From: Frondihabitans australicus
GTDB lineage: Bacteria > Actinomycetota > Actinomycetes > Actinomycetales > Microbacteriaceae
Length of the DNA stretch: 64,000 nucleotides
Reading direction: 5' to 3'
Assembly: GCF_003634555.1 (NCBI RefSeq)
Contig: NZ_RBKS01000001.1
Location: 2,232,001-2,296,000 of the forward strand
Part shown: positions 1 through 64,000 of the stretch, in pieces
Layout: the number at the start of each line of letters is the position of its first letter
How positions within the stretch are numbered: the first letter of the stretch is position 1
Position numbers and translations under genes: made by a program
The notes under the pieces: generated by a model
Seen by the model: only the letters and a program-made list of their open reading frames with translations
Told to the model about the DNA's origin: nothing
Database searches by the model: none

Positions 1-908
1 TAGTCGTCGACGTGCAGGCGAACGCCGCCGGTCGAGCCGAGGAGCTCCACCTCGATGTCCTCGTGCGCCTTCGAGTACGAGGCCCAGGCCGCCTCGAGGT
101 GGAGGCTCGCGCCGGTGTCGAAGCGGATGAGGGCGCTGGCGAAGTCCTCGACGTCGAACTCGTGGGTGCCGTCGCTCGCCGCGCGGGCCTTCGAGCCTCC
201 GCCGCGACCGGCACGACCGAGGGCGCTCGCGGCGACCGCCGAGACGGTGACCGCGCGGGGCTCGCCCATGAGGTGCAGGGCAATATCGAGCACGTGCGAC
301 CCCAGGTCGATGAGCGGCCCGCCGCCCGCGGTGCGACGGCTGGTGAACCAGGAGCCGAGACCCGGGATCCCCGAGCGCCGCAGCCAGCTGGCACGGGCGT
401 GGTAGATCTCGCCGATCGGGTCGTCGGCGAGATACGAGGCGAGGTAGGCGACGTCGGCGCGACGCCGGTGGTTGTACGCGACCTCGAGCACCCGATCGTT
501 CGCGACGGCCGCGGCGACCATCTCGGCGGCGAGGTCGCCCGTGGTGGCGACGGGCTTCTCGCAGAAGACGTGCTTGCCCGACTCCAGCGCCGCCATCGCG
601 ATGGGGTGGTGCAGCGCATTCGGCACGCCGATCGAGACGATGTCGAGGTCGTCGCGCGCGACGAGGTCCTCCCAGTCGGCGTAGAGGTCGTCGACGCCGC
701 GCGAGGTGCCGAGCTCCTGCAGCCGGTCGGGCTCCTGCCCGGCGAGCGCCACGACTCGCGCGCCGTCGAGGCTCTGGAACGCGTCGAGGTGCGTGCTCCC
801 GGCGAAGCCGAGCCCGATCACCCCCACGCGCAGCTCGGGCGGCGCGGAGGCCGTGCCTCCGGCTGTGGCGGTGGTCGCAGGATCAGCAGCGGGCGTCGTC
901 GTCGACAT
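1..908 (-). CDS. Gfo/Idh/MocA family oxidoreductase (3' end outside window)
   Basis: This is an NAD(P)-dependent sugar or cyclitol dehydrogenase of the Gfo/Idh/MocA family, cut by the window edge after about 302 codons. A variable N-terminus of about 26 residues precedes the Rossmann motif GVIGLGFAG (about residues 29-37). The family's catalytic-lysine motif EKP is at about 117-119, and the substrate-domain segment GGGPLIDLGSH is also present. The ATG is preceded by AAAGGA. It is the last gene seen of a five-gene operon, 37 nt after the GH13 gene, so it probably acts on the sugar released by that enzyme. The exact substrate cannot be read from the sequence. Confidence 0.88.
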   Translation of the reverse strand, partial: MSTTTPAADPATTATAGGTASAPPELRVGVIGLGFAGSTHLDAFQSLDGARVVALAGQEPDRLQELGTSRGVDDLYADWEDLVARDDLDIVSIGVPNALHHPIAMAALESGKHVFCEKPVATTGDLAAEMVAAAVANDRVLEVAYNHRRRADVAYLASYLADDPIGEIYHARASWLRRSGIPGLGSWFTSRRTAGGGPLIDLGSHVLDIALHLMGEPRAVTVSAVAASALGRAGRGGGSKARAASDGTHEFDVEDFASALIRFDTGASLHLEAAWASYSKAHEDIEVELLGSTGGVRLHVDD

Positions 909-945
909 GGGGTCCTTTCGTGTGTTCTGTGGTCGAGCTGAGGGG

Positions 946-2628
946 TCAGCGGCGCACCCAGGCGGTCGCCGCGCCCGGCAGCCGGCGTCCGTCGACGGGC
1001 GTGCTCGCGACGATCACCTCGCCGTCGGGCAGGTCGTAGGCGTCGTCGCCGAACACGGTCACCGAGACCCAGCCGCCGGGGCGCTCGAAGGCGAGGACGT
1101 CGTCGCGCCCGGTCTCGAGCCAGGTCAGGCCGGCGGCGGCGTCGGCGCGCTCGACGAGCTCGTGTCGCGTGGCGAGGGCACGACGGTAGAGGTGGAGGGT
1201 CGAGTCGGGGTCGCCCTCCTCGGCCTCGACCGACGACTCGGCGAACCACGCCGGCTGAGGTAGGTGGGCCGGCCCGGAGCCGAAGCCGAACGACGGCCCG
1301 CTCGTGGCCCAGGGCAGCGGCACGCGGCAGCCGTCGCGACCCACGTCGACGCCGGGGTTGCGGAAGAACGCGGGGTCCTGCCGCTCGTCGGCGGGGATGT
1401 CGGCGACCTCGTGCAGGCCGAGCTCCTCACCCTGGTAGAGGTAGGCGGAACCGGGGAGCGCGAGCTCGAGCAGGGTGGCCGCGCGGGCGCGGCGCAGCCC
1501 GAGCGCGCGGTCCAGCACGGGCTCGTCTCCGCCCGAGCGCAGCCAGGCGGCGCCTTGCTCGCGCAGATCGCCGCCCGAGGGCAGACCGTACCGAGTGGCG
1601 TGGCGGACGACGTCGTGGTTGGAGAACACCCAGGTCGACGACGAGCCCGACTGAGCAGCCAGCGCGAGGTTGAACTCGATGACACTGCGGAACTGCGCCG
1701 CGTCGAACGAGGCCTCGAGGAGGTCGAAGTTGAACGCCTGGCCGAGGCCCTCTGCGCTGGCGTAGCGGGCCCGCCGATCGGCGGCGACCCAGGCCTCGGC
1801 GACCGCCGTGCGGGCCGGCGTGTACTCGTCGAAGACCTGCCGCCACTCGGCGTAGATGTCGTGGACGTCGTCGCGGTCCCAGAGCGGGTGCGTGCCGTCC
1901 TTGGGCATCGCGGCGAGCTCCGCCTCGGTCGGCAGCGTCTGGGGCAGGCTCTTGGCGAGGCCGTGCGCGACGTCGACCCGGAATCCTGCGACGCCACGGT
2001 CGGCCCAGAACCGCAGGGTGCGCAGGAAGTCGTCGCGCACCTCGCGGTTCGACCAGTTGAGGTCGGGCTGCTCGCGGGCGAAGTGGTGGAAGTACCACTG
2101 GCCGTCGCCGACCGGCTCCCAGGCCGGGCCGCCGAAGGCGCTGGTCCAGTCGGCCGGCGGCAGTTCGCCGTTCGCGCCCAGCCCGTCGCGGAAGATGTAG
2201 CGCTCGCGCGCGGCCGAGCCGCGCGGGCTCGCGAGGGCCTTGCGGAACCACTCGTGCCGGTCGGAGGTGTGGTTCGGCACGATGTCGACGATGCAGCGGA
2301 TGCTCGCGGCCTCGAGCGCGGCGACCATGCGGTCGAAGTCGGCCAGCGTGCCGAGCCTCGGGTCGACGTCGCGGAAGTCGTCGACGTCGTAGCCGCCGTC
2401 GGCGAGCGCCGACGGGTAGAACGGGCTCAGCCACACGGCGTCGACGCCCAGCGCCTCGAGGTACGGCACTCGCGACGTGATGCCGGGCAGGTCGCCGATG
2501 CCGTCGCCGTTCGAGTCGGCGAACGACCTCGGGTAGATCTGGTACACGGCGGCGTCGCGCCACCACTCGCGCGCCTCGAGGGGCGCCGAGTCGAGGGTGA
2601 CGGTGGACGGGGTGGTGCTGGTGGTCAC
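946..2628 (-). CDS. GH13 alpha-glucosidase
   Basis: A cytoplasmic alpha-glucosidase of glycoside hydrolase family 13 (oligo-1,6-glucosidase/maltase type), 560 residues with no signal peptide. All family signatures are visible: DIVPNHTS (about 114-121), the nucleophile Asp219 in GFRVDVAH, the acid/base Glu278 in VAEAW, and the third carboxylate Asp339 in SNHD. The start is GTG, overlapping the stop of the upstream permease as GTGA, with GGGAG just upstream. Translational coupling to the importer suggests it hydrolyses the imported alpha-glucoside. The precise linkage specificity (maltose, isomaltose, trehalulose or sucrose) is not decidable here. Confidence 0.93.
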   Translation of the reverse strand: MTTSTTPSTVTLDSAPLEAREWWRDAAVYQIYPRSFADSNGDGIGDLPGITSRVPYLEALGVDAVWLSPFYPSALADGGYDVDDFRDVDPRLGTLADFDRMVAALEAASIRCIVDIVPNHTSDRHEWFRKALASPRGSAARERYIFRDGLGANGELPPADWTSAFGGPAWEPVGDGQWYFHHFAREQPDLNWSNREVRDDFLRTLRFWADRGVAGFRVDVAHGLAKSLPQTLPTEAELAAMPKDGTHPLWDRDDVHDIYAEWRQVFDEYTPARTAVAEAWVAADRRARYASAEGLGQAFNFDLLEASFDAAQFRSVIEFNLALAAQSGSSSTWVFSNHDVVRHATRYGLPSGGDLREQGAAWLRSGGDEPVLDRALGLRRARAATLLELALPGSAYLYQGEELGLHEVADIPADERQDPAFFRNPGVDVGRDGCRVPLPWATSGPSFGFGSGPAHLPQPAWFAESSVEAEEGDPDSTLHLYRRALATRHELVERADAAAGLTWLETGRDDVLAFERPGGWVSVTVFGDDAYDLPDGEVIVASTPVDGRRLPGAATAWVRR

Positions 2629-3554
2629 TTGATTGCTCCCTGGGTGACGCCCGCCATGACCCATCGCTGGGTCACGAGGTAGACGATGATGGCCGGTGCC
2701 ATCGCCATGAGGTACGAGGCGAAGGCGACGTTGTAGTTGTTGCTGAACTGGGTCTGGAAGATCTGCTGCAGGACCGGCAGGGTCTGCAGCGCCGGGTTCG
2801 AGGTGATGAGCGACGGCATCATGAAGTCGTTCCACGATGCCAGGAACGCGAAGATCCCGACCGTCGCGCTCATGGGTGCGAGCAGCGGGAAGACGAGCTG
2901 CCAGAACACCTGCCCGGTCGTCGCGCCGTCGAGGCGGGCGCTCTCCTCGAGTTCGTCCGGGATCGAGCGGAGGAACGCCGTGAACAGCAGCACGCTGAAC
3001 CCGAGCTGGAACATGATGTGGAGCAGCGCGACGCCGATCGGGTTGTCGAGGTGCACGAGACCGGTCAGCTTCACCTGCGGCAGCGCCACGACCGGGAACG
3101 GCAGGAAGAGCGCCGCGAGCAGGTAGTAGAACGACCAGCGGAAAAGCCGCTTCTTCCAGTTCCGCGAGATGGCGAACGCCGCCATCGAGCTGAGCAGGAT
3201 CGTGCCGGCCACCGTGACGCCCGCGACCCCCACCGAGATGGCGAAGCTGCGCGGGAAGTCGGTGAGGGTCCAGGCCTGCACGAAGCCCGAGACGCTGAAC
3301 GGGGCGGGGAGCGTGAAGGCGTTCCCGTCGACGGACTGCGCGGTGGACTTGAACGCCATGGTCAGCGTCACGTAGAGCGGCACGAGCACGGTGAGCGAGC
3401 ACACGGCGAGGACGATCGTGAGGATCGCGCCGGAGCCGAGGCGACGGCTCCTGCCCGAGGCTCCCCGCGACGACCGGGTGCGGACCGCGTCGGCGTCGGC
3501 CGTGCGGATGCTGCCGGTGCGGGTGGTGGTGCTGAGGGGGATCTGGGTGGACAT
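2625..3554 (-). CDS. carbohydrate ABC transporter permease, MalG-type
   Basis: The second inner-membrane permease of a CUT1-type sugar importer, 309 residues. An N-terminal Ser/Thr/Arg-rich cytoplasmic stretch of about 45 residues precedes six predicted membrane segments. The EAA loop that contacts the ATPase reads EESARLDGATTGQVFW and is followed by PLLAP. Its ATG overlaps the stop codon of the first permease (TGATG), and its stop overlaps the GTG of the glucosidase. No ATPase gene is present in the operon, so the importer probably uses a shared MsiK/UgpC-type ATPase encoded elsewhere, as is common in actinobacteria (inference). Confidence 0.93.
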   Translation of the reverse strand: MSTQIPLSTTTRTGSIRTADADAVRTRSSRGASGRSRRLGSGAILTIVLAVCSLTVLVPLYVTLTMAFKSTAQSVDGNAFTLPAPFSVSGFVQAWTLTDFPRSFAISVGVAGVTVAGTILLSSMAAFAISRNWKKRLFRWSFYYLLAALFLPFPVVALPQVKLTGLVHLDNPIGVALLHIMFQLGFSVLLFTAFLRSIPDELEESARLDGATTGQVFWQLVFPLLAPMSATVGIFAFLASWNDFMMPSLITSNPALQTLPVLQQIFQTQFSNNYNVAFASYLMAMAPAIIVYLVTQRWVMAGVTQGAIK

Positions 3555-4441
3555 CAGGCGTCCTTCCGGCGCGTGGCGCGCAGCTGGAGGAGTGCGATCA
3601 CGATCGCGATGAGGAAGAAGATGGTCGCGTTCGCCATCTGGTACGAGTAGTCGCCGTTCGAGAACCCGTTGAAGATCGACATGGCGATGCTCGTCGTCGA
3701 CGTGCCGGGGCCGCCGTTGGTGAGGCCCACGATGATGTCGTAGGCGTTGAGGAAGTTCTTGAAGCCGATGATGACGTTGATGAGGATGTAGCCCGCCGTC
3801 AGAGGCACCGTGATCGACACGAGCTGCCGGAACGACGAGGCGCCGTCCAGGGCGGCGGCCTCGTACACGTCGCCGGGGATCGCCAGGACGCCCGCGATGT
3901 ACACGAGCACGGCCGACGGGATCGCCTGCCAGGCCGTGACGATGACGATCCCGACCCAGGCGAGGTTCGGGTTGGCCAGGATGCTCGTCGACAGCGGCCC
4001 GATCCCCAGCGCCGACGCGACGGCCGGCACCGAGTTCGAGAACAGGAAATTGAACACGTAGGCGATCACGATGCCCGAGACCACCATCGGCAGCACGAAG
4101 GCGGCTCGCAGGGCCACCTTCGCCCGGATCCTGGCGGTGAGGCCGATCGCCAGGAGGAACGCCAGCAGGTTGACGACCACGACGGTCACCAGGGCGAACC
4201 CGATGGTGAAGCCGTAGGCGCCGCGGATCGTCGGGTCGCCGAAGAGCGACAGGTAGTTCACGATGCCGGTGATGCTGTAGGAGCCGAAGCCCACCGAGTT
4301 CGTGAAGCTGTAGAAGACGCCCATGACGGCAGGCAGGGCTATGGCCAGCGTGAAGAGCACGAGGCCGGGCAGGAGGAACGCGTAGAACGTGCGGTCGACG
4401 CCGCGCGAGCGGCGGGTGCGGGGTCGTTCGAGGGTGGTCAT
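3554..4441 (-). CDS. carbohydrate ABC transporter permease, MalF-type
   Basis: The first permease subunit of the same CUT1 sugar importer, 295 residues with six predicted transmembrane helices. The EAA motif YEAAALDGASSFRQL sits in the last cytoplasmic loop. The N-terminus is a short Arg-rich cytoplasmic tail. The ATG lies 13 nt after the stop of the binding-protein gene, with an AGAAGGGCC stretch upstream that can serve as ribosome binding site. It pairs with the MalG-type permease that follows with overlapping codons. Confidence 0.93.
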   Translation of the reverse strand: MTTLERPRTRRSRGVDRTFYAFLLPGLVLFTLAIALPAVMGVFYSFTNSVGFGSYSITGIVNYLSLFGDPTIRGAYGFTIGFALVTVVVVNLLAFLLAIGLTARIRAKVALRAAFVLPMVVSGIVIAYVFNFLFSNSVPAVASALGIGPLSTSILANPNLAWVGIVIVTAWQAIPSAVLVYIAGVLAIPGDVYEAAALDGASSFRQLVSITVPLTAGYILINVIIGFKNFLNAYDIIVGLTNGGPGTSTTSIAMSIFNGFSNGDYSYQMANATIFFLIAIVIALLQLRATRRKDA

Positions 4442-4454
4442 GACGATGGCCCTT

Positions 4455-5747
4455 CTAGGAGCGGCGGAGCGCGAGGCGCGACCAGTCGCCGTCGAGCTGC
4501 GTGAGCACGGGGCGGGCGGCGGAACCGAGGGCGATCGACTGCGCGTAGTTCGCGACCGGGATCTCGGAGGGGATGAGCTGGGAGACGCCGAGATAGAACG
4601 CGGCGTCGTCGTAGTACTTCTGCATGCCGACGAGAGCGGGGTTCTTCGTCGGCGGGGCGTCCTTCGTCGTGCCGAATGTGTTGTTGTCCGCGTTGTATTT
4701 GTCTTGGATCTCGGGTCGCATGAGGAAGCGCAGGAAGGTGCGGGCCGCCTCCTGCTTCTTCGACACCTCGGGGATCCACAGGGCGAGGTCGACGTTGACC
4801 CGGATCTTGAGGTCGTGCGGGTCGTTCGTCATCGGCAGCGGGAAGCTGCCGATCCGCATCTTCGCGTTCGTCTTCGCGATCTCGTTGAGCGCCCACGGAC
4901 CCTGCAGGTACATGGCGCCCTTGCCCTGCGAGAAGCCGAGGTTTCCGTCGCCGTAGGCGCGACTGGAGGCGTCCTTGTTCGAGTACTTCGTGAGCTCGAC
5001 CATCTTGGCCATCGGGCCCTCGAGGTCCTTCTCGAACGACGTCGCCGAGCCGGATCCGACCGACGCGCCCTCGGCGTCGAGCCGACGGAACAGCCCGGGC
5101 ACGTCGACCATGCCGCCGATGGAGTAGTCGAACATGCCCTGGGCGATGGTCCAGGTGTCCTTGTAGGTGTTGTAGAACGGCGAGACGCCGGCGGCCTCGA
5201 AGGTCTTGCAGGCGGCGATGAGGTCGTCCCAGGTCGTGGGCACCTCGACGCCGTGCTTCTCGAACAGGTCGACGCTGAAGAGCACCGAGGCTCCCGCGAC
5301 CGCATACGGGATCGCGCTGGTGCGCCCCGGGAAGCTCGCCGTCTGGTTCATGAGCGGCGTGAGGTCGGGGTTGATGCGCTTGGCCTCGGCCATGTCGGAG
5401 AGGTCGCTGAGGGCGCCCCGCTCGACGAACTCGACCACCGAGAAGTTGTAGTTCCAGCAGCCGAGGTCGGGCGGGTTGTTCCGCACGAAGTCGGCCGACA
5501 TGTTCGACGTCGAGTCGCGGACCACCCGGACGGCGGACTGCTCGGCGTGGAACTTCGCGATGAGCGTGTCGAAGTAGGTGAGCACCTCGGGCTTCGAGAC
5601 GTAGAAGCTGATGGTGGTGGGGCCGGAAGCCGAGCCCGAGGCGCCGGCGCAGCCGGCGAGCGCGAGCGAGGCGCCGACGCCCGTGGCGCCCAGGAGGAAG
5701 GAGCGCCGACTCAGCGCCGGGCTCGCGGGTGGTCTTGTCGGATGCAC
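4455..5747 (-). CDS. sugar ABC transporter substrate-binding lipoprotein
   Basis: Extracellular solute-binding protein of family 1 (MalE/UgpB-like), 430 residues. The N-terminus carries a twin-arginine-like SRRSFLLG segment and a lipobox LAGC (cysteine at about residue 33), so the mature protein should be a lipid-anchored receptor on the outer face of the membrane. The start is GTG with GGGAG 8 nt upstream; no in-frame ATG fits better. It is the first gene of the sugar operon and is transcribed divergently from the ROK regulator, which is expected to control it. Confidence 0.92.
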   Translation of the reverse strand: MHPTRPPASPALSRRSFLLGATGVGASLALAGCAGASGSASGPTTISFYVSKPEVLTYFDTLIAKFHAEQSAVRVVRDSTSNMSADFVRNNPPDLGCWNYNFSVVEFVERGALSDLSDMAEAKRINPDLTPLMNQTASFPGRTSAIPYAVAGASVLFSVDLFEKHGVEVPTTWDDLIAACKTFEAAGVSPFYNTYKDTWTIAQGMFDYSIGGMVDVPGLFRRLDAEGASVGSGSATSFEKDLEGPMAKMVELTKYSNKDASSRAYGDGNLGFSQGKGAMYLQGPWALNEIAKTNAKMRIGSFPLPMTNDPHDLKIRVNVDLALWIPEVSKKQEAARTFLRFLMRPEIQDKYNADNNTFGTTKDAPPTKNPALVGMQKYYDDAAFYLGVSQLIPSEIPVANYAQSIALGSAARPVLTQLDGDWSRLALRRS

Positions 5748-5763
5748 GTCGATGTCTCCCTTG

Positions 5764-5776
5764 ACAGTCGGACTGT
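5764..5776. promoter_or_regulatory. palindrome upstream of the sugar operon (candidate operator)
   Basis: ACAGTC-G-GACTGT is a 13-bp palindrome with a single unpaired centre. It sits about 17 nt upstream of the GTG of the binding-protein gene, just before its ribosome binding site. It is a plausible repressor site in the leader of the operon; the regulator that binds it is unknown. Confidence 0.4.
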
Positions 5777-5812
5777 GTCAGCCGCGTCCCTGATCGATCC
5801 ACGGCCCGGCAT

Positions 5813-5834
5813 AAATCTAGTCATTAAATTTAGT
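5813..5834. promoter_or_regulatory. AT-rich direct repeat, candidate ROK operator
   Basis: AAATCTAGT and AAATTTAGT are repeated 13 bp apart in an otherwise GC-rich region between the ROK gene and the divergent sugar operon. On the minus strand this reads ACTAAATTT and ACTAGATTT. ROK/XylR-type repressors commonly bind AT-rich sites in such divergent regions, so this is a candidate operator by position and composition only. Confidence 0.35.
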
Positions 5835-5845
5835 TCTCGCATCAA

Positions 5846-5875
5846 TTGTCTCGGAAAATATGTCGCCGGTAGAAT
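5846..5875 (+). promoter_or_regulatory. promoter of the ROK gene, apparently leaderless
   Basis: A -35 box TTGTCT and a -10 box TAGAAT are separated by 18 bp. The -10 box ends 6 nt before the ATG of the ROK gene, so the predicted start site falls on or next to the start codon. This implies a leaderless mRNA, and no ribosome binding site is visible. Confidence 0.6.
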
Positions 5876-5881
5876 CGCGAC

Positions 5882-7087
5882 ATGCCCGAGCACCGAACCG
5901 TCACGCCTGCGGGCGGTCTGCGCCGGGCCAATGCCGAGACGGTGCTGCGCTACGCGCTCGGCGTCGACGTCTTCAGCGCCAGCGATGCGATCGACGCCAC
6001 CGGGCTCACCCGCTCGACCGTGATCGGCCTCTGCGACGAGCTCGCGTCACTCGGCTGGCTGACCGAGGCGGGGCAGGATCGCGGCACCCCGCTCGGCAAG
6101 GGCCGCCCCGCCCGCCTCTTCGCCCTCGACGCCCGGCGAGGCGTCGTCGCGGGCATCGATGCGGGCCAGCACAACGTCACCGTGGCCGTCGCCGACCTGC
6201 GCGGGCGCACCCTCGCCCGCACTCACCGGACCTTCGACGGCGACGGACTCGACCCCGAGCACCGCGTCGCGATGACCGACGCCGCCCTCGCCGACGCCCT
6301 CGCCGAGGCCGGCACCGGCAGCGACGCGGTGCTCACCACCGTCGTCGGGATCCCCGCGCCCACCGACGAGACCGGGCACTCCCCCGCCGGGCACGCCGGC
6401 TACTGGTCGCGGATGAACCCCGAGCTCGGAACGGCGCTGTCGGGCCACGGCCGCGTCGTCGTCGAGAACGACGCGAACCTCGCCGCCGTCGCCGAGAGCA
6501 CCATCGGCCGAGGTCGGGGCACCGCGTCGTTCGCGGCCCTCCTCGCCGGCGAGCGCTTCGGCGCCGGACTCATGGTCGACGGCTCGCTGCTGCACGGGCG
6601 CCACGGCGGAGCGGGCGAGATGCGCATGCTCGAGTTCGTCGAGGGGGTGGGCGACGCCTCCGGCCTCGCGGCTCTCGCCCGGGCGTGGGGTGAGGAAGCT
6701 CGGGAGGCGGGGCTGCCTCGCGGGTCGGCCCTCGCCCGGCGGCCCGAGCGGGCTGTGACGGCCGAGGAAGTGTTCGAGGCGGCGGCGGGCGGCGATCCTG
6801 CGGCCCTGGACATCTGCTCGCGGCTGGGCGACCGGCTCGCGCGCGTCTGCCTCGTGCTCTCGAGCCTTCTCGACGTCGAGCGCGTCGTTGTGGTCGGGGC
6901 CATCGCGTCGGCGGCGGGGCCTGTGATCGACCGCGCGCGCGAGGCTCTCGGGTCGTACTACCCGCCCGTGCCCGAGATCGTGCCGTCGGAGCTCGGGGCC
7001 GACGCGGTGGTCGTCGGCGGCATCCGTCGCGGCCTCGAGCTGGTGCGGGCGAACCCGCTCGACTTCCGGCTGGCTACGGCGACGTAG
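5882..7087 (+). CDS. ROK family transcriptional regulator
   Basis: A 401-residue ROK (repressor, ORF, kinase) protein. The N-terminal winged helix (about residues 12-75, with TGLTRSTVIGLCDEL as the recognition region) is followed by a sugar-kinase-like fold. That fold contains GVVAGIDAG, the Asn-Asp segment VENDANLAAVAE and a GG-rich loop HGGAGEM. I do not see the usual CxCGxxGC zinc motif, so this member may lack the structural zinc. It is divergent from the sugar ABC/GH13 operon and is its likely repressor, with a sugar or sugar phosphate as effector. The 3' end overlaps the next, convergent gene by 14 bp. Confidence 0.9.
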   Translation: MPEHRTVTPAGGLRRANAETVLRYALGVDVFSASDAIDATGLTRSTVIGLCDELASLGWLTEAGQDRGTPLGKGRPARLFALDARRGVVAGIDAGQHNVTVAVADLRGRTLARTHRTFDGDGLDPEHRVAMTDAALADALAEAGTGSDAVLTTVVGIPAPTDETGHSPAGHAGYWSRMNPELGTALSGHGRVVVENDANLAAVAESTIGRGRGTASFAALLAGERFGAGLMVDGSLLHGRHGGAGEMRMLEFVEGVGDASGLAALARAWGEEAREAGLPRGSALARRPERAVTAEEVFEAAAGGDPAALDICSRLGDRLARVCLVLSSLLDVERVVVVGAIASAAGPVIDRAREALGSYYPPVPEIVPSELGADAVVVGGIRRGLELVRANPLDFRLATAT

Positions 7088-7385
7088 GGCCGTGGTGGCC
7101 GCCGTCGCGGAGCTCGTCGTCGAGCCCTTCGGCGGCACGCTTGGCCTCGGCGCGCTCGACGGCGATCTGCTCGCGGATCTCGGCGCGGTACCTGGTGCGA
7201 CGGATGCGGCGCACCATGTCGATGATGAGGAAGAGCGTCGCGACGCCGACGAAGAAGATCGCGAGGAAGCCGATCCAGCCCGGCGTGACCTCGCTGTCGG
7301 GGACCTTCTGCACTGGCTCTTGCGAGGGCCCGGTCTCGGCCAGCCAGAGCGTGGCGGTGGTCGCCAGGCTCAGGAGCGCGCTCAC
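7074..7385 (-). CDS. small membrane protein downstream of mca
   Basis: A 103-residue protein that I do not recognise as a named family. An N-terminal hydrophobic stretch (about 1-17) may be a signal sequence. A clear transmembrane helix (about 38-58, GFLAIFFVGVATLFLIIDM) is followed by a highly charged Arg/Glu-rich cytoplasmic tail. The GTG start overlaps the stop of mca as GTGA, so it is translationally coupled to the mycothiol amidase. The end of the gene overlaps the convergent ROK gene. A role linked to mycothiol metabolism is inference from coupling only. Confidence 0.75.
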   Translation of the reverse strand: MSALLSLATTATLWLAETGPSQEPVQKVPDSEVTPGWIGFLAIFFVGVATLFLIIDMVRRIRRTRYRAEIREQIAVERAEAKRAAEGLDDELRDGGHHGPTSP

Positions 7386-8257
7386 TCGCCCTCCTCGGAG
7401 ACCACGCCGGCGAACAGGTCGGTCTCGGGCAGGTGCGTCTCGACCTTGGAGTCGATCAGCTGGAAGTCCTCCGTCGGCCAGACGCGCCGCTGCAGCTCGA
7501 GCGGGAAGCGGAAGAAGAAGCCGGTCGGGTCGACCTGCGACGCGTGGGCGCGCAGGGCGTCGTCGCGGATCTCGAACGAGTCGGCCACGTCGATGTGCGT
7601 GGTCGACAGGTCGGGGCGGTCGTCGCCCCACCGCTCGAACATCTCGTCGAGCTGGGCGAGGATCGGGGAGTCGGGCGTCTCTTCCTTGATCGCGTCGTAG
7701 ATGGCGTGCATCTTCGTGTTGTTCATGATGCGGTCGTAGTAGAGCTTCGAGATCTGCCACGCGGGGCCCGCGTCGGGGTAGCGGTCGGGATCGGCGGCGG
7801 CCTCGTACGCGGCGACGGAGACCTCGTGCGTGCGGATGTGGTCGGGGTGCGGGTAGCCGCCGTTCTCGTCGTAGGTCACGAGCACGTGCGGCTTGAAGCG
7901 GCGGATGATCCGCACCAGCGGCTCGGCCGAGATCTCGAGCGGGATCGTCGAGAACGAGTTGACGGCGACGGACTCGCCCTCCTCGGGCAGGCCGGAGTCG
8001 GAGTAGCCGAGCCAGGCGTGGTCGACGCCCATGATCGCCTGCGCGCGGGCCATCTCGAGCACCCGGAGACCGGCCATGTCGCGGACCGCGTGCGCCCTCG
8101 CCTCGAGGTGCTCGTTGAGGATCGACCCCTGCTCGCCGCCCGTGGCGCTCACGACCAGCACCTCGGCGCCCTGCTTGCGGTAGTGCGCGTAGGTCGCCGA
8201 GCCCTTGCTGGACTCGTCGTCGGGGTGGGCGTGCACGGCCAGGAGGCGCAGGGGCAA
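7382..8257 (-). CDS. mca: mycothiol S-conjugate amidase
   Basis: Zinc-dependent amidase that cleaves mycothiol S-conjugates to a mercapturic acid and the GlcN-inositol moiety, a cytoplasmic detoxification step in actinobacteria. The protein is 291 residues, close to the usual length. The zinc motif AHPDDE is at about residues 10-15, and a second metal motif HPDH lies in NGGYPHPDHIRTHE. The start is TTG, with GAGGT 6 nt upstream; the N-terminus LRLLAVHAHPDDE matches the family and leaves no room for a later start. A coupled small membrane protein follows. Confidence 0.92.
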   Translation of the reverse strand: MPLRLLAVHAHPDDESSKGSATYAHYRKQGAEVLVVSATGGEQGSILNEHLEARAHAVRDMAGLRVLEMARAQAIMGVDHAWLGYSDSGLPEEGESVAVNSFSTIPLEISAEPLVRIIRRFKPHVLVTYDENGGYPHPDHIRTHEVSVAAYEAAADPDRYPDAGPAWQISKLYYDRIMNNTKMHAIYDAIKEETPDSPILAQLDEMFERWGDDRPDLSTTHIDVADSFEIRDDALRAHASQVDPTGFFFRFPLELQRRVWPTEDFQLIDSKVETHLPETDLFAGVVSEEGE

Positions 8258-8329
8258 GGGGTGACCTCGGATTTCTGTCAGGGTCAGCGTTGCTAACCTG
8301 TAGACCAGGATAAACGGACGGAGTTCGCG

Positions 8330-8785
8330 GTGGCGCCCACCCCCTCGGCATCGAGCGGCACGCGCGATCGACGCGACCCCACGGGCGAGTTCGCCACCGA
8401 GCTCGACCGCCGCTACGGGCGCTCTCGCTCGTTCCGGCTCCGGCGCCGGTGGATCGCCGTCATCGTCGGCGTCGCGTTCGCCGCGGTCTTCGGCGCCTGG
8501 GTCGTCTGGGCCGGCTTCGACGGCACGAGCGCCTCGGTCGACACCGACGACGCCGGCTACACGATCCTCAGCGACCACCAGGCGACCGTGAACAGCCAGG
8601 TCTCCGTCGCCCCCGGCACGAAGGTCGACTGCGCCGTCGAGGTGCTGAACTCGGGCTTCGACGTCGTCGGCTGGAAGATCGTCCACCTGCCCGCGCAGAC
8701 CCAGCAGACCACCGTGTACAAGACGTCCATCACGACGATGAACCGCGGTGTCACGGGCTTGATCGACAAGTGCTGGCTGCCGTAA
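8330..8785 (+). CDS. DUF4307 family membrane-anchored protein
   Basis: A 151-residue protein of the actinobacterial DUF4307 family. A cytoplasmic N-terminus of about 40 Arg-rich residues with the characteristic RYGR segment precedes one transmembrane helix (about 44-64, WIAVIVGVAFAAVFGAWVVW). An extracytoplasmic beta-rich domain with two cysteines (CAVEVLNSGFDVVGWK and the C-terminal KCWLP) follows. The start is GTG, preceded by GGAG. It is divergent from mca and ends just before a strong intrinsic terminator. Its function is unknown. Confidence 0.85.
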   Translation: MAPTPSASSGTRDRRDPTGEFATELDRRYGRSRSFRLRRRWIAVIVGVAFAAVFGAWVVWAGFDGTSASVDTDDAGYTILSDHQATVNSQVSVAPGTKVDCAVEVLNSGFDVVGWKIVHLPAQTQQTTVYKTSITTMNRGVTGLIDKCWLP

Positions 8786-8804
8786 ACTCGCCTGATTCAC
8801 CATC

Positions 8805-8835
8805 GAGACCGGCCCCTCGGCCGGTCTCCTTTTTT
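8805..8835 (+). terminator. intrinsic terminator after the DUF4307 gene
   Basis: A perfect 10-bp stem GAGACCGGCC/GGCCGGTCTC with a CCTC loop is followed by CTTTTTT. It lies 20 nt after the stop of the DUF4307 gene and immediately upstream of greA. It is one of the few classic U-tract terminators in the window. Confidence 0.9.
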
Positions 8836-8852
8836 CGGTGCTAGGAGAAGCT

Positions 8853-9344
8853 ATGAGCAACACGGAATCCACCACCTGGCTGAGCCAGGAGGCCCACGAC
8901 CGACTCGTCGCCGAGCTCGAGACCCTCGAGACCACCGGCCGTGACGACATCGTGGCCCGCATCGCCGCCGCCCGCGAAGAGGGCGACCTCAAGGAGAACG
9001 GCGGCTACCACGCCGCCCGCGACGAGCAGGCGAAGATCGAGGCCAGGATCCGACAGCTGACGCAGCTCCTCAAGACCGCCACCATCTCGGAGGGCGAGGC
9101 CGACACCGGCATCGTCGGCCCCGGCATGCTCATCACGGCGACGATCGCCGGCGACGAGTCGACCTTCGTGCTCGGCAGCCGCGAGATCATCGCCCCCGGC
9201 AGCGACCTCACCGTCTACAGCCCGTCCAGCCCGCTCGGCGAGGCCATCAGCGGCAAGTCCGCCGGCACCACCACGTCGTACACCGCACCCAACGGCAAGG
9301 AGATCTCGGTCTCCATCACCGCCGTCGCCCCGTACAACGAGTAG
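8853..9344 (+). CDS. greA: transcription elongation factor GreA
   Basis: Secondary-channel factor that stimulates transcript cleavage by backtracked RNA polymerase. The protein is 163 residues, the usual size. The N-terminal coiled coil carries AREEGDLKENGGYHAARDEQ, whose acidic tip (ED/GD) positions the catalytic metal. A C-terminal FKBP-like domain ends in PNGKEISVSITAV. ATG is chosen because AGGAGAAGCT lies immediately upstream. It starts right after an intrinsic terminator and is convergent with ilvA, with only 3 nt between the stop codons. Confidence 0.95.
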   Translation: MSNTESTTWLSQEAHDRLVAELETLETTGRDDIVARIAAAREEGDLKENGGYHAARDEQAKIEARIRQLTQLLKTATISEGEADTGIVGPGMLITATIAGDESTFVLGSREIIAPGSDLTVYSPSSPLGEAISGKSAGTTTSYTAPNGKEISVSITAVAPYNE

Positions 9345-9347
9345 GGG

Positions 9348-10586
9348 TCACTCGACCCTTACGGGCTTGAAGCCGTTCTCGACGAGGCGCTCCATGACCT
9401 GCTCGGCGTGCTCGGGGCCGCGCGTCTCGATGCTGAGCTCGAGCTCGACCTCGCTGATCTGAAGCCCCCGGCCGTGCCGGGTGTGCAGCACCTCGACCAC
9501 GTTGGCGTTCGCCTCCGAGACGATCTCGGAGACACGCGCCAGCTGGCCGGGGCGGTCGGGCAGGCCGACGCGGAAGTGCAGGTAGCGGTCGGAGGCCGCA
9601 AGACCGCGGCTGATGACGCGCTCCATCATGAGCGGGTCGATGTTGCCGCCCGAGAGCACGACGACCGTGGTGCCGAGCGGCTCGACCTGCTCGGTCATGA
9701 TCGCGGCCACGCCGACCGCTCCGGCCGGCTCGACGACCTGCTTCGCGCGCTCGAGCAGCGTCAGGATCGCGCGGGCGGTGTCGTCGTCCGACACCGTCAC
9801 GACCTCGTCGACGACGTCCTTCACGATCTCGAAGTTGAGCACGCCCGGCTTCGCGACGGCGATGCCGTCGGCGATCGTCGGGGTGGGAACGACGGCCGTC
9901 GCGGCCCCGAGCTTCATCGACACGGCGTAGGGCGCCGAGTTCGCCGCCTGCACTCCGATGATCCTGATGCCTCGGCCCTGACGCTCGCGCACCTGCGTGA
10001 CGGCGCTCGCGACGCCCGCGATGAGTCCGCCGCCGCCGATCGCCATCACGATCGTGTCGACGTCGGGCACCTGGTCGAGGATCTCGAGCCCGAGCGTGCC
10101 CTGGCCGGCGATGACGTCGGCATGGTCGTACGGCGGGATGAACACCGCTCCGGTCGAGTCGGAGAACTCCTTCGCGGCCCGCAGGGCGTCTTCGACGGAG
10201 TGGCCGCTCAGCACGACGTCGGCGCCGTAGTCGCGGGTCGCCTGCAGCTTCGGCAGGGCGACGCCGACGGGCATGAAGATCGTGGCCTTGAGCCCGAGCT
10301 CGCGGGCGGCGAGCGCGACCCCCTGAGCGTGGTTGCCGGCGGAGGCCGCGACGACGCCGTGCGACTTCTCCTCCTCGCTCAGCACCGACAGGCGGTTGAA
10401 CGCGCCGCGGACCTTGTACGAGCCGGTGCGCTGCAGGTTCTCGCACTTGAGGTAGACGGGCGCGCCGAGCACGCGCGAGAGGTAGGTCGAGCTCTCCATC
10501 GGCGTCACGTGCGCGACCTTCGAGACGCGCTCGCGGGCTGCGAGGAAGTCGTCGAGGGTGGGGCCGGCGAGGGTGCGGTCAGTCAT
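9348..10586 (-). CDS. ilvA: threonine ammonia-lyase
   Basis: PLP-dependent threonine deaminase converting threonine to 2-oxobutyrate, the first step of isoleucine synthesis or of threonine catabolism. The protein has 412 residues. The PLP lysine is Lys58 in GSYKVRGA, the phosphate-binding glycine loop is GGGGLIAG, and a single ACT-like regulatory domain occupies about 330-412 (FRVGLPDRPGQLARV). One short ACT domain resembles the TdcB/short IlvA type rather than the long E. coli IlvA with two. The ATG overlaps the end of the upstream AI-2E-family gene by 8 nt, so the two are probably co-translated. Confidence 0.93.
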   Translation of the reverse strand: MTDRTLAGPTLDDFLAARERVSKVAHVTPMESSTYLSRVLGAPVYLKCENLQRTGSYKVRGAFNRLSVLSEEEKSHGVVAASAGNHAQGVALAARELGLKATIFMPVGVALPKLQATRDYGADVVLSGHSVEDALRAAKEFSDSTGAVFIPPYDHADVIAGQGTLGLEILDQVPDVDTIVMAIGGGGLIAGVASAVTQVRERQGRGIRIIGVQAANSAPYAVSMKLGAATAVVPTPTIADGIAVAKPGVLNFEIVKDVVDEVVTVSDDDTARAILTLLERAKQVVEPAGAVGVAAIMTEQVEPLGTTVVVLSGGNIDPLMMERVISRGLAASDRYLHFRVGLPDRPGQLARVSEIVSEANANVVEVLHTRHGRGLQISEVELELSIETRGPEHAEQVMERLVENGFKPVRVE

Positions 10587-11724
10587 CGGCGGGGTCCTTC
10601 GGGGAGAGGGTCTCGGGTGCGGGCGCGAGATCGGCGGGTGGGGTGTCGCCGGGCTCCTGCGACCGGGCCTTCCAGCGGCCGGCCGCGATCGAGTGCACCA
10701 TCGTGTTGACCGTGGCGACGAGCGGCACGGCGAAGAGGGCGCCCGCAATGCCTGCCAGAAGCGCGCCGCCGGCCACCGCGAAGACCACCGCGAGCGGATG
10801 GACCTTGACGGCGTTGCCCATGACGAGCGGCTGCAGCACCTGGCTCTCGAGCAGGTGGATGAACAGCACGCCGGCGAGCATGATCAGTGCGATCACGGGC
10901 CCGTTGTACACGAGCGCCACGAAGACCGCGATGATGCCGGTGACGATCGAGCCCACGACCGGGATGAACGAGCCGAGGAACACGGCGACCGCGATCGGCA
11001 CGGCCAGAGGGATGCGGGCGATCGCGGCGATGAGGCCGATGCCGACCGAGTTCACCAGCGCGACGAAGATCTGCACCTTGACGAAGCTGGTGAGGGTGAT
11101 CCAGCCGGCGTGACCGGCGTCGTCGATCGCGGCGCGAGCCCGCTTCGGGAAGAGCCGGACGGTCCAGCGCCAGACCGCGGCGCCGTCGATGAGCAGGATG
11201 ATCGTGCCGAACACGGTCAGCAGGAGCCCGGTGAAGAAGTGCTCGAAGCCCGAGCCGATGCTCTTCGCGCCCGCGAGCAGTCCGTTCGTGTCGGTCTGGA
11301 CGGCCGAGACCGCCGTGTGGAACTCGCCGTTGAGCTGCTTCGGCGTCAGGTGGAACGGGCCGGAGATGAGGAAACCGCGCACGTCGAGGTAGGCGTGGAA
11401 GGTGCGGTGCCGGAGCTCGGGAAGTTCGTCGAGGATCTGCGTGACGACGAGGAACCCGAGGCCGGCCAGGACCACCAGGACCACCAGGATCGGGACCACG
11501 GTCGCCAGCCACCGCGGCCACCCGTGCCGCCGCAGGAAGGCGGCGCCGGGGACGAGCAGCGCCGACAGCAGGATCGCGATCATCAGCGGGATGACGATGA
11601 ACTCGAGCTCGGAGACCACGAAGAGGAAGAGCGCGATCACGCCGGCGATGGCGAGGATGCGCCAGGCCCAGGCACCGGCGATCTGCATGCCCGCGGGCAG
11701 AGCACGATCGGTGGGGCGCTGCAT
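10579..11724 (-). CDS. AI-2E family transporter (PerM-like)
   Basis: A polytopic membrane protein of the AI-2E exporter/PerM family, 381 residues. It has about seven to eight hydrophobic helices, the family's central soluble segment (about 105-160), and conserved C-terminal segments FLGSFIPVVGSIVTG and HLLESQVLQPLVMG. The C-terminus is a Pro/Asp-rich cytoplasmic tail. A -10-like TAGACT ends 6 nt before the ATG, indicating a leaderless transcript. The family name does not prove AI-2 transport; many members have other or unknown substrates. Confidence 0.88.
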   Translation of the reverse strand: MQRPTDRALPAGMQIAGAWAWRILAIAGVIALFLFVVSELEFIVIPLMIAILLSALLVPGAAFLRRHGWPRWLATVVPILVVLVVLAGLGFLVVTQILDELPELRHRTFHAYLDVRGFLISGPFHLTPKQLNGEFHTAVSAVQTDTNGLLAGAKSIGSGFEHFFTGLLLTVFGTIILLIDGAAVWRWTVRLFPKRARAAIDDAGHAGWITLTSFVKVQIFVALVNSVGIGLIAAIARIPLAVPIAVAVFLGSFIPVVGSIVTGIIAVFVALVYNGPVIALIMLAGVLFIHLLESQVLQPLVMGNAVKVHPLAVVFAVAGGALLAGIAGALFAVPLVATVNTMVHSIAAGRWKARSQEPGDTPPADLAPAPETLSPKDPADD

Positions 11725-11809
11725 TCGGCCAGTCTAGGGCTGTGCGCCGTGACCCACGGGCCCCCGATCGCGGCAGACGATGACGGTGGCCTCCGCTAGC
11801 GTCGGTCGG

Positions 11810-13009
11810 GTGGTCAAGTCCGTCGTCTCTCCCGCCCAGGCACGCCGAATCGCCCTCGCCGCGCAGGGGTTCGGCGGTGTGCCGCCCACGGTCGTCGGCA
11901 CCCGCCAGCTCAACCTCGCCATCGACCGGCTGGGGATCGTCCAGATCGACTCGGTGAACGTGTTCGAGCGCAGCCACTACCTGCCGCTCTACGCCCGGCT
12001 CGGTGCGTACGACCGCACGCTCCTCGACCGCCTCACCTTCGCCGCGAAGGGCCGCTACACCGAGTACTGGGCGCACGAGGCGGCCTTCCTGCCGGTGGCG
12101 GCCTGGCCGCTCTGGCGCTGGAAGATGCGCGAGTACCGCGACGGCTACGATCGCGACGACTCGTCGTGGGCGGCGGCGAACCAGCCGATGCTGCAGTGGC
12201 TCCTGGACGAGCTCCGCACGTCCGGGCCGCTGCCGGCGAGCGCCATCGAGCACGATTCCAACGTGCGGCGCGGGCCCTGGTGGGGCTGGAGCGACGTCAA
12301 ACGCGGCCTGGAGGTGCTGTTCCGCACCGGCGACGTCGTGAGCGCCGGCCGCACGCGCTTCGAACGCACCTACGCGCTGCCCGAGCAGGTGCTGCCGGGA
12401 GAGATCCTCGACGCCGAGGTCTCGAAGGCCGACGCGCATCGCGCACTGGTCGAGCACGCCACCCGGGCGCACGGCATCGGCACGGTGTCGGACATCGCCG
12501 ACTACTTCCGACTCAAGGTGGCCGACACGACCACGGCCCTGCGCGAGCTCGACGACGAGGGCGTGGTGCAGCGGGTCGAGGTGCCGGGCTGGAAGCGGCC
12601 GACCTTCGTCCACCGCGACGCCCGGCTGCCGCGCCGCATCGAGGCCGACGCGCTCCTGTCGCCGTTCGACCCGGTCGTGTGGGAGCGCCCGCGGGCGGAG
12701 CGCCTGTTCGGGTTCCACTACCGGATCGAGATCTACACGCCGCAGCCCAAGCGCGTGTTCGGCTACTACGTCCTGCCCGTGCTGCAGGACGACGCCCTCG
12801 TCGGGCGCGTCGACCTCAAGAGCGATCGTCAGAGCGGCGTGCTGCGCGTGCAGGCGGCGTGGCACGAGGCGGGGCAGACGGTGGAGGTGGAGCGTCTCGC
12901 CGGGCTCCTGCGCCGGACCGCCCAGTGGCAGGGGCTCGGCGACGTCGAGGTCACGGGGCGCGGCGATCTCGCGCCCGCGCTCGCGTCAGCCCTGCGAGCG
13001 GGCGGCTAG
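11810..13009 (+). CDS. YcaQ/AlkX-type winged-helix DNA glycosylase-like protein
   Basis: Member of the HTH_42 (YcaQ/AlkZ) superfamily, whose characterised members unhook DNA crosslinks or excise bulky alkylated bases. Near the N-terminus the segment GIVQIDSVNV carries the QxD motif typical of the YcaQ/AlkX branch rather than the QxQ of AlkZ. Tandem winged helices with WWGWSDVKRGLEVLF and LSPFDPVVWERPR follow. I chose the GTG start (399 residues) because a -10-like TAGCGT ends 7 nt upstream and homologues begin near SxAQARRIALAAQGF; an ATG 30 nt earlier is the alternative. Confidence 0.85.
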   Translation: MVKSVVSPAQARRIALAAQGFGGVPPTVVGTRQLNLAIDRLGIVQIDSVNVFERSHYLPLYARLGAYDRTLLDRLTFAAKGRYTEYWAHEAAFLPVAAWPLWRWKMREYRDGYDRDDSSWAAANQPMLQWLLDELRTSGPLPASAIEHDSNVRRGPWWGWSDVKRGLEVLFRTGDVVSAGRTRFERTYALPEQVLPGEILDAEVSKADAHRALVEHATRAHGIGTVSDIADYFRLKVADTTTALRELDDEGVVQRVEVPGWKRPTFVHRDARLPRRIEADALLSPFDPVVWERPRAERLFGFHYRIEIYTPQPKRVFGYYVLPVLQDDALVGRVDLKSDRQSGVLRVQAAWHEAGQTVEVERLAGLLRRTAQWQGLGDVEVTGRGDLAPALASALRAGG

Positions 13010-13030
13010 GCCGGCCCGGCCAGGGGCCAG

Positions 13031-13939
13031 CTAGAACTGGGCGGCGTTCTTACGGAGGCGGGCGATTCGATCCGCGAGCGGCGGGTGCGTCGAGAAGATG
13101 CGCGCCATGACACCGGGCCGCATCGGGTCGCTGATCCACAGGTGCGACATCGACGAGTTCTGATCGCGCATCGGGCGACCGTACGCGCCGAGCTTCTCGA
13201 GCGCCGAGGCGAGCCCCTCGGGGTAGCGGGTGGTGAGGGCGCCGGTCGCGTCGGCGAGGTACTCGCGCTGACGCGAGACCGCGGCCTGGACGCCCGCGGC
13301 GGCGAGCGGCGCGACGATCATCGCGGCGAGCCCGACGATGATCATGACCGGGTTGCCGCCTCCGCCGCCGTTCTCGTTGTCGCGGCGGTTGCCGCCGCCG
13401 AACATCGCGCCGAAGAACGACATGCGCAGCATGATGTCCGCCAGGAACCCGACGGCGACGACGAGGCCGAAGACGATCGTCGAGACGCGGATGTCGTAGT
13501 TCTTGACGTGCCCCATCTCGTGCGCCATGACGCCCTGAAGCTCGGTGTCGTCCATGATCGCCAGGAGTCCCGTGGTCGCGGCGACGACCGCGTGCTGCGG
13601 GTCGCGGCCGGTCGCGAAGGCGTTCGGAGCCGGGTCCTCGACGACGTACACCTCGGGCATCGGCAGCCCCATCGTGATCGAGAGGTTCTCGACGGTCCGG
13701 TAGAGGCGCGGCTCGGTGTGGGCGTCGACGCGGATCCCGTGGCTCATCGCGATCGCCTGCCGCGACGCGAAGAAGTACTGCACGAGGGCGTACAGGGCGG
13801 CGATCACCAGCACGGTGAAGCCGATCGACGGGTTGCCCCAGATCGCGCTGGCGGCGAAGCCGAGCGCGCCGATGATCACCAGGAAGACCAGGATGATCAG
13901 CCAGGTGTTGATCTTGTTGCGCGAGACGGCGGAGTACAC
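13031..13939 (-). CDS. htpX: zinc metalloprotease HtpX
   Basis: Membrane-bound M48 zinc protease involved in membrane-protein quality control. It has 302 residues. Two N-terminal transmembrane helices (about 13-31 and 40-57) precede the catalytic motif HEMGH (140-144). The third zinc ligand lies in the RQREYLADA segment, with further hydrophobic helices between them. A Gly/Asn-rich loop (GGGNRRDNENGGGGG) interrupts the region between helices. It follows lemA by 45 nt on the same strand, the classical lemA-htpX pairing. Confidence 0.95.
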   Translation of the reverse strand: MYSAVSRNKINTWLIILVFLVIIGALGFAASAIWGNPSIGFTVLVIAALYALVQYFFASRQAIAMSHGIRVDAHTEPRLYRTVENLSITMGLPMPEVYVVEDPAPNAFATGRDPQHAVVAATTGLLAIMDDTELQGVMAHEMGHVKNYDIRVSTIVFGLVVAVGFLADIMLRMSFFGAMFGGGNRRDNENGGGGGNPVMIIVGLAAMIVAPLAAAGVQAAVSRQREYLADATGALTTRYPEGLASALEKLGAYGRPMRDQNSSMSHLWISDPMRPGVMARIFSTHPPLADRIARLRKNAAQF

Positions 13940-13984
13940 GGCGAGCGTCCTTGCGTTCGTCAGAGAGTGGTGAGGTGCCCCGGG

Positions 13985-14566
13985 CTAGAACTGCACGCGC
14001 GGCGGCTCGGCGATCGCCGACGGCTCGGCGACCTCGAAGAAATCGCGGTTCGTGAAGCCGAGGCGCTTGGCGAACACCGTGTTCGGGAACACCTGCGTCT
14101 TCGTGTTGAACTCGCGCACGCCCCCGTTGTAGAACCGGCGGGCGCCCTGAATCTTGTCTTCGGTGTCGACGAGCTCGGACTGCAGCTGCAGGAAGTTCTG
14201 CGACGCCTGGAGCTGCGGGTAGGCCTCGGCGACGGCGAAGATGCTCTTCAGCGACTGCTGGAGGTGCGTCTCGGCGACGGCCGCCTCGGCCGGGGTCGTG
14301 GCGCTGAGCGTCTCGGCGCGGGCCTTCGTGACGCTCTCGAAAACGCCGGACTCGTGGCTCGCGTAGCCCTTCACCGACGAGATGATGTTCGGGATCAGAT
14401 CGCCGCGGCGCTTGAGCTGCACGGTGATGTCGCTCCATGCCTCGTCGACGCGCACCTTGAGCGTCACGAGCGAGTTGTACGTCGCCCAGAAGTAGATGCC
14501 GACGATGATTGCGAGCACCACGACGATGCCGACTGCGATGAGAATGCCTACGAGGGCGGAATCCAT
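13985..14566 (-). CDS. lemA: LemA family protein
   Basis: A 193-residue LemA protein. An N-terminal membrane anchor (about 5-28) is followed by a helical-bundle domain with the family signatures YNSLVTLKVRVDEAWSDI, LKRRGDLIPN and RRFYNGGVREFN. AAAAGGAGC-type purine-rich sequence precedes the ATG. Function in bacteria is not well defined; the co-directional htpX gene suggests envelope quality control. It is divergent from the large Ig-like membrane protein gene. Confidence 0.93.
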   Translation of the reverse strand: MDSALVGILIAVGIVVVLAIIVGIYFWATYNSLVTLKVRVDEAWSDITVQLKRRGDLIPNIISSVKGYASHESGVFESVTKARAETLSATTPAEAAVAETHLQQSLKSIFAVAEAYPQLQASQNFLQLQSELVDTEDKIQGARRFYNGGVREFNTKTQVFPNTVFAKRLGFTNRDFFEVAEPSAIAEPPRVQF

Positions 14567-14712
14567 GGCGAAAAGCTCCTTGTTGATCCGGATCGACTAT
14601 AGAGGCGGCACCTTGGAACCTACGGAGCGGCTGGGCATTCTCTGAGGTAATTCTCGCCACGCCGTGTTCTTCACAATTCAGTATCTGTTTGCCGGATCAG
14701 CCGCACGGCGGA

Positions 14713-14741
14713 TTGACTTGTACCCCGCGACTTGGCTGAAT
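14713..14741 (+). promoter_or_regulatory. candidate promoter for the Ig-like membrane protein
   Basis: A -35 box TTGACT and a -10-like CTGAAT are separated by 17 bp. The -10 box ends 2 nt before the chosen GTG and 8 nt before a second in-frame GTG, so the transcript probably has little or no leader. The exact initiation codon is uncertain for that reason. Confidence 0.45.
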
Positions 14742-14743
14742 GG

Positions 14744-17083
14744 GTGACAGTGCTCACCGACACGACCCTCAGCTCCACCGGCTCCGCGGCTACCGGCGGC
14801 GGAGTGCTTCGGGGTGCGCACCGGGCCGATGCGCGCGGGCACTCGTCACGAGCGACGGGTCGCAGGATCCTGCTCGCCGCCGTCTCGATCTCCGCTCTGA
14901 CGCTCGCCGCCCTCGGGGCCCTCGCCGGAGGGCCCTCAGCCTCGGCTGCGACGTCGACCCCGACGCCCGCTCCCCCGACGTCGAGCTTCGCCCCCGCGAC
15001 GGCGCCGACCATCTCGGTCGCCGACTCGGACTCGTCGAACGGCACGGCCCAGGGCACCGGAGTGGCCGGCGACCAGCTGCGCGTGCTCGACCCGGCACAC
15101 CCGTCGCAGTCGCTCTGCACGGCGACGGTCGACGCGGGCGGCTCGTGGTCGTGCCCGGTCACGCTCACAAGCGGGGCCGGCCAGGCGCTCACCGTGCGCG
15201 ACCTGACGCAGCCGACGCTGCCCGACGTGACCTCCAGGGCGTTCGACGTGCTCACCGAGCCCGTGGTCTCGTCGCCGTCGGGCGTCGCCGTCGGTGCCAC
15301 GGTCTCGGGCACCGGCTTCGCGGGCGCGACCGTCACGGCGTCCCTGACCGGCACCGGGCAGACCTCCGGCACGACCTTCAGCGTCACCGCAGCGGTCTCG
15401 TCGTCGGGCTCGTGGTCGACGGTCCTCCCCGCGTCGGGCGTCCCGTCGGGCACCTACAGCGTGTCCGCCGTCCAGCGGTCGGCCTCCGTGCCGTCGATCC
15501 CGGTCTCGTCGCAGTCGAACACGGTCGACATCGTCATCGACCGGACCGCCCCGGCGGCACCGGTGCTGCTGCGGCCCGCCGCGGGCTCGACCGTCACCAC
15601 GCAGCCGTTCAGCTTCGTCGGCACGGGCGAGCCGGGTGCCACGGTCACCACGTACATCGACAGCAATCCCGTCTGCTCGGCCGCCGTGTCGGCCGCAGGA
15701 TCCTGGAGCTGCTCGACCCGGGGCCTCCTCATCCCCGCCGGGTCGCGCGTGGTCCAGGCCGCACAGCGTGACGCGGCCGGCAACTACGGCCCGGCCAGCC
15801 CGAGCACGAAGGTCGCCTTCGCCGCCCAGCCGACCTCGACCCCGTCGGCGCCCTCGTCCGGCCAGCCGAGCGCCCCGTCGACCGGCGGCCAGACCGGTGC
15901 CGGTGGCGACGGCTCCAGCGGCTCGGGCGTTCCTGCTCCGGGAGGCACCACGGGCGGTCACAGCGGCGGCAGCGGCGGGTCGACATCGGGCGGCGCGCCG
16001 AGCGCGTCCGGTGGAGGCTCGAGCGGCTCGTCGGGATCGTCCGGCGGCTCCGGGTCCGCATCGGCGTCCGGCGCGGACTCGTCGGCGCTCGACGCGGCCG
16101 CGTCGTGGACCGCGCCGACCGGGTTCGGCCACGACCTTCCCACCCTGGCGCAGAGCGTGTCGAGCTGGGTCTGGATCTGGGCGCTCGTCGTCGGCATCGT
16201 CTTCGTGCTGCTCGTCATCGTGCCGCTGCGTCTCGCGGGCTCCGCCCTCGGCGGTCGCCTCGCGGTGCGCGCGCGACGATTCACCGGCCGCAACCGTGCC
16301 GTCTCCGAGCGCGACGAGTCGCCGCTCCTGCCTCCCGCCGCGGCGATCGCGGCCACGATCGGCGTGGGCGCCGTGCTCGTCGCGCTGGCCTTCGGCGTCG
16401 ACGACCAGCTGCGCTACGTCCGCCTCGTCCTGGCGATCGGGCTCGGGCTGGCGCTCGTCAACGGGCTGGGCGCCGTGCTGCCGACGTGGGTGGTCGGGCG
16501 GCGGCTCGGGCGGCGGCTTCGGCTGGGGGCGAGTCCCCGGCTCCTGCTCGTCGCCGCCCTGGCCTGCCTCGCGGTGAGGATCTTCGACCTCGACCCGCCG
16601 CTCGTGCTGGGGGTGCTCGTGGCTGCGACCCTCGTCGACGACGACGGTGCGACCCTCGACGAGACCGGCGACATCCGACACGGCGGTCTGCTCGCGACCG
16701 TGCAGCTGTCGGCGATCGCGCTCGTGTCGTTCGTCGCGTGGGTCGTGCACGGATTCATCCCGGCCGCATCGGCGTCGTTCGCGGTCGAGGTGACCCGCGA
16801 GGCGCTCGCCACCACCTGCCTGGCCGGCCTCGGCTCGCTCGTGGTGCTGCTCGTGCCCCTCGCCCACCTGCCCGGCCGCGCGCTGCTGTCGTGGTCGAGG
16901 CCGACTCTCGTCGGGCTCGCCGTCGTGGGCGCGGCCCTCGCCGCGGTCGTCTACGCGGGCGCGCCGACCGAGGCGTTCCCGCTGCTGCCGATCGTCGTCG
17001 CGGCTCTCGTCTTCGCGGTGGTCGCCGTGAGCGCGTGGACCTGGGTGAGGTTCGTCGAGCCCGCGCTCGACGACGCCCCCTGA
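14744..17083 (+). CDS. Ig-like domain / polytopic membrane fusion protein
   Basis: A 779-residue membrane protein of unusual build. An N-terminal signal or anchor segment (about 41-69) leads into Thr/Pro/Ser-rich sequence. Three Ig-like or bacterial adhesin-like beta repeats follow (about 75-355; repeated patterns SGSWS, GAGQALTV, GATVTxx, and a last unit ending DAAGNYGPAS). Next comes an extreme Gly/Ser/Ala linker (about 370-455). The C-terminal third has about eight to nine transmembrane helices with the motif FPLLPIVVAALVF near the end. Possible starts are GTG here, GTG 6 nt later or TTG 12 nt earlier. The C-terminal region gives no clue to enzymatic activity. Confidence 0.8.
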   Translation: MTVLTDTTLSSTGSAATGGGVLRGAHRADARGHSSRATGRRILLAAVSISALTLAALGALAGGPSASAATSTPTPAPPTSSFAPATAPTISVADSDSSNGTAQGTGVAGDQLRVLDPAHPSQSLCTATVDAGGSWSCPVTLTSGAGQALTVRDLTQPTLPDVTSRAFDVLTEPVVSSPSGVAVGATVSGTGFAGATVTASLTGTGQTSGTTFSVTAAVSSSGSWSTVLPASGVPSGTYSVSAVQRSASVPSIPVSSQSNTVDIVIDRTAPAAPVLLRPAAGSTVTTQPFSFVGTGEPGATVTTYIDSNPVCSAAVSAAGSWSCSTRGLLIPAGSRVVQAAQRDAAGNYGPASPSTKVAFAAQPTSTPSAPSSGQPSAPSTGGQTGAGGDGSSGSGVPAPGGTTGGHSGGSGGSTSGGAPSASGGGSSGSSGSSGGSGSASASGADSSALDAAASWTAPTGFGHDLPTLAQSVSSWVWIWALVVGIVFVLLVIVPLRLAGSALGGRLAVRARRFTGRNRAVSERDESPLLPPAAAIAATIGVGAVLVALAFGVDDQLRYVRLVLAIGLGLALVNGLGAVLPTWVVGRRLGRRLRLGASPRLLLVAALACLAVRIFDLDPPLVLGVLVAATLVDDDGATLDETGDIRHGGLLATVQLSAIALVSFVAWVVHGFIPAASASFAVEVTREALATTCLAGLGSLVVLLVPLAHLPGRALLSWSRPTLVGLAVVGAALAAVVYAGAPTEAFPLLPIVVAALVFAVVAVSAWTWVRFVEPALDDAP

Positions 17084-17091
17084 CCCACGCG

Positions 17092-17113
17092 CCCGCGGCG
17101 TCCGCCTCGCGGG
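17092..17113. repeat. inverted repeat between convergent genes
   Basis: CCCGCG and CGCGGG are separated by 10 nt in the 34-nt gap between two convergent stop codons. It may act as a weak bidirectional terminator, but there is no U-tract. Confidence 0.3.
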
Positions 17114-17117
17114 GGTC

Positions 17118-17705
17118 TCAGACCATCGCGCCGAGCGACGGCGCCGCCGACGAGGCCGCCTGCTTCGCCGCCATCGCCTGCAGCTCCTTCGCGTACGCCT
17201 CCACGGCCGAGCCGTAGCCGCCGGCGAGCGCCTTCGCGTCGATCTTCTTCAGCTCGACGATCTTCTCGGCGCGGCTGTCCCCCTTGAGGGACTTCAGGTC
17301 GGCCTTGAGCGACGCCGGCGCGGCCTTCCACGCCGCTTCGGCCTTCGTCGCGATCTCCTTGATCTCGGAGCCGTAGCCGCCGTCGAGCGCCTTGGTCTCG
17401 ATCGCGGCCACGGCGCTGCGACGATCGGCCCCCTTCTTGCCCTTGAGCGCCGTGAGGTCGGCCTTCAGCGCCGACGGCAGGGTGCCGACGAGGCGGCGCA
17501 GGCCGGCCGGGCGCAGGGCGCGGAACGGCATGACGAGCCGGGTCGACGAGTGGGTCGACGATCCGGCCTGCGACGACGAGGCGGACGGCGACGGCGTGGG
17601 GGTCGCCGCGTTCGCGGCCGCGGCGCCGAAGACGCCGGCTCCGGCCACCAGGGCGCAGGTGGTGCCGGCGACGACGGCGAGACGGGTCAGTCGGGTGGTG
17701 TGCAT
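17118..17705 (-). CDS. secreted protein with two internal repeats
   Basis: A 195-residue exported protein that I do not recognise. A Sec-type signal peptide (about 1-33, cleavage near ANAATP) is followed by a Ser/Pro/Thr linker. Two copies of a helical repeat of about 50 residues come next, beginning LKADL at about 80 and 133. Both share the pattern LKADLxxLKG...KALxGGYGSxxxxxA. The ATG is preceded by an excellent AAGGAGG. It is transcribed divergently from an OmpR-type two-component system, so it may be a target or an extracellular partner of that system (inference from position). Confidence 0.85.
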   Translation of the reverse strand: MHTTRLTRLAVVAGTTCALVAGAGVFGAAAANAATPTPSPSASSSQAGSSTHSSTRLVMPFRALRPAGLRRLVGTLPSALKADLTALKGKKGADRRSAVAAIETKALDGGYGSEIKEIATKAEAAWKAAPASLKADLKSLKGDSRAEKIVELKKIDAKALAGGYGSAVEAYAKELQAMAAKQAASSAAPSLGAMV

Positions 17706-17722
17706 GGGTCCTCCTTGGTCGG

Positions 17723-17741
17723 GCGCCGATGCTCTCGGCGC
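17723..17741 (-). promoter_or_regulatory. leader hairpin upstream of the secreted repeat protein
   Basis: A perfect 7-bp inverted repeat GCGCCGA/TCGGCGC with a 5-nt loop lies about 18 nt upstream of the ATG, just before the ribosome binding site. It could be an operator or an mRNA hairpin. Confidence 0.35.
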
Positions 17742-17775
17742 GTCGATCATCGTGACGACGCCGACTCCTCGACAG

Positions 17776-17792
17776 GTTCGGCGGATGTTCGG
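17776..17792. promoter_or_regulatory. direct repeat, candidate OmpR-type regulator box
   Basis: GTTCGG occurs twice with starts exactly 11 bp apart, roughly one helical turn. The pair lies between the divergent secreted-protein gene and the response-regulator gene. OmpR/PhoB-family regulators typically bind such head-to-tail repeats, so this is a candidate autoregulatory site. Confidence 0.4.
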
Positions 17793-17841
17793 GTCGTGTA
17801 AATCCGTGAGGCGAGGCAGCAGGATCCGGTTGAATGTCGTC

Positions 17842-18564
17842 ATGAGCGACAGCCGCGGCCTCGTCGTCGTGGTCGAGGACGAACCGGCGATCGCCGACAT
17901 CGAGCGCCTGTACCTGACCGACGCCGGGTTCACGGTGCACGTCGCCCGCGACGGCCGCACGGGGCTCGACGCGATCCGCCGCTACCGTCCGGTGGCCGCG
18001 ATCGTCGACATCGGCCTGCCGGTGCTCGACGGAGTCGAGCTGTGCCGCGCTCTCCGGGCGGACGACGACTGGACCCCGATCGTGTTCGTCACGGCGCGCG
18101 ACAGCGAGGTCGACCGGATCCTGGGCCTCGAGCTCGGCGCCGACGACTACGTGACCAAGCCGTTCTCGGCGCGCGAGCTGGCGTCTCGGGTGAAGGGCCT
18201 CGTGCGGCGCAGCACCCTCGGCTCCCGCACGGGCGCTCTCACGATCGGGCCGCTCACGCTCGATCCGCGGGCCCGACGCGTGACGAACGCCGGCGAGCCG
18301 GTCGAGCTCACCGCGACCGAGTTCGACCTGCTCGCGTACCTCATGGCGAGCCCAGGGCAGGTCTTCGCCCGGAGCCAGCTGCTCTCGGCCGTCTGGGGCG
18401 TCGCCGACTACCGCGGCACGCGCACGGTCGACGTGCACGTGGCGCAGCTGCGGGCGAAGCTCGGCGAGGGGTGCGGGCTGCGGACGATCCGCGGGGTGGG
18501 CTACGCGCTGGACGAGGGCGCTGCCGATCCTGCGCCCGGACCCGACGCCGGGCAGGCCTCGTGA
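17842..18564 (+). CDS. OmpR-family response regulator
   Basis: A 240-residue two-component response regulator. The receiver domain has the acidic pair in VVEDEP, the phospho-acceptor Asp56 in AAIVDIGLP, and Lys106 in VTKPF. A C-terminal winged-helix DNA-binding domain (about 135-228) ends in RTVDVHVAQLRAKL and RTIRGVGYAL. A -10-like TTGAAT ends 6 nt before the ATG, suggesting leaderless transcription. The stop overlaps the GTG of the sensor kinase gene, so the pair is co-translated. Confidence 0.93.
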   Translation: MSDSRGLVVVVEDEPAIADIERLYLTDAGFTVHVARDGRTGLDAIRRYRPVAAIVDIGLPVLDGVELCRALRADDDWTPIVFVTARDSEVDRILGLELGADDYVTKPFSARELASRVKGLVRRSTLGSRTGALTIGPLTLDPRARRVTNAGEPVELTATEFDLLAYLMASPGQVFARSQLLSAVWGVADYRGTRTVDVHVAQLRAKLGEGCGLRTIRGVGYALDEGAADPAPGPDAGQAS

Positions 18565-19994
18565 GGCGCACGTCGCTCGCCTCGCGCATCGTGCTCGCCA
18601 CCGTGAGCGTGGCGCTGCTCGCGGCCCTGGCGACGGCGGTCGTGGCGTTCCAGCTCGTCCGGCAGATCGGCGTGGCCCAGGCGCGCGACGTGCTGCGGTC
18701 GACGATCCAGGTGGTGGCGTCGACGCCCGCCGCCGAGCGCGCCACCGTCGTGCGGAACCTCGACCGCGAGCACCCGCACGGCGTCACCCTGCTGCTGGTG
18801 CGGCCCGACGGCAGCACCGTGCCGACCACCGGCGGCGCCACCCCCGTGCCGTCGTCGGCGATCACACGCGTGGTGAACACGGGCACGGTCTCCGAACGCG
18901 TCCAGGTCGGCGGTCACACCCTCCTCGTCGAGGGCCGCACGATCTCGCGGAGCCAGGCGGTCATCGCGAGCCAGGACTTCTCGCTCGTGCAGGCGGCGAA
19001 CCGGCGGCTGCTGGTGCGGTTCGCGATCGCCGTCGCGCTGGGGGTGGCGGTCGCCGTGGGCGTCGGGATCCTGGTGGCTCGCCTCGTCTCGCGGCCTCTG
19101 AGACGCGCCGCCGCCTCCGCGCGAGAGCTGGCCGGCGGCCGTCGCGGCGTCGTCGCCGCCCGCCGAGCGGCAGGAGACGACGAGACCAGGATCGCCGAGG
19201 TGGCCGACATAGAGCAGGCCCTCGCCTCGCTCGACGCGGCTCTCGCCCTCTCGGAGGGTCGACAGCACGAGTTCCTCCTGTCGGTGTCGCACGAGATCCG
19301 CACGCCGCTCACGGCCATCCGCGGCTACGCCGACGCGCTCGCCGACGGGCTGGTCTCGCCCTCGTCGCTGCCCGACGTCGGGCGCACCCTCGTCGCCGAG
19401 ACCGCGCGGCTCGAGGCGTTCACGAGCGACCTGCTCGAACTGGCGAGGCTCGAGGCCGACGACTTCGCGATCCGGCCCGAGCCGCTCGACCTCGTCGCCG
19501 TCGCCGTGTCGTCGCAGAAGGCCTGGCGTGCTCGCGCCGACGGACTCGGAGTCGCCGTGACCGTCCACGCCCCGGGGCCCGTCCCGATCGTGACCGACCC
19601 GATGCGCGTTCGGCAGCTGCTCGACGGCCTCCTCGAGAACGCGCTGCGGGCGAGCCCCGAGGGGTCGACGATCACGGTGACCGTGACTGGTCCCGGTTCG
19701 CTGTCGGCGGGTGCTTCGGGGGCGCTGGAGCACGCGGCACGCCGCGCGACCATCGCCGTGCGCGACGAGGGCTCCGGCCTCACCCCCGCCGACAGTCGCG
19801 ACGCCTTCGAGCGCGGGGTGCTCCGCGACCGCTACCGTTCCACGCGCGCCGTGGGGACGGGGCTCGGCCTGTCGATCGCCGCGCGGCTGGTGCGGCGTCT
19901 CGGAGGGTCGATCGAGGCGGCGCCGGGTGACGGTGGTGGGGCGGTGTTCCGCGTGCTCCTGCCGCCCGCGGCTCCTGCCGGCACGATCGAGTAG
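18561..19994 (+). CDS. two-component sensor histidine kinase
   Basis: A 477-residue membrane sensor kinase. Transmembrane helix 1 (about 10-35) and helix 2 (about 152-175) enclose an extracytoplasmic sensor domain of about 115 residues without a recognisable ligand motif. A HAMP-like region is followed by the phospho-acceptor His244 in SVSHEIRTPL. The ATPase domain has the N box LLENALRASPEG, G1 in RDEGSGL and G2 in GTGLGLSIA. The GTG start overlaps the response-regulator stop as GTGA. The signal is unknown; the divergent secreted repeat protein is a candidate accessory factor. Confidence 0.93.
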   Translation: MRRTSLASRIVLATVSVALLAALATAVVAFQLVRQIGVAQARDVLRSTIQVVASTPAAERATVVRNLDREHPHGVTLLLVRPDGSTVPTTGGATPVPSSAITRVVNTGTVSERVQVGGHTLLVEGRTISRSQAVIASQDFSLVQAANRRLLVRFAIAVALGVAVAVGVGILVARLVSRPLRRAAASARELAGGRRGVVAARRAAGDDETRIAEVADIEQALASLDAALALSEGRQHEFLLSVSHEIRTPLTAIRGYADALADGLVSPSSLPDVGRTLVAETARLEAFTSDLLELARLEADDFAIRPEPLDLVAVAVSSQKAWRARADGLGVAVTVHAPGPVPIVTDPMRVRQLLDGLLENALRASPEGSTITVTVTGPGSLSAGASGALEHAARRATIAVRDEGSGLTPADSRDAFERGVLRDRYRSTRAVGTGLGLSIAARLVRRLGGSIEAAPGDGGGAVFRVLLPPAAPAGTIE

Positions 19995-20016
19995 GTCGGC
20001 GGTCGCCGTGAGCGCG

Positions 20017-21030
20017 TCAGTCGGCGAGCGGCCGGACAGCCGTCATGGTCGCGGGCACCGCCGCCGGCCACCGTGCGCCGACCAGCCCCGCCAGGGCGCC
20101 CGTCGAACCGTCGCGGCCGACGGACGAGTCCGCGGAGGCGGAGTCGCCGGCTCCTGCGTCGAGAGTCACGTCGAGCTCCATCTCGCCGCGCCCGCGCTCG
20201 AGGATCGGCGTGCCGTGGGGTTGAGCGACATCGAGGCGGCCCGTGCCGTCGTCCACGACCATCATGAGCCGGAGCTCCTGGCCGCCGACCGCGACGGCGC
20301 GCGCCCTGATCGTGCCGGACACCGGTGCGGACTTCGACAGCTCGATCAGCTCGGCGATCGTGTGTGTCGCTCCCCGGGGCTGGCCGTCGACGCGGCTCAG
20401 ACCGACCGACGCGAGCCACGCCTCGGGCCACGCCGTCTCGGGCGCATCGGAGTACATCGCGCCGACGGTGTCGACCCCGAACACGTACCGGTCGGGAGTC
20501 CGCGCCAGCAGATACGGGGTCATGACCCGCGAGTCGAGACCCTGCTCGAACAGCGCTCCATCGCGTTCCGTTTCGCTGAGCGACTCATCTAGCGCGGCGG
20601 CGTTGAGGGCCGCGACGGCTGCCTCAAGCGAGTGTGCGAGACGGAAGATCCCGGTGTCGTGCGTCGGCGAGGACCAGAGCGAGTCGTCGCCGGAGTGGCC
20701 CGGCACTTCGAGCGTGACGATTCCGTAGACGTGGTCGTCGAACACCGGGAGCCAGACCGGCGGGTGCTCCAGCTGGTCGATGCAGAACTCGCGCCACTCG
20801 AGCAGCGCGTCGACGGGGCGCATCCACCAGCCGCCGAAGACCGTCGAGCTGCCGCCGTCGCGCCAGCGATACAGGGTCTCGACCTGCTCGGTCAGGCGAA
20901 GAGGCGCGATGGCCTCGCGTAGGCGGCCCACACCGGTGTCGTCGAGTCCGGGATTCATTCCCTGCAGGAGTTCGGGACGGTTCTCATGCAGCCACAGCTC
21001 GTAGGCCGTCAGCTCGCTCGACAGGCTCAT
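20017..21030 (-). CDS. SMI1/KNR4 (SUKH) domain protein with C-terminal extension
   Basis: A 337-residue cytoplasmic protein. The first about 150 residues fit the SMI1/KNR4 (SUKH) fold, with LYRWRDGGSS..FGGWWMRPV and LPVFDDHVYGIVTLEV as core segments. The C-terminal region has a beta-rich stretch, SGTIRARAVAVGGQELRL followed by MVVDDGTGRLDVAQ, that reads like an OB-fold core, and an Asp/Ser/Ala-rich tail. SUKH proteins are often immunity proteins for secreted toxins, but no toxin gene is adjacent, so a housekeeping role is equally possible. Confidence 0.75.
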   Translation of the reverse strand: MSLSSELTAYELWLHENRPELLQGMNPGLDDTGVGRLREAIAPLRLTEQVETLYRWRDGGSSTVFGGWWMRPVDALLEWREFCIDQLEHPPVWLPVFDDHVYGIVTLEVPGHSGDDSLWSSPTHDTGIFRLAHSLEAAVAALNAAALDESLSETERDGALFEQGLDSRVMTPYLLARTPDRYVFGVDTVGAMYSDAPETAWPEAWLASVGLSRVDGQPRGATHTIAELIELSKSAPVSGTIRARAVAVGGQELRLMMVVDDGTGRLDVAQPHGTPILERGRGEMELDVTLDAGAGDSASADSSVGRDGSTGALAGLVGARWPAAVPATMTAVRPLAD

Positions 21031-21090
21031 GCCGCCAGTCTGGCGTCCGATTGCCGCGCGTCACAGCCCTCCTTCGGGTGCCCGCCGAAG

Positions 21091-21164
21091 TACCCCCGCA
21101 GGGGTTCGAACCCTGACTGTGGCGATTTTAAGTCGCCTGCCTCTTCCAGTTGGGCTACGGGGGC
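21091..21164 (-). tRNA. tRNA with anticodon UAA, class I (short variable loop)
   Basis: A full cloverleaf of 74 nt without an encoded CCA. The acceptor stem GCCCCCG pairs with CGGGGGU (G1-U72), with U8, A9 and discriminator A73. The D arm has only three good pairs with GG in the loop. The anticodon stem GGCGA/UCGCC holds the loop CUUAAAA, giving anticodon UAA (codon UUA, leucine). The variable loop is ACAGU, five nucleotides. The T arm is CAGGG/CCCUG with UUCGAAC. Bacterial tRNA-Leu normally has a long variable arm (class II), so the short loop is anomalous and the aminoacyl identity is uncertain. Confidence 0.85.
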
Positions 21165-21216
21165 GTGCCCTCCAGGGTATCGGGCCCGGCTGATCCCCCT
21201 CCCCGTCGCCGCTCGG

Positions 21217-21274
21217 GCGACAAAAAGCGACACCTGCGACGCGCGGGGGCGTCGCAGGTGTCGCTTTTTGTCGC
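21217..21274. repeat. palindromic hairpin family, copy 1 (downstream of ndh)
   Basis: A perfect 25-bp inverted repeat (arm GCGACAAAAAGCGACACC..) with an 8-nt loop CGCGGGGG begins 10 nt after the ndh stop. The inner GC-rich stem is flanked by A5 on one side and T5 on the other, so it can act as an intrinsic terminator in both directions. The same core recurs near 37.3 and 57.5 kb. Confidence 0.85.
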
Positions 21275-21283
21275 TGGAGGAGG

Positions 21284-22828
21284 CTACTCGGCAGCGGGAG
21301 CCGGCTCGGCGGCGGGCTTCTTCGCGGCGGGCTTGCGCGGCGCACGCTTCGGAGCGGCCTTCTCGGCGGCGACCGGCTCGGCGGCCTTCTCGCCGTCGGC
21401 GGGGTTCGCGTACGCCGGGCCGGGCTCGCCGGCGGCCTTCCCGATCTCGGGCGCGGTGGCGGGCCTCTCGTCGGCGGCGGTCGGCGCGACCGGCTCGGCG
21501 GGAGCCGGGGGCTTGGGGCGCGACGCGAACTCCTCGAACGCGGCACGGGGCTGCGTCACGTTGTCGAGCGAGGCGATGTCGCGACCCAGGACGGCGTTGT
21601 TGGCCCAGCCGGAGACGACGCGGATCTTGCGCTCCCACGACGGCATGGCGAGGCCGTGGTAGCCGCGGTGCGCGGCCCAGGCCGGGAAGCCCTTGAGCGC
21701 GAACTTGCCGCTCTGGAACACGCCGATGCCGAGACCCAGACCGGCCACCGCACCGAGGTTGTCGTGGCGGTAGTCCTGCGTGTTCTCGCCGCGGAGCACG
21801 GCCGTGATGTTCTTCGCGAGCTGCTTGCCCATGCGGACCGCGTGCTGCGCGTTCGGCACGCAGAAGCCGCCGACGCCGGCGCCGGTGAGGTCGGGCGTGG
21901 CCGCGACGTCGCCGCAGGCCCAGGCGTCGGGGACGACGGTGCCCTCTTCGGTGACGATGCGGAGGTCGGGCTGCACGGTGATGCGGCCGCGGGCCTCGAG
22001 CGGGAAGTCGGTGTTGCGCACCACGGGGTTCGCCATGACGCCGGCGGTCCAGATGATGAGGTCGGACTCGAACGACTCACCGGTCGACAGCTCGATCTTG
22101 CCGCCGACGGCCGACTGCAGCTGGGTGTCGAGGTGCACGATCGCCTGGCGCTCGGCGAGATTCTTGAGCACCCAGTGGCTGGTCTCGAGGGCGACCTCGG
22201 GCATGATCCTGCCCATCGCCTCGACCAGGTGGAACGAGGTGTCGTCGATCGTGAGGCCGGGGTAGTTCTTCAGGAGGTCGGTCGCGAAGCTGCGGAGCTC
22301 GGCGAAGATCTCGATGCCCGCGAACCCGCCGCCGACCACGACGACCGTGAGGAGACGGTCGCGCTCGGGACCGGCCTCGAGGTTCGCCGCCTTCTGGAAG
22401 TTCGTGAGGAGCTTGTCGCGGATCGCCTGCGCCTCTTCGATCGTCTTGAGGCCGATGGCCTCGTCGGCGACGCCCGGGATCGGGAACGTGCGCGAGACCG
22501 CGCCGGCGGTCATGACGATCTGGTCGTACTCCATCTCCCAGGCCTCGCCGACCTCGGGGGTGATCGTCGCCGTCTTGGAGGCGTGGTCGACCTTCGTCAC
22601 CTTCGCCGTGACGACGTTGGTGCGCTTGAGGTGGCGACGGAGCGCGACGACCGCGTGACGGGGCTCGATCGAACCGGCGGCGACCTCGGGGAGGAACGGC
22701 TGGTACGTCATGTACGGCAGCGGGTCGACGACGGTGACGTCGGCCTCGCCCTTGCGCAGCCACTTCTCGAGCTTCCAGGCGGTGTAGAAACCGGCGTAGC
22801 CGCCGCCGACGATCAGGATTTTGGGCAA
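21284..22828 (-). CDS. ndh: type II NADH dehydrogenase
   Basis: A non-proton-pumping NADH:quinone oxidoreductase on the cytoplasmic face of the membrane, 514 residues. The FAD dinucleotide motif GGGYAG is near the N-terminus, the second Rossmann motif VVVGGGFAGIE is at about 165-175, and the FAD-binding DAWACGDVAATPD segment is at about 305. The last 80 or so residues are an Ala/Lys/Pro/Glu-rich low-complexity tail beyond the catalytic fold. The start is TTG with AGGAG upstream; IVGGGYAG so close to the start excludes a later codon. A palindromic terminator follows. Confidence 0.93.
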   Translation of the reverse strand: MPKILIVGGGYAGFYTAWKLEKWLRKGEADVTVVDPLPYMTYQPFLPEVAAGSIEPRHAVVALRRHLKRTNVVTAKVTKVDHASKTATITPEVGEAWEMEYDQIVMTAGAVSRTFPIPGVADEAIGLKTIEEAQAIRDKLLTNFQKAANLEAGPERDRLLTVVVVGGGFAGIEIFAELRSFATDLLKNYPGLTIDDTSFHLVEAMGRIMPEVALETSHWVLKNLAERQAIVHLDTQLQSAVGGKIELSTGESFESDLIIWTAGVMANPVVRNTDFPLEARGRITVQPDLRIVTEEGTVVPDAWACGDVAATPDLTGAGVGGFCVPNAQHAVRMGKQLAKNITAVLRGENTQDYRHDNLGAVAGLGLGIGVFQSGKFALKGFPAWAAHRGYHGLAMPSWERKIRVVSGWANNAVLGRDIASLDNVTQPRAAFEEFASRPKPPAPAEPVAPTAADERPATAPEIGKAAGEPGPAYANPADGEKAAEPVAAEKAAPKRAPRKPAAKKPAAEPAPAAE

Positions 22829-22867
22829 GGCGAAAGACTCCTCGATTGGGAATGGACTGTGAACAGG

Positions 22868-24133
22868 CTAGCGCCCTGAGCGCAGCCTTCTGAAATGCCG
22901 TGCGGCCCCGATGACGACGGCGGCGAAACTGATTCCGAAGACAGCGTAGACCGCAACCGGGATACCTACCGACCGAAGGGATTCGACTGTCGGGAAGCCC
23001 CCAGCGTCGACGTCCCTATTGGCGACGGCCGTCGTCGGGGTCGCCGTGACCGGCAGCGACGGCTGCGGCTTGGCGGTCGGCAGCGGTGTCGCGGCGGCCC
23101 GGCGGTGCAGGCGGACCCAGTCGGACAGGCTGCCGAGCGGGTTCGAGGTCACGTGCGCGACGTTCGCCGTGACCGCTCTCTCGGCGTTCACCAGTCCGTG
23201 GCCGTAGATGGGCCCCGGGCTCGGCGACCCCTTCGGCGTCGCGGTCGAGATGATGCGCTGGATCACGTCGTCGGCCGAGATGCCCGGGTGCGAGGCGTAG
23301 ACGAGGGCCGCGATGCCCGAGACGATCGGCGCCGCCCCGCTCGTCCCCTGCCAGAGCAGGTACTGGCCGCCCGGGCCCACCCCGACCAGCCCCTCGCTCG
23401 GTGCGGCGACACCGATGGTGATCCCCTGGCTCGACGCGTCGTAGCTCGCGTCGCCGTTCTGGTCGACGCCGGCCACCGCGAGAACCCCCGGCATCGTGGC
23501 AGGAGCCCCGACCTCGTCGGTGCCGGAGCCCCGGTTCCCGGCCGCGGCGACGACCACCACACCGTGCGCGTCGGCGTACTCGAACGCCCTGTCCCAGCTC
23601 ACCGGCCAGTCGAGCGTGTTGCGGGTCAGCGACATGTTGATCACCTTGGCGCCGTGGTTCACGGCCCAGACGACCGCCTCGGCGATCTGCTCGTCCGGGT
23701 CGTGGGCGCTCGCGCCGAACCCGACCGAGATCGACAGAATGCTCGCCTGCGGAGCCACGCCGATCACGCCGCTGTCGGTGCCGGTCCCGCGACCGGCGAG
23801 CATCGACGCGACCAGCGTGCCGTGCGACGAGTCGCCGCTGTCGTCGATGGGCGTCTGCCCGTTCGACGAGCCCTGCCCGGAGAAGTCCGTGCCGCCCGTG
23901 ACGGCCCCCTGCAGTTCGCTCACGCTGCCGTCGACCCCGGTGTCGATGACGGCGACCGTGACGCCCTTGCCCTTCGTCGTGTTCCAGGCCTGCTCGATGC
24001 CGTAGTCCTGCAGCCAGTACTCGCGGCTGCGGATGTCGTCGGCCCGGGCCGGCTGCGCGGTGAGCACCCCGCCCGAGAGGAGCACGATCGCCACGGCGGC
24101 GACGAAGCCGGCGAGGGCGAGCGGGCGACGCAC
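22868..24133 (-). CDS. S8 family serine peptidase (subtilisin-like, membrane-anchored)
   Basis: A secreted subtilase of 421 residues. A signal peptide (about 1-31) is followed by a catalytic domain with Asp64 in VIDTGVD, His104 in SSHGT, the oxyanion Asn in AAAGN, and Ser265 in GTSGAAP. A Pro/Thr-rich linker and a C-terminal transmembrane helix (about 395-415) end in a basic tail, giving a mycosin-like topology. I chose the GTG 4 nt after the stop of the DUF501 gene because it begins the signal peptide directly; a longer version overlapping DUF501 is unlikely. There are no ESX genes nearby, so it is not assigned to type VII secretion. Confidence 0.9.
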   Translation of the reverse strand: MRRPLALAGFVAAVAIVLLSGGVLTAQPARADDIRSREYWLQDYGIEQAWNTTKGKGVTVAVIDTGVDGSVSELQGAVTGGTDFSGQGSSNGQTPIDDSGDSSHGTLVASMLAGRGTGTDSGVIGVAPQASILSISVGFGASAHDPDEQIAEAVVWAVNHGAKVINMSLTRNTLDWPVSWDRAFEYADAHGVVVVAAAGNRGSGTDEVGAPATMPGVLAVAGVDQNGDASYDASSQGITIGVAAPSEGLVGVGPGGQYLLWQGTSGAAPIVSGIAALVYASHPGISADDVIQRIISTATPKGSPSPGPIYGHGLVNAERAVTANVAHVTSNPLGSLSDWVRLHRRAAATPLPTAKPQPSLPVTATPTTAVANRDVDAGGFPTVESLRSVGIPVAVYAVFGISFAAVVIGAARHFRRLRSGR

Positions 24134-24137
24134 CGGC

Positions 24138-24659
24138 TTACGCCTCGTCAGCGTCGTAGTCGATGCACGAGCAGGTCGCAGGATCCCACGCGGCACGTTC
24201 CAGCGCCAGGTCGCCGAACGGGTTCACCACGGGCCCTGCGGCGAGCGCGTGACCCGCCAGGGCGTGCAGGCACTTCACCCTCTCGGGCATCCCGCCCGCC
24301 GTCACATGGTCGATCTCGGCGACGTGCTCGATGCTCTCGCGGTCGGCGAGGTACGCCTCGTGTGCTTCCAGGTAGTGCGCGCGAAGGGACTCGTCGGCGG
24401 CGAGCATCTCGGTGAACTCGGCCATGACGCCGTTCGCCTCGAGCGTCGAGATCGCGGCCGTGGCCGCCGGGTGGCACAGGTAGTAGAGCGTCGGGAACGG
24501 CGTGCCGTCGGCGAGGCGCGGCTTCGTCGACACGACGGTGGGATTGCCGCAGACGCAGCGCGCGGCGATGCCGATCACGTCTCGGGCCGGACGGCCGAGC
24601 TGCAGCGACACGATGCGGATGTCGCGCTCGGTGACGGGGGCGAAGGGCGGCGTGCTCAT
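24138..24659 (-). CDS. DUF501 domain-containing protein
   Basis: A 173-residue actinobacterial protein of family DUF501. It has conserved cysteines (CVCGNP at about 35-40, CHPAA, CLHALAGH, and a CSCID near the C-terminus) that look able to bind a metal, and an HVTAGGMPERVKCLHA segment. It is typically found, as here, between ftsB/divIC-eno and downstream genes. Biochemical function is unknown. Confidence 0.9.
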   Translation of the reverse strand: MSTPPFAPVTERDIRIVSLQLGRPARDVIGIAARCVCGNPTVVSTKPRLADGTPFPTLYYLCHPAATAAISTLEANGVMAEFTEMLAADESLRAHYLEAHEAYLADRESIEHVAEIDHVTAGGMPERVKCLHALAGHALAAGPVVNPFGDLALERAAWDPATCSCIDYDADEA

Positions 24660-24690
24660 GAGTGGTCCACGATACCCGACGGCGCGGGGG

Positions 24691-25269
24691 CTACTTCGTG
24701 CCGGTGCTGCTCTCGGAGCCCGAGATGTCGGGCGAGACGAGCTTCGTCGCGGGCTCGTTCGTGAGCCCGGCGTCGAGCACCGACGAGGTCATCGCCTGCA
24801 CCCAGTCGACCTTCGGAGTCTGGATCTTGTCGCTGATCTGCGTGCCGGACGTCGTGGTGGTCGTCGTTCCCGAGGATTTCGACGGGTTCATGACGAGGTA
24901 GCTGTACTCGCCCGGGTAGACGTACAGCAGCCTGTCGCGGGCCTGCGCCTCGATGTAGGCGGGGTCGTTCCAGCGAGCGACGTCGCCCTTGAGGCTCTGC
25001 ACGTCGCTCTTCTGCTTCTGCACGGACTGCTCGAGCGAGGCGACCTGCTGCTGCTGCTGGATCAGGGTGCGCAGGCTCGGGGCGAGCACGACGATGAACA
25101 GGATGATGATCACGAGCATGAGCAGGCTGAAGCCCGAGAACCGGGAGGCGCGCAGCCAGCCGCCGGCCGCGGACTCCATGGCCGGCAGGCTCACGGGGAT
25201 GCGGCGGTTCTTCGACGCGCCGCCCTTCGAGGCGGGCTCGTGCGTGTGGCGCTCGCCTGCTGTGCTCAT
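24691..25269 (-). CDS. septum formation initiator family protein (FtsB/DivIC)
   Basis: A bitopic division protein of 192 residues. A cytoplasmic N-terminus of about 45 residues precedes one transmembrane helix (about 47-66, LLMLVIIILFIVVLAPS). A short Gln-rich coiled coil (about 68-100) and the DivIC signature WNDPAYIEAQARDRLLYVYPGE follow. The C-terminal about 60 residues are Ser/Thr-rich and unrelated to the family core. FtsB/DivIC proteins link FtsL and FtsQ in the divisome. The order eno, ftsB, DUF501 is a conserved actinobacterial arrangement. Confidence 0.9.
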   Translation of the reverse strand: MSTAGERHTHEPASKGGASKNRRIPVSLPAMESAAGGWLRASRFSGFSLLMLVIIILFIVVLAPSLRTLIQQQQQVASLEQSVQKQKSDVQSLKGDVARWNDPAYIEAQARDRLLYVYPGEYSYLVMNPSKSSGTTTTTTSGTQISDKIQTPKVDWVQAMTSSVLDAGLTNEPATKLVSPDISGSESSTGTK

Positions 25270-25284
25270 GCCTCGACGATAGGC

Positions 25285-25319
25285 GACGGCCCGCCCCGCA
25301 TCGTGCGGGACGGGCCGTC
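25285..25319 (-). terminator. inverted repeat after eno
   Basis: A stem of 9 bp (GACGGCCCG/CGGGCCGTC), one C-A mismatch and 6 more bp (CCCGCA/TGCGGG) closes a 3-nt loop. It lies between the eno stop and the ftsB start on the minus strand. There is no U-tract, so it is a GC hairpin terminator or attenuator at best. Confidence 0.5.
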
Positions 25320-25354
25320 GGAGGCTGAGAAAAGCCTCAGCCTGTGCTCTGGGA

Positions 25355-26638
<1,284 letters not shown>

Positions 26639-26683
26639 TTACTCCTTAGATCGTCTGTCTGTGAGGGCTTCCGCCCAGGCGCA

Positions 26684-26689
26684 ATCCTA
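26684..26689 (-). promoter_or_regulatory. -10 box of the eno promoter
   Basis: TAGGAT on the minus strand would place the start site about 42 nt upstream of the eno GTG, leaving a short leader that carries the AAGGAG ribosome binding site. No convincing -35 box is visible. Confidence 0.4.
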
Positions 26690-26759
26690 GTCACGCCGGG
26701 TGGCCGGCCCTCGGTTCTCCACAGGCGAAGCAGGGCGCAGGATCCGACAGCCTCCCGGC

Positions 26760-27995
26760 TCAGCCGATCTCGCGGATCTCCAGCTCTTCCGCCGACACCC
26801 CGGCCTCACGCACCGCGGCGAACTCCGTGTACCCGGCGGCCCCCAGCGACGCGAGCTGGTTCGAGAAGTTCTTCGCCCGCCGCTCCAGCCGGACCCGGCG
26901 GCCGCGGGCGACGAGCTCGCCCTGCAGCCGGACCAGGTCGACCGGGTCCAGTGAACGGTCGTAGACGAGCGCCAGGCCGCCGGCGTCGCCCGTGTCGAGC
27001 GTGACGAGGTCGACGAGCCGCTCGAACCCGAGCGAGAACCCCGCGGCCGGGACGTCCTGCCCGAGGAAGCGGCCGATCATGCCGTCGTAGCGGCCGCCGC
27101 CGCCGAGCGAGTAGCCGAAGTCGGGGTGGGCGACCTCGAAGATCGTGCCGGTGTAGTAGCCCATGCCGCGCACGAGCGTCGGGTCGAACTCGATCTCGGC
27201 GCCGGGGATGGCGTCGCGGAGCGCGACGAGGTCGGCGAACGCCTCGGTGTCGAGCCAGTCCGGTGCGGCCCGGCCGATCGACCAGTCGGCGTGGGCGAGC
27301 TCTCCGAGCTGCTCCGCGAGACCCTCACGCGGCACGTCGATCTCGGCGAGCTCGGCGACGACCCCGTCGACGCCGATCTTGTCGAGCTTGTCGATGATCA
27401 CGAGCGCCGGGTCGAACCGGTCGATGGGCACCTGCCAGTGCGCCAGGAGCGCGAGCAGGATCCGGCGGTCGTTGATCCTGATCGTCGCCCGCTCGATCCC
27501 CAGCCGCTCGAGCACCGCCGACGTCGCCGTCAGAAGCTCGATCTCGGCCAGGGCGCCCGGCTCGCCGATGATGTCGATGTCGCACTGGACGAACTGCCGG
27601 TAGCGGCCCTTCTGCGGCCGCTCGGCACGCCACACGGGCGCGATCTGGATGGAGCGGAAGACGGTCGGCAGCTCGCCCCGGTGGCTTGCGTAGAAACGGG
27701 CGAGAGGAACGGTCAGGTCGAACCTGAGCCCGAGGTCGGCGAGGTCGAGCGGCGCATCGGCGGCCCGCAGGTCGTCGACGGTGAGCGCCCGCTTCATGAT
27801 CGCGAACGCGAGCTTCTCGTTGTCACCGCCGAGGCCCGCGTGGAGCCGCGAGCTGTCCTCGACGACGGGGGTCTCGATCTCGTCGAAGCCGTAGGAGCGG
27901 TAGGTCGACCGGATGGCGTCGAGCACGAGGTCGCGGCGGCGCTTGTCGGCGGGGAGGAAGTCGCGCATGCCGCGGGACGGATTCACGGGAGGCAT
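26760..27995 (-). CDS. hisS: histidine--tRNA ligase
   Basis: Class II aminoacyl-tRNA synthetase charging tRNA-His, 411 residues. Motif 2 is seen in PVWRAERPQKGRYRQFVQCDIDIIG. The histidine-specific segments LRFDLTVPLARFYA and VRGMGYYTGTIFE are present, as is motif 3 in the region GGGGRYDGMIGRF..AAGFSLGFERL. The C-terminal anticodon-binding domain is about 320-411. I chose the ATG giving MPPVNPSRGMRDFLP because this matches the family N-terminus; upstream in-frame sequence is Arg-rich and not coding-like. Confidence 0.95.
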   Translation of the reverse strand: MPPVNPSRGMRDFLPADKRRRDLVLDAIRSTYRSYGFDEIETPVVEDSSRLHAGLGGDNEKLAFAIMKRALTVDDLRAADAPLDLADLGLRFDLTVPLARFYASHRGELPTVFRSIQIAPVWRAERPQKGRYRQFVQCDIDIIGEPGALAEIELLTATSAVLERLGIERATIRINDRRILLALLAHWQVPIDRFDPALVIIDKLDKIGVDGVVAELAEIDVPREGLAEQLGELAHADWSIGRAAPDWLDTEAFADLVALRDAIPGAEIEFDPTLVRGMGYYTGTIFEVAHPDFGYSLGGGGRYDGMIGRFLGQDVPAAGFSLGFERLVDLVTLDTGDAGGLALVYDRSLDPVDLVRLQGELVARGRRVRLERRAKNFSNQLASLGAAGYTEFAAVREAGVSAEELEIREIG

Positions 27996-28076
27996 GGTCG
28001 CCAGTCTTCCAGAAGTCGTCGTGCCGACCGCGCTCGTGACGCGTCGTCGTCTTCGGTCGGCTTGCACGGATGTAAC

Positions 28077-28214
28077 ATGTCAGGTATTGTTGGTGCCACC
28101 CGCCACGACGTGGCGAGGTGCCCGAGGGGCGACGTGTGCTGTGTCCGGCGCCTCTCGATCGAGCTCCTCGTCATCCGACCGGCGGCGCGTGAATCGGGTT
28201 GCGCGCGCCGCTAG
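28077..28214 (+). CDS. short Cys-rich ORF (possible leader peptide)
   Basis: A 45-codon ORF, ATG to TAG, with four cysteines in the first half and near the end (ARCPRGDVCCVRRL and GCARR). Actinobacteria have short uORFs with cysteine clusters that act as attenuators upstream of sulfur genes. Here no plus-strand gene follows within 1 kb, so a leader role is doubtful. The best promoter pair overlaps the ATG rather than preceding it. Coding status is uncertain. Confidence 0.2.
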   Translation: MSGIVGATRHDVARCPRGDVCCVRRLSIELLVIRPAARESGCARR

Positions 28215-28259
28215 CCGAGCAGTCCGTCCCTTCCCTGCGGTGACGGGCAGGCTCGGCAC

Positions 28260-28287
28260 GATGCCCCGCGCGAGAGCGCGGGGCATC
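28260..28287 (-). terminator. 12-bp GC hairpin
   Basis: GATGCCCCGCGC and GCGCGGGGCATC form a perfect 12-bp stem closed by a GAGA tetraloop. It lies downstream of mazG on the minus strand and upstream of hisS. It is a strong structure without a U-tract, so it may terminate mazG transcription or the short plus-strand transcript. Confidence 0.5.
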
Positions 28288-28344
28288 ACTCGTCTGCGCG
28301 AGGCATCACTCGTCAGCGGGCGCAGCGCGCATCGTCAGCTCTCC

Positions 28345-28363
28345 GCGTCCGGCCCCCGGACGC
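28345..28363 (-). terminator. 8-bp GC hairpin downstream of mazG
   Basis: GCGTCCGG and CCGGACGC form a perfect 8-bp stem around CCC. It lies about 140 nt after the mazG stop and may contribute to termination of that transcript. There is no U-tract. Confidence 0.35.
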
Positions 28364-28502
28364 TCCGTGAGCCGTCATCAAACGTTCCTCATGAAACACT
28401 GAGAATTCCGCCGTGACATTTCACAAGCGTGTATCGTTGACGTTGTCGCGCCGCAAGGCGCGGCCGGGGCCGGCTGATCACCGGGCCCGGGCGGGGTCCC
28501 CT

Positions 28503-29225
28503 CTATTCGGGTTGTGGGGTGCCCCGCCGTTCCCGACTCTCAGCCGCACGAAGATCGCTCTCGCGCTCGCGCACCGCGGCGCGGAGGGCTCGCTCCGCGT
28601 CGAAGCCCCGCGCTGTCGCGGCCTCGACCGACGTGAGGAGGGCGCGGCCCCAGGCGAGCTCGGTGTCGGCGTGCGACAGGTCGGCGGGCGGGTGTCCGCC
28701 TGCTCCTGCGACCGGATCGTCGCCGTCGGCCGCCGGGGCCTGCGCCCTGGTCTGCCGCGCCAGCAGCTTCTGCGCCCGCGCGAGGGCCGGCATGCCCAGC
28801 GGCACGCCGTCGTACGCGCTCTCGCGCGACGCCTTCTCTCGCGCTTTCGCCGCCGACCACAGGCGGATGATGTCGTCGACGTCCGCCGCGGAGTCGTCTC
28901 CGAACACGTGCGGATGGCGCCTGCGCACCTTCTCGTCGACCTCGGCGATCACGTCGGCCAGGTCGAAGCCGGCACCGGCGCGCTCGGCGACGCCCGACTG
29001 CAGCACGACCTGGTAGAGCACGTCGCCGAGCTCCTCGCGGAGATCAGCCTGGCTGCCCGACTCGATGGCCTCGACGAGCTCGAATGCCTCCTCGACCAGG
29101 TAGGTGACCAGCGACTCCTTCGTCTGCGCCCGGTTCCACTCGCAGCCGGGCGGGTCCAGGAGCCGGTCGACGCTCGTGGTGAGCCCGGCGAGGGCGTCAC
29201 GCGTGCGATCGTCGTTCGAGGTCAT
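28503..29225 (-). CDS. mazG: nucleoside triphosphate pyrophosphohydrolase MazG
   Basis: All-alpha NTP pyrophosphatase that hydrolyses NTPs to NMP and pyrophosphate, linked to nutritional stress and nucleotide-pool cleaning. The protein is 240 residues. The metal-binding EExxE-type motif is YLVEEAFELVEAIE (about 42-55) and the second acidic motif is REELGDVLYQVVLQSG. The Asp/Ala/Gly-rich stretch (about 170-195) is a linker to a divergent second half, as in other actinobacterial MazG proteins. The ATG with GGAGG about 10 nt upstream was preferred over an earlier in-frame start. Confidence 0.92.
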   Translation of the reverse strand: MTSNDDRTRDALAGLTTSVDRLLDPPGCEWNRAQTKESLVTYLVEEAFELVEAIESGSQADLREELGDVLYQVVLQSGVAERAGAGFDLADVIAEVDEKVRRRHPHVFGDDSAADVDDIIRLWSAAKAREKASRESAYDGVPLGMPALARAQKLLARQTRAQAPAADGDDPVAGAGGHPPADLSHADTELAWGRALLTSVEAATARGFDAERALRAAVRERESDLRAAESRERRGTPQPE

Positions 29226-29335
29226 CGGGTGTCGGCCTCCTGCCGCGTCGTCTGTCGGTGGTCCCACGATAGAGTGGCCTCGGTGAGTCGGGAAGTCTGG
29301 TCGACACTTCCTCGTCGACCTCTCGATTGGACGCC

Positions 29336-30517
29336 ATGGGCATCTTCCGTTCCGAGCGGGCCTCAGCAGCCCTCCTCCTCGCCGCCGCGATCCTGGGCCT
29401 CGTGCTCGCCAACCTCCCGACCGGGCACGCGCTCGAGGCCGTCAAGCACCATCATCTCGACCTGCCCGCGATCGGGCTGAACCTCTCGGTCGGGCACTGG
29501 GTCTCCGACGGACTCCTGGCTCTCTTCTTCTTCGTCGTGGCCGTCGAACTGAAGCACGAGCTCGTCAAGGGCGAGCTGAACAGCGTGAAGAAGGCGATCG
29601 TGCCCGGCATCGCCGCGATCGGCGGCGTCATCGCGCCCGCCGTCGTCTACGCGATCGTGACCGCCGGCACTCGCTACACGGGCGGCTGGCCGATCCCCAC
29701 GGCGACCGACATCGCCTTCGCGCTCGGTATCCTCGCGGTCTTCGGGTCGCACCTCCCGGGCCGGATCCGGGTGTTCCTCCTCGCGCTGGCGGTGCTCGAC
29801 GACCTCGTGGCGATCCTGATCATCGCGATCTTCTTCACGCACGGCTCGAACCTCGCCTTCCTCGGGCTCGGCATCCTGGCCGTCGCCGCCGTCTTCGCCG
29901 CCGGCCGCCTGCTCGGCCGCTGGTCGGGTCTCGCCGGAGCAGCGGCTGTCGCCCTCGTGGTCGTGCTCGCCGTCGTCTGCTGGTACTTCGTCTACCGGTC
30001 GGGCGTGCACGCGACGATCGCCGCGGTCGCGGTCGGGCTCGTGCTGCCGCTCAAACCCGCCGACCGGGCCATCCACGCGCTGCAGCCGTTCGTCAACGGC
30101 GTGGTCCTGCCGATCTTCGCCTTCGCGGCGGCGTCGATCGCGGTGCCGTCCGTCGGCATCGGCCAGCTGAGCCCCGTGTTCTGGGCCATCGTCATCGCAC
30201 TGCCGGTCGGCAAGCTGATCGGCATCACGATCGCCGGGGGCATCGCCTCGCGCATCTTCCGCGACCCCGACCCGGCACGCCGCGGGCAGACCCTGCGTCT
30301 CGGCGAGCTCGTCACCGTGGCCATGCTGGGCGGCATCGGCTTCACCGTGTCGCTGCTGATGAACGAGCTGGCGTTCAAGAAGAGTGCGGAGATCGTCGAT
30401 GAGGGCACGCTCGCCGTGCTCCTGGGCTCCGCGGTCTCGATCGTCGTGAGCGCGGTGCTCGTCAGCATGCTCAAGCGGTCGCACGCCCGCCGCAGCGCGG
30501 TGCCGCTCCCCCGCTGA
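29336..30517 (+). CDS. nhaA: Na+/H+ antiporter NhaA
   Basis: An inner-membrane sodium/proton antiporter of 393 residues with about twelve transmembrane helices. The functional pair of aspartates is in ALAVLDDLVAILIIA, and GWPIPTATDIAFALGIL contains the conserved TATDIAF unfolded-helix motif. GGIGFTVSLLMNELAF near the C-terminus is also typical. The ATG is preferred over a TTG three codons earlier. It is divergent from mazG and convergent with mfd. Confidence 0.95.
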   Translation: MGIFRSERASAALLLAAAILGLVLANLPTGHALEAVKHHHLDLPAIGLNLSVGHWVSDGLLALFFFVVAVELKHELVKGELNSVKKAIVPGIAAIGGVIAPAVVYAIVTAGTRYTGGWPIPTATDIAFALGILAVFGSHLPGRIRVFLLALAVLDDLVAILIIAIFFTHGSNLAFLGLGILAVAAVFAAGRLLGRWSGLAGAAAVALVVVLAVVCWYFVYRSGVHATIAAVAVGLVLPLKPADRAIHALQPFVNGVVLPIFAFAAASIAVPSVGIGQLSPVFWAIVIALPVGKLIGITIAGGIASRIFRDPDPARRGQTLRLGELVTVAMLGGIGFTVSLLMNELAFKKSAEIVDEGTLAVLLGSAVSIVVSAVLVSMLKRSHARRSAVPLPR

Positions 30518-30535
30518 GCGGCCGCCCGCCGATCG

Positions 30536-33500
30536 CTACGCCGCGTCGGGCGCCGGCGACGCCGTCGCCGGCGCGGCCCCGTAGACGGCGACGAGCAGCT
30601 GCTCCACCCAGGCGATGAGCTCGGAGTCGGGCAGGGGCTCCCCGTTCGGCCGCGGCATCGGCACCGTGACAGATTTCGTCTGGGCGAAGTAGCGGGCACC
30701 GGGGAACAGCCGCTGGAGCCTCAGCTGGACGCTGTCGGCGAGCTCCTGCGCCGCGACCCGGAGGTTCGTGCCCATGGCGACGACCTCGCTCAGGCCGGTC
30801 TTCTGAGCCATGCGCCGGAGGCGGGAGACCTCGATGAGCGCCAGCACGGGCGCGGGCGGCTCGCCGTAGCGGTCGGTGAGCTCGTCGAGCACCGAGTCGA
30901 TCTGGCCGTCGCTCGACGTCGGCGACGACGCGGTCGAGAGCTTCTGGTACGCCTCGAGCCGGAGGCGCTCGGATTCGACGTACTCCTCGGGGATGTGCGC
31001 GTCGACGGGAAGCTCGAGCCGCAGCTCGGTCTGCCCCTCGGCAACGTCGCCGCGGAAAGCGTTGACGGCCTCGCCGATCATCCGCAGGTAGAGGTCGAAG
31101 CCGACTCCGGCGATGTGGCCGGACTGCTCGCCGCCCAGGAGGTTGCCTGCGCCGCGGATCTCGAGGTCTTTCAGGGCGACCTGCATGCCGGCCCCCAGCT
31201 CGTTGTTCGCCGCGATGGTCTCCAGGCGATCCTGCGCCGTCTCGGAGAGCGGCTTGTCGGCGTCGTAGAGGAAGTACGCGTAGCCGCGCTCGCGCCCTCG
31301 CCCGACGCGACCGCGCAGCTGGTGCAGCTGCGAGAGGCCGTACCGGTCGGCGCGGTCGATGATGAGGGTGTTCGCGTTGGCGATGTCGAGGCCGGTCTCG
31401 ATGATCGTCGTCGAGACCAGGACGTCGAACTTGCGCTCCCAGAAGTCCACCATCACCTGCTCGAGCTGCGACTCGGCCATCTGCCCGTGCGCCACGGCGA
31501 CGCGCGCCTCGGGCACGAGCTCGGCGAGCTGCGCGGCCATGCGATTGATCGACGACACCCGGTTGTGCACGAAGAACACCTGGCCCTCGCGCAGGAGCTC
31601 GCGTCGGATCGCGGCGGCGATCTGCCTCTCGCTGTTCGGGCCGACGAAGGTGAGGATCGGATGCCGGTCTTCGGGCGGGGTGGCGAGGGTCGACATCTCG
31701 CGGATGCCCGTGACCGCCATCTCGAGCGTGCGCGGGATCGGCGTCGCGCTCATGGCGAGGATGTCGACGTTGGTCTTGAGCTTCTTGAGCTGGTCTTTGT
31801 GCTCGACACCGAACCGCTGCTCCTCGTCGATGATGACGAGCCCGAGGTCTTTGAACGTCATGCCGTCGGTGAGGATCCGGTGGGTGCCGATCACGATGTC
31901 GACGGTGCCGTCGGCGATTCCCGCGATGGTCTCCTTCGACTCCTTCGCCGTCTGGAACCGGCTGAGGGCCCGCAGGTGCACGGGGAACCCGGCGAAGCGC
32001 TCGGCGAAGGTCTCCATGTGCTGCCGGACCAGCAGGGTGGTCGGGACGAGCATGGCGACCTGCTTGCCGTCCTGGACGGCCTTGAACGCGGCGCGGATCG
32101 CGACCTCGGTCTTGCCGTAGCCGACGTCGCCCGAGATCAGACGGTCCATCGGGATCGGCCGCTCCATGTCGGCCTTGATCTCGTCGATCGTGGTGAGCTG
32201 GTCGGGCGTCTCGGCGAACGGGAAGGCCTCTTCGAGCTCGCGCTGCCAGGGCGTGTCGGGGCCGAACGCGTGGCCCTTGGACGCCATCCGCGCCGAGTAG
32301 AGCTTGACCAGCTCGACGGCGATGTCGCGGACGGCCTTCCGGGCCTTGCCCTTCGCCTGCGACCAGTCGCTTCCGCCCATCTTCGACAGCTTGGGCGCCT
32401 CGCCGCCGACGTAGCGGCTGAGCAGGTCGAGCTGGTCGGTCGGCACGTAGAGGCGGTCGCCGGCCTGACCGCGCTTCGAGGGCGCGTACTCGAGCACGAG
32501 GTACTCGCGGCTGTGCTTGACCGGGTTGCGGCCGCCCGTCGACACCTCGCGGCTGGTCAGCTCGAGGAACCGCCCGATGCCGTGGGTCGAGTGGACGACG
32601 ATGTCGCCGGTCTTGAGCTGCAGCGGGTCGACCACGTTCTTCCGGCGCGAGGCGAGCTTCTTCACCTGCCGCGACTCGTACCCGGCGGCACGACCGAAGA
32701 AGTCGGTCTCGCTGAGCACCGCGACCTTGACCGCCGGCACCTCGAACCCGGCCTCGATGCCGCCGGCGACGAGGTGGACGACACCCGGCTCGAGCTCGTC
32801 GGGCAGCGCGTCCTCGAGGCGGGCGGCGACGCCGGCCTCGCTCAGCACGTCGCGGGCGCGCTCGACGAGCCCCGCGCCGCGGGCGGTGACGACGATGCTC
32901 CAGCCGTCGGCCGCGAGCTGAGTCACGTGGGCGACGGCCCCCTCGGCATTGCCCGAGTAGCTCGGCACGGTCTCGGCGTCGACCCGCACGTAGTCGCCGG
33001 CGGCGTCGACGCGGTCGGCGTCGGTCATCGACTCGGCCTCGGCCGCGGCGAGCCCCGAGTCGAAGGTGCTCATGGTCCACCACGTGCGATCGCCGGCGCG
33101 CTCACGGAGGTCGCGCGGCGTGAGGAAGTCACCCGAGTCGAGGTCGATCGGAGCCTGCGCTCCGGCCGTCGCCGCGCTCCACGCCGCCTCGAGGAACTCG
33201 CGGTTCGTCTCGGCCAGGCTCTGCGCGCGCGACACCACCCTCTCGGGCGAGAGCACGGCGATGGCGCAGGATGCCGGGAGGTAGCTCGTCACGGGCACCA
33301 GCCGGTGCACGAGCGCCGGCGCCAGAGACTCCATGCCCTCGACCGGGATGCCCTCGCCGATCTTCTCGAGCATCTGCGAGAGGTTCGGGAACTCGTGCTG
33401 CATCTCGCGCGCCCGCTGCCGGACGCTCTCGGTGAGCAGCATCTCGCGGCTCGGCGGCAGCTCGACGGTGTCGACCGCGGCGTCGAGGCTGCGCTGGTCG

Positions 33501-34183
33501 GCGACCGAGAAGAGTCGGATCCCGTCGACCTCGTCGCCGAAGAAGTCGACGCGCACGGGGTGCTCGTTGGTGGGCGGGAACACGTCGAGGATCCCGCCGC
33601 GCACGGCGAACTCGCCGCGGCGGGTGACCATGTCGACGCGTGCGTAGGCGAGGTCGACGAGGCTCGACGCGATCGACCCGAGGTCGTAGCCGCGGTGGCC
33701 GGTGGTGAGCACGACGGGGTCGATGTCGGCGAGGTTGTCGCTGATCGGCTGGAGGGCCGCCCGGACGCCGGCCACGACGACGAGGTGGCGCTCCTGCGCG
33801 CTGGTCGCAGGATCCGACGTGGCGCGTGACCACGCCGCGAGCCTCCGCAGCGCGTGGATCCGCTTGCCGACCGTCTCGGCGCTCGGGCTGAGGCGCTCGT
33901 GCGGCAGGGTCTCCCATGCGGGGAACTCGACGATCTCGGCGTCGGGGAGATAGCTCGCCAGAGCGGTGCGGACCGACTCGGACTCGCGGCCGGTGGCGGT
34001 GATGACCAGGGCCGCCTGCGGGGCGCCGTCGGCGTCGACAGAGCGACGCTCGAGGAGGGACGCCAGCAGGGGGACGCGGAGTCCGTCGACGAGCGAAAAG
34101 TCACTCGAGCGTTCCGCCTGCAGAAGGGCCGCGTCGAACGTGGAGGCGCGCGAAAGCGCAGGAAGCAAGCCCTGGAGTATCAC
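30536..34183 (-). CDS. mfd: transcription-repair coupling factor Mfd
   Basis: A DNA translocase that displaces stalled RNA polymerase and recruits UvrA, 1215 residues. The N-terminal UvrB-homology region includes FPAWETLPHERLSPS and VRGGILDVFPP. The RNA-polymerase-interaction domain contains DIVVHSTHGIGRFLEL. The helicase core has Walker A in SGDVGYGKTEVAIRAA, the DEEQ box IIDEEQRFGVEHK and motif VI QLRGRVGRGRERGYAY. The C-terminal TRCF domain follows. I chose the GTG that lies 7 nt after a -10-like TACACT; an in-frame GTG two codons earlier is too close to that box. Confidence 0.96.
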   Translation of the reverse strand: MILQGLLPALSRASTFDAALLQAERSSDFSLVDGLRVPLLASLLERRSVDADGAPQAALVITATGRESESVRTALASYLPDAEIVEFPAWETLPHERLSPSAETVGKRIHALRRLAAWSRATSDPATSAQERHLVVVAGVRAALQPISDNLADIDPVVLTTGHRGYDLGSIASSLVDLAYARVDMVTRRGEFAVRGGILDVFPPTNEHPVRVDFFGDEVDGIRLFSVADQRSLDAAVDTVELPPSREMLLTESVRQRAREMQHEFPNLSQMLEKIGEGIPVEGMESLAPALVHRLVPVTSYLPASCAIAVLSPERVVSRAQSLAETNREFLEAAWSAATAGAQAPIDLDSGDFLTPRDLRERAGDRTWWTMSTFDSGLAAAEAESMTDADRVDAAGDYVRVDAETVPSYSGNAEGAVAHVTQLAADGWSIVVTARGAGLVERARDVLSEAGVAARLEDALPDELEPGVVHLVAGGIEAGFEVPAVKVAVLSETDFFGRAAGYESRQVKKLASRRKNVVDPLQLKTGDIVVHSTHGIGRFLELTSREVSTGGRNPVKHSREYLVLEYAPSKRGQAGDRLYVPTDQLDLLSRYVGGEAPKLSKMGGSDWSQAKGKARKAVRDIAVELVKLYSARMASKGHAFGPDTPWQRELEEAFPFAETPDQLTTIDEIKADMERPIPMDRLISGDVGYGKTEVAIRAAFKAVQDGKQVAMLVPTTLLVRQHMETFAERFAGFPVHLRALSRFQTAKESKETIAGIADGTVDIVIGTHRILTDGMTFKDLGLVIIDEEQRFGVEHKDQLKKLKTNVDILAMSATPIPRTLEMAVTGIREMSTLATPPEDRHPILTFVGPNSERQIAAAIRRELLREGQVFFVHNRVSSINRMAAQLAELVPEARVAVAHGQMAESQLEQVMVDFWERKFDVLVSTTIIETGLDIANANTLIIDRADRYGLSQLHQLRGRVGRGRERGYAYFLYDADKPLSETAQDRLETIAANNELGAGMQVALKDLEIRGAGNLLGGEQSGHIAGVGFDLYLRMIGEAVNAFRGDVAEGQTELRLELPVDAHIPEEYVESERLRLEAYQKLSTASSPTSSDGQIDSVLDELTDRYGEPPAPVLALIEVSRLRRMAQKTGLSEVVAMGTNLRVAAQELADSVQLRLQRLFPGARYFAQTKSVTVPMPRPNGEPLPDSELIAWVEQLLVAVYGAAPATASPAPDAA

Positions 34184-34200
34184 TCGCACAAGTGTACGGG

Positions 34201-34217
34201 CCGCCTCTGACAGGCGG
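34201..34217 (-). repeat. inverted repeat between pth and mfd
   Basis: CCGCCT and AGGCGG are separated by 5 nt in the 43-nt gap between the pth stop and the mfd start on the minus strand. It may weakly terminate pth mRNA, and it overlaps the expected -35 region of the mfd promoter. Confidence 0.35.
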
Positions 34218-34226
34218 TCGCGGGCC

Positions 34227-34811
34227 TCAGCCGGCGGTATGGAACTTGAGCTGCGCGGCGGTGAGCCCGTCGGTCGCGATCATCTCGACCGCGTCGGCCG
34301 CCTCGTCGAGGAGGTTGGGGAGCGTCTTGCGCTCGGTCGACGAGAAGTCCTGCAGCACGAAGTCGGCGGCGTTCTGCCGCCCGGGCGGCCGACCGATGCC
34401 GACGCGCACGCGCGTGAAGTCGTTCGAGCCGGTCGCGGCGATGATGTCGCGCAGACCGTTGTGGCCCCCGTGGCCGCCGCCCCGCTTGATCTTCAGGGTG
34501 TCGAACGGGATGTCGAGCTCGTCGTGCACGACGATGATCCGCGACACGTCGAGATCGTAGTAGCGCAGCAGGGCCGCGACGGGCGGACCGGAGACGTTCA
34601 TGAACGTCGTCGGCTTCGCCAGGACGAAGCGGGGGCCGCCGGGGAAGCTGCGCCCCTCGGCGACCGTCGCCTGCGTCTTGTGCGTCTTGAAGCCCGACTG
34701 CATCCGGTCGGCGAGCAGGGCGAGGACCATCTGGCCCACGTTGTGACGGGTGGAGGCGTAGCCGGACCCGGGGTTGCCGAGTCCGACCACGAGCCATCGC
34801 GTGTCGTCCAG
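34227..34811 (-). CDS. pth: peptidyl-tRNA hydrolase (apparent CTG start)
   Basis: Esterase that recycles peptidyl-tRNA released from ribosomes. The protein is 194 residues from the chosen start. Conserved residues include Asn13 in VGLGNPG, the catalytic His23 in [16 protein letters not shown], and the HDELDIPF and [12 protein letters not shown] loops. The conserved first strand reads [10 protein letters not shown]. The only ATG/GTG/TTG available (GTG, 21 nt downstream) would cut through this strand. A CTG codon has a perfect AAGGAG 6 nt upstream and gives [13 protein letters not shown], so CTG is the probable start. It follows rplY by 35 nt. Confidence 0.92.
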
Positions 34812-34846
34812 GGGACGCTCCTTCTGCTGCTGACCGTGTGGCCGAG

Positions 34847-35470
34847 TTACTCGGCGGACTCGTCCTCAGCGGCCTCGGTGGCCTCCTCGGCTGCGGTCTC
34901 CTCCTCGTCGGAGGCGGCGACCTCGGCACGCGGCAGCGTGACGTTGACCACGAGGGTCTCGGGGTCGTTCACGAGCTTCGCGCCGCGGGGCAGCTCGACG
35001 GCGCCCGCGTGGATCTGAGCGCCGTCCTCCAGGCCCTCGATCGAGACGACGACGCGCTCGGGGATGTGGGTGGCCTCGACGTCGAGCAGGAGCGAGTTCG
35101 CCTCGACGATGTGGATGGTGCCGGCGAACGACTCGCCCTCGATGTGCACGGGCACCTCGACCTCGACGCGCTCGCCGGCGCGGACGACGATGAGGTCGAT
35201 GTGCTCGATGATCTGGCGCACCGGGTCGCGCTGGATGTCCTTCACGAGGGCGAGCTGGTGCGTGCCCTCGATGTCCAGCGAGAGCACCGAGTTGGCGCGA
35301 CGCGTGATGAGCATCGTCTCGTGGCCGGGAAGCGTGAGGTGCACGGGGTCGGTGCCGTGACCGTAGAGGACGGCGGGGATCTTGTCGGCGGCGCGGATCT
35401 TGCGCGCGGCGCCCTTGCCGAAGCTCGTGCGCTTCTCGACGGACAGTTTGTTGTCGGTGGCGTCAGCCAT
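34847..35470 (-). CDS. rplY: 50S ribosomal protein L25/general stress protein Ctc
   Basis: The 5S-rRNA-binding protein bL25 with the C-terminal TL5/Ctc extension, 207 residues. The N-terminal domain contains [20 protein letters not shown] and [14 protein letters not shown]. The C-terminal beta domain (about 100-180) contains [12 protein letters not shown] and is followed by a Glu/Ala-rich acidic tail. An AAGGAGACACCC ribosome binding site precedes the ATG. It is encoded directly upstream of pth, a common bacterial arrangement. Confidence 0.95.
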
Positions 35471-35785
35471 GGGTGTCTCCTTGACGTGTGTAGAGAGGGA
35501 ATGCCCTCGGGGATTCAACTCGAACGCTGCGCCGTCTGGGTGGACCAGCACGGCGCGTGCCAGCGTGAGGAAAGACCAGGAGGATGCTCACGCACTCGCT
35601 GCCTAACCACCGCGTCGATCACGGGTCGCACACCGCAGGGCGGCGCGAACCCCTCGCCGAAGTTCAAGGGAAGAGTCTACATGGGGTGAACGCAGGGTGA
35701 GAACCCCGTGCCAGGGACCGTAACGACCTGGATGCCGTCCCGGCCGCGTCGCTAGATTGGCGGCAACGAACGTTAAGGAGGCACC
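35471..35785. other. 315-bp divergent intergenic region between rplY and gnd
   Basis: No gene is apparent here. On the plus strand a -10-like TAGATT (35753-35758) and TAAGGAGG serve gnd. On the minus strand TAGACT around 35675 is the best -10 candidate for rplY, which would give it a leader of about 200 nt. No riboswitch or conserved hairpin was recognised in that leader. Confidence 0.45.
35753..35758 (+). promoter_or_regulatory. -10 box of the gnd promoter
   Basis: TAGATT lies 27 nt before the GTG of gnd, predicting a leader of about 20 nt that carries the AAGGAGG ribosome binding site. The -35 region is weak. Confidence 0.45.
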
Positions 35786-37246
35786 GTGGCCGAACACGGA
35801 ACAGAAGCGAAGGCGAACATCGGCGTGGTCGGCCTGGCCGTGATGGGGTCGAACCTGGCCCGCAACCTCGCCAGCCGCGAGGGCAACACGGTCGCGGTCT
35901 ACAACCGCTCCCCCGAGCGCACCGACCTTCTCATGAAGGAGCACGGCGACGTCGGCTTCATCGCGTCGAAGACGATCGAGGACTTCGCGGCGTCACTGTC
36001 GAAGCCGCGCACCGCGATCATCATGGTGCAGGCCGGGAAGGGCACCGACGCCGTCATCGAGCAGCTCTCGGGCCTGTTCGAGGAGGGCGACATCATCGTC
36101 GACGGCGGCAACGCGAACTTCCACGACACCATCCGCCGCGAGCACGACCTCCGCGAGAAGGGCCTCAACTTCGTCGGCACCGGCATCTCGGGCGGCGAGG
36201 AGGGCGCACTCAAGGGGCCGTCGATCATGCCGGGCGGGTCGGCTCAGGCGTGGGAGACCCTCGGCCCGATCCTGAAGTCCATCGCCGCGGTCGCCGAGGG
36301 CGAGCCGTGCGTGACCCACGTCGGCACCGACGGCGCCGGGCACTTCGTGAAGATGATCCACAACGGCATCGAGTACGCCGACATGCAGCTCATCGCCGAG
36401 TCGTACGACCTGCTGCGCCGCATCGGCGGCCACGAGCCGGCCGCGATCGCGGGCGTGTTCGAGGAGTGGAACAAGGGCGCCCTCGAGTCGTACCTCATCG
36501 AGATCACCGCCGAGGTGCTCCGTCAGGTCGACGCGAAGACTGGCAAGCCTCTCGTCGACGTCATCGTCGACGAGGCCGGCTCGAAGGGCACCGGCGTGTG
36601 GACCGTGCAGAACTCGGTCGGGCTCGGCGTGCCCGTCGGCGGCATCGCCGAGGCCGTCTTCGCGCGGGCCGTGTCGTCGAAGCCCGACCAGCGCGCCGCG
36701 GTGCAGAAGGTCGTCACCTCCCGCCCCGAGATCCAGGAGTCGGGCGACGGCTTCGAGGACGACGTGCAGAAGGCCCTCTACGCCTCGAAGATCGTCGCCT
36801 ACGCGCAGGGCTTCGACGCCATCATCGCCGGCGCGAAAGAATACGGCTGGAACATCGACAAGGGCGCGATCGCGAAGATCTGGCGCGGCGGCTGCATCAT
36901 CCGCGCCCAATTCCTGAACCGCATCGTCGACGCCTACGAGAACGACGCGAGCATCGCGACGCTCCTCGAGGACGAGTACTTCGCGAAGGCGATCGCCGAC
37001 GGTGAGGAGGCATGGCGCAGGATCGTGGCGAAGGCCGCGCTCTCCGGAATCCCCGTGCCCGGGTTCTCGTCCGCCCTCGCGTACTACGACTCGCTCGCGT
37101 CGGAGCGCCTGCCCGCCTCGCTCATCCAGGGGCAGCGCGACTTCTTCGGCGCCCACACCTACAAGCGCATCGACTCCGACAAGACGTTCCACACGCTCTG
37201 GTCGGACGACCGCACCGAGGTCGAGCAGGACCCGTCGACCCACTAA
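35786..37246 (+). CDS. gnd: 6-phosphogluconate dehydrogenase (decarboxylating)
   Basis: Oxidative pentose-phosphate enzyme converting 6-phosphogluconate to ribulose 5-phosphate with NADP reduction. The protein is 486 residues, the long homodimeric type. The coenzyme motif GLAVMGSNLARN, the substrate signature GTGISGGEEGALKGPSIMPGG, the catalytic lysine in GHFVKMIHNGIEY and the C-terminal IQGQRDFFGAHTY (Arg/His) are all visible. GTG is the start, with AAGGAGG 4 nt upstream. A palindromic terminator of the repeat family follows the stop. Confidence 0.97.
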   Translation: MAEHGTEAKANIGVVGLAVMGSNLARNLASREGNTVAVYNRSPERTDLLMKEHGDVGFIASKTIEDFAASLSKPRTAIIMVQAGKGTDAVIEQLSGLFEEGDIIVDGGNANFHDTIRREHDLREKGLNFVGTGISGGEEGALKGPSIMPGGSAQAWETLGPILKSIAAVAEGEPCVTHVGTDGAGHFVKMIHNGIEYADMQLIAESYDLLRRIGGHEPAAIAGVFEEWNKGALESYLIEITAEVLRQVDAKTGKPLVDVIVDEAGSKGTGVWTVQNSVGLGVPVGGIAEAVFARAVSSKPDQRAAVQKVVTSRPEIQESGDGFEDDVQKALYASKIVAYAQGFDAIIAGAKEYGWNIDKGAIAKIWRGGCIIRAQFLNRIVDAYENDASIATLLEDEYFAKAIADGEEAWRRIVAKAALSGIPVPGFSSALAYYDSLASERLPASLIQGQRDFFGAHTYKRIDSDKTFHTLWSDDRTEVEQDPSTH

Positions 37247-37255
37247 CCCCACACC

Positions 37256-37315
37256 TGCGACAAAACGCGACACCTGCGACGTTTCCGAGCGTCGCAGGTG
37301 TCGCGTTTTGTCGCA
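37256..37315. repeat. palindromic hairpin family, copy 2 (gnd / deaminase)
   Basis: A perfect 26-bp inverted repeat (arm TGCGACAAAACGCGACACC..) with an 8-nt loop TTTCCGAG lies in the 80-bp gap between two convergent genes. Inner GC stem plus A4/T4 flanks make it a bidirectional terminator. It shares the core GCGACACCTGCGACG with copies 1 and 3. Confidence 0.88.
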
Positions 37316-37326
37316 GAAGGAAGGGG

Positions 37327-38742
37327 TCAGACGCGGGCGAGGAGCTCGGCCGAGGCACGACCGGCCTCGCGGGCGAGCTCCTGCTCGTCGGCGAGCGTCA
37401 GCGACCCCTCGTCGACGACGCGCTCGCCGCCCACCCAGAGCCCGGCGAGGGGCGGCATCGCCGCGAGTCCGAGGGTCGCGACAGGGTCGGCGATTCCGGC
37501 GAACTCCACGCCGTCGATGCGCCAGAGCGCGAGGTCGGCGAGCTTCCCGACCTCCAGGGAGCCGAGGTCGGTCTGACGCCCGAGCACTCGCGCGCCGCCG
37601 ATCGTCGCGATCCTGAGCCCATCGCGCACCGAGAAGCCGTCGGCGCCGGCCCGCAGGCGGTTCATGAGCACGGCCTGGCGGATCTCGGTGCCGAGCTGGC
37701 CCGACTCGTTCGAGGCCGACCCGTCGACTCCGAGGCCGACGGGCGCCCCGGCGGCGAGCAGCTGCGGGATGGGCGCGATGCCGGCGGCGAGCCGCGCGTT
37801 CGACGACGGGCAGTGGGCCGTGCCCGTGCCCGTCGCGCCGAAGCGGGCGATCGCGTGCTCGTCGAGGTGCACGCTGTGAGCCATCCAGACGTCGTCGCCG
37901 AGCCAGCCGAGGTCTTCGAGGTACTGCGTCGGGGTCTTGCCGAAGCGCTCCTGGCAGAAGGCGTCCTCTTCGATCGTCTCGGAGCCGTGGGTGTGCAGGC
38001 GCACCCCGAGCTGCCGGCCGAGCACGGCGGCCTCGCGAAGCAGGTCGCCGGTGACCGAGAATGGCGAGCAGGGCGCGATGGCGATCTGCACCTTCGCGTC
38101 GGGCGACGGGTCGTGGTACTTCGCGACGGCCTCCGCCGAGGCCTCGAGGGCGGCCGAGGTGGTCTCGACGGCGAAGTCCGGCGGCAGCCCGCCCTGCGAC
38201 CGCCCGAGGTCCATCGACCCGCGTGTGCCGTGCAAGCGGACGCCGACGGTGCCGGCCGAGCGGACGATGCCGCCGAGGATGTCGCCCGATCCCTGGGGGA
38301 ACACGTAGTGGTGGTCGGCGACGGTGGTGCAGCCGGAGCGGGCGAGCACTGCCATGGAGGCCGCGGCTCCTGCCGCCACGAGATCTTCGTCGATGCGCGC
38401 CCAGGTCGGGTACAGCGCGACGAGCCAGTCGAACAGGATGGAGTCCTGCGCGATCCCCCGCGTGAGCCACTGGTACAGGTGGTGGTGCGTGTTGATGAGG
38501 CCCGGCGTCAGCAGGTGGCCTCGGGCGTCGACCCGCTCGGTGACGACGGGCGCGTCGCGTCGTTCAGAAGACACAGCGGTCGCAGGATCAGCGAGACCCT
38601 CGACGGCCCAGGTCGGCGCCGCTCCTGCGCCCACCGCCACGATGCGCGAGTCGTCGACGACCAGGTGCCCGGTGGCGAACTCCCGCCCCTCGGGGTCGAC
38701 CGTGGCGACGTACGCGCCTTCGACGACGGTGCGGGTGCTCAC
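37327..38742 (-). CDS. 8-oxoguanine deaminase-like amidohydrolase
   Basis: Zinc-dependent amidohydrolase of the atrazine chlorohydrolase/8-oxoguanine deaminase subgroup, 471 residues. Metal ligands are seen in LINTHHHLYQWLTRG, the His of RLHTHGSETIEED, the region MAHSVHLDEHAI, and the Asp of GLGVDGSASNESGQLG. The N- and C-terminal parts form the small composite beta domain (final VVDEGSLT). The segments HHHLYQWLTR and SASNESG are typical of 8-oxoguanine deaminase. It is the terminal gene of an ABC importer operon; its GTG overlaps the preceding stop. Confidence 0.85.
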   Translation of the reverse strand: MSTRTVVEGAYVATVDPEGREFATGHLVVDDSRIVAVGAGAAPTWAVEGLADPATAVSSERRDAPVVTERVDARGHLLTPGLINTHHHLYQWLTRGIAQDSILFDWLVALYPTWARIDEDLVAAGAAASMAVLARSGCTTVADHHYVFPQGSGDILGGIVRSAGTVGVRLHGTRGSMDLGRSQGGLPPDFAVETTSAALEASAEAVAKYHDPSPDAKVQIAIAPCSPFSVTGDLLREAAVLGRQLGVRLHTHGSETIEEDAFCQERFGKTPTQYLEDLGWLGDDVWMAHSVHLDEHAIARFGATGTGTAHCPSSNARLAAGIAPIPQLLAAGAPVGLGVDGSASNESGQLGTEIRQAVLMNRLRAGADGFSVRDGLRIATIGGARVLGRQTDLGSLEVGKLADLALWRIDGVEFAGIADPVATLGLAAMPPLAGLWVGGERVVDEGSLTLADEQELAREAGRASAELLARV

Positions 38743-39758
38743 GCGAGCCAGGCGTCGATGCCAGCGAGGGCGCGGGCCTTCAGCTCGGCGGACGCGCCCG
38801 AGCACTCGATCGACGAGCGGGCGCACGCGGCGAGCTCGTCGTCGGAGAGGCCGAGCACCGTGCGGCTGGTCTCGTACTCGTCGAGGATCGACGGGCCGAA
38901 GAGCACGGGGTCGTCGGCGTTGATGGAGCAGCGGACACCCGCGGCGAGGAACACTTTCAGCGGGTGCTCGTGGATCGTCTGGACGACGCCGAGGAGGTCG
39001 TTGGAGGTCGGGCAGACGTCGAGGCAGATGCCCTTCGCCGCGAGCTCCTGCATGAGCGAGGGGTCTTCGGCGCTGGTGACGCCGTGGAGGACACGGTCGG
39101 CCTGCAGGATCTCGACGGCGGCGCGGACCTCGGACGGCCCGGCCAGCTCGCCCGCGTGCGGCGTGGAGAGGAGGCCTGCCTCCTTGCCGATGCGGAAGGC
39201 CTCGACGAAGTCGGCGGCCGGGTAGCCGCGCTCGTCGTTGGCGAGTCCGAGCGACACGACGCCGCGACCGGCGTAGGCGGCGGCGATCGTCGCGTAGGCG
39301 ACGGCGGTCTCGATGCTCTCGGTGCGGTCGAGCGTGATCATGAGCCCGACCTCGACGCCGTGCTTCGCGCCGATCTCGGCCGCCTTCGCGATGAGAACGT
39401 CGAGGGCCTTCTCGGTCGACCCGAACGTCTCGGCGTAGAAGTGCGGGCTCGCGCCGAACTCGGCGTAGACGACTCCCTCGCGGGCGCAGTCCTCGATGGT
39501 CTCCTCGAAGAGGCGGTAGAGGTTCTCCTCGACGCTCAGCACCTGCAGCATCGAACGGTAGGTCGCGCTGAAGAACGAGAAGTCGTCGAACTCGGTCGGG
39601 ATGTCGATCTCGATGCCGGCGGCCGCTCCCATCTCCTCGAGGGTGGCCTTGCGGATCGCGGCCTCCCAGTGGATGTGGAGGTGGCCCTTGGGCAGGGCGG
39701 CGAGATCGCGAACCGGAGCGGCCTCGGTGGCCTCGGTCGCGAGGGTGGTGTCGGTCAC
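38739..39758 (-). CDS. adenosine deaminase family protein
   Basis: A metal-dependent deaminase of the adenosine/AMP/adenine deaminase family, 339 residues. The metal ligands His28 and His30 are in HLHIHWEAA, further ligands are in TPHAGE (with the catalytic Glu) and VLHGV, and the Asp pair is in INADDP. The loop after HxH reads WEA instead of the usual L-D/E-G, so the substrate pocket is altered and the substrate may not be adenosine itself. The GTG start overlaps the permease stop, and the stop overlaps the next deaminase GTG, so the enzymes and importer are tightly coupled. Confidence 0.85.
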   Translation of the reverse strand: MTDTTLATEATEAAPVRDLAALPKGHLHIHWEAAIRKATLEEMGAAAGIEIDIPTEFDDFSFFSATYRSMLQVLSVEENLYRLFEETIEDCAREGVVYAEFGASPHFYAETFGSTEKALDVLIAKAAEIGAKHGVEVGLMITLDRTESIETAVAYATIAAAYAGRGVVSLGLANDERGYPAADFVEAFRIGKEAGLLSTPHAGELAGPSEVRAAVEILQADRVLHGVTSAEDPSLMQELAAKGICLDVCPTSNDLLGVVQTIHEHPLKVFLAAGVRCSINADDPVLFGPSILDEYETSRTVLGLSDDELAACARSSIECSGASAELKARALAGIDAWLA

Positions 39759-40663
39759 TTGGTGACGGCCTTTCCGGCGTTGGGACCCCACTTCGCGAGG
39801 ACTGCCGCCTCGATGAAGGTGGTGATCGTGTAGAAGACGATGGCGACGACCGTGATCAGCACCACGATGGCCCAGATCTGTCCGTAGTTCGAGTTGGTCT
39901 TGGCCTGCGAGATCACGCCGCCGAGGCCCTGGAACGTGAACAGCCACTCGTAGAGCATCGCTCCCGTGAGGGCGCCGGGCACGGCGATGCGCATCGAGGC
40001 GAAGAAGTGCGGCAGCGCGTTCGGGAAGGCCACCTTGGTCATGATCGTCCAGCGATTGCCGCCGTAGACCCTGATGAGGTCGACCGACTGGGCGCTCACC
40101 GAGCGGAAGCCGAGCGTGAGGTTCACGAGCAGCGGGAAGAAGACGACCACACCGCCGATAAAGCCCGCGGTCGCCGCGCCCTGGCCGAGCACGAGGTAGA
40201 TGACCGGCGCCATCGCGAGGAGCGGCACCGTGCGCAGCAGCATGGCGAGCGGCATAAACATGAACTCGAGCGGCCGGATCAGGGTGAACAGCACCGAGAC
40301 GATCACCGAGCCCACGACGCCGCCGACGAACCCGATGCCCGCGTGGTACAGCGTGACCAGGAGGAGGTTCCACAGCGTGTGCCGGATGTCGGCCGGCGAC
40401 ATCGTCATCAGCGGGTTCTTGACGAAGAGGTACTTCACCACGTCGAGCGGGGTCTTCGCGATGAACGCGTTGGCGTCGAGGAGCTTCAGCGCCACGTACC
40501 AGGCGACGGTGAGGACCACGGCCGAGATCAGGAGGGTGAAGAGGCTTCGGCCGATCCTGCCTGCCACATAGCGCCAGCCGGCGCCGGTCGGCATCTCGAT
40601 CGAGGCGTTCATGGCGGCGCGGGCGCGCAGACCCGCCCGGGGCGTAGGAGTCGACGTCGCCAT
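39755..40663 (-). CDS. ABC transporter permease (nitrate/sulfonate/pyrimidine-precursor type)
   Basis: A binding-protein-dependent transport permease of the TauC/SsuC/ThiX class, 302 residues. It has an N-terminal cytoplasmic segment and six predicted membrane helices. The EAA-like loop reads SVDLIRVYGGNRWTIMTKVAFPNALP. It is the second of two dissimilar permeases in the operon, consistent with a heterodimeric channel. Its ATG overlaps the stop of the first permease (TGATG). The transported compound is inferred to be a purine-like base or nucleoside from the two deaminases downstream. Confidence 0.9.
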   Translation of the reverse strand: MATSTPTPRAGLRARAAMNASIEMPTGAGWRYVAGRIGRSLFTLLISAVVLTVAWYVALKLLDANAFIAKTPLDVVKYLFVKNPLMTMSPADIRHTLWNLLLVTLYHAGIGFVGGVVGSVIVSVLFTLIRPLEFMFMPLAMLLRTVPLLAMAPVIYLVLGQGAATAGFIGGVVVFFPLLVNLTLGFRSVSAQSVDLIRVYGGNRWTIMTKVAFPNALPHFFASMRIAVPGALTGAMLYEWLFTFQGLGGVISQAKTNSNYGQIWAIVVLITVVAIVFYTITTFIEAAVLAKWGPNAGKAVTK

Positions 40664-41574
40664 CAGAACCCCTCTCCGGCGCGGGCGTCGCCCGCAGACC
40701 AGGGCGTCAGGAGCCGGCCGATCCGGCCGATGAGGAAGTACGCGGCGCCCGCCACGCCCGCGCTGATGAGCGCGATCGCCCACAGCCGCACGGACGCCCC
40801 GGTCGCCTGCGCGGCGAGGAGGAGGATGCCGATGCCCGAGTCGACGCCGAGGACGAAGTACTCCCCCAGCACGGCCCCGAGGAACGCGGCGGGGGCTGCG
40901 AGTTTGAGCGCGGCGAGGATCGATGGGAGCGCTGCGATGAGACGCACCTTGAACAGCTGTGTCATCCTGCCGCCGCCGTAGGCCCTGATGACGTCGATCT
41001 GAGTCTCGGAGGCGGCGCGGAGGCCGAGGATCGTGCCCACGACGGTGGTGAAGATGACGCTCAGGGCCGCCAGGAAGATCGAGGTGTTGCGGCTGCCGGC
41101 CGGGGCGAGCAGCGTGACGATCGGCGCGATGGCGGTGAGCGGGATGCAGGAGCAGACGACCGCGAGCTGGGTCGAGAGACCTTCGAACCAGGGCTGCACG
41201 AGCACGAGGAACGCGAGGAACAGCGCGATCAGATTGCCCCAGAGATAGCCCCAGAGCGCGGCGCCGCCGGTCTTGGCGATGGCGTTCCAGTAGACGCCGG
41301 TCTGGAAGAGGTCGTAGAAGAGCTGCTTGCCGACCAGGGCCGGCTGCGGGATCGACTGCGTCTTCGGGTAGAAGGTGACCGACACGATCTGCCAGGCGAC
41401 GAGGATCACGACGATGCCGATGATCGCGCCCACCCACGGCGGCATGCCGTGCAGGGCGCCGAGCAGCGTGCGGCGCTCGCGGCCCTTGCCGCCGGTCTCG
41501 AGGCCGAGGCCCACGCTGTCGCCGAGCTCGTGTTCGATCGACGCCTGCTCGGACTGCTGGCGGAGGTCAGTCAT
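40663..41574 (-). CDS. ABC transporter permease (nitrate/sulfonate/pyrimidine-precursor type)
   Basis: The first permease of the importer, 303 residues. An N-terminal cytoplasmic stretch of about 40 polar residues precedes six predicted helices. The EAA-like motif is [27 protein letters not shown]. The ATG (MTDLRQQ) overlaps the end of the ATPase gene by 8 nt. A five-codon longer version exists but lacks a better ribosome binding site. Confidence 0.9.
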
Positions 41575-42409
41575 CGCCGGCCGCCGCACCGTGGGCGCCG
41601 AACAGGATCTCGGAGATCCGGTCGACGTAGGCGTGGAACTCGGGCGTGCGCTGCAGCTCGGGCAGGCGCGGCCGCGGCAGGTCGATCTCGACGACCTCGG
41701 CGATGCGGCCGGGGCGTGCGCTCATCACCGCGACGACGTCCGAGAGGAAGACGGCCTCGGCGATCCCGTGCGTGACCATGAGCGTCGTCGCGGGCTTCTC
41801 ACCCCAGATGCGCAGGAGCTCGACGTTCATGCGCTGGCGGGTCATGTCGTCCAGGGCGCCGAACGGCTCGTCCAGCAGCATGATCGTCGGCTGGACGGCG
41901 AGGCAGCGCGCGATCGACACGCGCTGGCGCATGCCGCCGGAGAGCTGTGCGGGCTTCGCGTTCTCGAAGCCCTTGAGGCCGACGAGGTCGATGAGGTCGT
42001 CGACCAGCCCGGGCGGCGGGGTGATGCCCGACACCTCGAGCGGGAGCTGGATGTTCTTCTTGACCGTGCGCCAGGGCAGCAGGGCGCTGTCCTGGAACGC
42101 GATGCCGGTCTCGTGGCTCTTCTGCACCTCGGCGGCGGACTTGCCGTTGACGACGACGGTGCCGGTGGAGGGGGTCTCGAGGCCCGCCAGGATGCGGAGG
42201 ATCGTGGATTTTCCGCATCCTGACGGCCCGAGGAGACTCAGGAACGAGTCCTTCTTGGTGCCCAGGTTGACCTCTGACAGGGCCTGGACCGACTTGCGCC
42301 CCAGATCGAAGCGCTTCGTCAGGCCTTGGATGTTGATGCCGGTCGCGAGACCCGGCTGGGAGGCCGGGTCGCTCGTGGCGATCGAGAGGGCAGTGCTGGA
42401 CGTGGTCAT
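41567..42409 (-). CDS. ABC transporter ATP-binding protein (TauB/SsuB/NrtD type)
   Basis: The ATPase of the importer, 280 residues. Walker A is GPSGCGKST, the Q loop lies in [13 protein letters not shown], the signature is LSGGMRQR, Walker B is IMLLDEPF, the D loop is GALDD, and the switch His is in VTHGIAEAV. The C-terminal [14 protein letters not shown] segment is typical of the nitrate/taurine subfamily. It is coded between the binding protein (8 nt upstream) and the permease. Confidence 0.93.
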
Positions 42410-42417
42410 GGTGCTCT

Positions 42418-43548
42418 TTACGCGCTCGGGATGGTGAAGGTGGTGATGAGGTCGGGGTTCTCCTTGTAGACCTCTTTGATCAGGCTCATGTCGAACAGCT
42501 TGTCGGCCGTGATCTTCGTGCCCATCAGGCCGAGCGACTTGATGTTCTCGGCGATCAGCTCGTCGGTCATCGTCATGAGGCCGTTCTTGTTCACGTCGTC
42601 GGTGAGCATGAGCGCGTTCTGGGCGTTCATCTCCTCGACCTGCTCGGCCTGGGCGAGGTTCTGGTCCTTGCCGTACTTGGTGACCGCGTACTTGGCCGCC
42701 TGCTCGGGGTCCTTGACCGCGTCGGTCCAGCCCTTGATCTCGGCGACGAGGAACGCCTTGAGCAGGTCCCGCTTGTTGTCGATGGTGTCCTGCGTCACGG
42801 TGTAGGTCTCGGCGACGAACGGGAGGCCGTTGTCAGCCAGGGTGAGGACGACCGGCGTGAAGCCGTCGGCCTTGGCCTCGAGGGGCTCGTTGGTCGTGTA
42901 CGACATGTGCGCGTCGTACTTGCCGGCCTCGAGGGGCGCAATCGAGTACTGCGTGGTCACGAGCTTCACGTCGTTGGTGAGGTTGTTCGCCGCGAGGAAG
43001 CCCTTGACGATGGTCTCGTTGCCGCCGGACTGCACGCCGATGGTCTTGCCCTTGAGGTCGGCGAGCGTCTTGATCGGCGTCTTCTCCTGCAGCGACAGGA
43101 GGCAGAAGGGGTTCTTCTGGTAGGTCGACGCGATGATCTTCAGTGCGGCGCCCTGGAGCACCGACGGCGCGGTGATGGACGGCGACGAGAGGCCGACGAG
43201 GGCCTGACCCGCGAGGAGCGCCTCCTCGGCGCCGGTCTGGCCGCCACCGGCGAGCAGCGTGACGCCCTTGAAGCCGGCCTTCGTGTAGTAGCCCTTCTCG
43301 GTCGCGAAGTACTCGCCCGCGAACTCGATGTTCTTGATCCACGACAGCTGGAGGGCGATCGTGCCGTACGCGCCGGCCTTGACGGCCGCACCGGCCGAGG
43401 CCGACGTCGACGAACCCGACGTGCCCGACGAGCACGCGGCGAGGAGCGCACTGGCTCCGGCGGCGATGCCGACGGCGCCGCCGAGGCGCAGGAACGCCCG
43501 TCGGTCCATCGCGGATGCCTTGGCGGGCGGGGCGGAGAAAGCACTCAT
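42418..43548 (-). CDS. NMT1/THI5-like substrate-binding lipoprotein
   Basis: A solute-binding lipoprotein of 376 residues. The N-terminus has a twin-arginine-like [10 protein letters not shown] segment and a lipobox LAAC at about residue 39. The mature domain follows the NMT1/THI5 pattern ([50 protein letters not shown]). Members bind thiamine-pyrimidine precursors, nucleobase-like compounds or sulfonates. With two deaminases in the operon, a purine-related ligand is the best guess. ATG is chosen with GGAG upstream over a GTG two codons earlier. Confidence 0.9.
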
Positions 43549-43626
43549 GGACACTCCAGTTTTTCGTCGGCGACAAGAGGTCGCACGATTCGGGTTGCTG
43601 TGGGTTCGCCCCGGAGACGCGATCGC

Positions 43627-43647
43627 GTTCGGTGACTGTCAGCGAAC
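43627..43647. promoter_or_regulatory. imperfect palindrome, candidate TetR operator 1
   Basis: GTTCGGTGACTGTCAGCGAAC is an interrupted palindrome (arms GTTCG/CGAAC and TGAC/GTCA) in the divergent region between the ABC operon and the TetR gene. On the minus strand a -10-like TAGGTT overlaps its upstream edge, so binding would block the operon promoter. It shares CTGTCAGC with operator 2. Confidence 0.5.
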
Positions 43648-43681
43648 CTATTCGGGCATTGTTTCGACGGCATTACGTCAC

Positions 43682-43698
43682 TGTTGCTGTCAGCAACA
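43682..43698. promoter_or_regulatory. perfect palindrome, candidate TetR operator 2
   Basis: TGTTGCTG-T-CAGCAACA is a perfect 17-bp palindrome in the same divergent region, nearer to the TetR gene. Size and symmetry suit a TetR-family dimer. The shared CTGTCAGC core supports two sites for one regulator. Confidence 0.6.
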
Positions 43699-43747
43699 TT
43701 CTTGAGACGGGCCTGTTCACCCCCGCGAGGCGGCTAGCCTCGCCTGC

Positions 43748-44347
43748 ATGGAATCCGCGACGACAGCCCCCACGGACCGCCGCGAGCAGCTCCTCGAGAG
43801 CATCGTCGACCACGTGCTCGACCACGGCATCGCGCGACTGACCCTGCGCGGCCTCGCCTCCGCCGTCGGCTCGAACAACCGCATGCTGCTCTACTACTTC
43901 GGCAGCCTCGAAGACCTCGTCATCACGGCCCTCCACCGCGCCGAGGTGCGCTTCCCGACCATGACGACGATCCTCGTCGACGTCGAGGCGCCGGGGGCGT
44001 CGATTCTCGAGCGCCTCAACGGGGCGTGGGCGACGATCGCCGATCCTGCGAACCGGCCGTTCCATCGCCTGTTCTTCGAGGTCTTCGGGCTCGCCGGCTA
44101 CGGGCAGGAGCGCTTCCGCGAGCTGCTCGGGGTGATCGGCACCGAGTGGGCCGACAGCGTCGCCCGGGCCTACGTGGCCGAAGGCGTGGCGCAGGAGCAG
44201 GCGGAAGCCCTCGCGCACGAGACGGTCGCGCTCTGGAGGGGCCTGCAGGCCACCCTGCTGAGCACGGGCGACGACGCGCTCGTGTCGCGCGCGGCGCTCC
44301 CGGCGTTGGCCGCCCTGGCTGCTCGCGTCGGCGCTGCTCGGGTCTGA
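43748..44347 (+). CDS. TetR family transcriptional regulator
   Basis: A 199-residue TetR-type regulator. The N-terminal helix-turn-helix (about 12-58) reads DRREQLLESIVDHVLDHG.. and VGSNNRMLLYYFGSLEDLV; the C-terminal ligand-binding region is helical and divergent. A -10-like TAGCCT ends 7 nt before the ATG, suggesting a leaderless mRNA. It is divergent from the deaminase/ABC operon, with two palindromes between, so it probably controls that operon and itself. Confidence 0.9.
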   Translation: MESATTAPTDRREQLLESIVDHVLDHGIARLTLRGLASAVGSNNRMLLYYFGSLEDLVITALHRAEVRFPTMTTILVDVEAPGASILERLNGAWATIADPANRPFHRLFFEVFGLAGYGQERFRELLGVIGTEWADSVARAYVAEGVAQEQAEALAHETVALWRGLQATLLSTGDDALVSRAALPALAALAARVGAARV

Positions 44348-44362
44348 GCTGCTCGGGTCTGA
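44333..44362 (+). repeat. 15-bp tandem duplication across the TetR stop codon
   Basis: The 15-mer GCTGCTCGGGTCTGA occurs twice back to back, followed by a partial third unit GCTGC. The first copy contains the TGA stop of the TetR gene, so the duplication adds a copy after the end of the reading frame without changing the protein. Confidence 0.8.
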
Positions 44363-44398
44363 GCTGCCGCGAGGATTGTTAAGTCTTCGTTTCGTGAC

Positions 44399-44427
44399 TG
44401 GACTCGGCGTGAACCACTTGGTTCAGT
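44399..44427 (+). promoter_or_regulatory. promoter and overlapping palindromic operator of the monooxygenase gene
   Basis: A -35 box TGGACT and a -10 box TTCAGT are separated by 17 bp, and the -10 ends 6 nt before the ATG. A perfect palindrome TGAACCA-CT-TGGTTCA (44410-44425) fills the spacer and overlaps the -10 box. This is the expected position of a repressor site on a leaderless promoter. Confidence 0.55.
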
Positions 44428-44433
44428 AGTCGC

Positions 44434-45852
44434 ATGAAGCAGATTCACCTCGGAGTGTTCGAAGTCGCCGGAACCCAGGTCGGGGGCACCCGCAGCTGGT
44501 ACCACGAGCGGAGCGACTCGGTGCGCAACACCGACCTCGACATGTGGATCGGCATGGCGAAGATCCTCGACGAGGCAGGGTTCGACTTCCTCTTCTTCGC
44601 CGACGGCTACGGCTACCCGTCGAAGAACGGCGACCTTCCCGAGATGGCGGCCCGCGGCGGCATCAACTTCGGCGGCATCGACCCGTCGCTGCTGATCCCC
44701 ACGCTCGCGCGCGAGACGAAGCGCCTCGGGTTCGTCGTGACCAGCCCGACCGGCATCGACCACCCCCTGCAGACCGCTCGCCGCTTCGCCACGCTCGACC
44801 ACCTCACCGGCGGGAGGATCGGCTGGAACATCGTGACCGGCGGCTCCGGCAACACCGTCGCCGAGCTCTTCGGCCACACCGAGATGATGAAGCACGACGA
44901 CCGGTACGGCCAGGCCGACGAGTACGTCGACCTCGCGCTGACCTTCTGGGAGGGGTGCTGGGAGGACGACGCGCGCGTCGCCGACAAGGAGCTCGAGGTC
45001 TTCGCCGACCGCTCGAAGCTGCACCGCATCGAGTTCTCGGGCTCACACTTCCGGTCCAGCGGCTACTTCACGGTGCCGCCGTCGCCGCAGCGCACGCCCG
45101 TGCTGTTCCAGGCCGGGACGTCGGCCCGCGGGCGCGAGTTCGCGTCACGGAACGCCGAGGCGGTCTTCGTGCAGTACACGACCGGCCCGCAGACCGCCGC
45201 GAACGTCGCCGACATCCGCGCCCGGGCTACGGCGCAGGGCCGCGACCCGCAGTCGATCGTGACGATGGTCGGCCTCTCGGTCACCGTGGCTCCGACGAGC
45301 GCCGAGGCGCACCGGCTCCGCGCCGAGTTCGACGCGATGCAGAACGACGAGGTCGTCTCGGTGCTCTACGCCGGCAACACCGGAATCGACCTGCTCGCTC
45401 TCGACCCGTCGCGCGACCTCACGCAGCTCCGCGACTCCGGTTCATCTTCGCTCGTGGGGCAGATCGCGCAGAGCAACATCGACCGGTTCCTGCCCACCGA
45501 CGGCACACCCGCGCCGACCGTGCGCGAGATCCTCGACGACCTCAAGGGCAAGGGCACTCGCGGCCTGCAGCTCGTCGGCGACCCGATCGAGGTGGCCGAC
45601 GCCCTCGAGGCGATCATGGACGAGACGGACCTCGACGGGTTCCTCATCGAGCCGCTCTTCGGCACGGCCGACTGCGAGGACTTCGCGACGCTCGTCGTGC
45701 CCGAGCTGCGGCGGCGGGGCCGGATGCCCGCTTCGCCCGCAACGGGCACGCTGCGGGCGCAGGTGACGGGCGGCGGGGCGCACCTCGCGGCGGACCACCC
45801 CGGGCGGCGGTTCGTGGTGACGCCTGCGGCTGTTACTGCTGCGTCGGTCTGA
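44434..45852 (+). CDS. NtaA/SnaA/DszA-type FMN-dependent monooxygenase
   Basis: A flavin-dependent two-component monooxygenase of the bacterial luciferase-like family, 472 residues, slightly longer than typical NtaA/DmoA proteins. Family segments include AGFDFLFFADGYGYP, TSPTGIDHPLQTARRFATLDHLTGGRIGWNIVT, HDDRYGQADEYVD, GYFTVPPSPQRTPVLFQAG and FLIEPLFG. It needs reduced FMN from a separate reductase, which I do not see nearby. The substrate (an aminopolycarboxylate, sulfonate, thiophene or xenobiotic) is undetermined. Its promoter has its own palindromic operator, distinct from the TetR sites. Confidence 0.9.
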   Translation: MKQIHLGVFEVAGTQVGGTRSWYHERSDSVRNTDLDMWIGMAKILDEAGFDFLFFADGYGYPSKNGDLPEMAARGGINFGGIDPSLLIPTLARETKRLGFVVTSPTGIDHPLQTARRFATLDHLTGGRIGWNIVTGGSGNTVAELFGHTEMMKHDDRYGQADEYVDLALTFWEGCWEDDARVADKELEVFADRSKLHRIEFSGSHFRSSGYFTVPPSPQRTPVLFQAGTSARGREFASRNAEAVFVQYTTGPQTAANVADIRARATAQGRDPQSIVTMVGLSVTVAPTSAEAHRLRAEFDAMQNDEVVSVLYAGNTGIDLLALDPSRDLTQLRDSGSSSLVGQIAQSNIDRFLPTDGTPAPTVREILDDLKGKGTRGLQLVGDPIEVADALEAIMDETDLDGFLIEPLFGTADCEDFATLVVPELRRRGRMPASPATGTLRAQVTGGGAHLAADHPGRRFVVTPAAVTAASV

Positions 45853-45900
45853 CCTGGCCGGCTGTCCGACTGGTGCTGTCTGGGCTGACCGACCGGCGGG

Positions 45901-46725
45901 TCAGGCGGAGAGCCAGGCCTCGAGCGGCGCGTAGAGCTCTTCGAACGTGGGCGCGCGGAACGTCGGCTGCGCGTCGGGCGCGGCGAACCGCTCGATGAGG
46001 GCGGTCGCCGAGCCCTGATCGGCCGCCGGCGCGAGGTCGTTCCGCCAGATGTCGCCGACGCTGGCGAGGCGCTCGGGCGCGTCGGCGAGACCGCGCTGCT
46101 GTCTCAGGCGGCGCAGGATCGCGGGCATCCCGTCGGGCTTGCCGGCGCTCGTCACGATCTCGTCGAAGGCGTCTTTGAGGCCGAAGTGAGCGAGCTGCTG
46201 TGCGACCCCGGTCTCGGTCGCGTTCGTGACGAGCACGACGTCGGCCCTCTCTCGGCTCCGGCCCAGGAAATCGGCGAGACCCGGAGGGGCCCACGTCTCG
46301 AGGAGGCCAGCGGCGAGCTCGCGGCGGCTCGCCTCGTAGGCGGCGTCGAGGTCTTCTCGCTGCGCGCCGCGGCTTCGGGCGAGCGCTGCCGTCGCGGCGT
46401 AGCCGTCGGCCGAGTCGACGACATGCGCGAGAGCAGCGGCCACCTCGGGCGCGCTGGCCTCGTCGCCGGACTCGCGGTCGGCCGCCTCCGCCACCGCGTC
46501 AGGCCCGCTCAGGAACAGCGCCACCACGTGCTCGACGAAGCCGTCGGCGTGAGCGGGGTCGCGCTCGGCGAGAGCCGCGTCGGCATGACGGGCGTACGAC
46601 AGCACGGGGGCGTCGCCGAGGCAGACTGTGCCGTCGAAGTCGAGGACGAGGAGTTTGGTGGGCGTTGTGATTGAAGAGGTCGGCTTCGCCGCGATCTCTT
46701 CTGCTGCGCCGTCGGCTGTGCTCAT
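45901..46725 (-). CDS. HAD family hydrolase
   Basis: A haloacid-dehalogenase-type phosphatase of 274 residues. Motif I is LLVLDFDGTVCLGD (about 24-37), preceded by a 20-residue unstructured extension. Motif II is in VVLVTNATE, the motif III lysine lies in TSAGKPDGMPAIL, and motif IV is SVGDIWRNDLAPA. An insert between motifs I and II forms an alpha-helical cap. It follows prs by 16 nt on the same strand; the substrate is unknown. Confidence 0.85.
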   Translation of the reverse strand: MSTADGAAEEIAAKPTSSITTPTKLLVLDFDGTVCLGDAPVLSYARHADAALAERDPAHADGFVEHVVALFLSGPDAVAEAADRESGDEASAPEVAAALAHVVDSADGYAATAALARSRGAQREDLDAAYEASRRELAAGLLETWAPPGLADFLGRSRERADVVLVTNATETGVAQQLAHFGLKDAFDEIVTSAGKPDGMPAILRRLRQQRGLADAPERLASVGDIWRNDLAPAADQGSATALIERFAAPDAQPTFRAPTFEELYAPLEAWLSA

Positions 46726-46741
46726 TGGTTCGACGGGGCCG

Positions 46742-47719
46742 CTACGCGGCTCCGTCGAACATCGACGTGACCGACCCGTTGTCGAACACCTCGTGGATCG
46801 CGCGAGCGATGAGCGGAGCGATCGGCAGCACGGTGAGCGACGGAAAGCGCTGGTGCTCGGTGAGCGGAAGCGTGTCGGTGACGACGACGGAGTCGATGAA
46901 CTCGTTGGAGAGGATCTCGGGCGCAGGATCGGAGAACACGGGGTGCGTCGCGGCGACGACGACGCCGATCGCGCCGGCCTTCTTGAGGGCCTCGGCGGCC
47001 TTCACGATCGTGCGACCGGTGTCGATGAGGTCGTCGACGAGCAGGCAGACGCGGCCGCGGACCTCGCCGACGATCTCGTGCACCGAGACCTCGTTCATCA
47101 CGCGTGGGTCGCGACGCTTGTGGATGATGGCGAGCGGCGCGCCGAGGCGCTCCGACCACACGTCGGCGACCTTGACGCGCCCCATGTCGGGCGAGACCAC
47201 CGTGAGCGTTGTGGGGTCGAGCTTCTCCTGGAAGTGCTTGAGCAGCACCGGCATCGCGAAGAGGTGGTCGACGGGACCGTCGAAGAACCCCTGGATCTGC
47301 GGGGCGTGGAGGTCGACGCTCATGATGCGGTGCGCGCCCGCCGCCTTGTAGAGATCGGCGACGAGGCGGGCGGAGATCGGTTCGCGGCCGCGACCCTTCT
47401 TGTCTTGGCGGGCATACGGGAAGTAGGGGGCGACGACGGTGATGCGCTTGGCCGAGGCCCGCTTGAGAGCGTCGACCATGATCAGCTGCTCCATCAGCCA
47501 CTCGTTGATCGGCCGCGTGTGCGACTGGATCACGAAGGCGTCGGAGCCGCGGACGCTGTCGTCGTAGCGGGCGTAGATCTCGCTCGAGGCGAAGGTGCGT
47601 GCGTCGGTGTGGGTCAGCTCGGTGCCGAGCTCTCGTGCGATCGCGTGGGCCAGCTCGGGGTGAGCCCGGCCGGAGACCAGCACGAGGCGGTTCTCACCGG
47701 TGATCTTGATTCCGGACAC
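46742..47719 (-). CDS. prs: ribose-phosphate pyrophosphokinase
   Basis: PRPP synthetase supplying 5-phosphoribosyl 1-pyrophosphate for nucleotide, His and Trp synthesis, 325 residues. The ATP-binding segments (FASSEIYARYDDSVRGSD, SHTRPINEWLMEQLIM), the flexible catalytic loop KRR in IIHKRRD, VDLHAPQIQGFF, and the PRPP-binding loop LLVDDLIDTGRTI are present. GTG (MSGIKITGENRL) is chosen because it gives the family N-terminus. It lies 77 nt downstream of glmU, the conserved glmU-prs order. Confidence 0.96.
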   Translation of the reverse strand: MSGIKITGENRLVLVSGRAHPELAHAIARELGTELTHTDARTFASSEIYARYDDSVRGSDAFVIQSHTRPINEWLMEQLIMVDALKRASAKRITVVAPYFPYARQDKKGRGREPISARLVADLYKAAGAHRIMSVDLHAPQIQGFFDGPVDHLFAMPVLLKHFQEKLDPTTLTVVSPDMGRVKVADVWSERLGAPLAIIHKRRDPRVMNEVSVHEIVGEVRGRVCLLVDDLIDTGRTIVKAAEALKKAGAIGVVVAATHPVFSDPAPEILSNEFIDSVVVTDTLPLTEHQRFPSLTVLPIAPLIARAIHEVFDNGSVTSMFDGAA

Positions 47720-47796
47720 GTCGCTCGCTCTCCGGCCGAATGGCCAAGCCCGCTCGGGGCTGTCGTGGTTCGTGGTGCTGGTGGTGCCGGGTTCGC

Positions 47797-49287
47797 TCAG
47801 CTGTCGCCTGCGGGTGCGGCGTCGGCGCCGCCCTCCGCCGTCGAAGCCGCCGAGGCTTCCGCTGCCTGAGCGGCCTGCGCCGCCCCGGCAGCCTTGGCTG
47901 CGGCCGTGCCCTCGCGGTTCGTCTCGACCCACCCGTCGAGGTTTCGCTGCGGGGCCACGTTGATGGCGAGGGAACCCGCCGGCACGTCTTTGCGCACCAC
48001 CGTCCCTGCACCCGTATATGCTCCGTCGCCAATCCTAACGGGGGCGACGAAGACGTTGTGCGACCCGGTGCGCACGTGCGACCCGACCACGGTGCGGTGC
48101 TTGTTCACACCGTCGTAGTTCGCCGTGATGGTGCCGGCGCCGATGTTCGCCCCGACGCCCACCTCGGTGTCGCCCACGTAGCTCAGGTGGGGAACCTTGC
48201 TGCCCTCGCCGATGGTGGCGTTCTTCGTCTCGACGTAGGTGCCGATCTTGCCGTCGGCGCCGAGCATCGTGCCGGGGCGCAGGTAGGCGAACGGGCCGAC
48301 GCTGGCCCGAGCGCCGATGACCGCGAGCGTGGCGTCGGTGCGCTTGACGACGGCGCCCTCGCCGACCTCGGTGTCGACGAGCGTCGTGTCGGGGCCGATG
48401 ACGGCCCCGGTCTCGACACTCGTCGCCCCCTTGAGCTGAGTGCCGGGCAAGATCTCGACGTCCGCCGCCAGGCTGACGTCGCGGTCGATCCACGTCGTCG
48501 CAGGATCGAGGATCGTGACGCCCTCGAGCTGCCAGTGCCTCACGATCCTGTCGTTCAGCCTCCGTGCCGCCGCGGCGAGCTGGGCGCGGTCGTTGATGCC
48601 CTCGAGCCGCCACGCCTCGGCGATGGGGGTCGCGGCGACGAGGCCGCCGCTCGCCTCGACGAGGCCGACGACGTCGGTGAGGTACTTCTCGTTCTGCGCG
48701 TTCGCACTCGACACCGCGGGCAGGTGCGAGCGGAGCGCCGCGACGGTGAAGGCGTACGTGCCGGAGTTGATCTCGGACACGAGGAGCTCGTCGGCCGAGG
48801 CGTCCTTCTGCTCGACGATGCGGGCGACGGACTGGTCGGGCTTGCGGATCACCCGGCCGTAGCCGGAGGGGTCGTCCAGGATCGCGCTGAGGAGCGTCAC
48901 CTGTGCGCTCGCCGCCCGGTGCTGCGCCAGCAGGCCCTCGAGCGTGGCGCGGTCGACGAACGGCACGTCGGCGCTCACGACGACGACGTCGCCGACGAAG
49001 TCGGACGGCAGCGCCTCGACCGCCTGCTCGACCGCTCGGCCTGTGCCTGGCTGGTCGTCCTGGTCGACGAGGACCGCGTGCGGGGCGGCCTCGAGGGCGC
49101 TCTCGCCGACGAGTGCGCGCTCGTGGCGGACGACCACGAGGAGGTGAGCGGGGTCGAGCGCGGTGGCGGCGTCGAGGACGTGGTGGAGCAGAGGAAGCCC
49201 GCCGAGGCGATGCAGCACCTTCGGGGTCGCGGACTTCATGCGGGTGCCCTGACCGGCGGCGAGGACGATGACGGCGAGGTCTGGCAT
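47797..49287 (-). CDS. glmU: bifunctional UDP-N-acetylglucosamine pyrophosphorylase/glucosamine-1-phosphate acetyltransferase
   Basis: Makes UDP-GlcNAc for peptidoglycan, and in mycothiol producers also for mycothiol. The protein is 496 residues. The N-terminal nucleotidyltransferase has LAAGQGTRMKS (about 9-19), DQPGTGRAV and NSGTYAF. The C-terminal left-handed beta-helix of hexapeptide repeats (about 255-455) includes RPGTMLGADGKIGTYVETKN and the acetyltransfer segment GAGTITANYDGVNKHRT. The last 35 residues are an Ala/Glu-rich tail as in other actinobacteria. Confidence 0.96.
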   Translation of the reverse strand: MPDLAVIVLAAGQGTRMKSATPKVLHRLGGLPLLHHVLDAATALDPAHLLVVVRHERALVGESALEAAPHAVLVDQDDQPGTGRAVEQAVEALPSDFVGDVVVVSADVPFVDRATLEGLLAQHRAASAQVTLLSAILDDPSGYGRVIRKPDQSVARIVEQKDASADELLVSEINSGTYAFTVAALRSHLPAVSSANAQNEKYLTDVVGLVEASGGLVAATPIAEAWRLEGINDRAQLAAAARRLNDRIVRHWQLEGVTILDPATTWIDRDVSLAADVEILPGTQLKGATSVETGAVIGPDTTLVDTEVGEGAVVKRTDATLAVIGARASVGPFAYLRPGTMLGADGKIGTYVETKNATIGEGSKVPHLSYVGDTEVGVGANIGAGTITANYDGVNKHRTVVGSHVRTGSHNVFVAPVRIGDGAYTGAGTVVRKDVPAGSLAINVAPQRNLDGWVETNREGTAAAKAAGAAQAAQAAEASAASTAEGGADAAPAGDS

Positions 49288-49424
49288 GAGGTCTCCTGGT
49301 GGTGGTGATCGCTCGGGTCGTGCTGGAGAGTCATGCTACCGGCGAGGCGCCGAGCGTTGACCGGAGGGTGCCTGCTCCTGTGGATAACTCGGACCACGGC
49401 TCGGGCGGGTGGGAGCATGGGGCC

Positions 49425-49814
49425 ATGACACGCCACACGATCTCCGCCGACACCGCCCCCGCCGCCGTCGGGCCCTACTCGCACGCCGCGTCGGGCACTC
49501 CTGACGGGCTGCTGTTCCTGTCGGGGCAGACGCCCATCGACCCGGCCTCGGGCGCCCTCGTCGAGGGCGGCATCGAGCTCCAGACCCGTCGCATCTTCGC
49601 GAACCTGGCCGAGGTCCTCGCGGCGGCGACGCTGACGCTCGACGACGTGGTCAAGGCGAGCGTCTACCTCACGTCGATGGACGACTTCGCCGAGATGAAC
49701 AAGGTCTACGGCGAGGTCTTCACCGAGCCCTACCCGGCGCGGACGACCGTGGCCGTCGCCGCGCTGCCGCTCGGCGCGAAGGTCGAGATCGAGGTGGTCG
49801 CCGCGCGTCGCTGA
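49425..49814 (+). CDS. RidA family protein
   Basis: A 129-residue enamine/imine deaminase of the YjgF/YER057c/UK114 (RidA) family, which hydrolyses reactive 2-aminoacrylate-type intermediates from PLP enzymes. Typical segments are AVGPYSHAA, LLFLSGQTPIDPASG, the loop DDVVKASVYLTSMDDFAEMN, and the catalytic-arginine motif YPARTTVAVAALPLGAKVEIEVVA. ATG is chosen with GGGAG about 9 nt upstream. Such proteins protect against by-products of threonine dehydratase (ilvA is also in this window). Confidence 0.93.
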   Translation: MTRHTISADTAPAAVGPYSHAASGTPDGLLFLSGQTPIDPASGALVEGGIELQTRRIFANLAEVLAAATLTLDDVVKASVYLTSMDDFAEMNKVYGEVFTEPYPARTTVAVAALPLGAKVEIEVVAARR

Positions 49815-49860
49815 CGCGCGTCGCTCGGGCCGCCGCGGCCGGACGCCTTCGCGACGGACG

Positions 49861-50346
49861 TCAGCGCAGCATCCGCACGGCGTCGATCGTGTGCGGGCCC
49901 ATCGTGTGCTGCTCGCTGCGGCCGTCGCGCGCGAAGCCGTTGCGGCGGTAGAAGGCCTCGGCGCGCGGGTTGCGGTCGGCGACCCAGAGCGACGCCGGGC
50001 TGTCGCCGATGACCGCGTCGAGAAGGCGCTGCCCCGTGCCGTCGCCGTGGTGCGCCGCCAGCACGTAGAGGCCCGAGAGCTCCAGGGCGCGTGGCGCATC
50101 GGCGTCGCGCGAGGCACCGGCCGACGCCCAGCCCACGGCTGAGTCTTCGGTCATTGCCACGAGCACGGTGCTCTGACGCTCGCGCAGGATCCGACGCCAC
50201 CGATCCGCGCGCTCGACCACGTCGAGGCTCGCGAGGAACTCCGGCGGCAGCAGGTGCGCGTACGCCTCCCGCCACGACGCGACGTGCACCTCGGCGATGC
50301 CCTCCGCGTCGGCGAGGGTCGCCTCGCGCACCGTGACGTCGCTCAT
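49861..50346 (-). CDS. GNAT family N-acetyltransferase
   Basis: A 161-residue acetyl-CoA-dependent acetyltransferase. The GNAT core includes VREATLADAEGIAEVHVASWREAY, the CoA-binding V/I-x-x-x-x-R/H-G-x-G segment LYVLAAHHGDGTGQRLLDAV (motif A), and NPRAEAFYRRNGFARDG (motif B). In motif A the usual Q/RxxGxG/A reads HHGDGTG. The substrate is unknown. Confidence 0.92.
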   Translation of the reverse strand: MSDVTVREATLADAEGIAEVHVASWREAYAHLLPPEFLASLDVVERADRWRRILRERQSTVLVAMTEDSAVGWASAGASRDADAPRALELSGLYVLAAHHGDGTGQRLLDAVIGDSPASLWVADRNPRAEAFYRRNGFARDGRSEQHTMGPHTIDAVRMLR

Positions 50347-50723
50347 GCGTCGACGGTAGCGCGCGTTCAGGGGCGGGCTCGTGCGTGCGGGAGGATCTTT
50401 TCCCTCGAGGGAGGATCACGAGGCCGCGTTCGCTGACCGACGCGCTTCGAGTTCCTCCGCTCGGGTCCGAAGGACGGCGTTTCTCCTCCCGGGGGCGCGT
50501 TCGGCGCGCCGACTCGGTGCGCTCGGGAGGAGTTCCCGCGAGCCCTTTCCTCCCCGACACCAGAAACCACGTCAGAGTTCCTCCCGACGGCTGCGATTCG
50601 GCCGTTGTTCCTCCCGAACGATCGCGAAGTCCTCCCGAACCGAAGGGCCTCCGACTGGGGCTGCGCCCGGCGCCCCGCTCCCCCTACGATGAGCCCACGC
50701 CGCAGTTCGACCGAGGAGGGCAC
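50347..50723. repeat. intergenic region with repeated TCCTCCCGA words
   Basis: No gene is evident in these 377 bp. The word TCCTCCCGA or a one-base variant recurs: forward at 50452, 50484, 50547, 50578, 50608 and 50630, and in reverse (CGGGAGGA) at 50388 and 50524. Spacing is about 20-60 bp. Three copies near the 3' end are exact. A short palindromic stretch CGCGTTCGGCGCGCCGA lies in the middle. The same word begins the hairpin near 52.83 kb. It sits between a GNAT gene and a small membrane-protein gene. Confidence 0.6.
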
Positions 50724-51116
50724 GTGCGACAGGAGACCGCGCTGGACCGCGCCGCCCGCACCGACCCGGGGCTGTCGCCGTGGACACCGCAGGCTCTGCT
50801 CCTCCTGGGGATCGCCTTCAATGGGCTGGGTTCCTTCGTGATGCTCCACCTCGTGGCGCGCCACATCGGCGGCATCACGATCGGGCCGATGTACCTCTAC
50901 GTCGCGACGACCGGGCTCCACATGCCGCGCGACCTGTTCCTGGTCCTCGCGTTCCTCGGCAGCCTGCTCATGCCGATCGGCCTCACATTCGTGACGCTCT
51001 CGATCGTGCTGGGGCTGTGGGTGTCCGAAAATCGGCGCGCATTCGGCGCGGCCGAGACCGCGGCAGCCACCGCGGCAGCGTCGGCGCTCGCGACGACGAT
51101 GGCTCCGCGCCCTTAG
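50724..51116 (+). CDS. hypothetical membrane protein
   Basis: A 130-residue protein with three hydrophobic segments (about 20-38, 44-64 and 70-96). A short acidic N-terminus and an Ala/Thr-rich C-terminal tail complete it. I do not recognise a family. The GTG is preceded by a strong GAGGAGG. Its stop overlaps the stop of the convergent alpha/beta hydrolase gene (shared TTAG). It lies downstream of the TCCTCCCGA repeat region. Confidence 0.75.
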   Translation: MRQETALDRAARTDPGLSPWTPQALLLLGIAFNGLGSFVMLHLVARHIGGITIGPMYLYVATTGLHMPRDLFLVLAFLGSLLMPIGLTFVTLSIVLGLWVSENRRAFGAAETAAATAAASALATTMAPRP

Positions 51117-51919
51117 ACGAGCCCCGCGAACGCCACGACGTCGGCCACGAACCGCTCCCGCTCCTCCGAAGCGAGGGCGTGCCCCGAGTGCTCGTACACC
51201 CGGAACACGGCGCCGCGGATGAGCTCGGCGACCTCCTGCCCCGCGGAGGGCGGGTTGAGCCCGTCGGCGGCACCCGACAGCACGAGCGTCGGCGCCGTCA
51301 TGAGCGGAAGCGTGGGGCGCAGGTCGAACCCGGCGAGCGAGGCCTCCACGGCGGCGCGCTCGGGCGGGGTGAGGGCGACGTCGGCCACGAGTTCGTCCCC
51401 GATCCTGCGCCTGTCGGCCTCGGAGGTGTCGGGCGACCAGACGGCCCCGGCGAGGAAGGCGAAGGCCTCTTCGTCGGTCGCCGCGGCGAGGTCGAAGCCG
51501 TGCCGCGCGGCGTAGGCGGCCGACGACGAGGTGAGCCCGTGCGCCTTCGACACGACGAGCACGAGGCTCGAGATGCGCGCAGGATCACGGATCGCCGCCG
51601 CCTGGGCGATGTACGACCCCATCGAGATGCCGACGAGCGCGAACCGGTCCAGGCCGAGCGCGGTGGCGAGCCCGAGCACCGCGCGAGCCTGGTCGTCGAG
51701 GGTGAACTCCGACGGATGCGACGAGTGCCCGTGGCCGAGCGCGTCGAGGGCGATCACATCGAACGAGGCCGACAGCTCGTGAGCGAGGGCGGCGACGGTC
51801 GAGGAGTCGCCGAAGAGGCCGTGGACGAGCAGCAGGGGCGGTGCTCCTGCGCCCGCACCGAACCGCCGGAACGCGATCTCGTGGCCGTCGACGGGAGTGG
51901 TCTCGAAGGGGGATGCCAT
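51113..51919 (-). CDS. alpha/beta hydrolase
   Basis: A 268-residue serine hydrolase of the alpha/beta fold. The oxyanion motif is LLLVHGLFGDSS, the nucleophile Ser is in VGISMGSYIAQ, the acid Asp is probably in VLSGAADGLNP, and the catalytic His is in YEHSGHALASEE. The N-terminus MASPFETTPVDGHEIAFRRFG fits the family start; upstream in-frame sequence is not conserved-looking. It is divergent from the SDR gene. The substrate is unknown (esterase or lactonase-like). Confidence 0.88.
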   Translation of the reverse strand: MASPFETTPVDGHEIAFRRFGAGAGAPPLLLVHGLFGDSSTVAALAHELSASFDVIALDALGHGHSSHPSEFTLDDQARAVLGLATALGLDRFALVGISMGSYIAQAAAIRDPARISSLVLVVSKAHGLTSSSAAYAARHGFDLAAATDEEAFAFLAGAVWSPDTSEADRRRIGDELVADVALTPPERAAVEASLAGFDLRPTLPLMTAPTLVLSGAADGLNPPSAGQEVAELIRGAVFRVYEHSGHALASEERERFVADVVAFAGLV

Positions 51920-52055
51920 GAACCCATCGTGCTCCCGGCCACCGACAGCGCGGGGACCCGGCGTCCCCACGTCAGCGCCGCGTGAGCGCCGTGCAAGCGA
52001 GCGGGACGACGCTGAGGGCACCGCACTCGAGCCCGCACGACGGAAGGAACCCCCC

Positions 52056-52787
52056 ATGAACCAGAAGGTCGCACTCATCACCGGCGCAGGCCGCGAACTC
52101 GGCCTCGGCTTCGCCACCGCACGCCTGCTGGCCGAACAGGGCCATCACGCGATCGTCACCGCCAGGTCGCAGGAGCAGGCCGACACCCGCGCGTCCGAAC
52201 TCCGTTCGCTGGGACTCGACGCCTCGGCCCTCGTGCTCGACCTCGCCGACGTCGACGCCTACGCCCGGGTGGCCCGGCGCGTGGAGGACGACTTCGGCCG
52301 CCTCGACGTGCTGGTCAACAACGCCAGCACCATGCCCGACATGGGCGTCAGGTCGATGCTCGACGTCGACATCCGCGAGGCGGCGAACGCGCTGCAGGTC
52401 GACGTCGTCGCGACGTGGGGCATGACGCAGGCGTTCCGCGGACTCCTCGAGGCATCGCCTGAGGGTCGTGTCGTGAACGTGTCGAGTCGCGTGTGGGTTC
52501 TCATTCCGGCGGCAGGATCCGAGGTCTTCTCCCCTGCCCACGCGTTCGCGAAGTTCGCCGTGAACACCCTGTCGACGTCGCTGGCGGGTGCCTTCACCGG
52601 CACGCGCGTGCTCGTGAACGCGGTCGACCCCGGGCAGGTGGCGACGCACCCCGAGCTCGGTCTCGACCCCGAGGACGTCCCTGCGGCCGAGGCCGCGCGC
52701 TGGGTCGCCTGGGCGGCGACGCTGCCCGCGGACGGCCCCACGGGCGGCGTCTGGTTCGAGGGCGAGCCGGCGCCGACGTCGTTCTGA
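52056..52787 (+). CDS. short-chain dehydrogenase/reductase with altered catalytic Tyr
   Basis: A 243-residue SDR. The coenzyme motif is TGAGRELGLG (about 9-18), NNAS is at about 89-92, and the Ser region is VNVSSRV. The YxxxK catalytic motif appears as HAFAK, with His in the Tyr position. Ten or so residues (LIPAAGSEVFSP) precede it. The start ATG follows GGAAGGAACCCCCC. The change may alter or abolish reductase activity, or another residue may act as acid/base. It ends before a perfect 24-bp hairpin shared with the convergent beta-lactamase. Confidence 0.85.
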   Translation: MNQKVALITGAGRELGLGFATARLLAEQGHHAIVTARSQEQADTRASELRSLGLDASALVLDLADVDAYARVARRVEDDFGRLDVLVNNASTMPDMGVRSMLDVDIREAANALQVDVVATWGMTQAFRGLLEASPEGRVVNVSSRVWVLIPAAGSEVFSPAHAFAKFAVNTLSTSLAGAFTGTRVLVNAVDPGQVATHPELGLDPEDVPAAEAARWVAWAATLPADGPTGGVWFEGEPAPTSF

Positions 52788-52825
52788 GGCCGCGCCTGCC
52801 CCCGCGCCTGCCGCCTGCCCTTGCG

Positions 52826-52883
52826 CCTCCCGAAAACGACTCTGCACACTTGAATCCACGTGTGCAGAGTCGTTTTCGGGAGG
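52826..52883. repeat. perfect 24-bp hairpin between convergent SDR and beta-lactamase genes
   Basis: Arms CCTCCCGAAAACGACTCTGC.. and its exact complement enclose a 10-nt loop TTGAATCCAC. A4 and T4 flank a GC-rich inner stem, so it can terminate transcription in both directions. Its arms differ from the three CACCTGCGACG hairpins and begin with the CCTCCCGA word repeated near 50.5 kb. Confidence 0.88.
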
Positions 52884-52885
52884 GG

Positions 52886-53827
52886 CTAGCCGAGCGCGTC
52901 GAGGGCGGCACGAGCGACGTCGGCCACGATCCCATCGGGCGTCGTGGCGTCGGCGCTGGTGCCCGAGGTGTAGACGGCGATGAGGATCGGCGCCGCGCCG
53001 GGACGCGTCACGAGGGCGACGTCGTTCGCCGTGGCGTAGCCGCCGCTGCCCGTCTTGTCGGCGACGATCCAGCCCGACGGCACGACGGCGCGGACATCGG
53101 CGTCGCCGGTCGTGTTGCCGCGCATGAGGTCGACGAGCAGCGACCGCCTCGCGGGCCTGAGCGTAGCGCCGAGGGTGAATCGCCCGACGTCGGCGGCCAT
53201 CTCATCGGGCGTCGTCGTGTCGCGACGATCGCCCGGGACGGCGGTGTTGAGGTCGGGCTCGATGCGGTCGAAAGTCGTGACGCCGTCACCGAGAGCCCGC
53301 ACGTCGCGCTCGACCGCCGTCGGGCCTCCGAGCTGCTCGAACATGAGGTTGGCCGCGGTGTTGTCGCTGTACTGCAGGGCTGCCGCGATGACGTCGCGCA
53401 GCGACATGCCGGTGTCGACGTGCTGCGACGTGATCGGCGAGTAGCTCTGAAGGTCCGCGGCGGTGTAGTGGATCGTCTGCGCGAGTTGCGCGTCGGAGTC
53501 GTCGCGCAGCAGCAGGGTCGCGGTGAAGAGCTTGCTGGTCGAGTCGAGGGCGAAGCGCTCCCCGCCGCGGTACGAGAAGTGCTCGTCGGTGCCGGCGACG
53601 GCGACCGAGACGCCGAGCCGCTCGTGGTCCCGCATCTCCAGCGACGCGAGTGCGGCGCGGAGGGCACGCTCGCGCGACGCCGGGCCCGACGCGGCCCCGG
53701 AGGCGGACGCCGACGCCGAGGCGACCGGCCTCGGTGACGCATCGGCGGGTACCGCCGAGCAGCCGGTGATCGTAGCGAGAGCGGCGACGGACATCGCCGA
53801 CAGGATCATGAGGTGTCGTGACTTCAT
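52886..53827 (-). CDS. class A beta-lactamase
   Basis: A lipoprotein beta-lactamase of 313 residues. The signal peptide ends in the lipobox ITGC (Cys23). All class A motifs are intact: Ser96-x-x-Lys99 in DSTSK, Ser154-Asp155-Asn156 in YSDN, the deacylating Glu190 in EPDLN, and Lys258-Thr-Gly in DKTGSG. It should therefore hydrolyse penicillin-type beta-lactams outside the membrane. It is divergent from a LysR-type regulator with a palindrome between them, an AmpR-like arrangement, so expression is probably inducible. Confidence 0.93.
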   Translation of the reverse strand: MKSRHLMILSAMSVAALATITGCSAVPADASPRPVASASASASGAASGPASRERALRAALASLEMRDHERLGVSVAVAGTDEHFSYRGGERFALDSTSKLFTATLLLRDDSDAQLAQTIHYTAADLQSYSPITSQHVDTGMSLRDVIAAALQYSDNTAANLMFEQLGGPTAVERDVRALGDGVTTFDRIEPDLNTAVPGDRRDTTTPDEMAADVGRFTLGATLRPARRSLLVDLMRGNTTGDADVRAVVPSGWIVADKTGSGGYATANDVALVTRPGAAPILIAVYTSGTSADATTPDGIVADVARAALDALG

Positions 53828-53882
53828 GGCTCGACCTTCGCAACGCTTCTTCATGCCGTCAAAGCACGATGATGGCGTTCCC

Positions 53883-53897
53883 ATGCACAAAGTGCAT
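53883..53897. promoter_or_regulatory. LysR-type box between beta-lactamase and its regulator
   Basis: ATGCAC-AAA-GTGCAT is a perfect interrupted palindrome that fits the T-N11-A consensus of LysR-family regulators. It lies 10 nt before the LysR ATG and 56 nt from the beta-lactamase start. A -10-like CATGAT for lysR overlaps its right edge. Confidence 0.65.
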
Positions 53898-53906
53898 GAT
53901 GAGCAC

Positions 53907-54791
53907 ATGGACCTCCTCGCCGCCTACCGGGTCGCGGCCGCCGTGGGCGAGCGCCACAGCGTCACGGCGGGCGCCGCGTCCCTCGGCGTCCCGCAGTCCG
54001 TCGCGAGTCGACGGATCGCCGCGCTCGAGTCGCACCTCGGCCTCGCTCTCTTCGACCGCGGGGGCCGTGAGCTGATGCCGACCGTCGACGGCCGCGCCCT
54101 GCTCCCGGCGATCGCGCGGCTGGTCCGCCTGGCGGACGACATCGAGATCGATGCCGAGCGAGCCGGCTCGTCGACGTCGACGATCGTCGTGCCCGACGTG
54201 GCGTCGCTCCGTGATCTCGCCGTGCTCGAGGCGTCATGCCGCGAGGCGGGGCTGCCCGCCGAGATCCGCACTGCCGGGCCGCGCGAGCGAGCCGAGTTGG
54301 TCCGCGACGGCGTGGCGCGGCTCGCCGTGGTGGCGATGCCCGCCGCAGGGTCTCGGTGGCGGGTGCGGCTGGGGCTCGCGGGCAGGAGGGAGCGAGACTC
54401 GGCCCAGGTCACACTCTCGTCGATGCGACGGCGTCGAGGGGCGACGCGAGGGCCTCGGATCCTGCTGCTGCCCGAAGACGACGTGCCGCACGTGCGCGAC
54501 GAACTGCAGCGCGCCGCGTCGTCGCTCGGGCTCTCCCCCGCCCAGGTCGTCCGCGCCGGCAGCCGTGCGGGCGCCGTGGCGGAGGCCCTGCGCGGTGACG
54601 ACGTCGTGCTGTGCTCGGCCGACGAGGCCGACGAGGCCGGCTTGTCGTGGCGGCCGGTGCGCGACGCGGCCCTCAGCAGGGGCTACGCGGTCGCGGCGGC
54701 CGAGCGGTCCGACCGCGACCTCGCCGAGCGAATCCACGACGCGATCGCCGAGTTCCTCGGCGCGGAAAAACCCGACGGGGAGGCCTGGTGA
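53907..54791 (+). CDS. LysR family regulator of the beta-lactamase cluster
   Basis: A 294-residue LysR-type protein. The N-terminal helix-turn-helix is clear (LLAAYRVAAAVGERHSVTAGAASLGVPQS, then RRIAALESHLGLALFDRGGRELMPTVDGRAL). The effector domain is shortened in hydrophobic core compared with canonical members and Arg-rich around residues 120-150. The ATG is preferred over one eight codons earlier because the latter lies inside the palindrome and a -10-like CATGAT ends 6 nt upstream. Its stop overlaps the GTG of a second beta-lactamase-fold gene. Confidence 0.85.
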   Translation: MDLLAAYRVAAAVGERHSVTAGAASLGVPQSVASRRIAALESHLGLALFDRGGRELMPTVDGRALLPAIARLVRLADDIEIDAERAGSSTSTIVVPDVASLRDLAVLEASCREAGLPAEIRTAGPRERAELVRDGVARLAVVAMPAAGSRWRVRLGLAGRRERDSAQVTLSSMRRRRGATRGPRILLLPEDDVPHVRDELQRAASSLGLSPAQVVRAGSRAGAVAEALRGDDVVLCSADEADEAGLSWRPVRDAALSRGYAVAAAERSDRDLAERIHDAIAEFLGAEKPDGEAW

Positions 54792-55693
54792 TCGACGACG
54801 CCCGCTTCCTCGACCGCGTCCGCTCCTCACTCGACGAGGCCGGCCTCCGCGGCTCTCTCGTCGTACGCGACCTCGACACCGGCCGAACGCTCTCGCTCGA
54901 CGCCGACGCCGTCTATCCCGCGGCGTCGCTCGCCAAGATCCCGGTGGCTCTGGCGGTCGCCGAGGCGATCGAGGGCGGCACGATCGACCCCGGGCTGGTC
55001 GTGGAGGTGTCGCCGGGCGGCGAGAGCGATCCTGCGCCCACCGGCATCACCAGGTTCCGTCACCCGGCACGCATCGCCGTCGAGGACCTCCTGTCGCTCG
55101 CGGTCACGATCAGCGACAACAGCGCGGCCGACAGGCTGCTCGACCTCGTTCCCCTCGAGGGCGTCAGGGCGTCGCTTCGGGCTGCGGGTATCGACGGCTT
55201 CGCGCTGCGCCACAGGTTCCAGGAGCTCGCCGACACGCCCCTCGACGGAACGGATCCGGCCGGCAACCTCCTCGCCCACACCCTCGCCGTCGAAGGCGGC
55301 GCGCCCGACGGCGGGCATGCGGTTGCGCAGCTCGACCTGGCGCGGGCGAACACGGTCACGGCGACGGCCGCCGCGGACCTCCTGCAGGAGCTGTGGCGGC
55401 CTCGCCACGTCTCGCGGCGCGCTGCCGCCCGGGTGCGGGCGCTGATGGCGGCGAACGCGATCCGCCACCGTCTCGCACCCGAGTTCGATTCGGACTCGAC
55501 GCGCTGGTCGTCGAAGACCGGCACCCTGCTCACCTACCGACACGAGGCCGGAGTGGTGGATCATGAGGACGGCTCGTCCGTCGCGGTCGTCGCGCTCTCG
55601 GCGTCGAGGGTGCCGGCGCGGATCCAGCCGGGTGCCGACATCGCGCTCGCGGCGGCCGCGCGTGAGCTGTACGAGCGAGTCCGAGTGGGGTAG
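54788..55693 (+). CDS. beta-lactamase-fold serine hydrolase
   Basis: A 301-residue serine hydrolase of the beta-lactamase/penicillin-binding fold with no signal peptide, so probably cytoplasmic. Catalytic motifs are Ser47-x-x-Lys50 in AASLAK, Ser109-Asp-Asn in ISDN and Lys243-Thr-Gly in SSKTGT. The deacylating Glu of class A enzymes (ExxLN) is not evident, so it may be an esterase or a poorly turning-over penicillin binder. The GTG overlaps the LysR stop (GTGA); the gene is co-translated with the regulator and could serve as a sensor or accessory hydrolase (inference). Confidence 0.85.
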   Translation: MIDDARFLDRVRSSLDEAGLRGSLVVRDLDTGRTLSLDADAVYPAASLAKIPVALAVAEAIEGGTIDPGLVVEVSPGGESDPAPTGITRFRHPARIAVEDLLSLAVTISDNSAADRLLDLVPLEGVRASLRAAGIDGFALRHRFQELADTPLDGTDPAGNLLAHTLAVEGGAPDGGHAVAQLDLARANTVTATAAADLLQELWRPRHVSRRAAARVRALMAANAIRHRLAPEFDSDSTRWSSKTGTLLTYRHEAGVVDHEDGSSVAVVALSASRVPARIQPGADIALAAAARELYERVRVG

Positions 55694-55696
55694 CCC

Positions 55697-56353
55697 CTAC
55701 CCCTTCGCCCCGCGCGTCCGCCCGAGGGCGACCTCGCGGCGTGCGGCGTCCACGGCGAGCGCCGACGCCGAGTCGGGGTCGCGCACGACGCGCAGGGCCT
55801 CCGCCGCGTGCTCCGCGCGATGGCTCATCGTCGAGGTCGCGGCGTCCACGAGCACGGTCTCGACCGCGTCGGGCCCCAGGGCGGCGAAGGCGCGACTCAG
55901 GCTGAGCCGGGTCTGCCCGTCGCCGCGGCCGAGCTGCGTCGCCAGGCGTGCGGCCAGGGCGCGGCGTCCGTCGACGTCGGTCTCGTCGGGGCCGAGCGCG
56001 ACGGCGGCGCGCCAGGCGGCCCGGGCGACGTCGTCGACGGGATCGGTGAGGAGCGCCGCGACATCGTCGAAGGTCGCGCGGTCGCCGATCTTCGAGAGGG
56101 TGTGCAGGGCCTGGCTGCGGGCCTGCGGGGTGGGGTTCGCGAGCTCCTGCAGCAGGATCGGCACGACCAGCGCGGGATCGTGGCGGGTGAGCGCCCAGGT
56201 CAGCATGTCTCGCACGAAGAAGTCGGGCTCGGTGGCGCACTGCGCGACGAGCGTGGCGACATCGCCCTCGTCCGGCGTGCTGCCTGCGGCCATGACGGCG
56301 CGGAGTCGCGTCGAGGAGCGGGGATCGCGGAGGGCGTCGTCGAGCGTGCTCAT
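55697..56353 (-). CDS. HEAT-repeat protein
   Basis: A 218-residue all-helical protein with about four to five HEAT/PBS-lyase-like repeats (for example DVATLVAQCATEPDFFVRD, ALVVPILLQELANP and FDDVAALLTDPVDDVARAA). Such proteins are protein-protein scaffolds. A -10-like TAGGCT ends 8 nt before the ATG, consistent with a leaderless mRNA. Convergent with the preceding serine hydrolase, with 3 nt between the stops. The partner is unknown. Confidence 0.85.
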   Translation of the reverse strand: MSTLDDALRDPRSSTRLRAVMAAGSTPDEGDVATLVAQCATEPDFFVRDMLTWALTRHDPALVVPILLQELANPTPQARSQALHTLSKIGDRATFDDVAALLTDPVDDVARAAWRAAVALGPDETDVDGRRALAARLATQLGRGDGQTRLSLSRAFAALGPDAVETVLVDAATSTMSHRAEHAAEALRVVRDPDSASALAVDAARREVALGRTRGAKG

Positions 56354-56445
56354 GCCACGCGAGCCTAATCGGGGCGCGTCCGCGTCGCCCCTCGTCGGCG
56401 TAGCGTGCAAATCGACCCCACCCACGACCCAACCGAGGAGCACCC

Positions 56446-56751
56446 GTGCCCACCAAGATCACGTTCGTCATCGACAACCCCGACGACCCGGCCGCCTTCG
56501 AGACGGTCTACGCCTCGATGCTCGACTCCGCGGCGAAGCTGCCGGGCCTGCGCCGCACCGAGTCGGCGAAGGTCTGGCCGAAGGAGGACGGCTCGCCGAC
56601 GCCCGCCTACCGCACCCTCGACCTCTACTTCGACGGCTACGACGAGGCCTCCGCCGCGGTGGCGACCGACGCCGCCCAGGCCCTGTTCGGTGCGATCATC
56701 GGGAGCGGCGTCTCGTTCCGGCCACTCTTCTCCGACATCGAGTCCGTCTGA
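56446..56751 (+). CDS. EthD domain-containing protein
   Basis: A 101-residue alpha/beta-barrel protein of the EthD family (MPTKITFVIDNPDD.., PGLRRTESAKVWP, YRTLDLYFDGYDEASAAV). EthD was first described as needed for ether degradation by a cytochrome P450 system, but the domain is widespread and no P450 is nearby. The start is GTG after GAGGAGCACCC. Its stop overlaps the CTG start of the HAD gene. Confidence 0.85.
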   Translation: MPTKITFVIDNPDDPAAFETVYASMLDSAAKLPGLRRTESAKVWPKEDGSPTPAYRTLDLYFDGYDEASAAVATDAAQALFGAIIGSGVSFRPLFSDIESV

Positions 56752-57443
56752 CGATCCGCTGCGCCGCCGTCGTCTTCGACCTCGACGGCACGCTGTTCGA
56801 CTACCGCGCCTCCGCGCTAGCCGGCCTCACCTCGTGGCTCGCGAGCATCGGCGTGGGCCTCACGCCGGAGCTCGAAGCCGCGTGGTTCGAACTCGAGGAG
56901 CGCACGCACGTGCTCTGGCGCGACGGCGTGGTGTCGTGGGCCGAGCAGCGGCGGATCCGCCTCCGCGAGTTCCTGCCGCGCATCGGTCTGACTCCCGCCG
57001 AGCGCGACGACGACCTCGACGCGTACTTCGAGCACGGCTACCTTCGCGCCTACCGCTACTCGTGGCGCGGCTTCGACGACGTCGACGCGTGCCTCGACGC
57101 CCTGACGGCGGCCGGATTCCCGCTCGGCATCCTCACCAACGGCTCGGAGGAACTGCAGCGAGGCAAGCTCGACCGGCTCGGCGTGCTCGACCTTTTCCAC
57201 TCCGTCCTCACGGCGGAGGGCCTCGGGGTGGCGAAGCCTCGGGCGGCGGCGTTCCACCGATCCTGCGCCGCCTTCGACCTGCCCCCGTCGAGCGTGCTCT
57301 ACGTCGGCGACGACTACGCCGTCGACATCGAGGCCGGCCGTGCCGCGGGGCTGCAGACGCTCTACCTCGACCGCTCGGGCTCGTCGCACCACGGCGGCAT
57401 CACCACGCTGCAGGAGCTGCCGAGCCTCGTCGAGCCGCTGTAG
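56748..57443 (+). CDS. HAD family hydrolase (apparent CTG start)
   Basis: A 231-residue HAD-superfamily phosphatase of the YjjG/phosphoglycolate phosphatase-like type. Motif I is VVFDLDGTLFDY (about 8-19), a helical C1 cap follows, motif II is in LGILTNGSEE, the lysine lies in GLGVAKPRAAAF, and motif IV is YVGDDYAVDIEAGRAAG. There is no ATG, GTG or TTG in frame between the upstream region and motif I. The CTG that overlaps the EthD stop as CTGA is the only sensible start and mirrors the GTGA overlaps elsewhere. Confidence 0.88.
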   Translation: MTIRCAAVVFDLDGTLFDYRASALAGLTSWLASIGVGLTPELEAAWFELEERTHVLWRDGVVSWAEQRRIRLREFLPRIGLTPAERDDDLDAYFEHGYLRAYRYSWRGFDDVDACLDALTAAGFPLGILTNGSEELQRGKLDRLGVLDLFHSVLTAEGLGVAKPRAAAFHRSCAAFDLPPSSVLYVGDDYAVDIEAGRAAGLQTLYLDRSGSSHHGGITTLQELPSLVEPL

Positions 57444-57470
57444 CCCGCCCGGCTTCGCCCCGCCCCCTCA

Positions 57471-57528
57471 GCGACACAACGCGACACCTGCGACGCTGCG
57501 GGGCGTCGCAGGTGTCGCGTTATGTCGC
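57471..57528. repeat. palindromic hairpin family, copy 3 (HAD / sigma factor)
   Basis: A 25-bp inverted repeat (arm GCGACACAACGCGACACC..) with one C-A mismatch and an 8-nt loop CTGCGGGG lies between convergent HAD and sigma-factor genes. It shares the core GCGACACCTGCGACG with copies 1 and 2. The mismatch falls in the outer A/T-flanking part. Confidence 0.85.
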
Positions 57529-57542
57529 AGGGGGAGCCGGCG

Positions 57543-58454
57543 TCACGCGACGCGATCGACCGCCCAGAGGCCGAGCTTCTCGGGGTTCACGACGATGCGG
57601 ACGTCCGTGACGACGCCGCCCACGACGCCGAGCGTGCCGACGGCGACGACACGGCCGTCGTCGACGCCGGCGAAACCGAGGCCGTCGGCCGTCTCGACGG
57701 GGTGGAGCTCGATGGCCGGCCACTTCTGCCGGATCCCGAGCAGGAATCTCGCCACGCGATCCGCACCCGTCACGGGCCTGCGGGCGGCCGTGACGTGGCC
57801 GCCGCCATCCGATCGGAGCACGGCCGCAGGATCGAGAACCCCGACGAGCGCCCCGATCTCGCCCGCCTCCGCCGCCGCGGCGAACGCCCGGACGACGCGA
57901 TCGTGCTCGGCGCGCGTGACCTGCCGCGCCGGCGAGCGGCCGACCCGGGCGCGCGCGGACGCCGCGAGCTGCCGGCAGGCGGCCGGCGACCGGTCGATGA
58001 CGTCGGCGACCTCGGCGAACGGCAGCTGGAACACGTCGTGTAGCACGAAGGCCACCCGCTCGGCCGGCGTCATCGTCTCGAGCAGCACGAGGATCGCCGT
58101 GCTCACCGAGTCGGCGAGGGCGACCCTCTCGAGCGGATCGTCCGCCGTCGTCGGGAAGGCCCCGGCCGGAACGGGCTCGGGCAGCCACTCGCCGACGTAC
58201 CGCTCGCGCCGGACGCGCGCCGAGCCGAGCACGTCGAGGCAGATCCGGCCGACGACGCGGGTCAGCCACGCGCCGGGATTCAGGATCCGCTCCCGCTCGC
58301 CGTCCGCCAGGCGGTACCAGCGCAGGTAGGCCTCCTGCACGGCGTCCTCCGCCTCGGCGATGGTCCCGAGCAGGCGGAACGCCACCGACACCAGCTGCCG
58401 ACGCTCGGCGAGGGCGGGGCCGGAACGGGCGGTCTGCGAGTCGCTGATGGTCAT
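57543..58454 (-). CDS. ECF41 (SigJ-type) RNA polymerase sigma factor
   Basis: An extracytoplasmic-function sigma factor of 303 residues with the large C-terminal extension of group ECF41. Region 2 includes EAEDAVQEAYLRWYR, and region 4 includes MTPAERVAFVLHDVFQLPFAEVADVI. The signature motifs are WLPEP (linker), DGGGHVTA (compare DGGGR-type) and NPEKL near the C-terminus in a SnoaL-like domain. In this group the extension, not an anti-sigma protein, controls activity. Its own promoter and the divergent operon promoter both match the ECF41 consensus, indicating autoregulation. Confidence 0.94.
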   Translation of the reverse strand: MTISDSQTARSGPALAERRQLVSVAFRLLGTIAEAEDAVQEAYLRWYRLADGERERILNPGAWLTRVVGRICLDVLGSARVRRERYVGEWLPEPVPAGAFPTTADDPLERVALADSVSTAILVLLETMTPAERVAFVLHDVFQLPFAEVADVIDRSPAACRQLAASARARVGRSPARQVTRAEHDRVVRAFAAAAEAGEIGALVGVLDPAAVLRSDGGGHVTAARRPVTGADRVARFLLGIRQKWPAIELHPVETADGLGFAGVDDGRVVAVGTLGVVGGVVTDVRIVVNPEKLGLWAVDRVA

Positions 58455-58462
58455 GCCTCTTC

Positions 58463-58488
58463 GACGAGATGCGGGAGGAGGCTGTGAG
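58463..58488 (-). promoter_or_regulatory. ECF41-type promoter of the sigma gene
   Basis: On the minus strand CTCACA is followed after exactly 16 nt by CGTC, and the ATG of the sigma gene begins 8 nt further. The published ECF41 target motif is TGTCACA-N16-CGTC. The -35 element forms half of the palindrome TGTGAGGC-CTC-GCCTCACA shared with the opposite promoter. Confidence 0.75.
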
Positions 58489-58495
58489 GCCTCGC

Positions 58496-58521
58496 CTCAC
58501 AGTCTGCCGGGCTGCGTCGTC
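58496..58521 (+). promoter_or_regulatory. ECF41-type promoter of the divergent operon
   Basis: On the plus strand CTCACA is followed after exactly 16 nt by CGTC, and the ATG of the membrane-protein gene begins 8 nt later, as on the opposite strand. This makes the operon a direct target of the adjacent sigma factor, with a probably leaderless transcript. Confidence 0.75.
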
Positions 58522-58529
58522 GGGTGGTC

Positions 58530-58955
58530 ATGAACACTCCCCTTCGCCGAGGTCTGCTCGCGGTCGCGACGGCTCTCGGACTGTACGTCGGCCTCTGGGC
58601 CGAGCTTCTGCCGCGAACCTTCTACACGTCCTTCCCGGGCCTCGGCCTGCACTGGATCGACGTCGACGGCGCCTACGACGAGCACCTGATCCGCGACGTC
58701 GGCTCGTTCTACCTCGCTGTCTCCGCCCTCTCGATCGTGGCGCTTCTGGCGCGGACCGACGGGCCCGGGCGCCTCGCCGGGCTCGCCTGGGGCGTGTTCG
58801 GGGTGCTCCACTTCGGCTACCACGTGACGCATCCGGAAGGGTCTGCGGTCGACGTCGCGGGGACGCTGGCGAGTCTCGCCGTGTCGCCTCTCGTCGGGCT
58901 CCTGCTCGTGCTGCCCAGCCGTAGGCTTCGGGTCGACGGGGAGGCGACGGCATGA
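58530..58955 (+). CDS. four-helix membrane protein in the ECF41 operon
   Basis: A 141-residue integral membrane protein with four predicted helices (about 7-25, 55-75, 82-100 and 108-128). It has conserved-looking polar loops WIDVDGAYDEHLIRDVG and HFGYHVTHPE. I do not assign a named family. ATG is chosen rather than a GTG two codons earlier because the sigma-type promoter places the start site at or just before it. Its stop overlaps the next ATG (ATGA). Confidence 0.82.
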   Translation: MNTPLRRGLLAVATALGLYVGLWAELLPRTFYTSFPGLGLHWIDVDGAYDEHLIRDVGSFYLAVSALSIVALLARTDGPGRLAGLAWGVFGVLHFGYHVTHPEGSAVDVAGTLASLAVSPLVGLLLVLPSRRLRVDGEATA

Positions 58956-59707
58956 GGTTCGCGATCGCGGGCGGCACCGGAACGGTGGGGCACCTCGTCG
59001 TCGAGGCCGCGCGGCGGCCCGGTCACGACACGGTCGTGCTCAGTCGCGCCACCGGAGTCGACCTGGTCACCGGAGACGCCCTGGTGGAACGTCTCGACGG
59101 TGTCGACGCCGTGATCGACACGTCGTCGACCTCCACGCTGAACGCCCGGGCGTCGGTCGCGTTCTTCACGGCCGTCACGCGCAACCTCCTCGAGGCCGAG
59201 CAGGTCGCAGGAGCAGCGCACCACGTCGCCCTCTCGATCGTCGGCGCCGACGAGACCGCCGCCGGCTACTACGCCGGGAAGGCCGCCCAGGAGCGGCTCG
59301 TCGCCGAGTCCGGTCGCGGCTGGACGCTCCTGCGGACGACGCAGTTCCACGAGTTCGCCGCGCAGACGGCCGGCAGGAGCCCCGTGCTCGGCCTCCGTCT
59401 CGTCCCCGCGATGCGGTCGCAGCCTGTCGCCGCCGCCGAGGTGGCGGACGAGCTCGTCCGCCTCGCCGCGGGCGCGCCACAGGGACTCGTCCCCGACCTG
59501 GCGGGCCCCGCCGAGGAACGGATGGCCGACCTCGTCGCGCGCTACGCCGAGGCGGTCGGTCTCAGGGGGCGCATCGTCGAGGTGCCGCTGCCCGGGGCGA
59601 CGGGGAAGGCGATGCGCGGCGGCGCGCTGCTGCCGGGCCCGACGGCTCGTCTCGGCGTGCAGACGTTCGGGGAATGGCTCGACGGCGTGGCGCGCGGCCG
59701 GAGGTGA
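58952..59707 (+). CDS. NAD(P)-binding SDR/NmrA-like protein, likely ECF41 target
   Basis: A 251-residue atypical SDR (NmrA/epimerase-like) with the coenzyme motif IAGGTGTVGHLV at the N-terminus. The YxxxK-like YYAGKAAQERLV and the segment GWTLLRTTQFHEF are typical of NAD(P)H-binding isomerase-like proteins. ECF41 sigma factors are characteristically linked to carboxymuconolactone decarboxylases, oxidoreductases or epimerases (COE genes), and this is the oxidoreductase/epimerase of that type. It is co-translated with the membrane protein upstream, so the product may act at the membrane. Confidence 0.88.
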   Translation: MRFAIAGGTGTVGHLVVEAARRPGHDTVVLSRATGVDLVTGDALVERLDGVDAVIDTSSTSTLNARASVAFFTAVTRNLLEAEQVAGAAHHVALSIVGADETAAGYYAGKAAQERLVAESGRGWTLLRTTQFHEFAAQTAGRSPVLGLRLVPAMRSQPVAAAEVADELVRLAAGAPQGLVPDLAGPAEERMADLVARYAEAVGLRGRIVEVPLPGATGKAMRGGALLPGPTARLGVQTFGEWLDGVARGRR

Positions 59708-59741
59708 GGTGGGCGGCGGGCCGCTGCTCCTGCGCCCTCGG

Positions 59742-60368
59742 TCAGCGCCCGGGCTCGGCGGCCTTCGCGTACTCGCGGGCCCAGTCGACGAGCGGCCCCA
59801 CCGCCGACCAGGCCGCCCGGATCTCGTCGGGTGAGGCCGTGACCGGAAGCCGCTCGGTCGCGGCGTAGTGGGTCAGCCGCAGGAGGTCGATGCGGGGGTG
59901 GTCGCGGTCGTAGCCGCGCGGCGCGGTCTTGAGGCGCGGCCCCGCCATCTCGAAGCCGGCGGCGGCGAGGTCGTCGACGATCGCCTCGAGTCGTGAGGCA
60001 GCGAGCGGGACGGAGTCGATCGCGGAGCGCGCACGCTCGAGCTGATCGCGAGTCGGCTCGTAGAGGCCGCCGCCGGCGAGGAGACCGTCGGCTCCCAGGC
60101 CGAGGTGCACCCCGCCGACAGTGCCCGCCCACATGCTCGCCCAGGTGCGGTACGGCGACTTGTCCGGCCTGAACCGGAGGTCGCGGTTGGGGCGCGTGAG
60201 GTGGCCCGGGCCGTAGGCGGCCTCGGCCTCGCCCAGCAGGTCTTCCATCGGCTGCCGGACCGCATCGATGTACTGCGCGCGATGCGCGTCGAACCACTCG
60301 CGCGAGTTGTGGCGGGCGAGCTGGGCGAAGAACTCGCTCGCCGCCGCCGTGAATCCGGTGAAGGTCAT
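59742..60368 (-). CDS. DUF2461 domain-containing protein
   Basis: A 208-residue protein of the DUF2461 family. Conserved segments include LARHNSREWFDAHRAQY, NRDLRFRPDKSPYRTWASMW, GGGLYEPTRDQLERAR, and LKTAPRGYDRDHPRIDLLR. Function is unknown. It stands alone, convergent with the ECF41 operon and co-directional with the fucosidase gene upstream at a 70-bp distance. Confidence 0.93.
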   Translation of the reverse strand: MTFTGFTAAASEFFAQLARHNSREWFDAHRAQYIDAVRQPMEDLLGEAEAAYGPGHLTRPNRDLRFRPDKSPYRTWASMWAGTVGGVHLGLGADGLLAGGGLYEPTRDQLERARSAIDSVPLAASRLEAIVDDLAAAGFEMAGPRLKTAPRGYDRDHPRIDLLRLTHYAATERLPVTASPDEIRAAWSAVGPLVDWAREYAKAAEPGR

Positions 60369-60438
60369 GCCATCACTCTGCTCGCTGGGCGGCCGCGGGT
60401 CGAGAGGCCGGCTTTCAGGCGGCTGTGGCCTCGTGCCG

Positions 60439-61794
60439 TCAGGCCGCCTCGAACCGCACGACGACGGGTCCGGTGCCGCCGCCGGAGGCCACGTCGACGA
60501 CGACGCCCGTGGCCGCCGCCGAGACGAAGGCCGGCCCCCCGCCGAGCTGGGCGGCGGAGTCGGGGACGAGCAGCGTCGGGTCGCAGGCGAGTTCGATCCT
60601 GCCCTCGCCCTCGACGATCGCGTAGACGGCGTCGTCAGTGCGGGTCCAGCGCACGACAGGCTCGTCGGAGGCCGTGCCGACGTCGACGGCGGGGCGGGCG
60701 CCGTGGATCGCCTCGTCGTTCACCGCCATCCACGAGGCCAGCCCCTCGAGGCAGGCACGCTGGAGGTCGGAGATGCGGCCGTGCGCATCGGGGCCCACGT
60801 TGAGCAGCAGGTTGCCGCCGCGCGACACGACGTCGACGAGCATGCGAACCGCCTCGGGGCCGGTGAGAGACGTCTCGGCGCCCTCGACGCGGTTGTAGCC
60901 GAACGAGAATCCGACGCCGCGGTTGCGCTCCCACATGCCGCCCACGCCCTCGATGCTCGCGCCCTGCTCGTACTCGCTGGTGCGGAAATCCCAGTGCGTG
61001 GCGCCCCACCGGTCGTTGACGACTCCGTCGGGAACACGCGAATAGAAGGCGTCCAGGATGCTCTCGACGCTGAAGTCGCTCGGCCCCTCGGCGACCGTGG
61101 GGACGCCGATGTCGCCCCAGAGCACCGATGGCTCGTACCGGTCGATGAGGTCGATCACCTGCGAGTGCAGGTAGCGGGCGTACGCTTCGTCGTTCGGCGC
61201 GTCGTCGCCGAGACCGTGCTCTTCGTCGACGATCGGCGGCTTGGGTGCGACGTGCCAGTCGAGGCCCGACGAGTAGTAGACGCCGAACCGGAGGCCGGCC
61301 GCGCGCACGGCCGACGCGATCTCGGCGACGAGGTCCCGCTTCGGGCCGCGGGCCACGGTGTTCCTGTCGCCGGTGCCGGGGGCGTCCCACAGGGTCACGC
61401 CGTCGTGGTGCTTGGTCGTGGGGATCACGTACCGCGCGCCCGCGCGACGGAACAGGTCGGCGAACTCCGCGGCGTCGAAGGCGTCGGCCGACCAGGCGTC
61501 GAGGAAGTCGTCGTAGGGAGCGCCGCCGAATGCCTCCTCGTGGTGCGCCCGCGCGGGCGACCCCTCGATCCTGATCGTGTTGAAGTACCACTCGGCGTAG
61601 GGGTTGTGCGTGAACCAGTACCTCTTGTCGGCGACAGTGCCGAGCGCGCCGATCGGCTCGGCCCACGCCGGCACCGAGTACGGCCCCCAGTGGATGAAGA
61701 TGCCGAGGCCGGCGCCCGCGTACCAGGGCGGCGTGGGGTGCTCGAATCGGGCGTACTGCTCGGTGCGCTCGGGGCTCTGCTCGAACATGACCAT
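60439..61794 (-). CDS. alpha-L-fucosidase (GH29)
   Basis: Glycoside hydrolase family 29 enzyme releasing L-fucose from fucosylated glycans, 451 residues with no signal peptide, so it acts on imported fucosides. The N-terminal strand GLGIFIHWGPYSVPAWAE, the substrate-binding TKHHDGVTLWD, and the nucleophile Asp in VLWGDIGVP are present. A C-terminal beta domain (about 350-451) follows. ATG with AAGG upstream is chosen; a second ATG two codons later is possible. It lies 28 nt after the L-fuconate dehydratase gene in a fucose operon. Confidence 0.93.
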   Translation of the reverse strand: MVMFEQSPERTEQYARFEHPTPPWYAGAGLGIFIHWGPYSVPAWAEPIGALGTVADKRYWFTHNPYAEWYFNTIRIEGSPARAHHEEAFGGAPYDDFLDAWSADAFDAAEFADLFRRAGARYVIPTTKHHDGVTLWDAPGTGDRNTVARGPKRDLVAEIASAVRAAGLRFGVYYSSGLDWHVAPKPPIVDEEHGLGDDAPNDEAYARYLHSQVIDLIDRYEPSVLWGDIGVPTVAEGPSDFSVESILDAFYSRVPDGVVNDRWGATHWDFRTSEYEQGASIEGVGGMWERNRGVGFSFGYNRVEGAETSLTGPEAVRMLVDVVSRGGNLLLNVGPDAHGRISDLQRACLEGLASWMAVNDEAIHGARPAVDVGTASDEPVVRWTRTDDAVYAIVEGEGRIELACDPTLLVPDSAAQLGGGPAFVSAAATGVVVDVASGGGTGPVVVRFEAA

Positions 61795-61822
61795 GTCGGT
61801 GGTGCCTTTCGGATCAGGGGTC

Positions 61823-63157
61823 TCAGGAGGCGAGGGCCGCGCGCGACGCAGCCCAGTAGGAGCCGTCCGGGAAGGCGAACTCGCTGAGGCTGGACTCATG
61901 CATTTCGGCGCTGTAGCCGGGCGCGGCGGGGATCGTGTAGCGGCCGTTCTCGACGACGCACGGTTCGACGAAGTGCTCGTGGAGGTGGTCGACGAACTCG
62001 GTGATGCGATCGTCGAGCGTCGTCGACACGGCGACGTAGTCGAAGATCGAGAGGTGCTGCACCAGCTCGCAGAGACCCACCCCGCCGGCGTGCGGGCACA
62101 CCGGCACGCCGAACTTCTTCGCCATGAGGTAGACGGGGATGATCTCGTTGATGCTCGCGAGGCGCGCCGAGTCGATCTGGCAGAAGTCGATGGCCTCCGC
62201 CTGCAGCAGCTGCTTGAAGAGCACGCGGTTCATGCCGTGCTCCCCCGTCGCGACGCGGATCGGCGCCACGGCCCGCCGGATCGCGGCGTGCCCGAGGACG
62301 TCGTCGGGGCTCGTCGGCTCCTCGATCCAGTACGGCTCGAACTCGGCCAGGCGCGCCAGGTACTCGATGGCCTCCGGCACGTCCCAGACCTGGTTCGCGT
62401 CGATGGCGATCCTGACCTCCGGGCCGACGACCTCGCGGGCGATGCGGAGGCGGCGCACGTCGTCGTCGACGTCGGCACCGACCTTGAGCTTCACGTAGTC
62501 GTAGCCGTCGTCCATCGCCTCGTTCAGGAGGCGGCGCAGCTTGTCGTCGGAGTAGCCGAGCCACCCGGCGGACGTCGTGTAGCAGGGGTACCCGCCCTGG
62601 CCTGCCAGGACGGCGATCCGATCGGCACGCCCGGGCTCTGTGGCGCGCAGCATCTCGACGGCCTCGTCGGCGGTGAGGACGTCGGAGAGATAGGTGAGGT
62701 CGAGGGTGGCGACGAGCTCCTCGGCGGGCATGTCGGCCAGGAGGCGCCAGAGGGGCTTGCCGGCCCGCCGGGCGGCCATGTCCCAGACGGCGTTCATGAC
62801 CGCGGCGAGCGCCAGGTGCTCGACGCCCTTGTCGGGGCCGAGCCAGCGCAGCTGCGTGTCGCCGGCGAGCCGCCGGTAGAAGCCGCCGATGTCGTCGAGC
62901 ACCTCGTCGACGGCGAGCCCGACGAGGGGCAGCGCCCGCTGGCGGGCGGCCTCGACGCAGAGGTCGTTGCCTCGGCCGATGGTGAACGTGAAGCCGTGGC
63001 CGCGCAGCGGCCCGTCGGTCTCGAGGACGACGTAGGCGGCGGAGTAGTCGCCGTCCTTGTTCATCGCGTCGGAGCCGTCGGCCGAGAGCGAGGTGGGGAA
63101 CCTCACGTCGACGACACGGACTCCGGTGATCGTGGTCGGGGTGGTGTGTGTGCTCAT
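61823..63157 (-). CDS. L-fuconate dehydratase
   Basis: Enolase-superfamily dehydratase (mandelate racemase subgroup) converting L-fuconate to 2-keto-3-deoxy-L-fuconate, 444 residues, the usual length for this enzyme. The base KxK is in YVKLKVGAD, metal ligands are in [20 protein letters not shown] and TGEHGMN, and the catalytic His lies in [13 protein letters not shown]. The N-terminal [27 protein letters not shown] is diagnostic of fuconate dehydratases. Its ATG overlaps the stop of the preceding aldo/keto reductase gene. Confidence 0.94.
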
Positions 63158-64000
63158 GATGATGCTCCGGGGAGGGCTTGATGATGGCGGGTCGAGGAGG
63201 GGACGAGGGCGAGTTCGTCGAGCTCCTGCCAGAAGGCGTCGGGGATCTGCGCGCGTGCTCGCTCGACCGCGTCGTGGACGTGCCGCGCCGTGCCGGCGCC
63301 GACGACGACCGAGGCGACGGCGTCGAACCCCAGCGGGTACTGCACGGCGGCGGCCGGGAGCGTCGTGCCGTGACGCTCGGCGACCCGGGCGATCTCGCGC
63401 GCCCTCTCGACGACGCCGTCGGCCGCCTTCGCGTAGTCGTAGTGGGAGTCGTCGGCGACCGTGGCGCTCGAGAGGATGCCGGAGTTGTAGACGCCGGCGG
63501 CGGCGATCCTGGCGCCTCGTCGTCTCGCCGCGGGGACGAGCTCTGCGAGCGCACTCTGATCGAGCAGAGTGAGGCGTCCGGCCACCAGCACGACGTCGAC
63601 GTCGAACGACTCGACGAATCGCGTGAGCATCGCGGCCTGGTTCATGCCGGCGCCGACGGCCCCGACGACCCCCTGCGCGCGGAGGTCGAGCAGAGTCTCG
63701 ATGCCCTCCGTCGAGGCGATCTCCCAGTGGTCGTCGGGATCGTGCAGGTAGACGATGTCGACACGATCGAGACCCAGTCTCGTGAGGCTGTCGTCGAGCG
63801 AGCGCAGGATCCCGTCGCGCGAGAAGTCCCACCGGCGGCGGGTCGAGGCGGGGACGACGAAGCCCTGGTCGTCCTGTGCGCCGGGCGCGAAGTCGGGATT
63901 CGGCTCGAGGACGCGCCCGACCTTGGTCGAGATCACGTACGCGTCGCGCTCGAGGCCTCGGAGCGCTCGGCCGAGGCGGCGCTCGGCCAGGCCGAGACCG
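63154..64000 (-). CDS. aldo/keto reductase, probable L-fucose dehydrogenase (5' end outside window)
   Basis: The C-terminal 281 codons of an aldo/keto reductase. Seen are [42 protein letters not shown], and the C-terminal [23 protein letters not shown]. The sequence ends at residues ASS. The start and the catalytic Asp/Tyr region lie beyond the window edge. In the non-phosphorylating pathway L-fucose is oxidised to the lactone by an AKR-type dehydrogenase before fuconate dehydratase acts, which fits the gene order. Confidence 0.9.

Follow-up and report, generated by a model that had tools for sequence, protein, structure and literature searches.

Can a bacterial tRNA that bears a leucine anticodon and has no long variable arm be a working leucine tRNA? 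Cytosolic tRNA-Leu has been described as class II, with a long variable arm (PMC9976931; PMC7609411), and bacterial tRNA genes have been described as uniform (PMC4033280). The question is raised by a 64-kb stretch of the Frondihabitans australicus genome, referred to here as the window, in which the sole tRNA reported by ARAGORN is a tRNA-Leu(taa) at 21090-21164 on the minus strand with a class I architecture. A first-pass annotation of the window had offered three options for this gene, namely a leucine tRNA that lost its arm, a tRNA charged with another amino acid at UUA codons, or a tRNA with a non-decoding role. The first of these is well supported by the analysis described below, while the other two are unlikely. 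We computed the sequence, the fold, the identity positions, the status of the tRNA as sole reader of its codon, its conservation, its near-exclusivity with class II forms and the meaning of UUA in a relative, and we infer expression, leucylation and the reading of UUA as leucine in the host itself. The resulting interpretation, to which we assign a probability of roughly 0.93, is that of a functional leucine tRNA which has no long variable arm, decodes UUA and is charged by the cell's single LeuRS.

A class I tRNA with the anticodon UAA

The features of the locus are collected in Table 1. The gene is 74 nt long up to the discriminator A73, and the CCA end is not encoded. Over its whole model length, Rfam RF00005 matched the minus strand of this segment at 53.8 bits (cut-off 29), which together with the ARAGORN call confirms the class I tRNA with a UAA anticodon that the first-pass annotation had proposed here. 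The structural details it had listed (U8, A9, U33, A37, the loop CUUAAAA, a 5-nt variable loop, A73 and a G1.U72 pair) are all present in the sequence. The acceptor stem has seven paired positions, G1.U72 included, and the D stem consists of three pairs followed by a C13/A22 mismatch. A class II tRNA would have a variable arm of at least 10 nt, as against the 5 nt found here. If the gene belonged to the allo-tRNAs, which are likewise non-canonical bacterial tRNAs, then its acceptor and T stems should be of the 8/4 or 9/3 type (PMC7609411); the stems have the usual 7 and 5 pairs, and this candidate was rejected. The broken stems and missing conservation of a pseudo-tRNA were not observed either.

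Table 1. Features of the tRNA locus, in window coordinates.
Feature	Position	Strand	Evidence
Variable loop ACAGU, 5 nt, with conserved U48	21116..21120	-	Sequence, position table
Anticodon loop CUUAAAA (U33, anticodon UAA, A37)	21126..21132	-	Sequence; anticodon from ARAGORN
Leucine-type D arm: 3-bp stem, C13/A22, A14 A15, G18 G19, A20a	21139..21155	-	Sequence, position table
tRNA-Leu(UAA), class I	21091..21164	-	ARAGORN, Rfam RF00005, covariation, identity positions
Inverted repeat of 27 pairs (26 exact and one G.U), probable terminator	21216..21275		Fold, terminator-like match
NDH-2-like FAD/NAD oxidoreductase (Pyr_redox_2)	21284..22828	-	Pfam PF07992, E 5.9e-40

We considered the G1.U72 pair at the end of the acceptor stem as a special signal and rejected the idea. 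Of 53 distinct short actinobacterial sequences, our own counted, 14 have the same pair, as do 63 of the 124 viral short leucine tRNAs among the matches listed, and the pair therefore looks tolerated. Scanning window positions 20900-21400 for a sigma-70-type promoter returned none, although such a scan says little for an actinobacterium.

The decoding set of the host genome

The host assembly (labelled G000) consists of one contig, 4,036,723 bases long, and has a completeness of 100. It contains 46 tRNA matches, and ARAGORN was run on all of them. Exactly one was a Leu(UAA), the gene in the window, and the other four leucine tRNAs (UAG, CAA, CAG and GAG) were class II with variable regions of 13-16 nt. 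No second reader of UUA was found among the 46, so that a hidden class II Leu(UAA) was rejected; the additional class II gene for which the first-pass annotation had suggested a search is absent from this set. As with tRNAs of the bldA type, the gene is thus the sole reader of UUA found in the genome. Since some tRNA must read UUA and no other was found, the non-decoding role that had been offered as a third option is unlikely. One host gene scored above the cut-off for LeuRS, and the same enzyme would therefore have to charge both tRNA shapes.

The codon itself is rare, as the first-pass annotation had anticipated. In 864 kb of the genome, where genes had been called with a crude rule based on GC3, TTA accounted for 24 of 234,394 codons (~0.1 per thousand), and some of these counts may stem from misplaced gene starts. 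Four of the 24 sit in three genes of the window. With a genome of ~70% GC, this rarity of TTA is expected.

The meaning of UUA in a low-GC relative

Because TTA is too rare in the host to align in useful numbers, we tested whether UUA means leucine in G020, a genome of the same family with 46% GC over 380 kb. G020 has 50 tRNA matches, all within the stretches that were read, and its sole Leu(UAA) is the short form. Its nine class II-sized tRNAs comprise four for leucine (CAA, CAG, GAG and UAG), four for serine and one for tyrosine. One partial tRNA match (G020:C1:730751-730807, 34.9 bits) lies just ahead of another tRNA, and ARAGORN reads a 73-nt Glu-like tRNA in that region.

Reading frames of G020 were translated with TTA as X and aligned to frames of the host, and after five rRNA-like pairs had been dropped, 88 gene pairs were kept. 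Aligned TTA faced leucine in 146 of 254 cases (57.5%), the five other leucine codons in 58.8-65.0%; over all columns TTA therefore lay slightly below each of the other five. In conserved surroundings, where at least six of eight neighbours were identical, TTA faced leucine in 66 of 82 cases (80.5%) and the other codons in 70.6-86.0%. By this measure the codon means leucine, in G020 only, and barring an unseen tRNA it would be the short tRNA that decodes it so there. In the conserved genes of G020, TTA made up 298 of 32,178 codons. Their homologues in the host held six TTA in 38,330 codons with the rRNA-like pairs dropped; before that drop, all five aligned host TTA had been located in three short ORFs that were 87-95% identical to G020 and rRNA-like in look. 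UUA is thus an ordinary codon in G020, and the tRNA therefore looks like a housekeeping decoder in that genome.

These codon counts bear directly on the possibility of a regulatory leucine tRNA resembling bldA, in which UUA would be confined to a few genes that depend on a scarce tRNA. The host taken by itself fits such a scheme, with its 24 TTA in 234,394 codons and a short tRNA that is the only UUA reader found, and a precedent has been described (PMC4932002). The rarity of TTA is, however, what 70% GC would produce in any case, and the abundance of UUA in G020 argues for a housekeeping decoder in the host's family. We regard a bldA-like role as unlikely.

Leucine identity elements

Leucine identity in E. 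coli has been assigned to A73, A15-U48, G18G19 and A20a, and E. coli tRNA-Leu variants without the anticodon arm and the long variable arm stay active; U8:A14 has been reported as an identity element for Aquifex (PMC9976931). We scored tRNAs for U8, A14, A15, U48, A73 and an 8-nt spacing from G19 to position 27 with A20a, a set that derives from E. coli and Aquifex and may not be that of an actinobacterial LeuRS. The short tRNA has A73, and it also has the A15-U48 Levitt pair, G18G19, A20a and U8:A14. In the host, the full set was found in exactly 5 of the 46 tRNAs, and these are the five leucine tRNAs. The 40 other tRNAs that could be numbered do not have it, and Thr-GGT, which the script left unnumbered, has U73 by eye.

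The same scoring was applied to larger collections after identical rows had been dropped. All 53 distinct short actinobacterial Leu(UAA) carried the full set, our own counted, as did 9 of 10 short leucine tRNAs from phage and plasmid records. Among the matches listed, named genomes gave 111 distinct short leucine tRNAs, of which 106 carried the set and five miss part of it; of the 124 distinct short leucine tRNAs from viruses, 67 carried it and 57 miss part of it, as scored by the script. Class II Leu(UAA) carried it in 22 of 27 cases; four of the five misses were due to a short D loop or a gene start beyond the numbering of the script, and one to a different D-loop spacing. The 124 viral tRNAs among the matches listed had A15-U48 in 79 cases, G15-C48 in 29 and another combination in 16. 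Across viral contigs L143-L262, also among the matches listed, the Levitt pair seems to be switched as a unit, with G15-C48 in place of A15-U48.

That the short tRNA carries leucine identity is well supported by these positions, and LeuRS would be expected to charge it. We propose such charging because bacterial LeuRS reads A73 and the corner formed by the D loop and T loop (A15-U48, G18G19, A20a and U8:A14), and not the variable arm. The single LeuRS would then leucylate the short tRNA in addition to the four class II leucine tRNAs, and the short tRNA would read UUA as leucine, possibly together with UUG by wobble.

A class I shape combined with a leucine anticodon is also the look expected of an anticodon-shifted tRNA, and a human Met-like tRNA with a CAA anticodon has been described (PMC8450103). 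The gene might on this account be a missense or recoding tRNA, which is charged with another amino acid and inserts it at UUA, as the second of the original options would have it. Such a tRNA would leave UUA without a leucine reader, and within the host genome only leucine tRNAs combine this D arm with U48 and A73. The option is moreover contradicted by the alignment, in which UUA faces leucine in the G020 homologues, and on that alignment we rejected UUA recoding, which we consider very improbable.

Conservation, covariation and gene neighbourhood

A BLAST match to the tRNA was obtained in 58 of 60 genomes, the host counted, and two genomes gave no match. The weaker matches are partly partial, and the loci that were read are the best 30 of the 58; each of these 30 holds a short Leu(UAA). 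Absence from close relatives, which the first-pass annotation had named as a sign of a decayed gene, was therefore not observed. For covariation, our sequence was aligned with those of 20 relatives. Across these 21 sequences 99.8% of 420 stem cells pair, and 10 of the 20 stem pairs show changes on both sides. Not one of 500 shuffles reached any of the five covariation measures. The fold is not due to chance.

On one side the tRNA is accompanied by a gene whose product we take to be NDH-2-like, a label of our own placed on the Pfam PF07992 match. Of the 29 loci from relatives, 20 have this gene no more than ~1.5 kb away from the tRNA; three of the 20 belong to other families of the order, and one is represented by a match of 49 residues at the end of a contig. 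In the remaining nine loci the gene was not found near the tRNA. The gene on the other side of the tRNA (20017-21030) was found near it in none of the 29. The recurrence of the NDH-2-like neighbour points to long vertical descent of the tRNA gene, presumably at one locus. The inverted repeat between the two genes, which belongs to the flank and lies outside the tRNA, folds with -56 kcal/mol (z -12), has 26 of 27 arm positions identical and contains one terminator-like match on the plus strand. It is probably a two-way terminator.

A decayed tRNA or a recent functionless phage remnant, which the similar short leucine tRNAs of phages and a Curtobacterium plasmid might bring to mind, has a negligible probability given the matches in 58 of 60 genomes, the covariation that 0 of 500 shuffles equalled, an NDH-2-like neighbour in 20 of 29 loci that extends to three in other families, and the fact that no other UUA reader was found; a pseudogene was rejected on the conservation and covariation.

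Short and long forms of Leu(UAA) rarely meet

If the short and long forms of Leu(UAA) were distributed independently, then ~49 of 296 genomes sampled across the phylum should match the patterns for both. The pattern for the short form was matched in 72 of these genomes, that for the long form in 201, both in four and neither in 27. In three of the four overlaps (G116, G167 and G350; the fourth is G122) one match is not a tRNA-Leu by eye, and ARAGORN finds no tRNA in the long-form match of G350 (L125). A sample of 148 genomes of the class gave 88 with the short form, 34 with the long form, four with both (~20 expected) and 30 with neither, and in the four overlaps (G378, G402, G405 and G448) the long-form matches are not leucine tRNA-like by eye. 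The two forms thus rarely meet in one genome and are nearly exclusive. All genomes drawn from family f21 (11 and 13 in the two samples), which we guess to be Streptomyces-like, carry the long form, as does Streptomyces bldA.

A looser pattern was applied to 17 of the 30 class genomes that had matched neither form, and in four of these ARAGORN reports a Leu(UAA); the variable loops measure 9, 7, 9 and 5 nt. The Leu(UAA) with 9-nt loops (L489 in G460 and L496 in G379) do not have the A20a spacing and their D arm differs, and the one with a 7-nt loop (L494 in G371) has C at position 20a. These tRNAs with loops of 7-9 nt are possible intermediates between class I and class II. Genome G409 (family f94; L550 and L551), also one of the 17, was read at all of its 46 tRNA matches. 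The variable loop of its Leu(UAA) measures 6 nt, and C33 replaces U33 in this tRNA, which is invisible to the short and long patterns. Its Leu(CAA) has a 5-nt loop, and its UAG, CAG and GAG leucine tRNAs are class II, so both UUR readers are short in that genome.

Short leucine tRNAs in phages, plasmids and other phyla

Named genomes and viral sequences were scanned with the short UAA form as a requirement, and the counts hence give no frequencies. The scan of named genomes returned at least 119 stretches, which by title and among the matches listed comprised 107 actinobacterial ones, 10 from other groups and two labelled "bacterium". The 10, again among the matches listed, were two Planctomycetota, two Chloroflexota and one each from Rokubacteria, Deltaproteobacteria, Chthonomonadales, the cyanobacterium Moorena, Acidobacteria and Neomegalonema. 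Since many of the named-genome stretches come from metagenome bins, individual ones may lie on a foreign contig. The viral scan returned at least 120 stretches, with 71 loci of three or more tRNAs among the matches listed.

Phage records contain short leucine tRNAs with the anticodons UAA, UAG and CAA, and the leucine-type D arm occurs together with the short architecture in Shigella phage Sf16 and Bacillus phage P59. Two Chloroflexota tRNA arrays hold several short leucine tRNAs, with the anticodons GAG, CAG, CAA and UAA in L466 and CAA and UAA in L404. Overall, short leucine tRNAs were seen with at least UAA, UAG, CAA and GAG, and with CAG in one array, L466, where the tRNA has G73, a discriminator that would not suit LeuRS if the E. 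coli rule applied. A stretch of Curtobacterium plasmid G54a (2904-3399; L142) encodes five tRNAs (Lys, short Leu(UAA), Gln, Met and Thr) and adjoins a mobF relaxase gene; the gene table of this plasmid never lists RNA genes.

These occurrences raise the possibility that short leucine tRNAs go back to one ancestor, spread through phages and tRNA arrays, and displaced the class II form in many Actinomycetota, a scenario that is compatible with the functional leucine tRNA proposed here. A similar D arm and a motif resembling CAGUGUGGGUUCGA are found repeatedly, in phages as well as in different phyla. We calculated a tree from 98 leucine tRNA rows with the anticodon and variable region removed, on which the class II label requires two changes against a shuffled mean of 25.3. 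The tree is, however, based on 67 columns, a clean single class II split was obtained in 0 of 200 bootstrap trees, one class II row falls inside class I, and the rows from phages, actinobacteria and other sources intermingle without being resolved. The likeness could also come from shared constraints. We therefore put forward this scenario tentatively, as somewhat less probable than its denial. Actinobacteriophages have been described to swap a host tRNA gene for their own, tRNA-Leu-CAA among them (PMC10865867), which hints at a possible part played by phages. The broader proposal that the short form is a second, separate bacterial leucine tRNA architecture, which circulates in phages, plasmids and tRNA arrays and replaced the class II UUA reader in much of the host's class, is speculative and rather doubtful. 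In one genome the class II UUG reader would also have been replaced by a short form. A possible benefit of the short form would be protection against toxins or nucleases that recognise tRNAs by gripping their long arm.

Relation to known leucine tRNAs

The tRNA described here is very probably a UUA-decoding leucine tRNA of unusual architecture; phages and members of its bacterial class commonly have the same short form. With class II tRNA-Leu(UAA), Streptomyces bldA included, it has in common the anticodon UAA, U8, A14, A15-U48, A73 and the leucine-type D arm; it differs in its D-stem and acceptor sequences and in its 5-nt variable region, which in the 27 class II tRNAs scored measures 14-18 nt. 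Animal mitochondrial tRNA-Leu(UUR) is likewise a leucine tRNA without the long variable arm, and the identity of the human one has been described as essentially A73 and A14 (PMC9976931). In contrast to it, the tRNA here is bacterial, has regular stems and would share its synthetase with class II leucine tRNAs. The short architecture is also common to the leucine tRNAs of phages and mobile clusters, such as those of Sf16 and P59 and a mycobacterial tRNA cluster with a tRNA-Leu(TAG) of short variable loop (PMC6582537). Unlike these, the gene here is a single chromosomal one that is widespread in the order, rather than an additional copy carried by an array.

The locus offers a natural arm-deletion experiment, since a single LeuRS has to serve both architectures within one cell, and the dispensability of the arm for leucine identity found in E. 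coli becomes testable in a native setting. It also serves as a warning to annotators that such genes are not to be called pseudo-tRNAs, and the short form may be used as a marker of tRNA replacement, perhaps with the involvement of phages.

Among the open-access papers listed in our searches, none describes a short tRNA-Leu(UAA) as the usual actinobacterial form, and tRNA databases may list it without comment. The closest reports are that of the mycobacterial cluster tRNA-Leu(TAG) (PMC6582537) and one on M. tuberculosis (PMC11541572). A term search in PMC6297222, PMC9569102 and PMC5966550 returned nothing on short actinobacterial Leu(UAA). For M. tuberculosis, tRNA-Leu-2, 3 and 5 are named as long-looped (PMC11541572), which suggests that the remaining leucine tRNAs of this species have no long loop.
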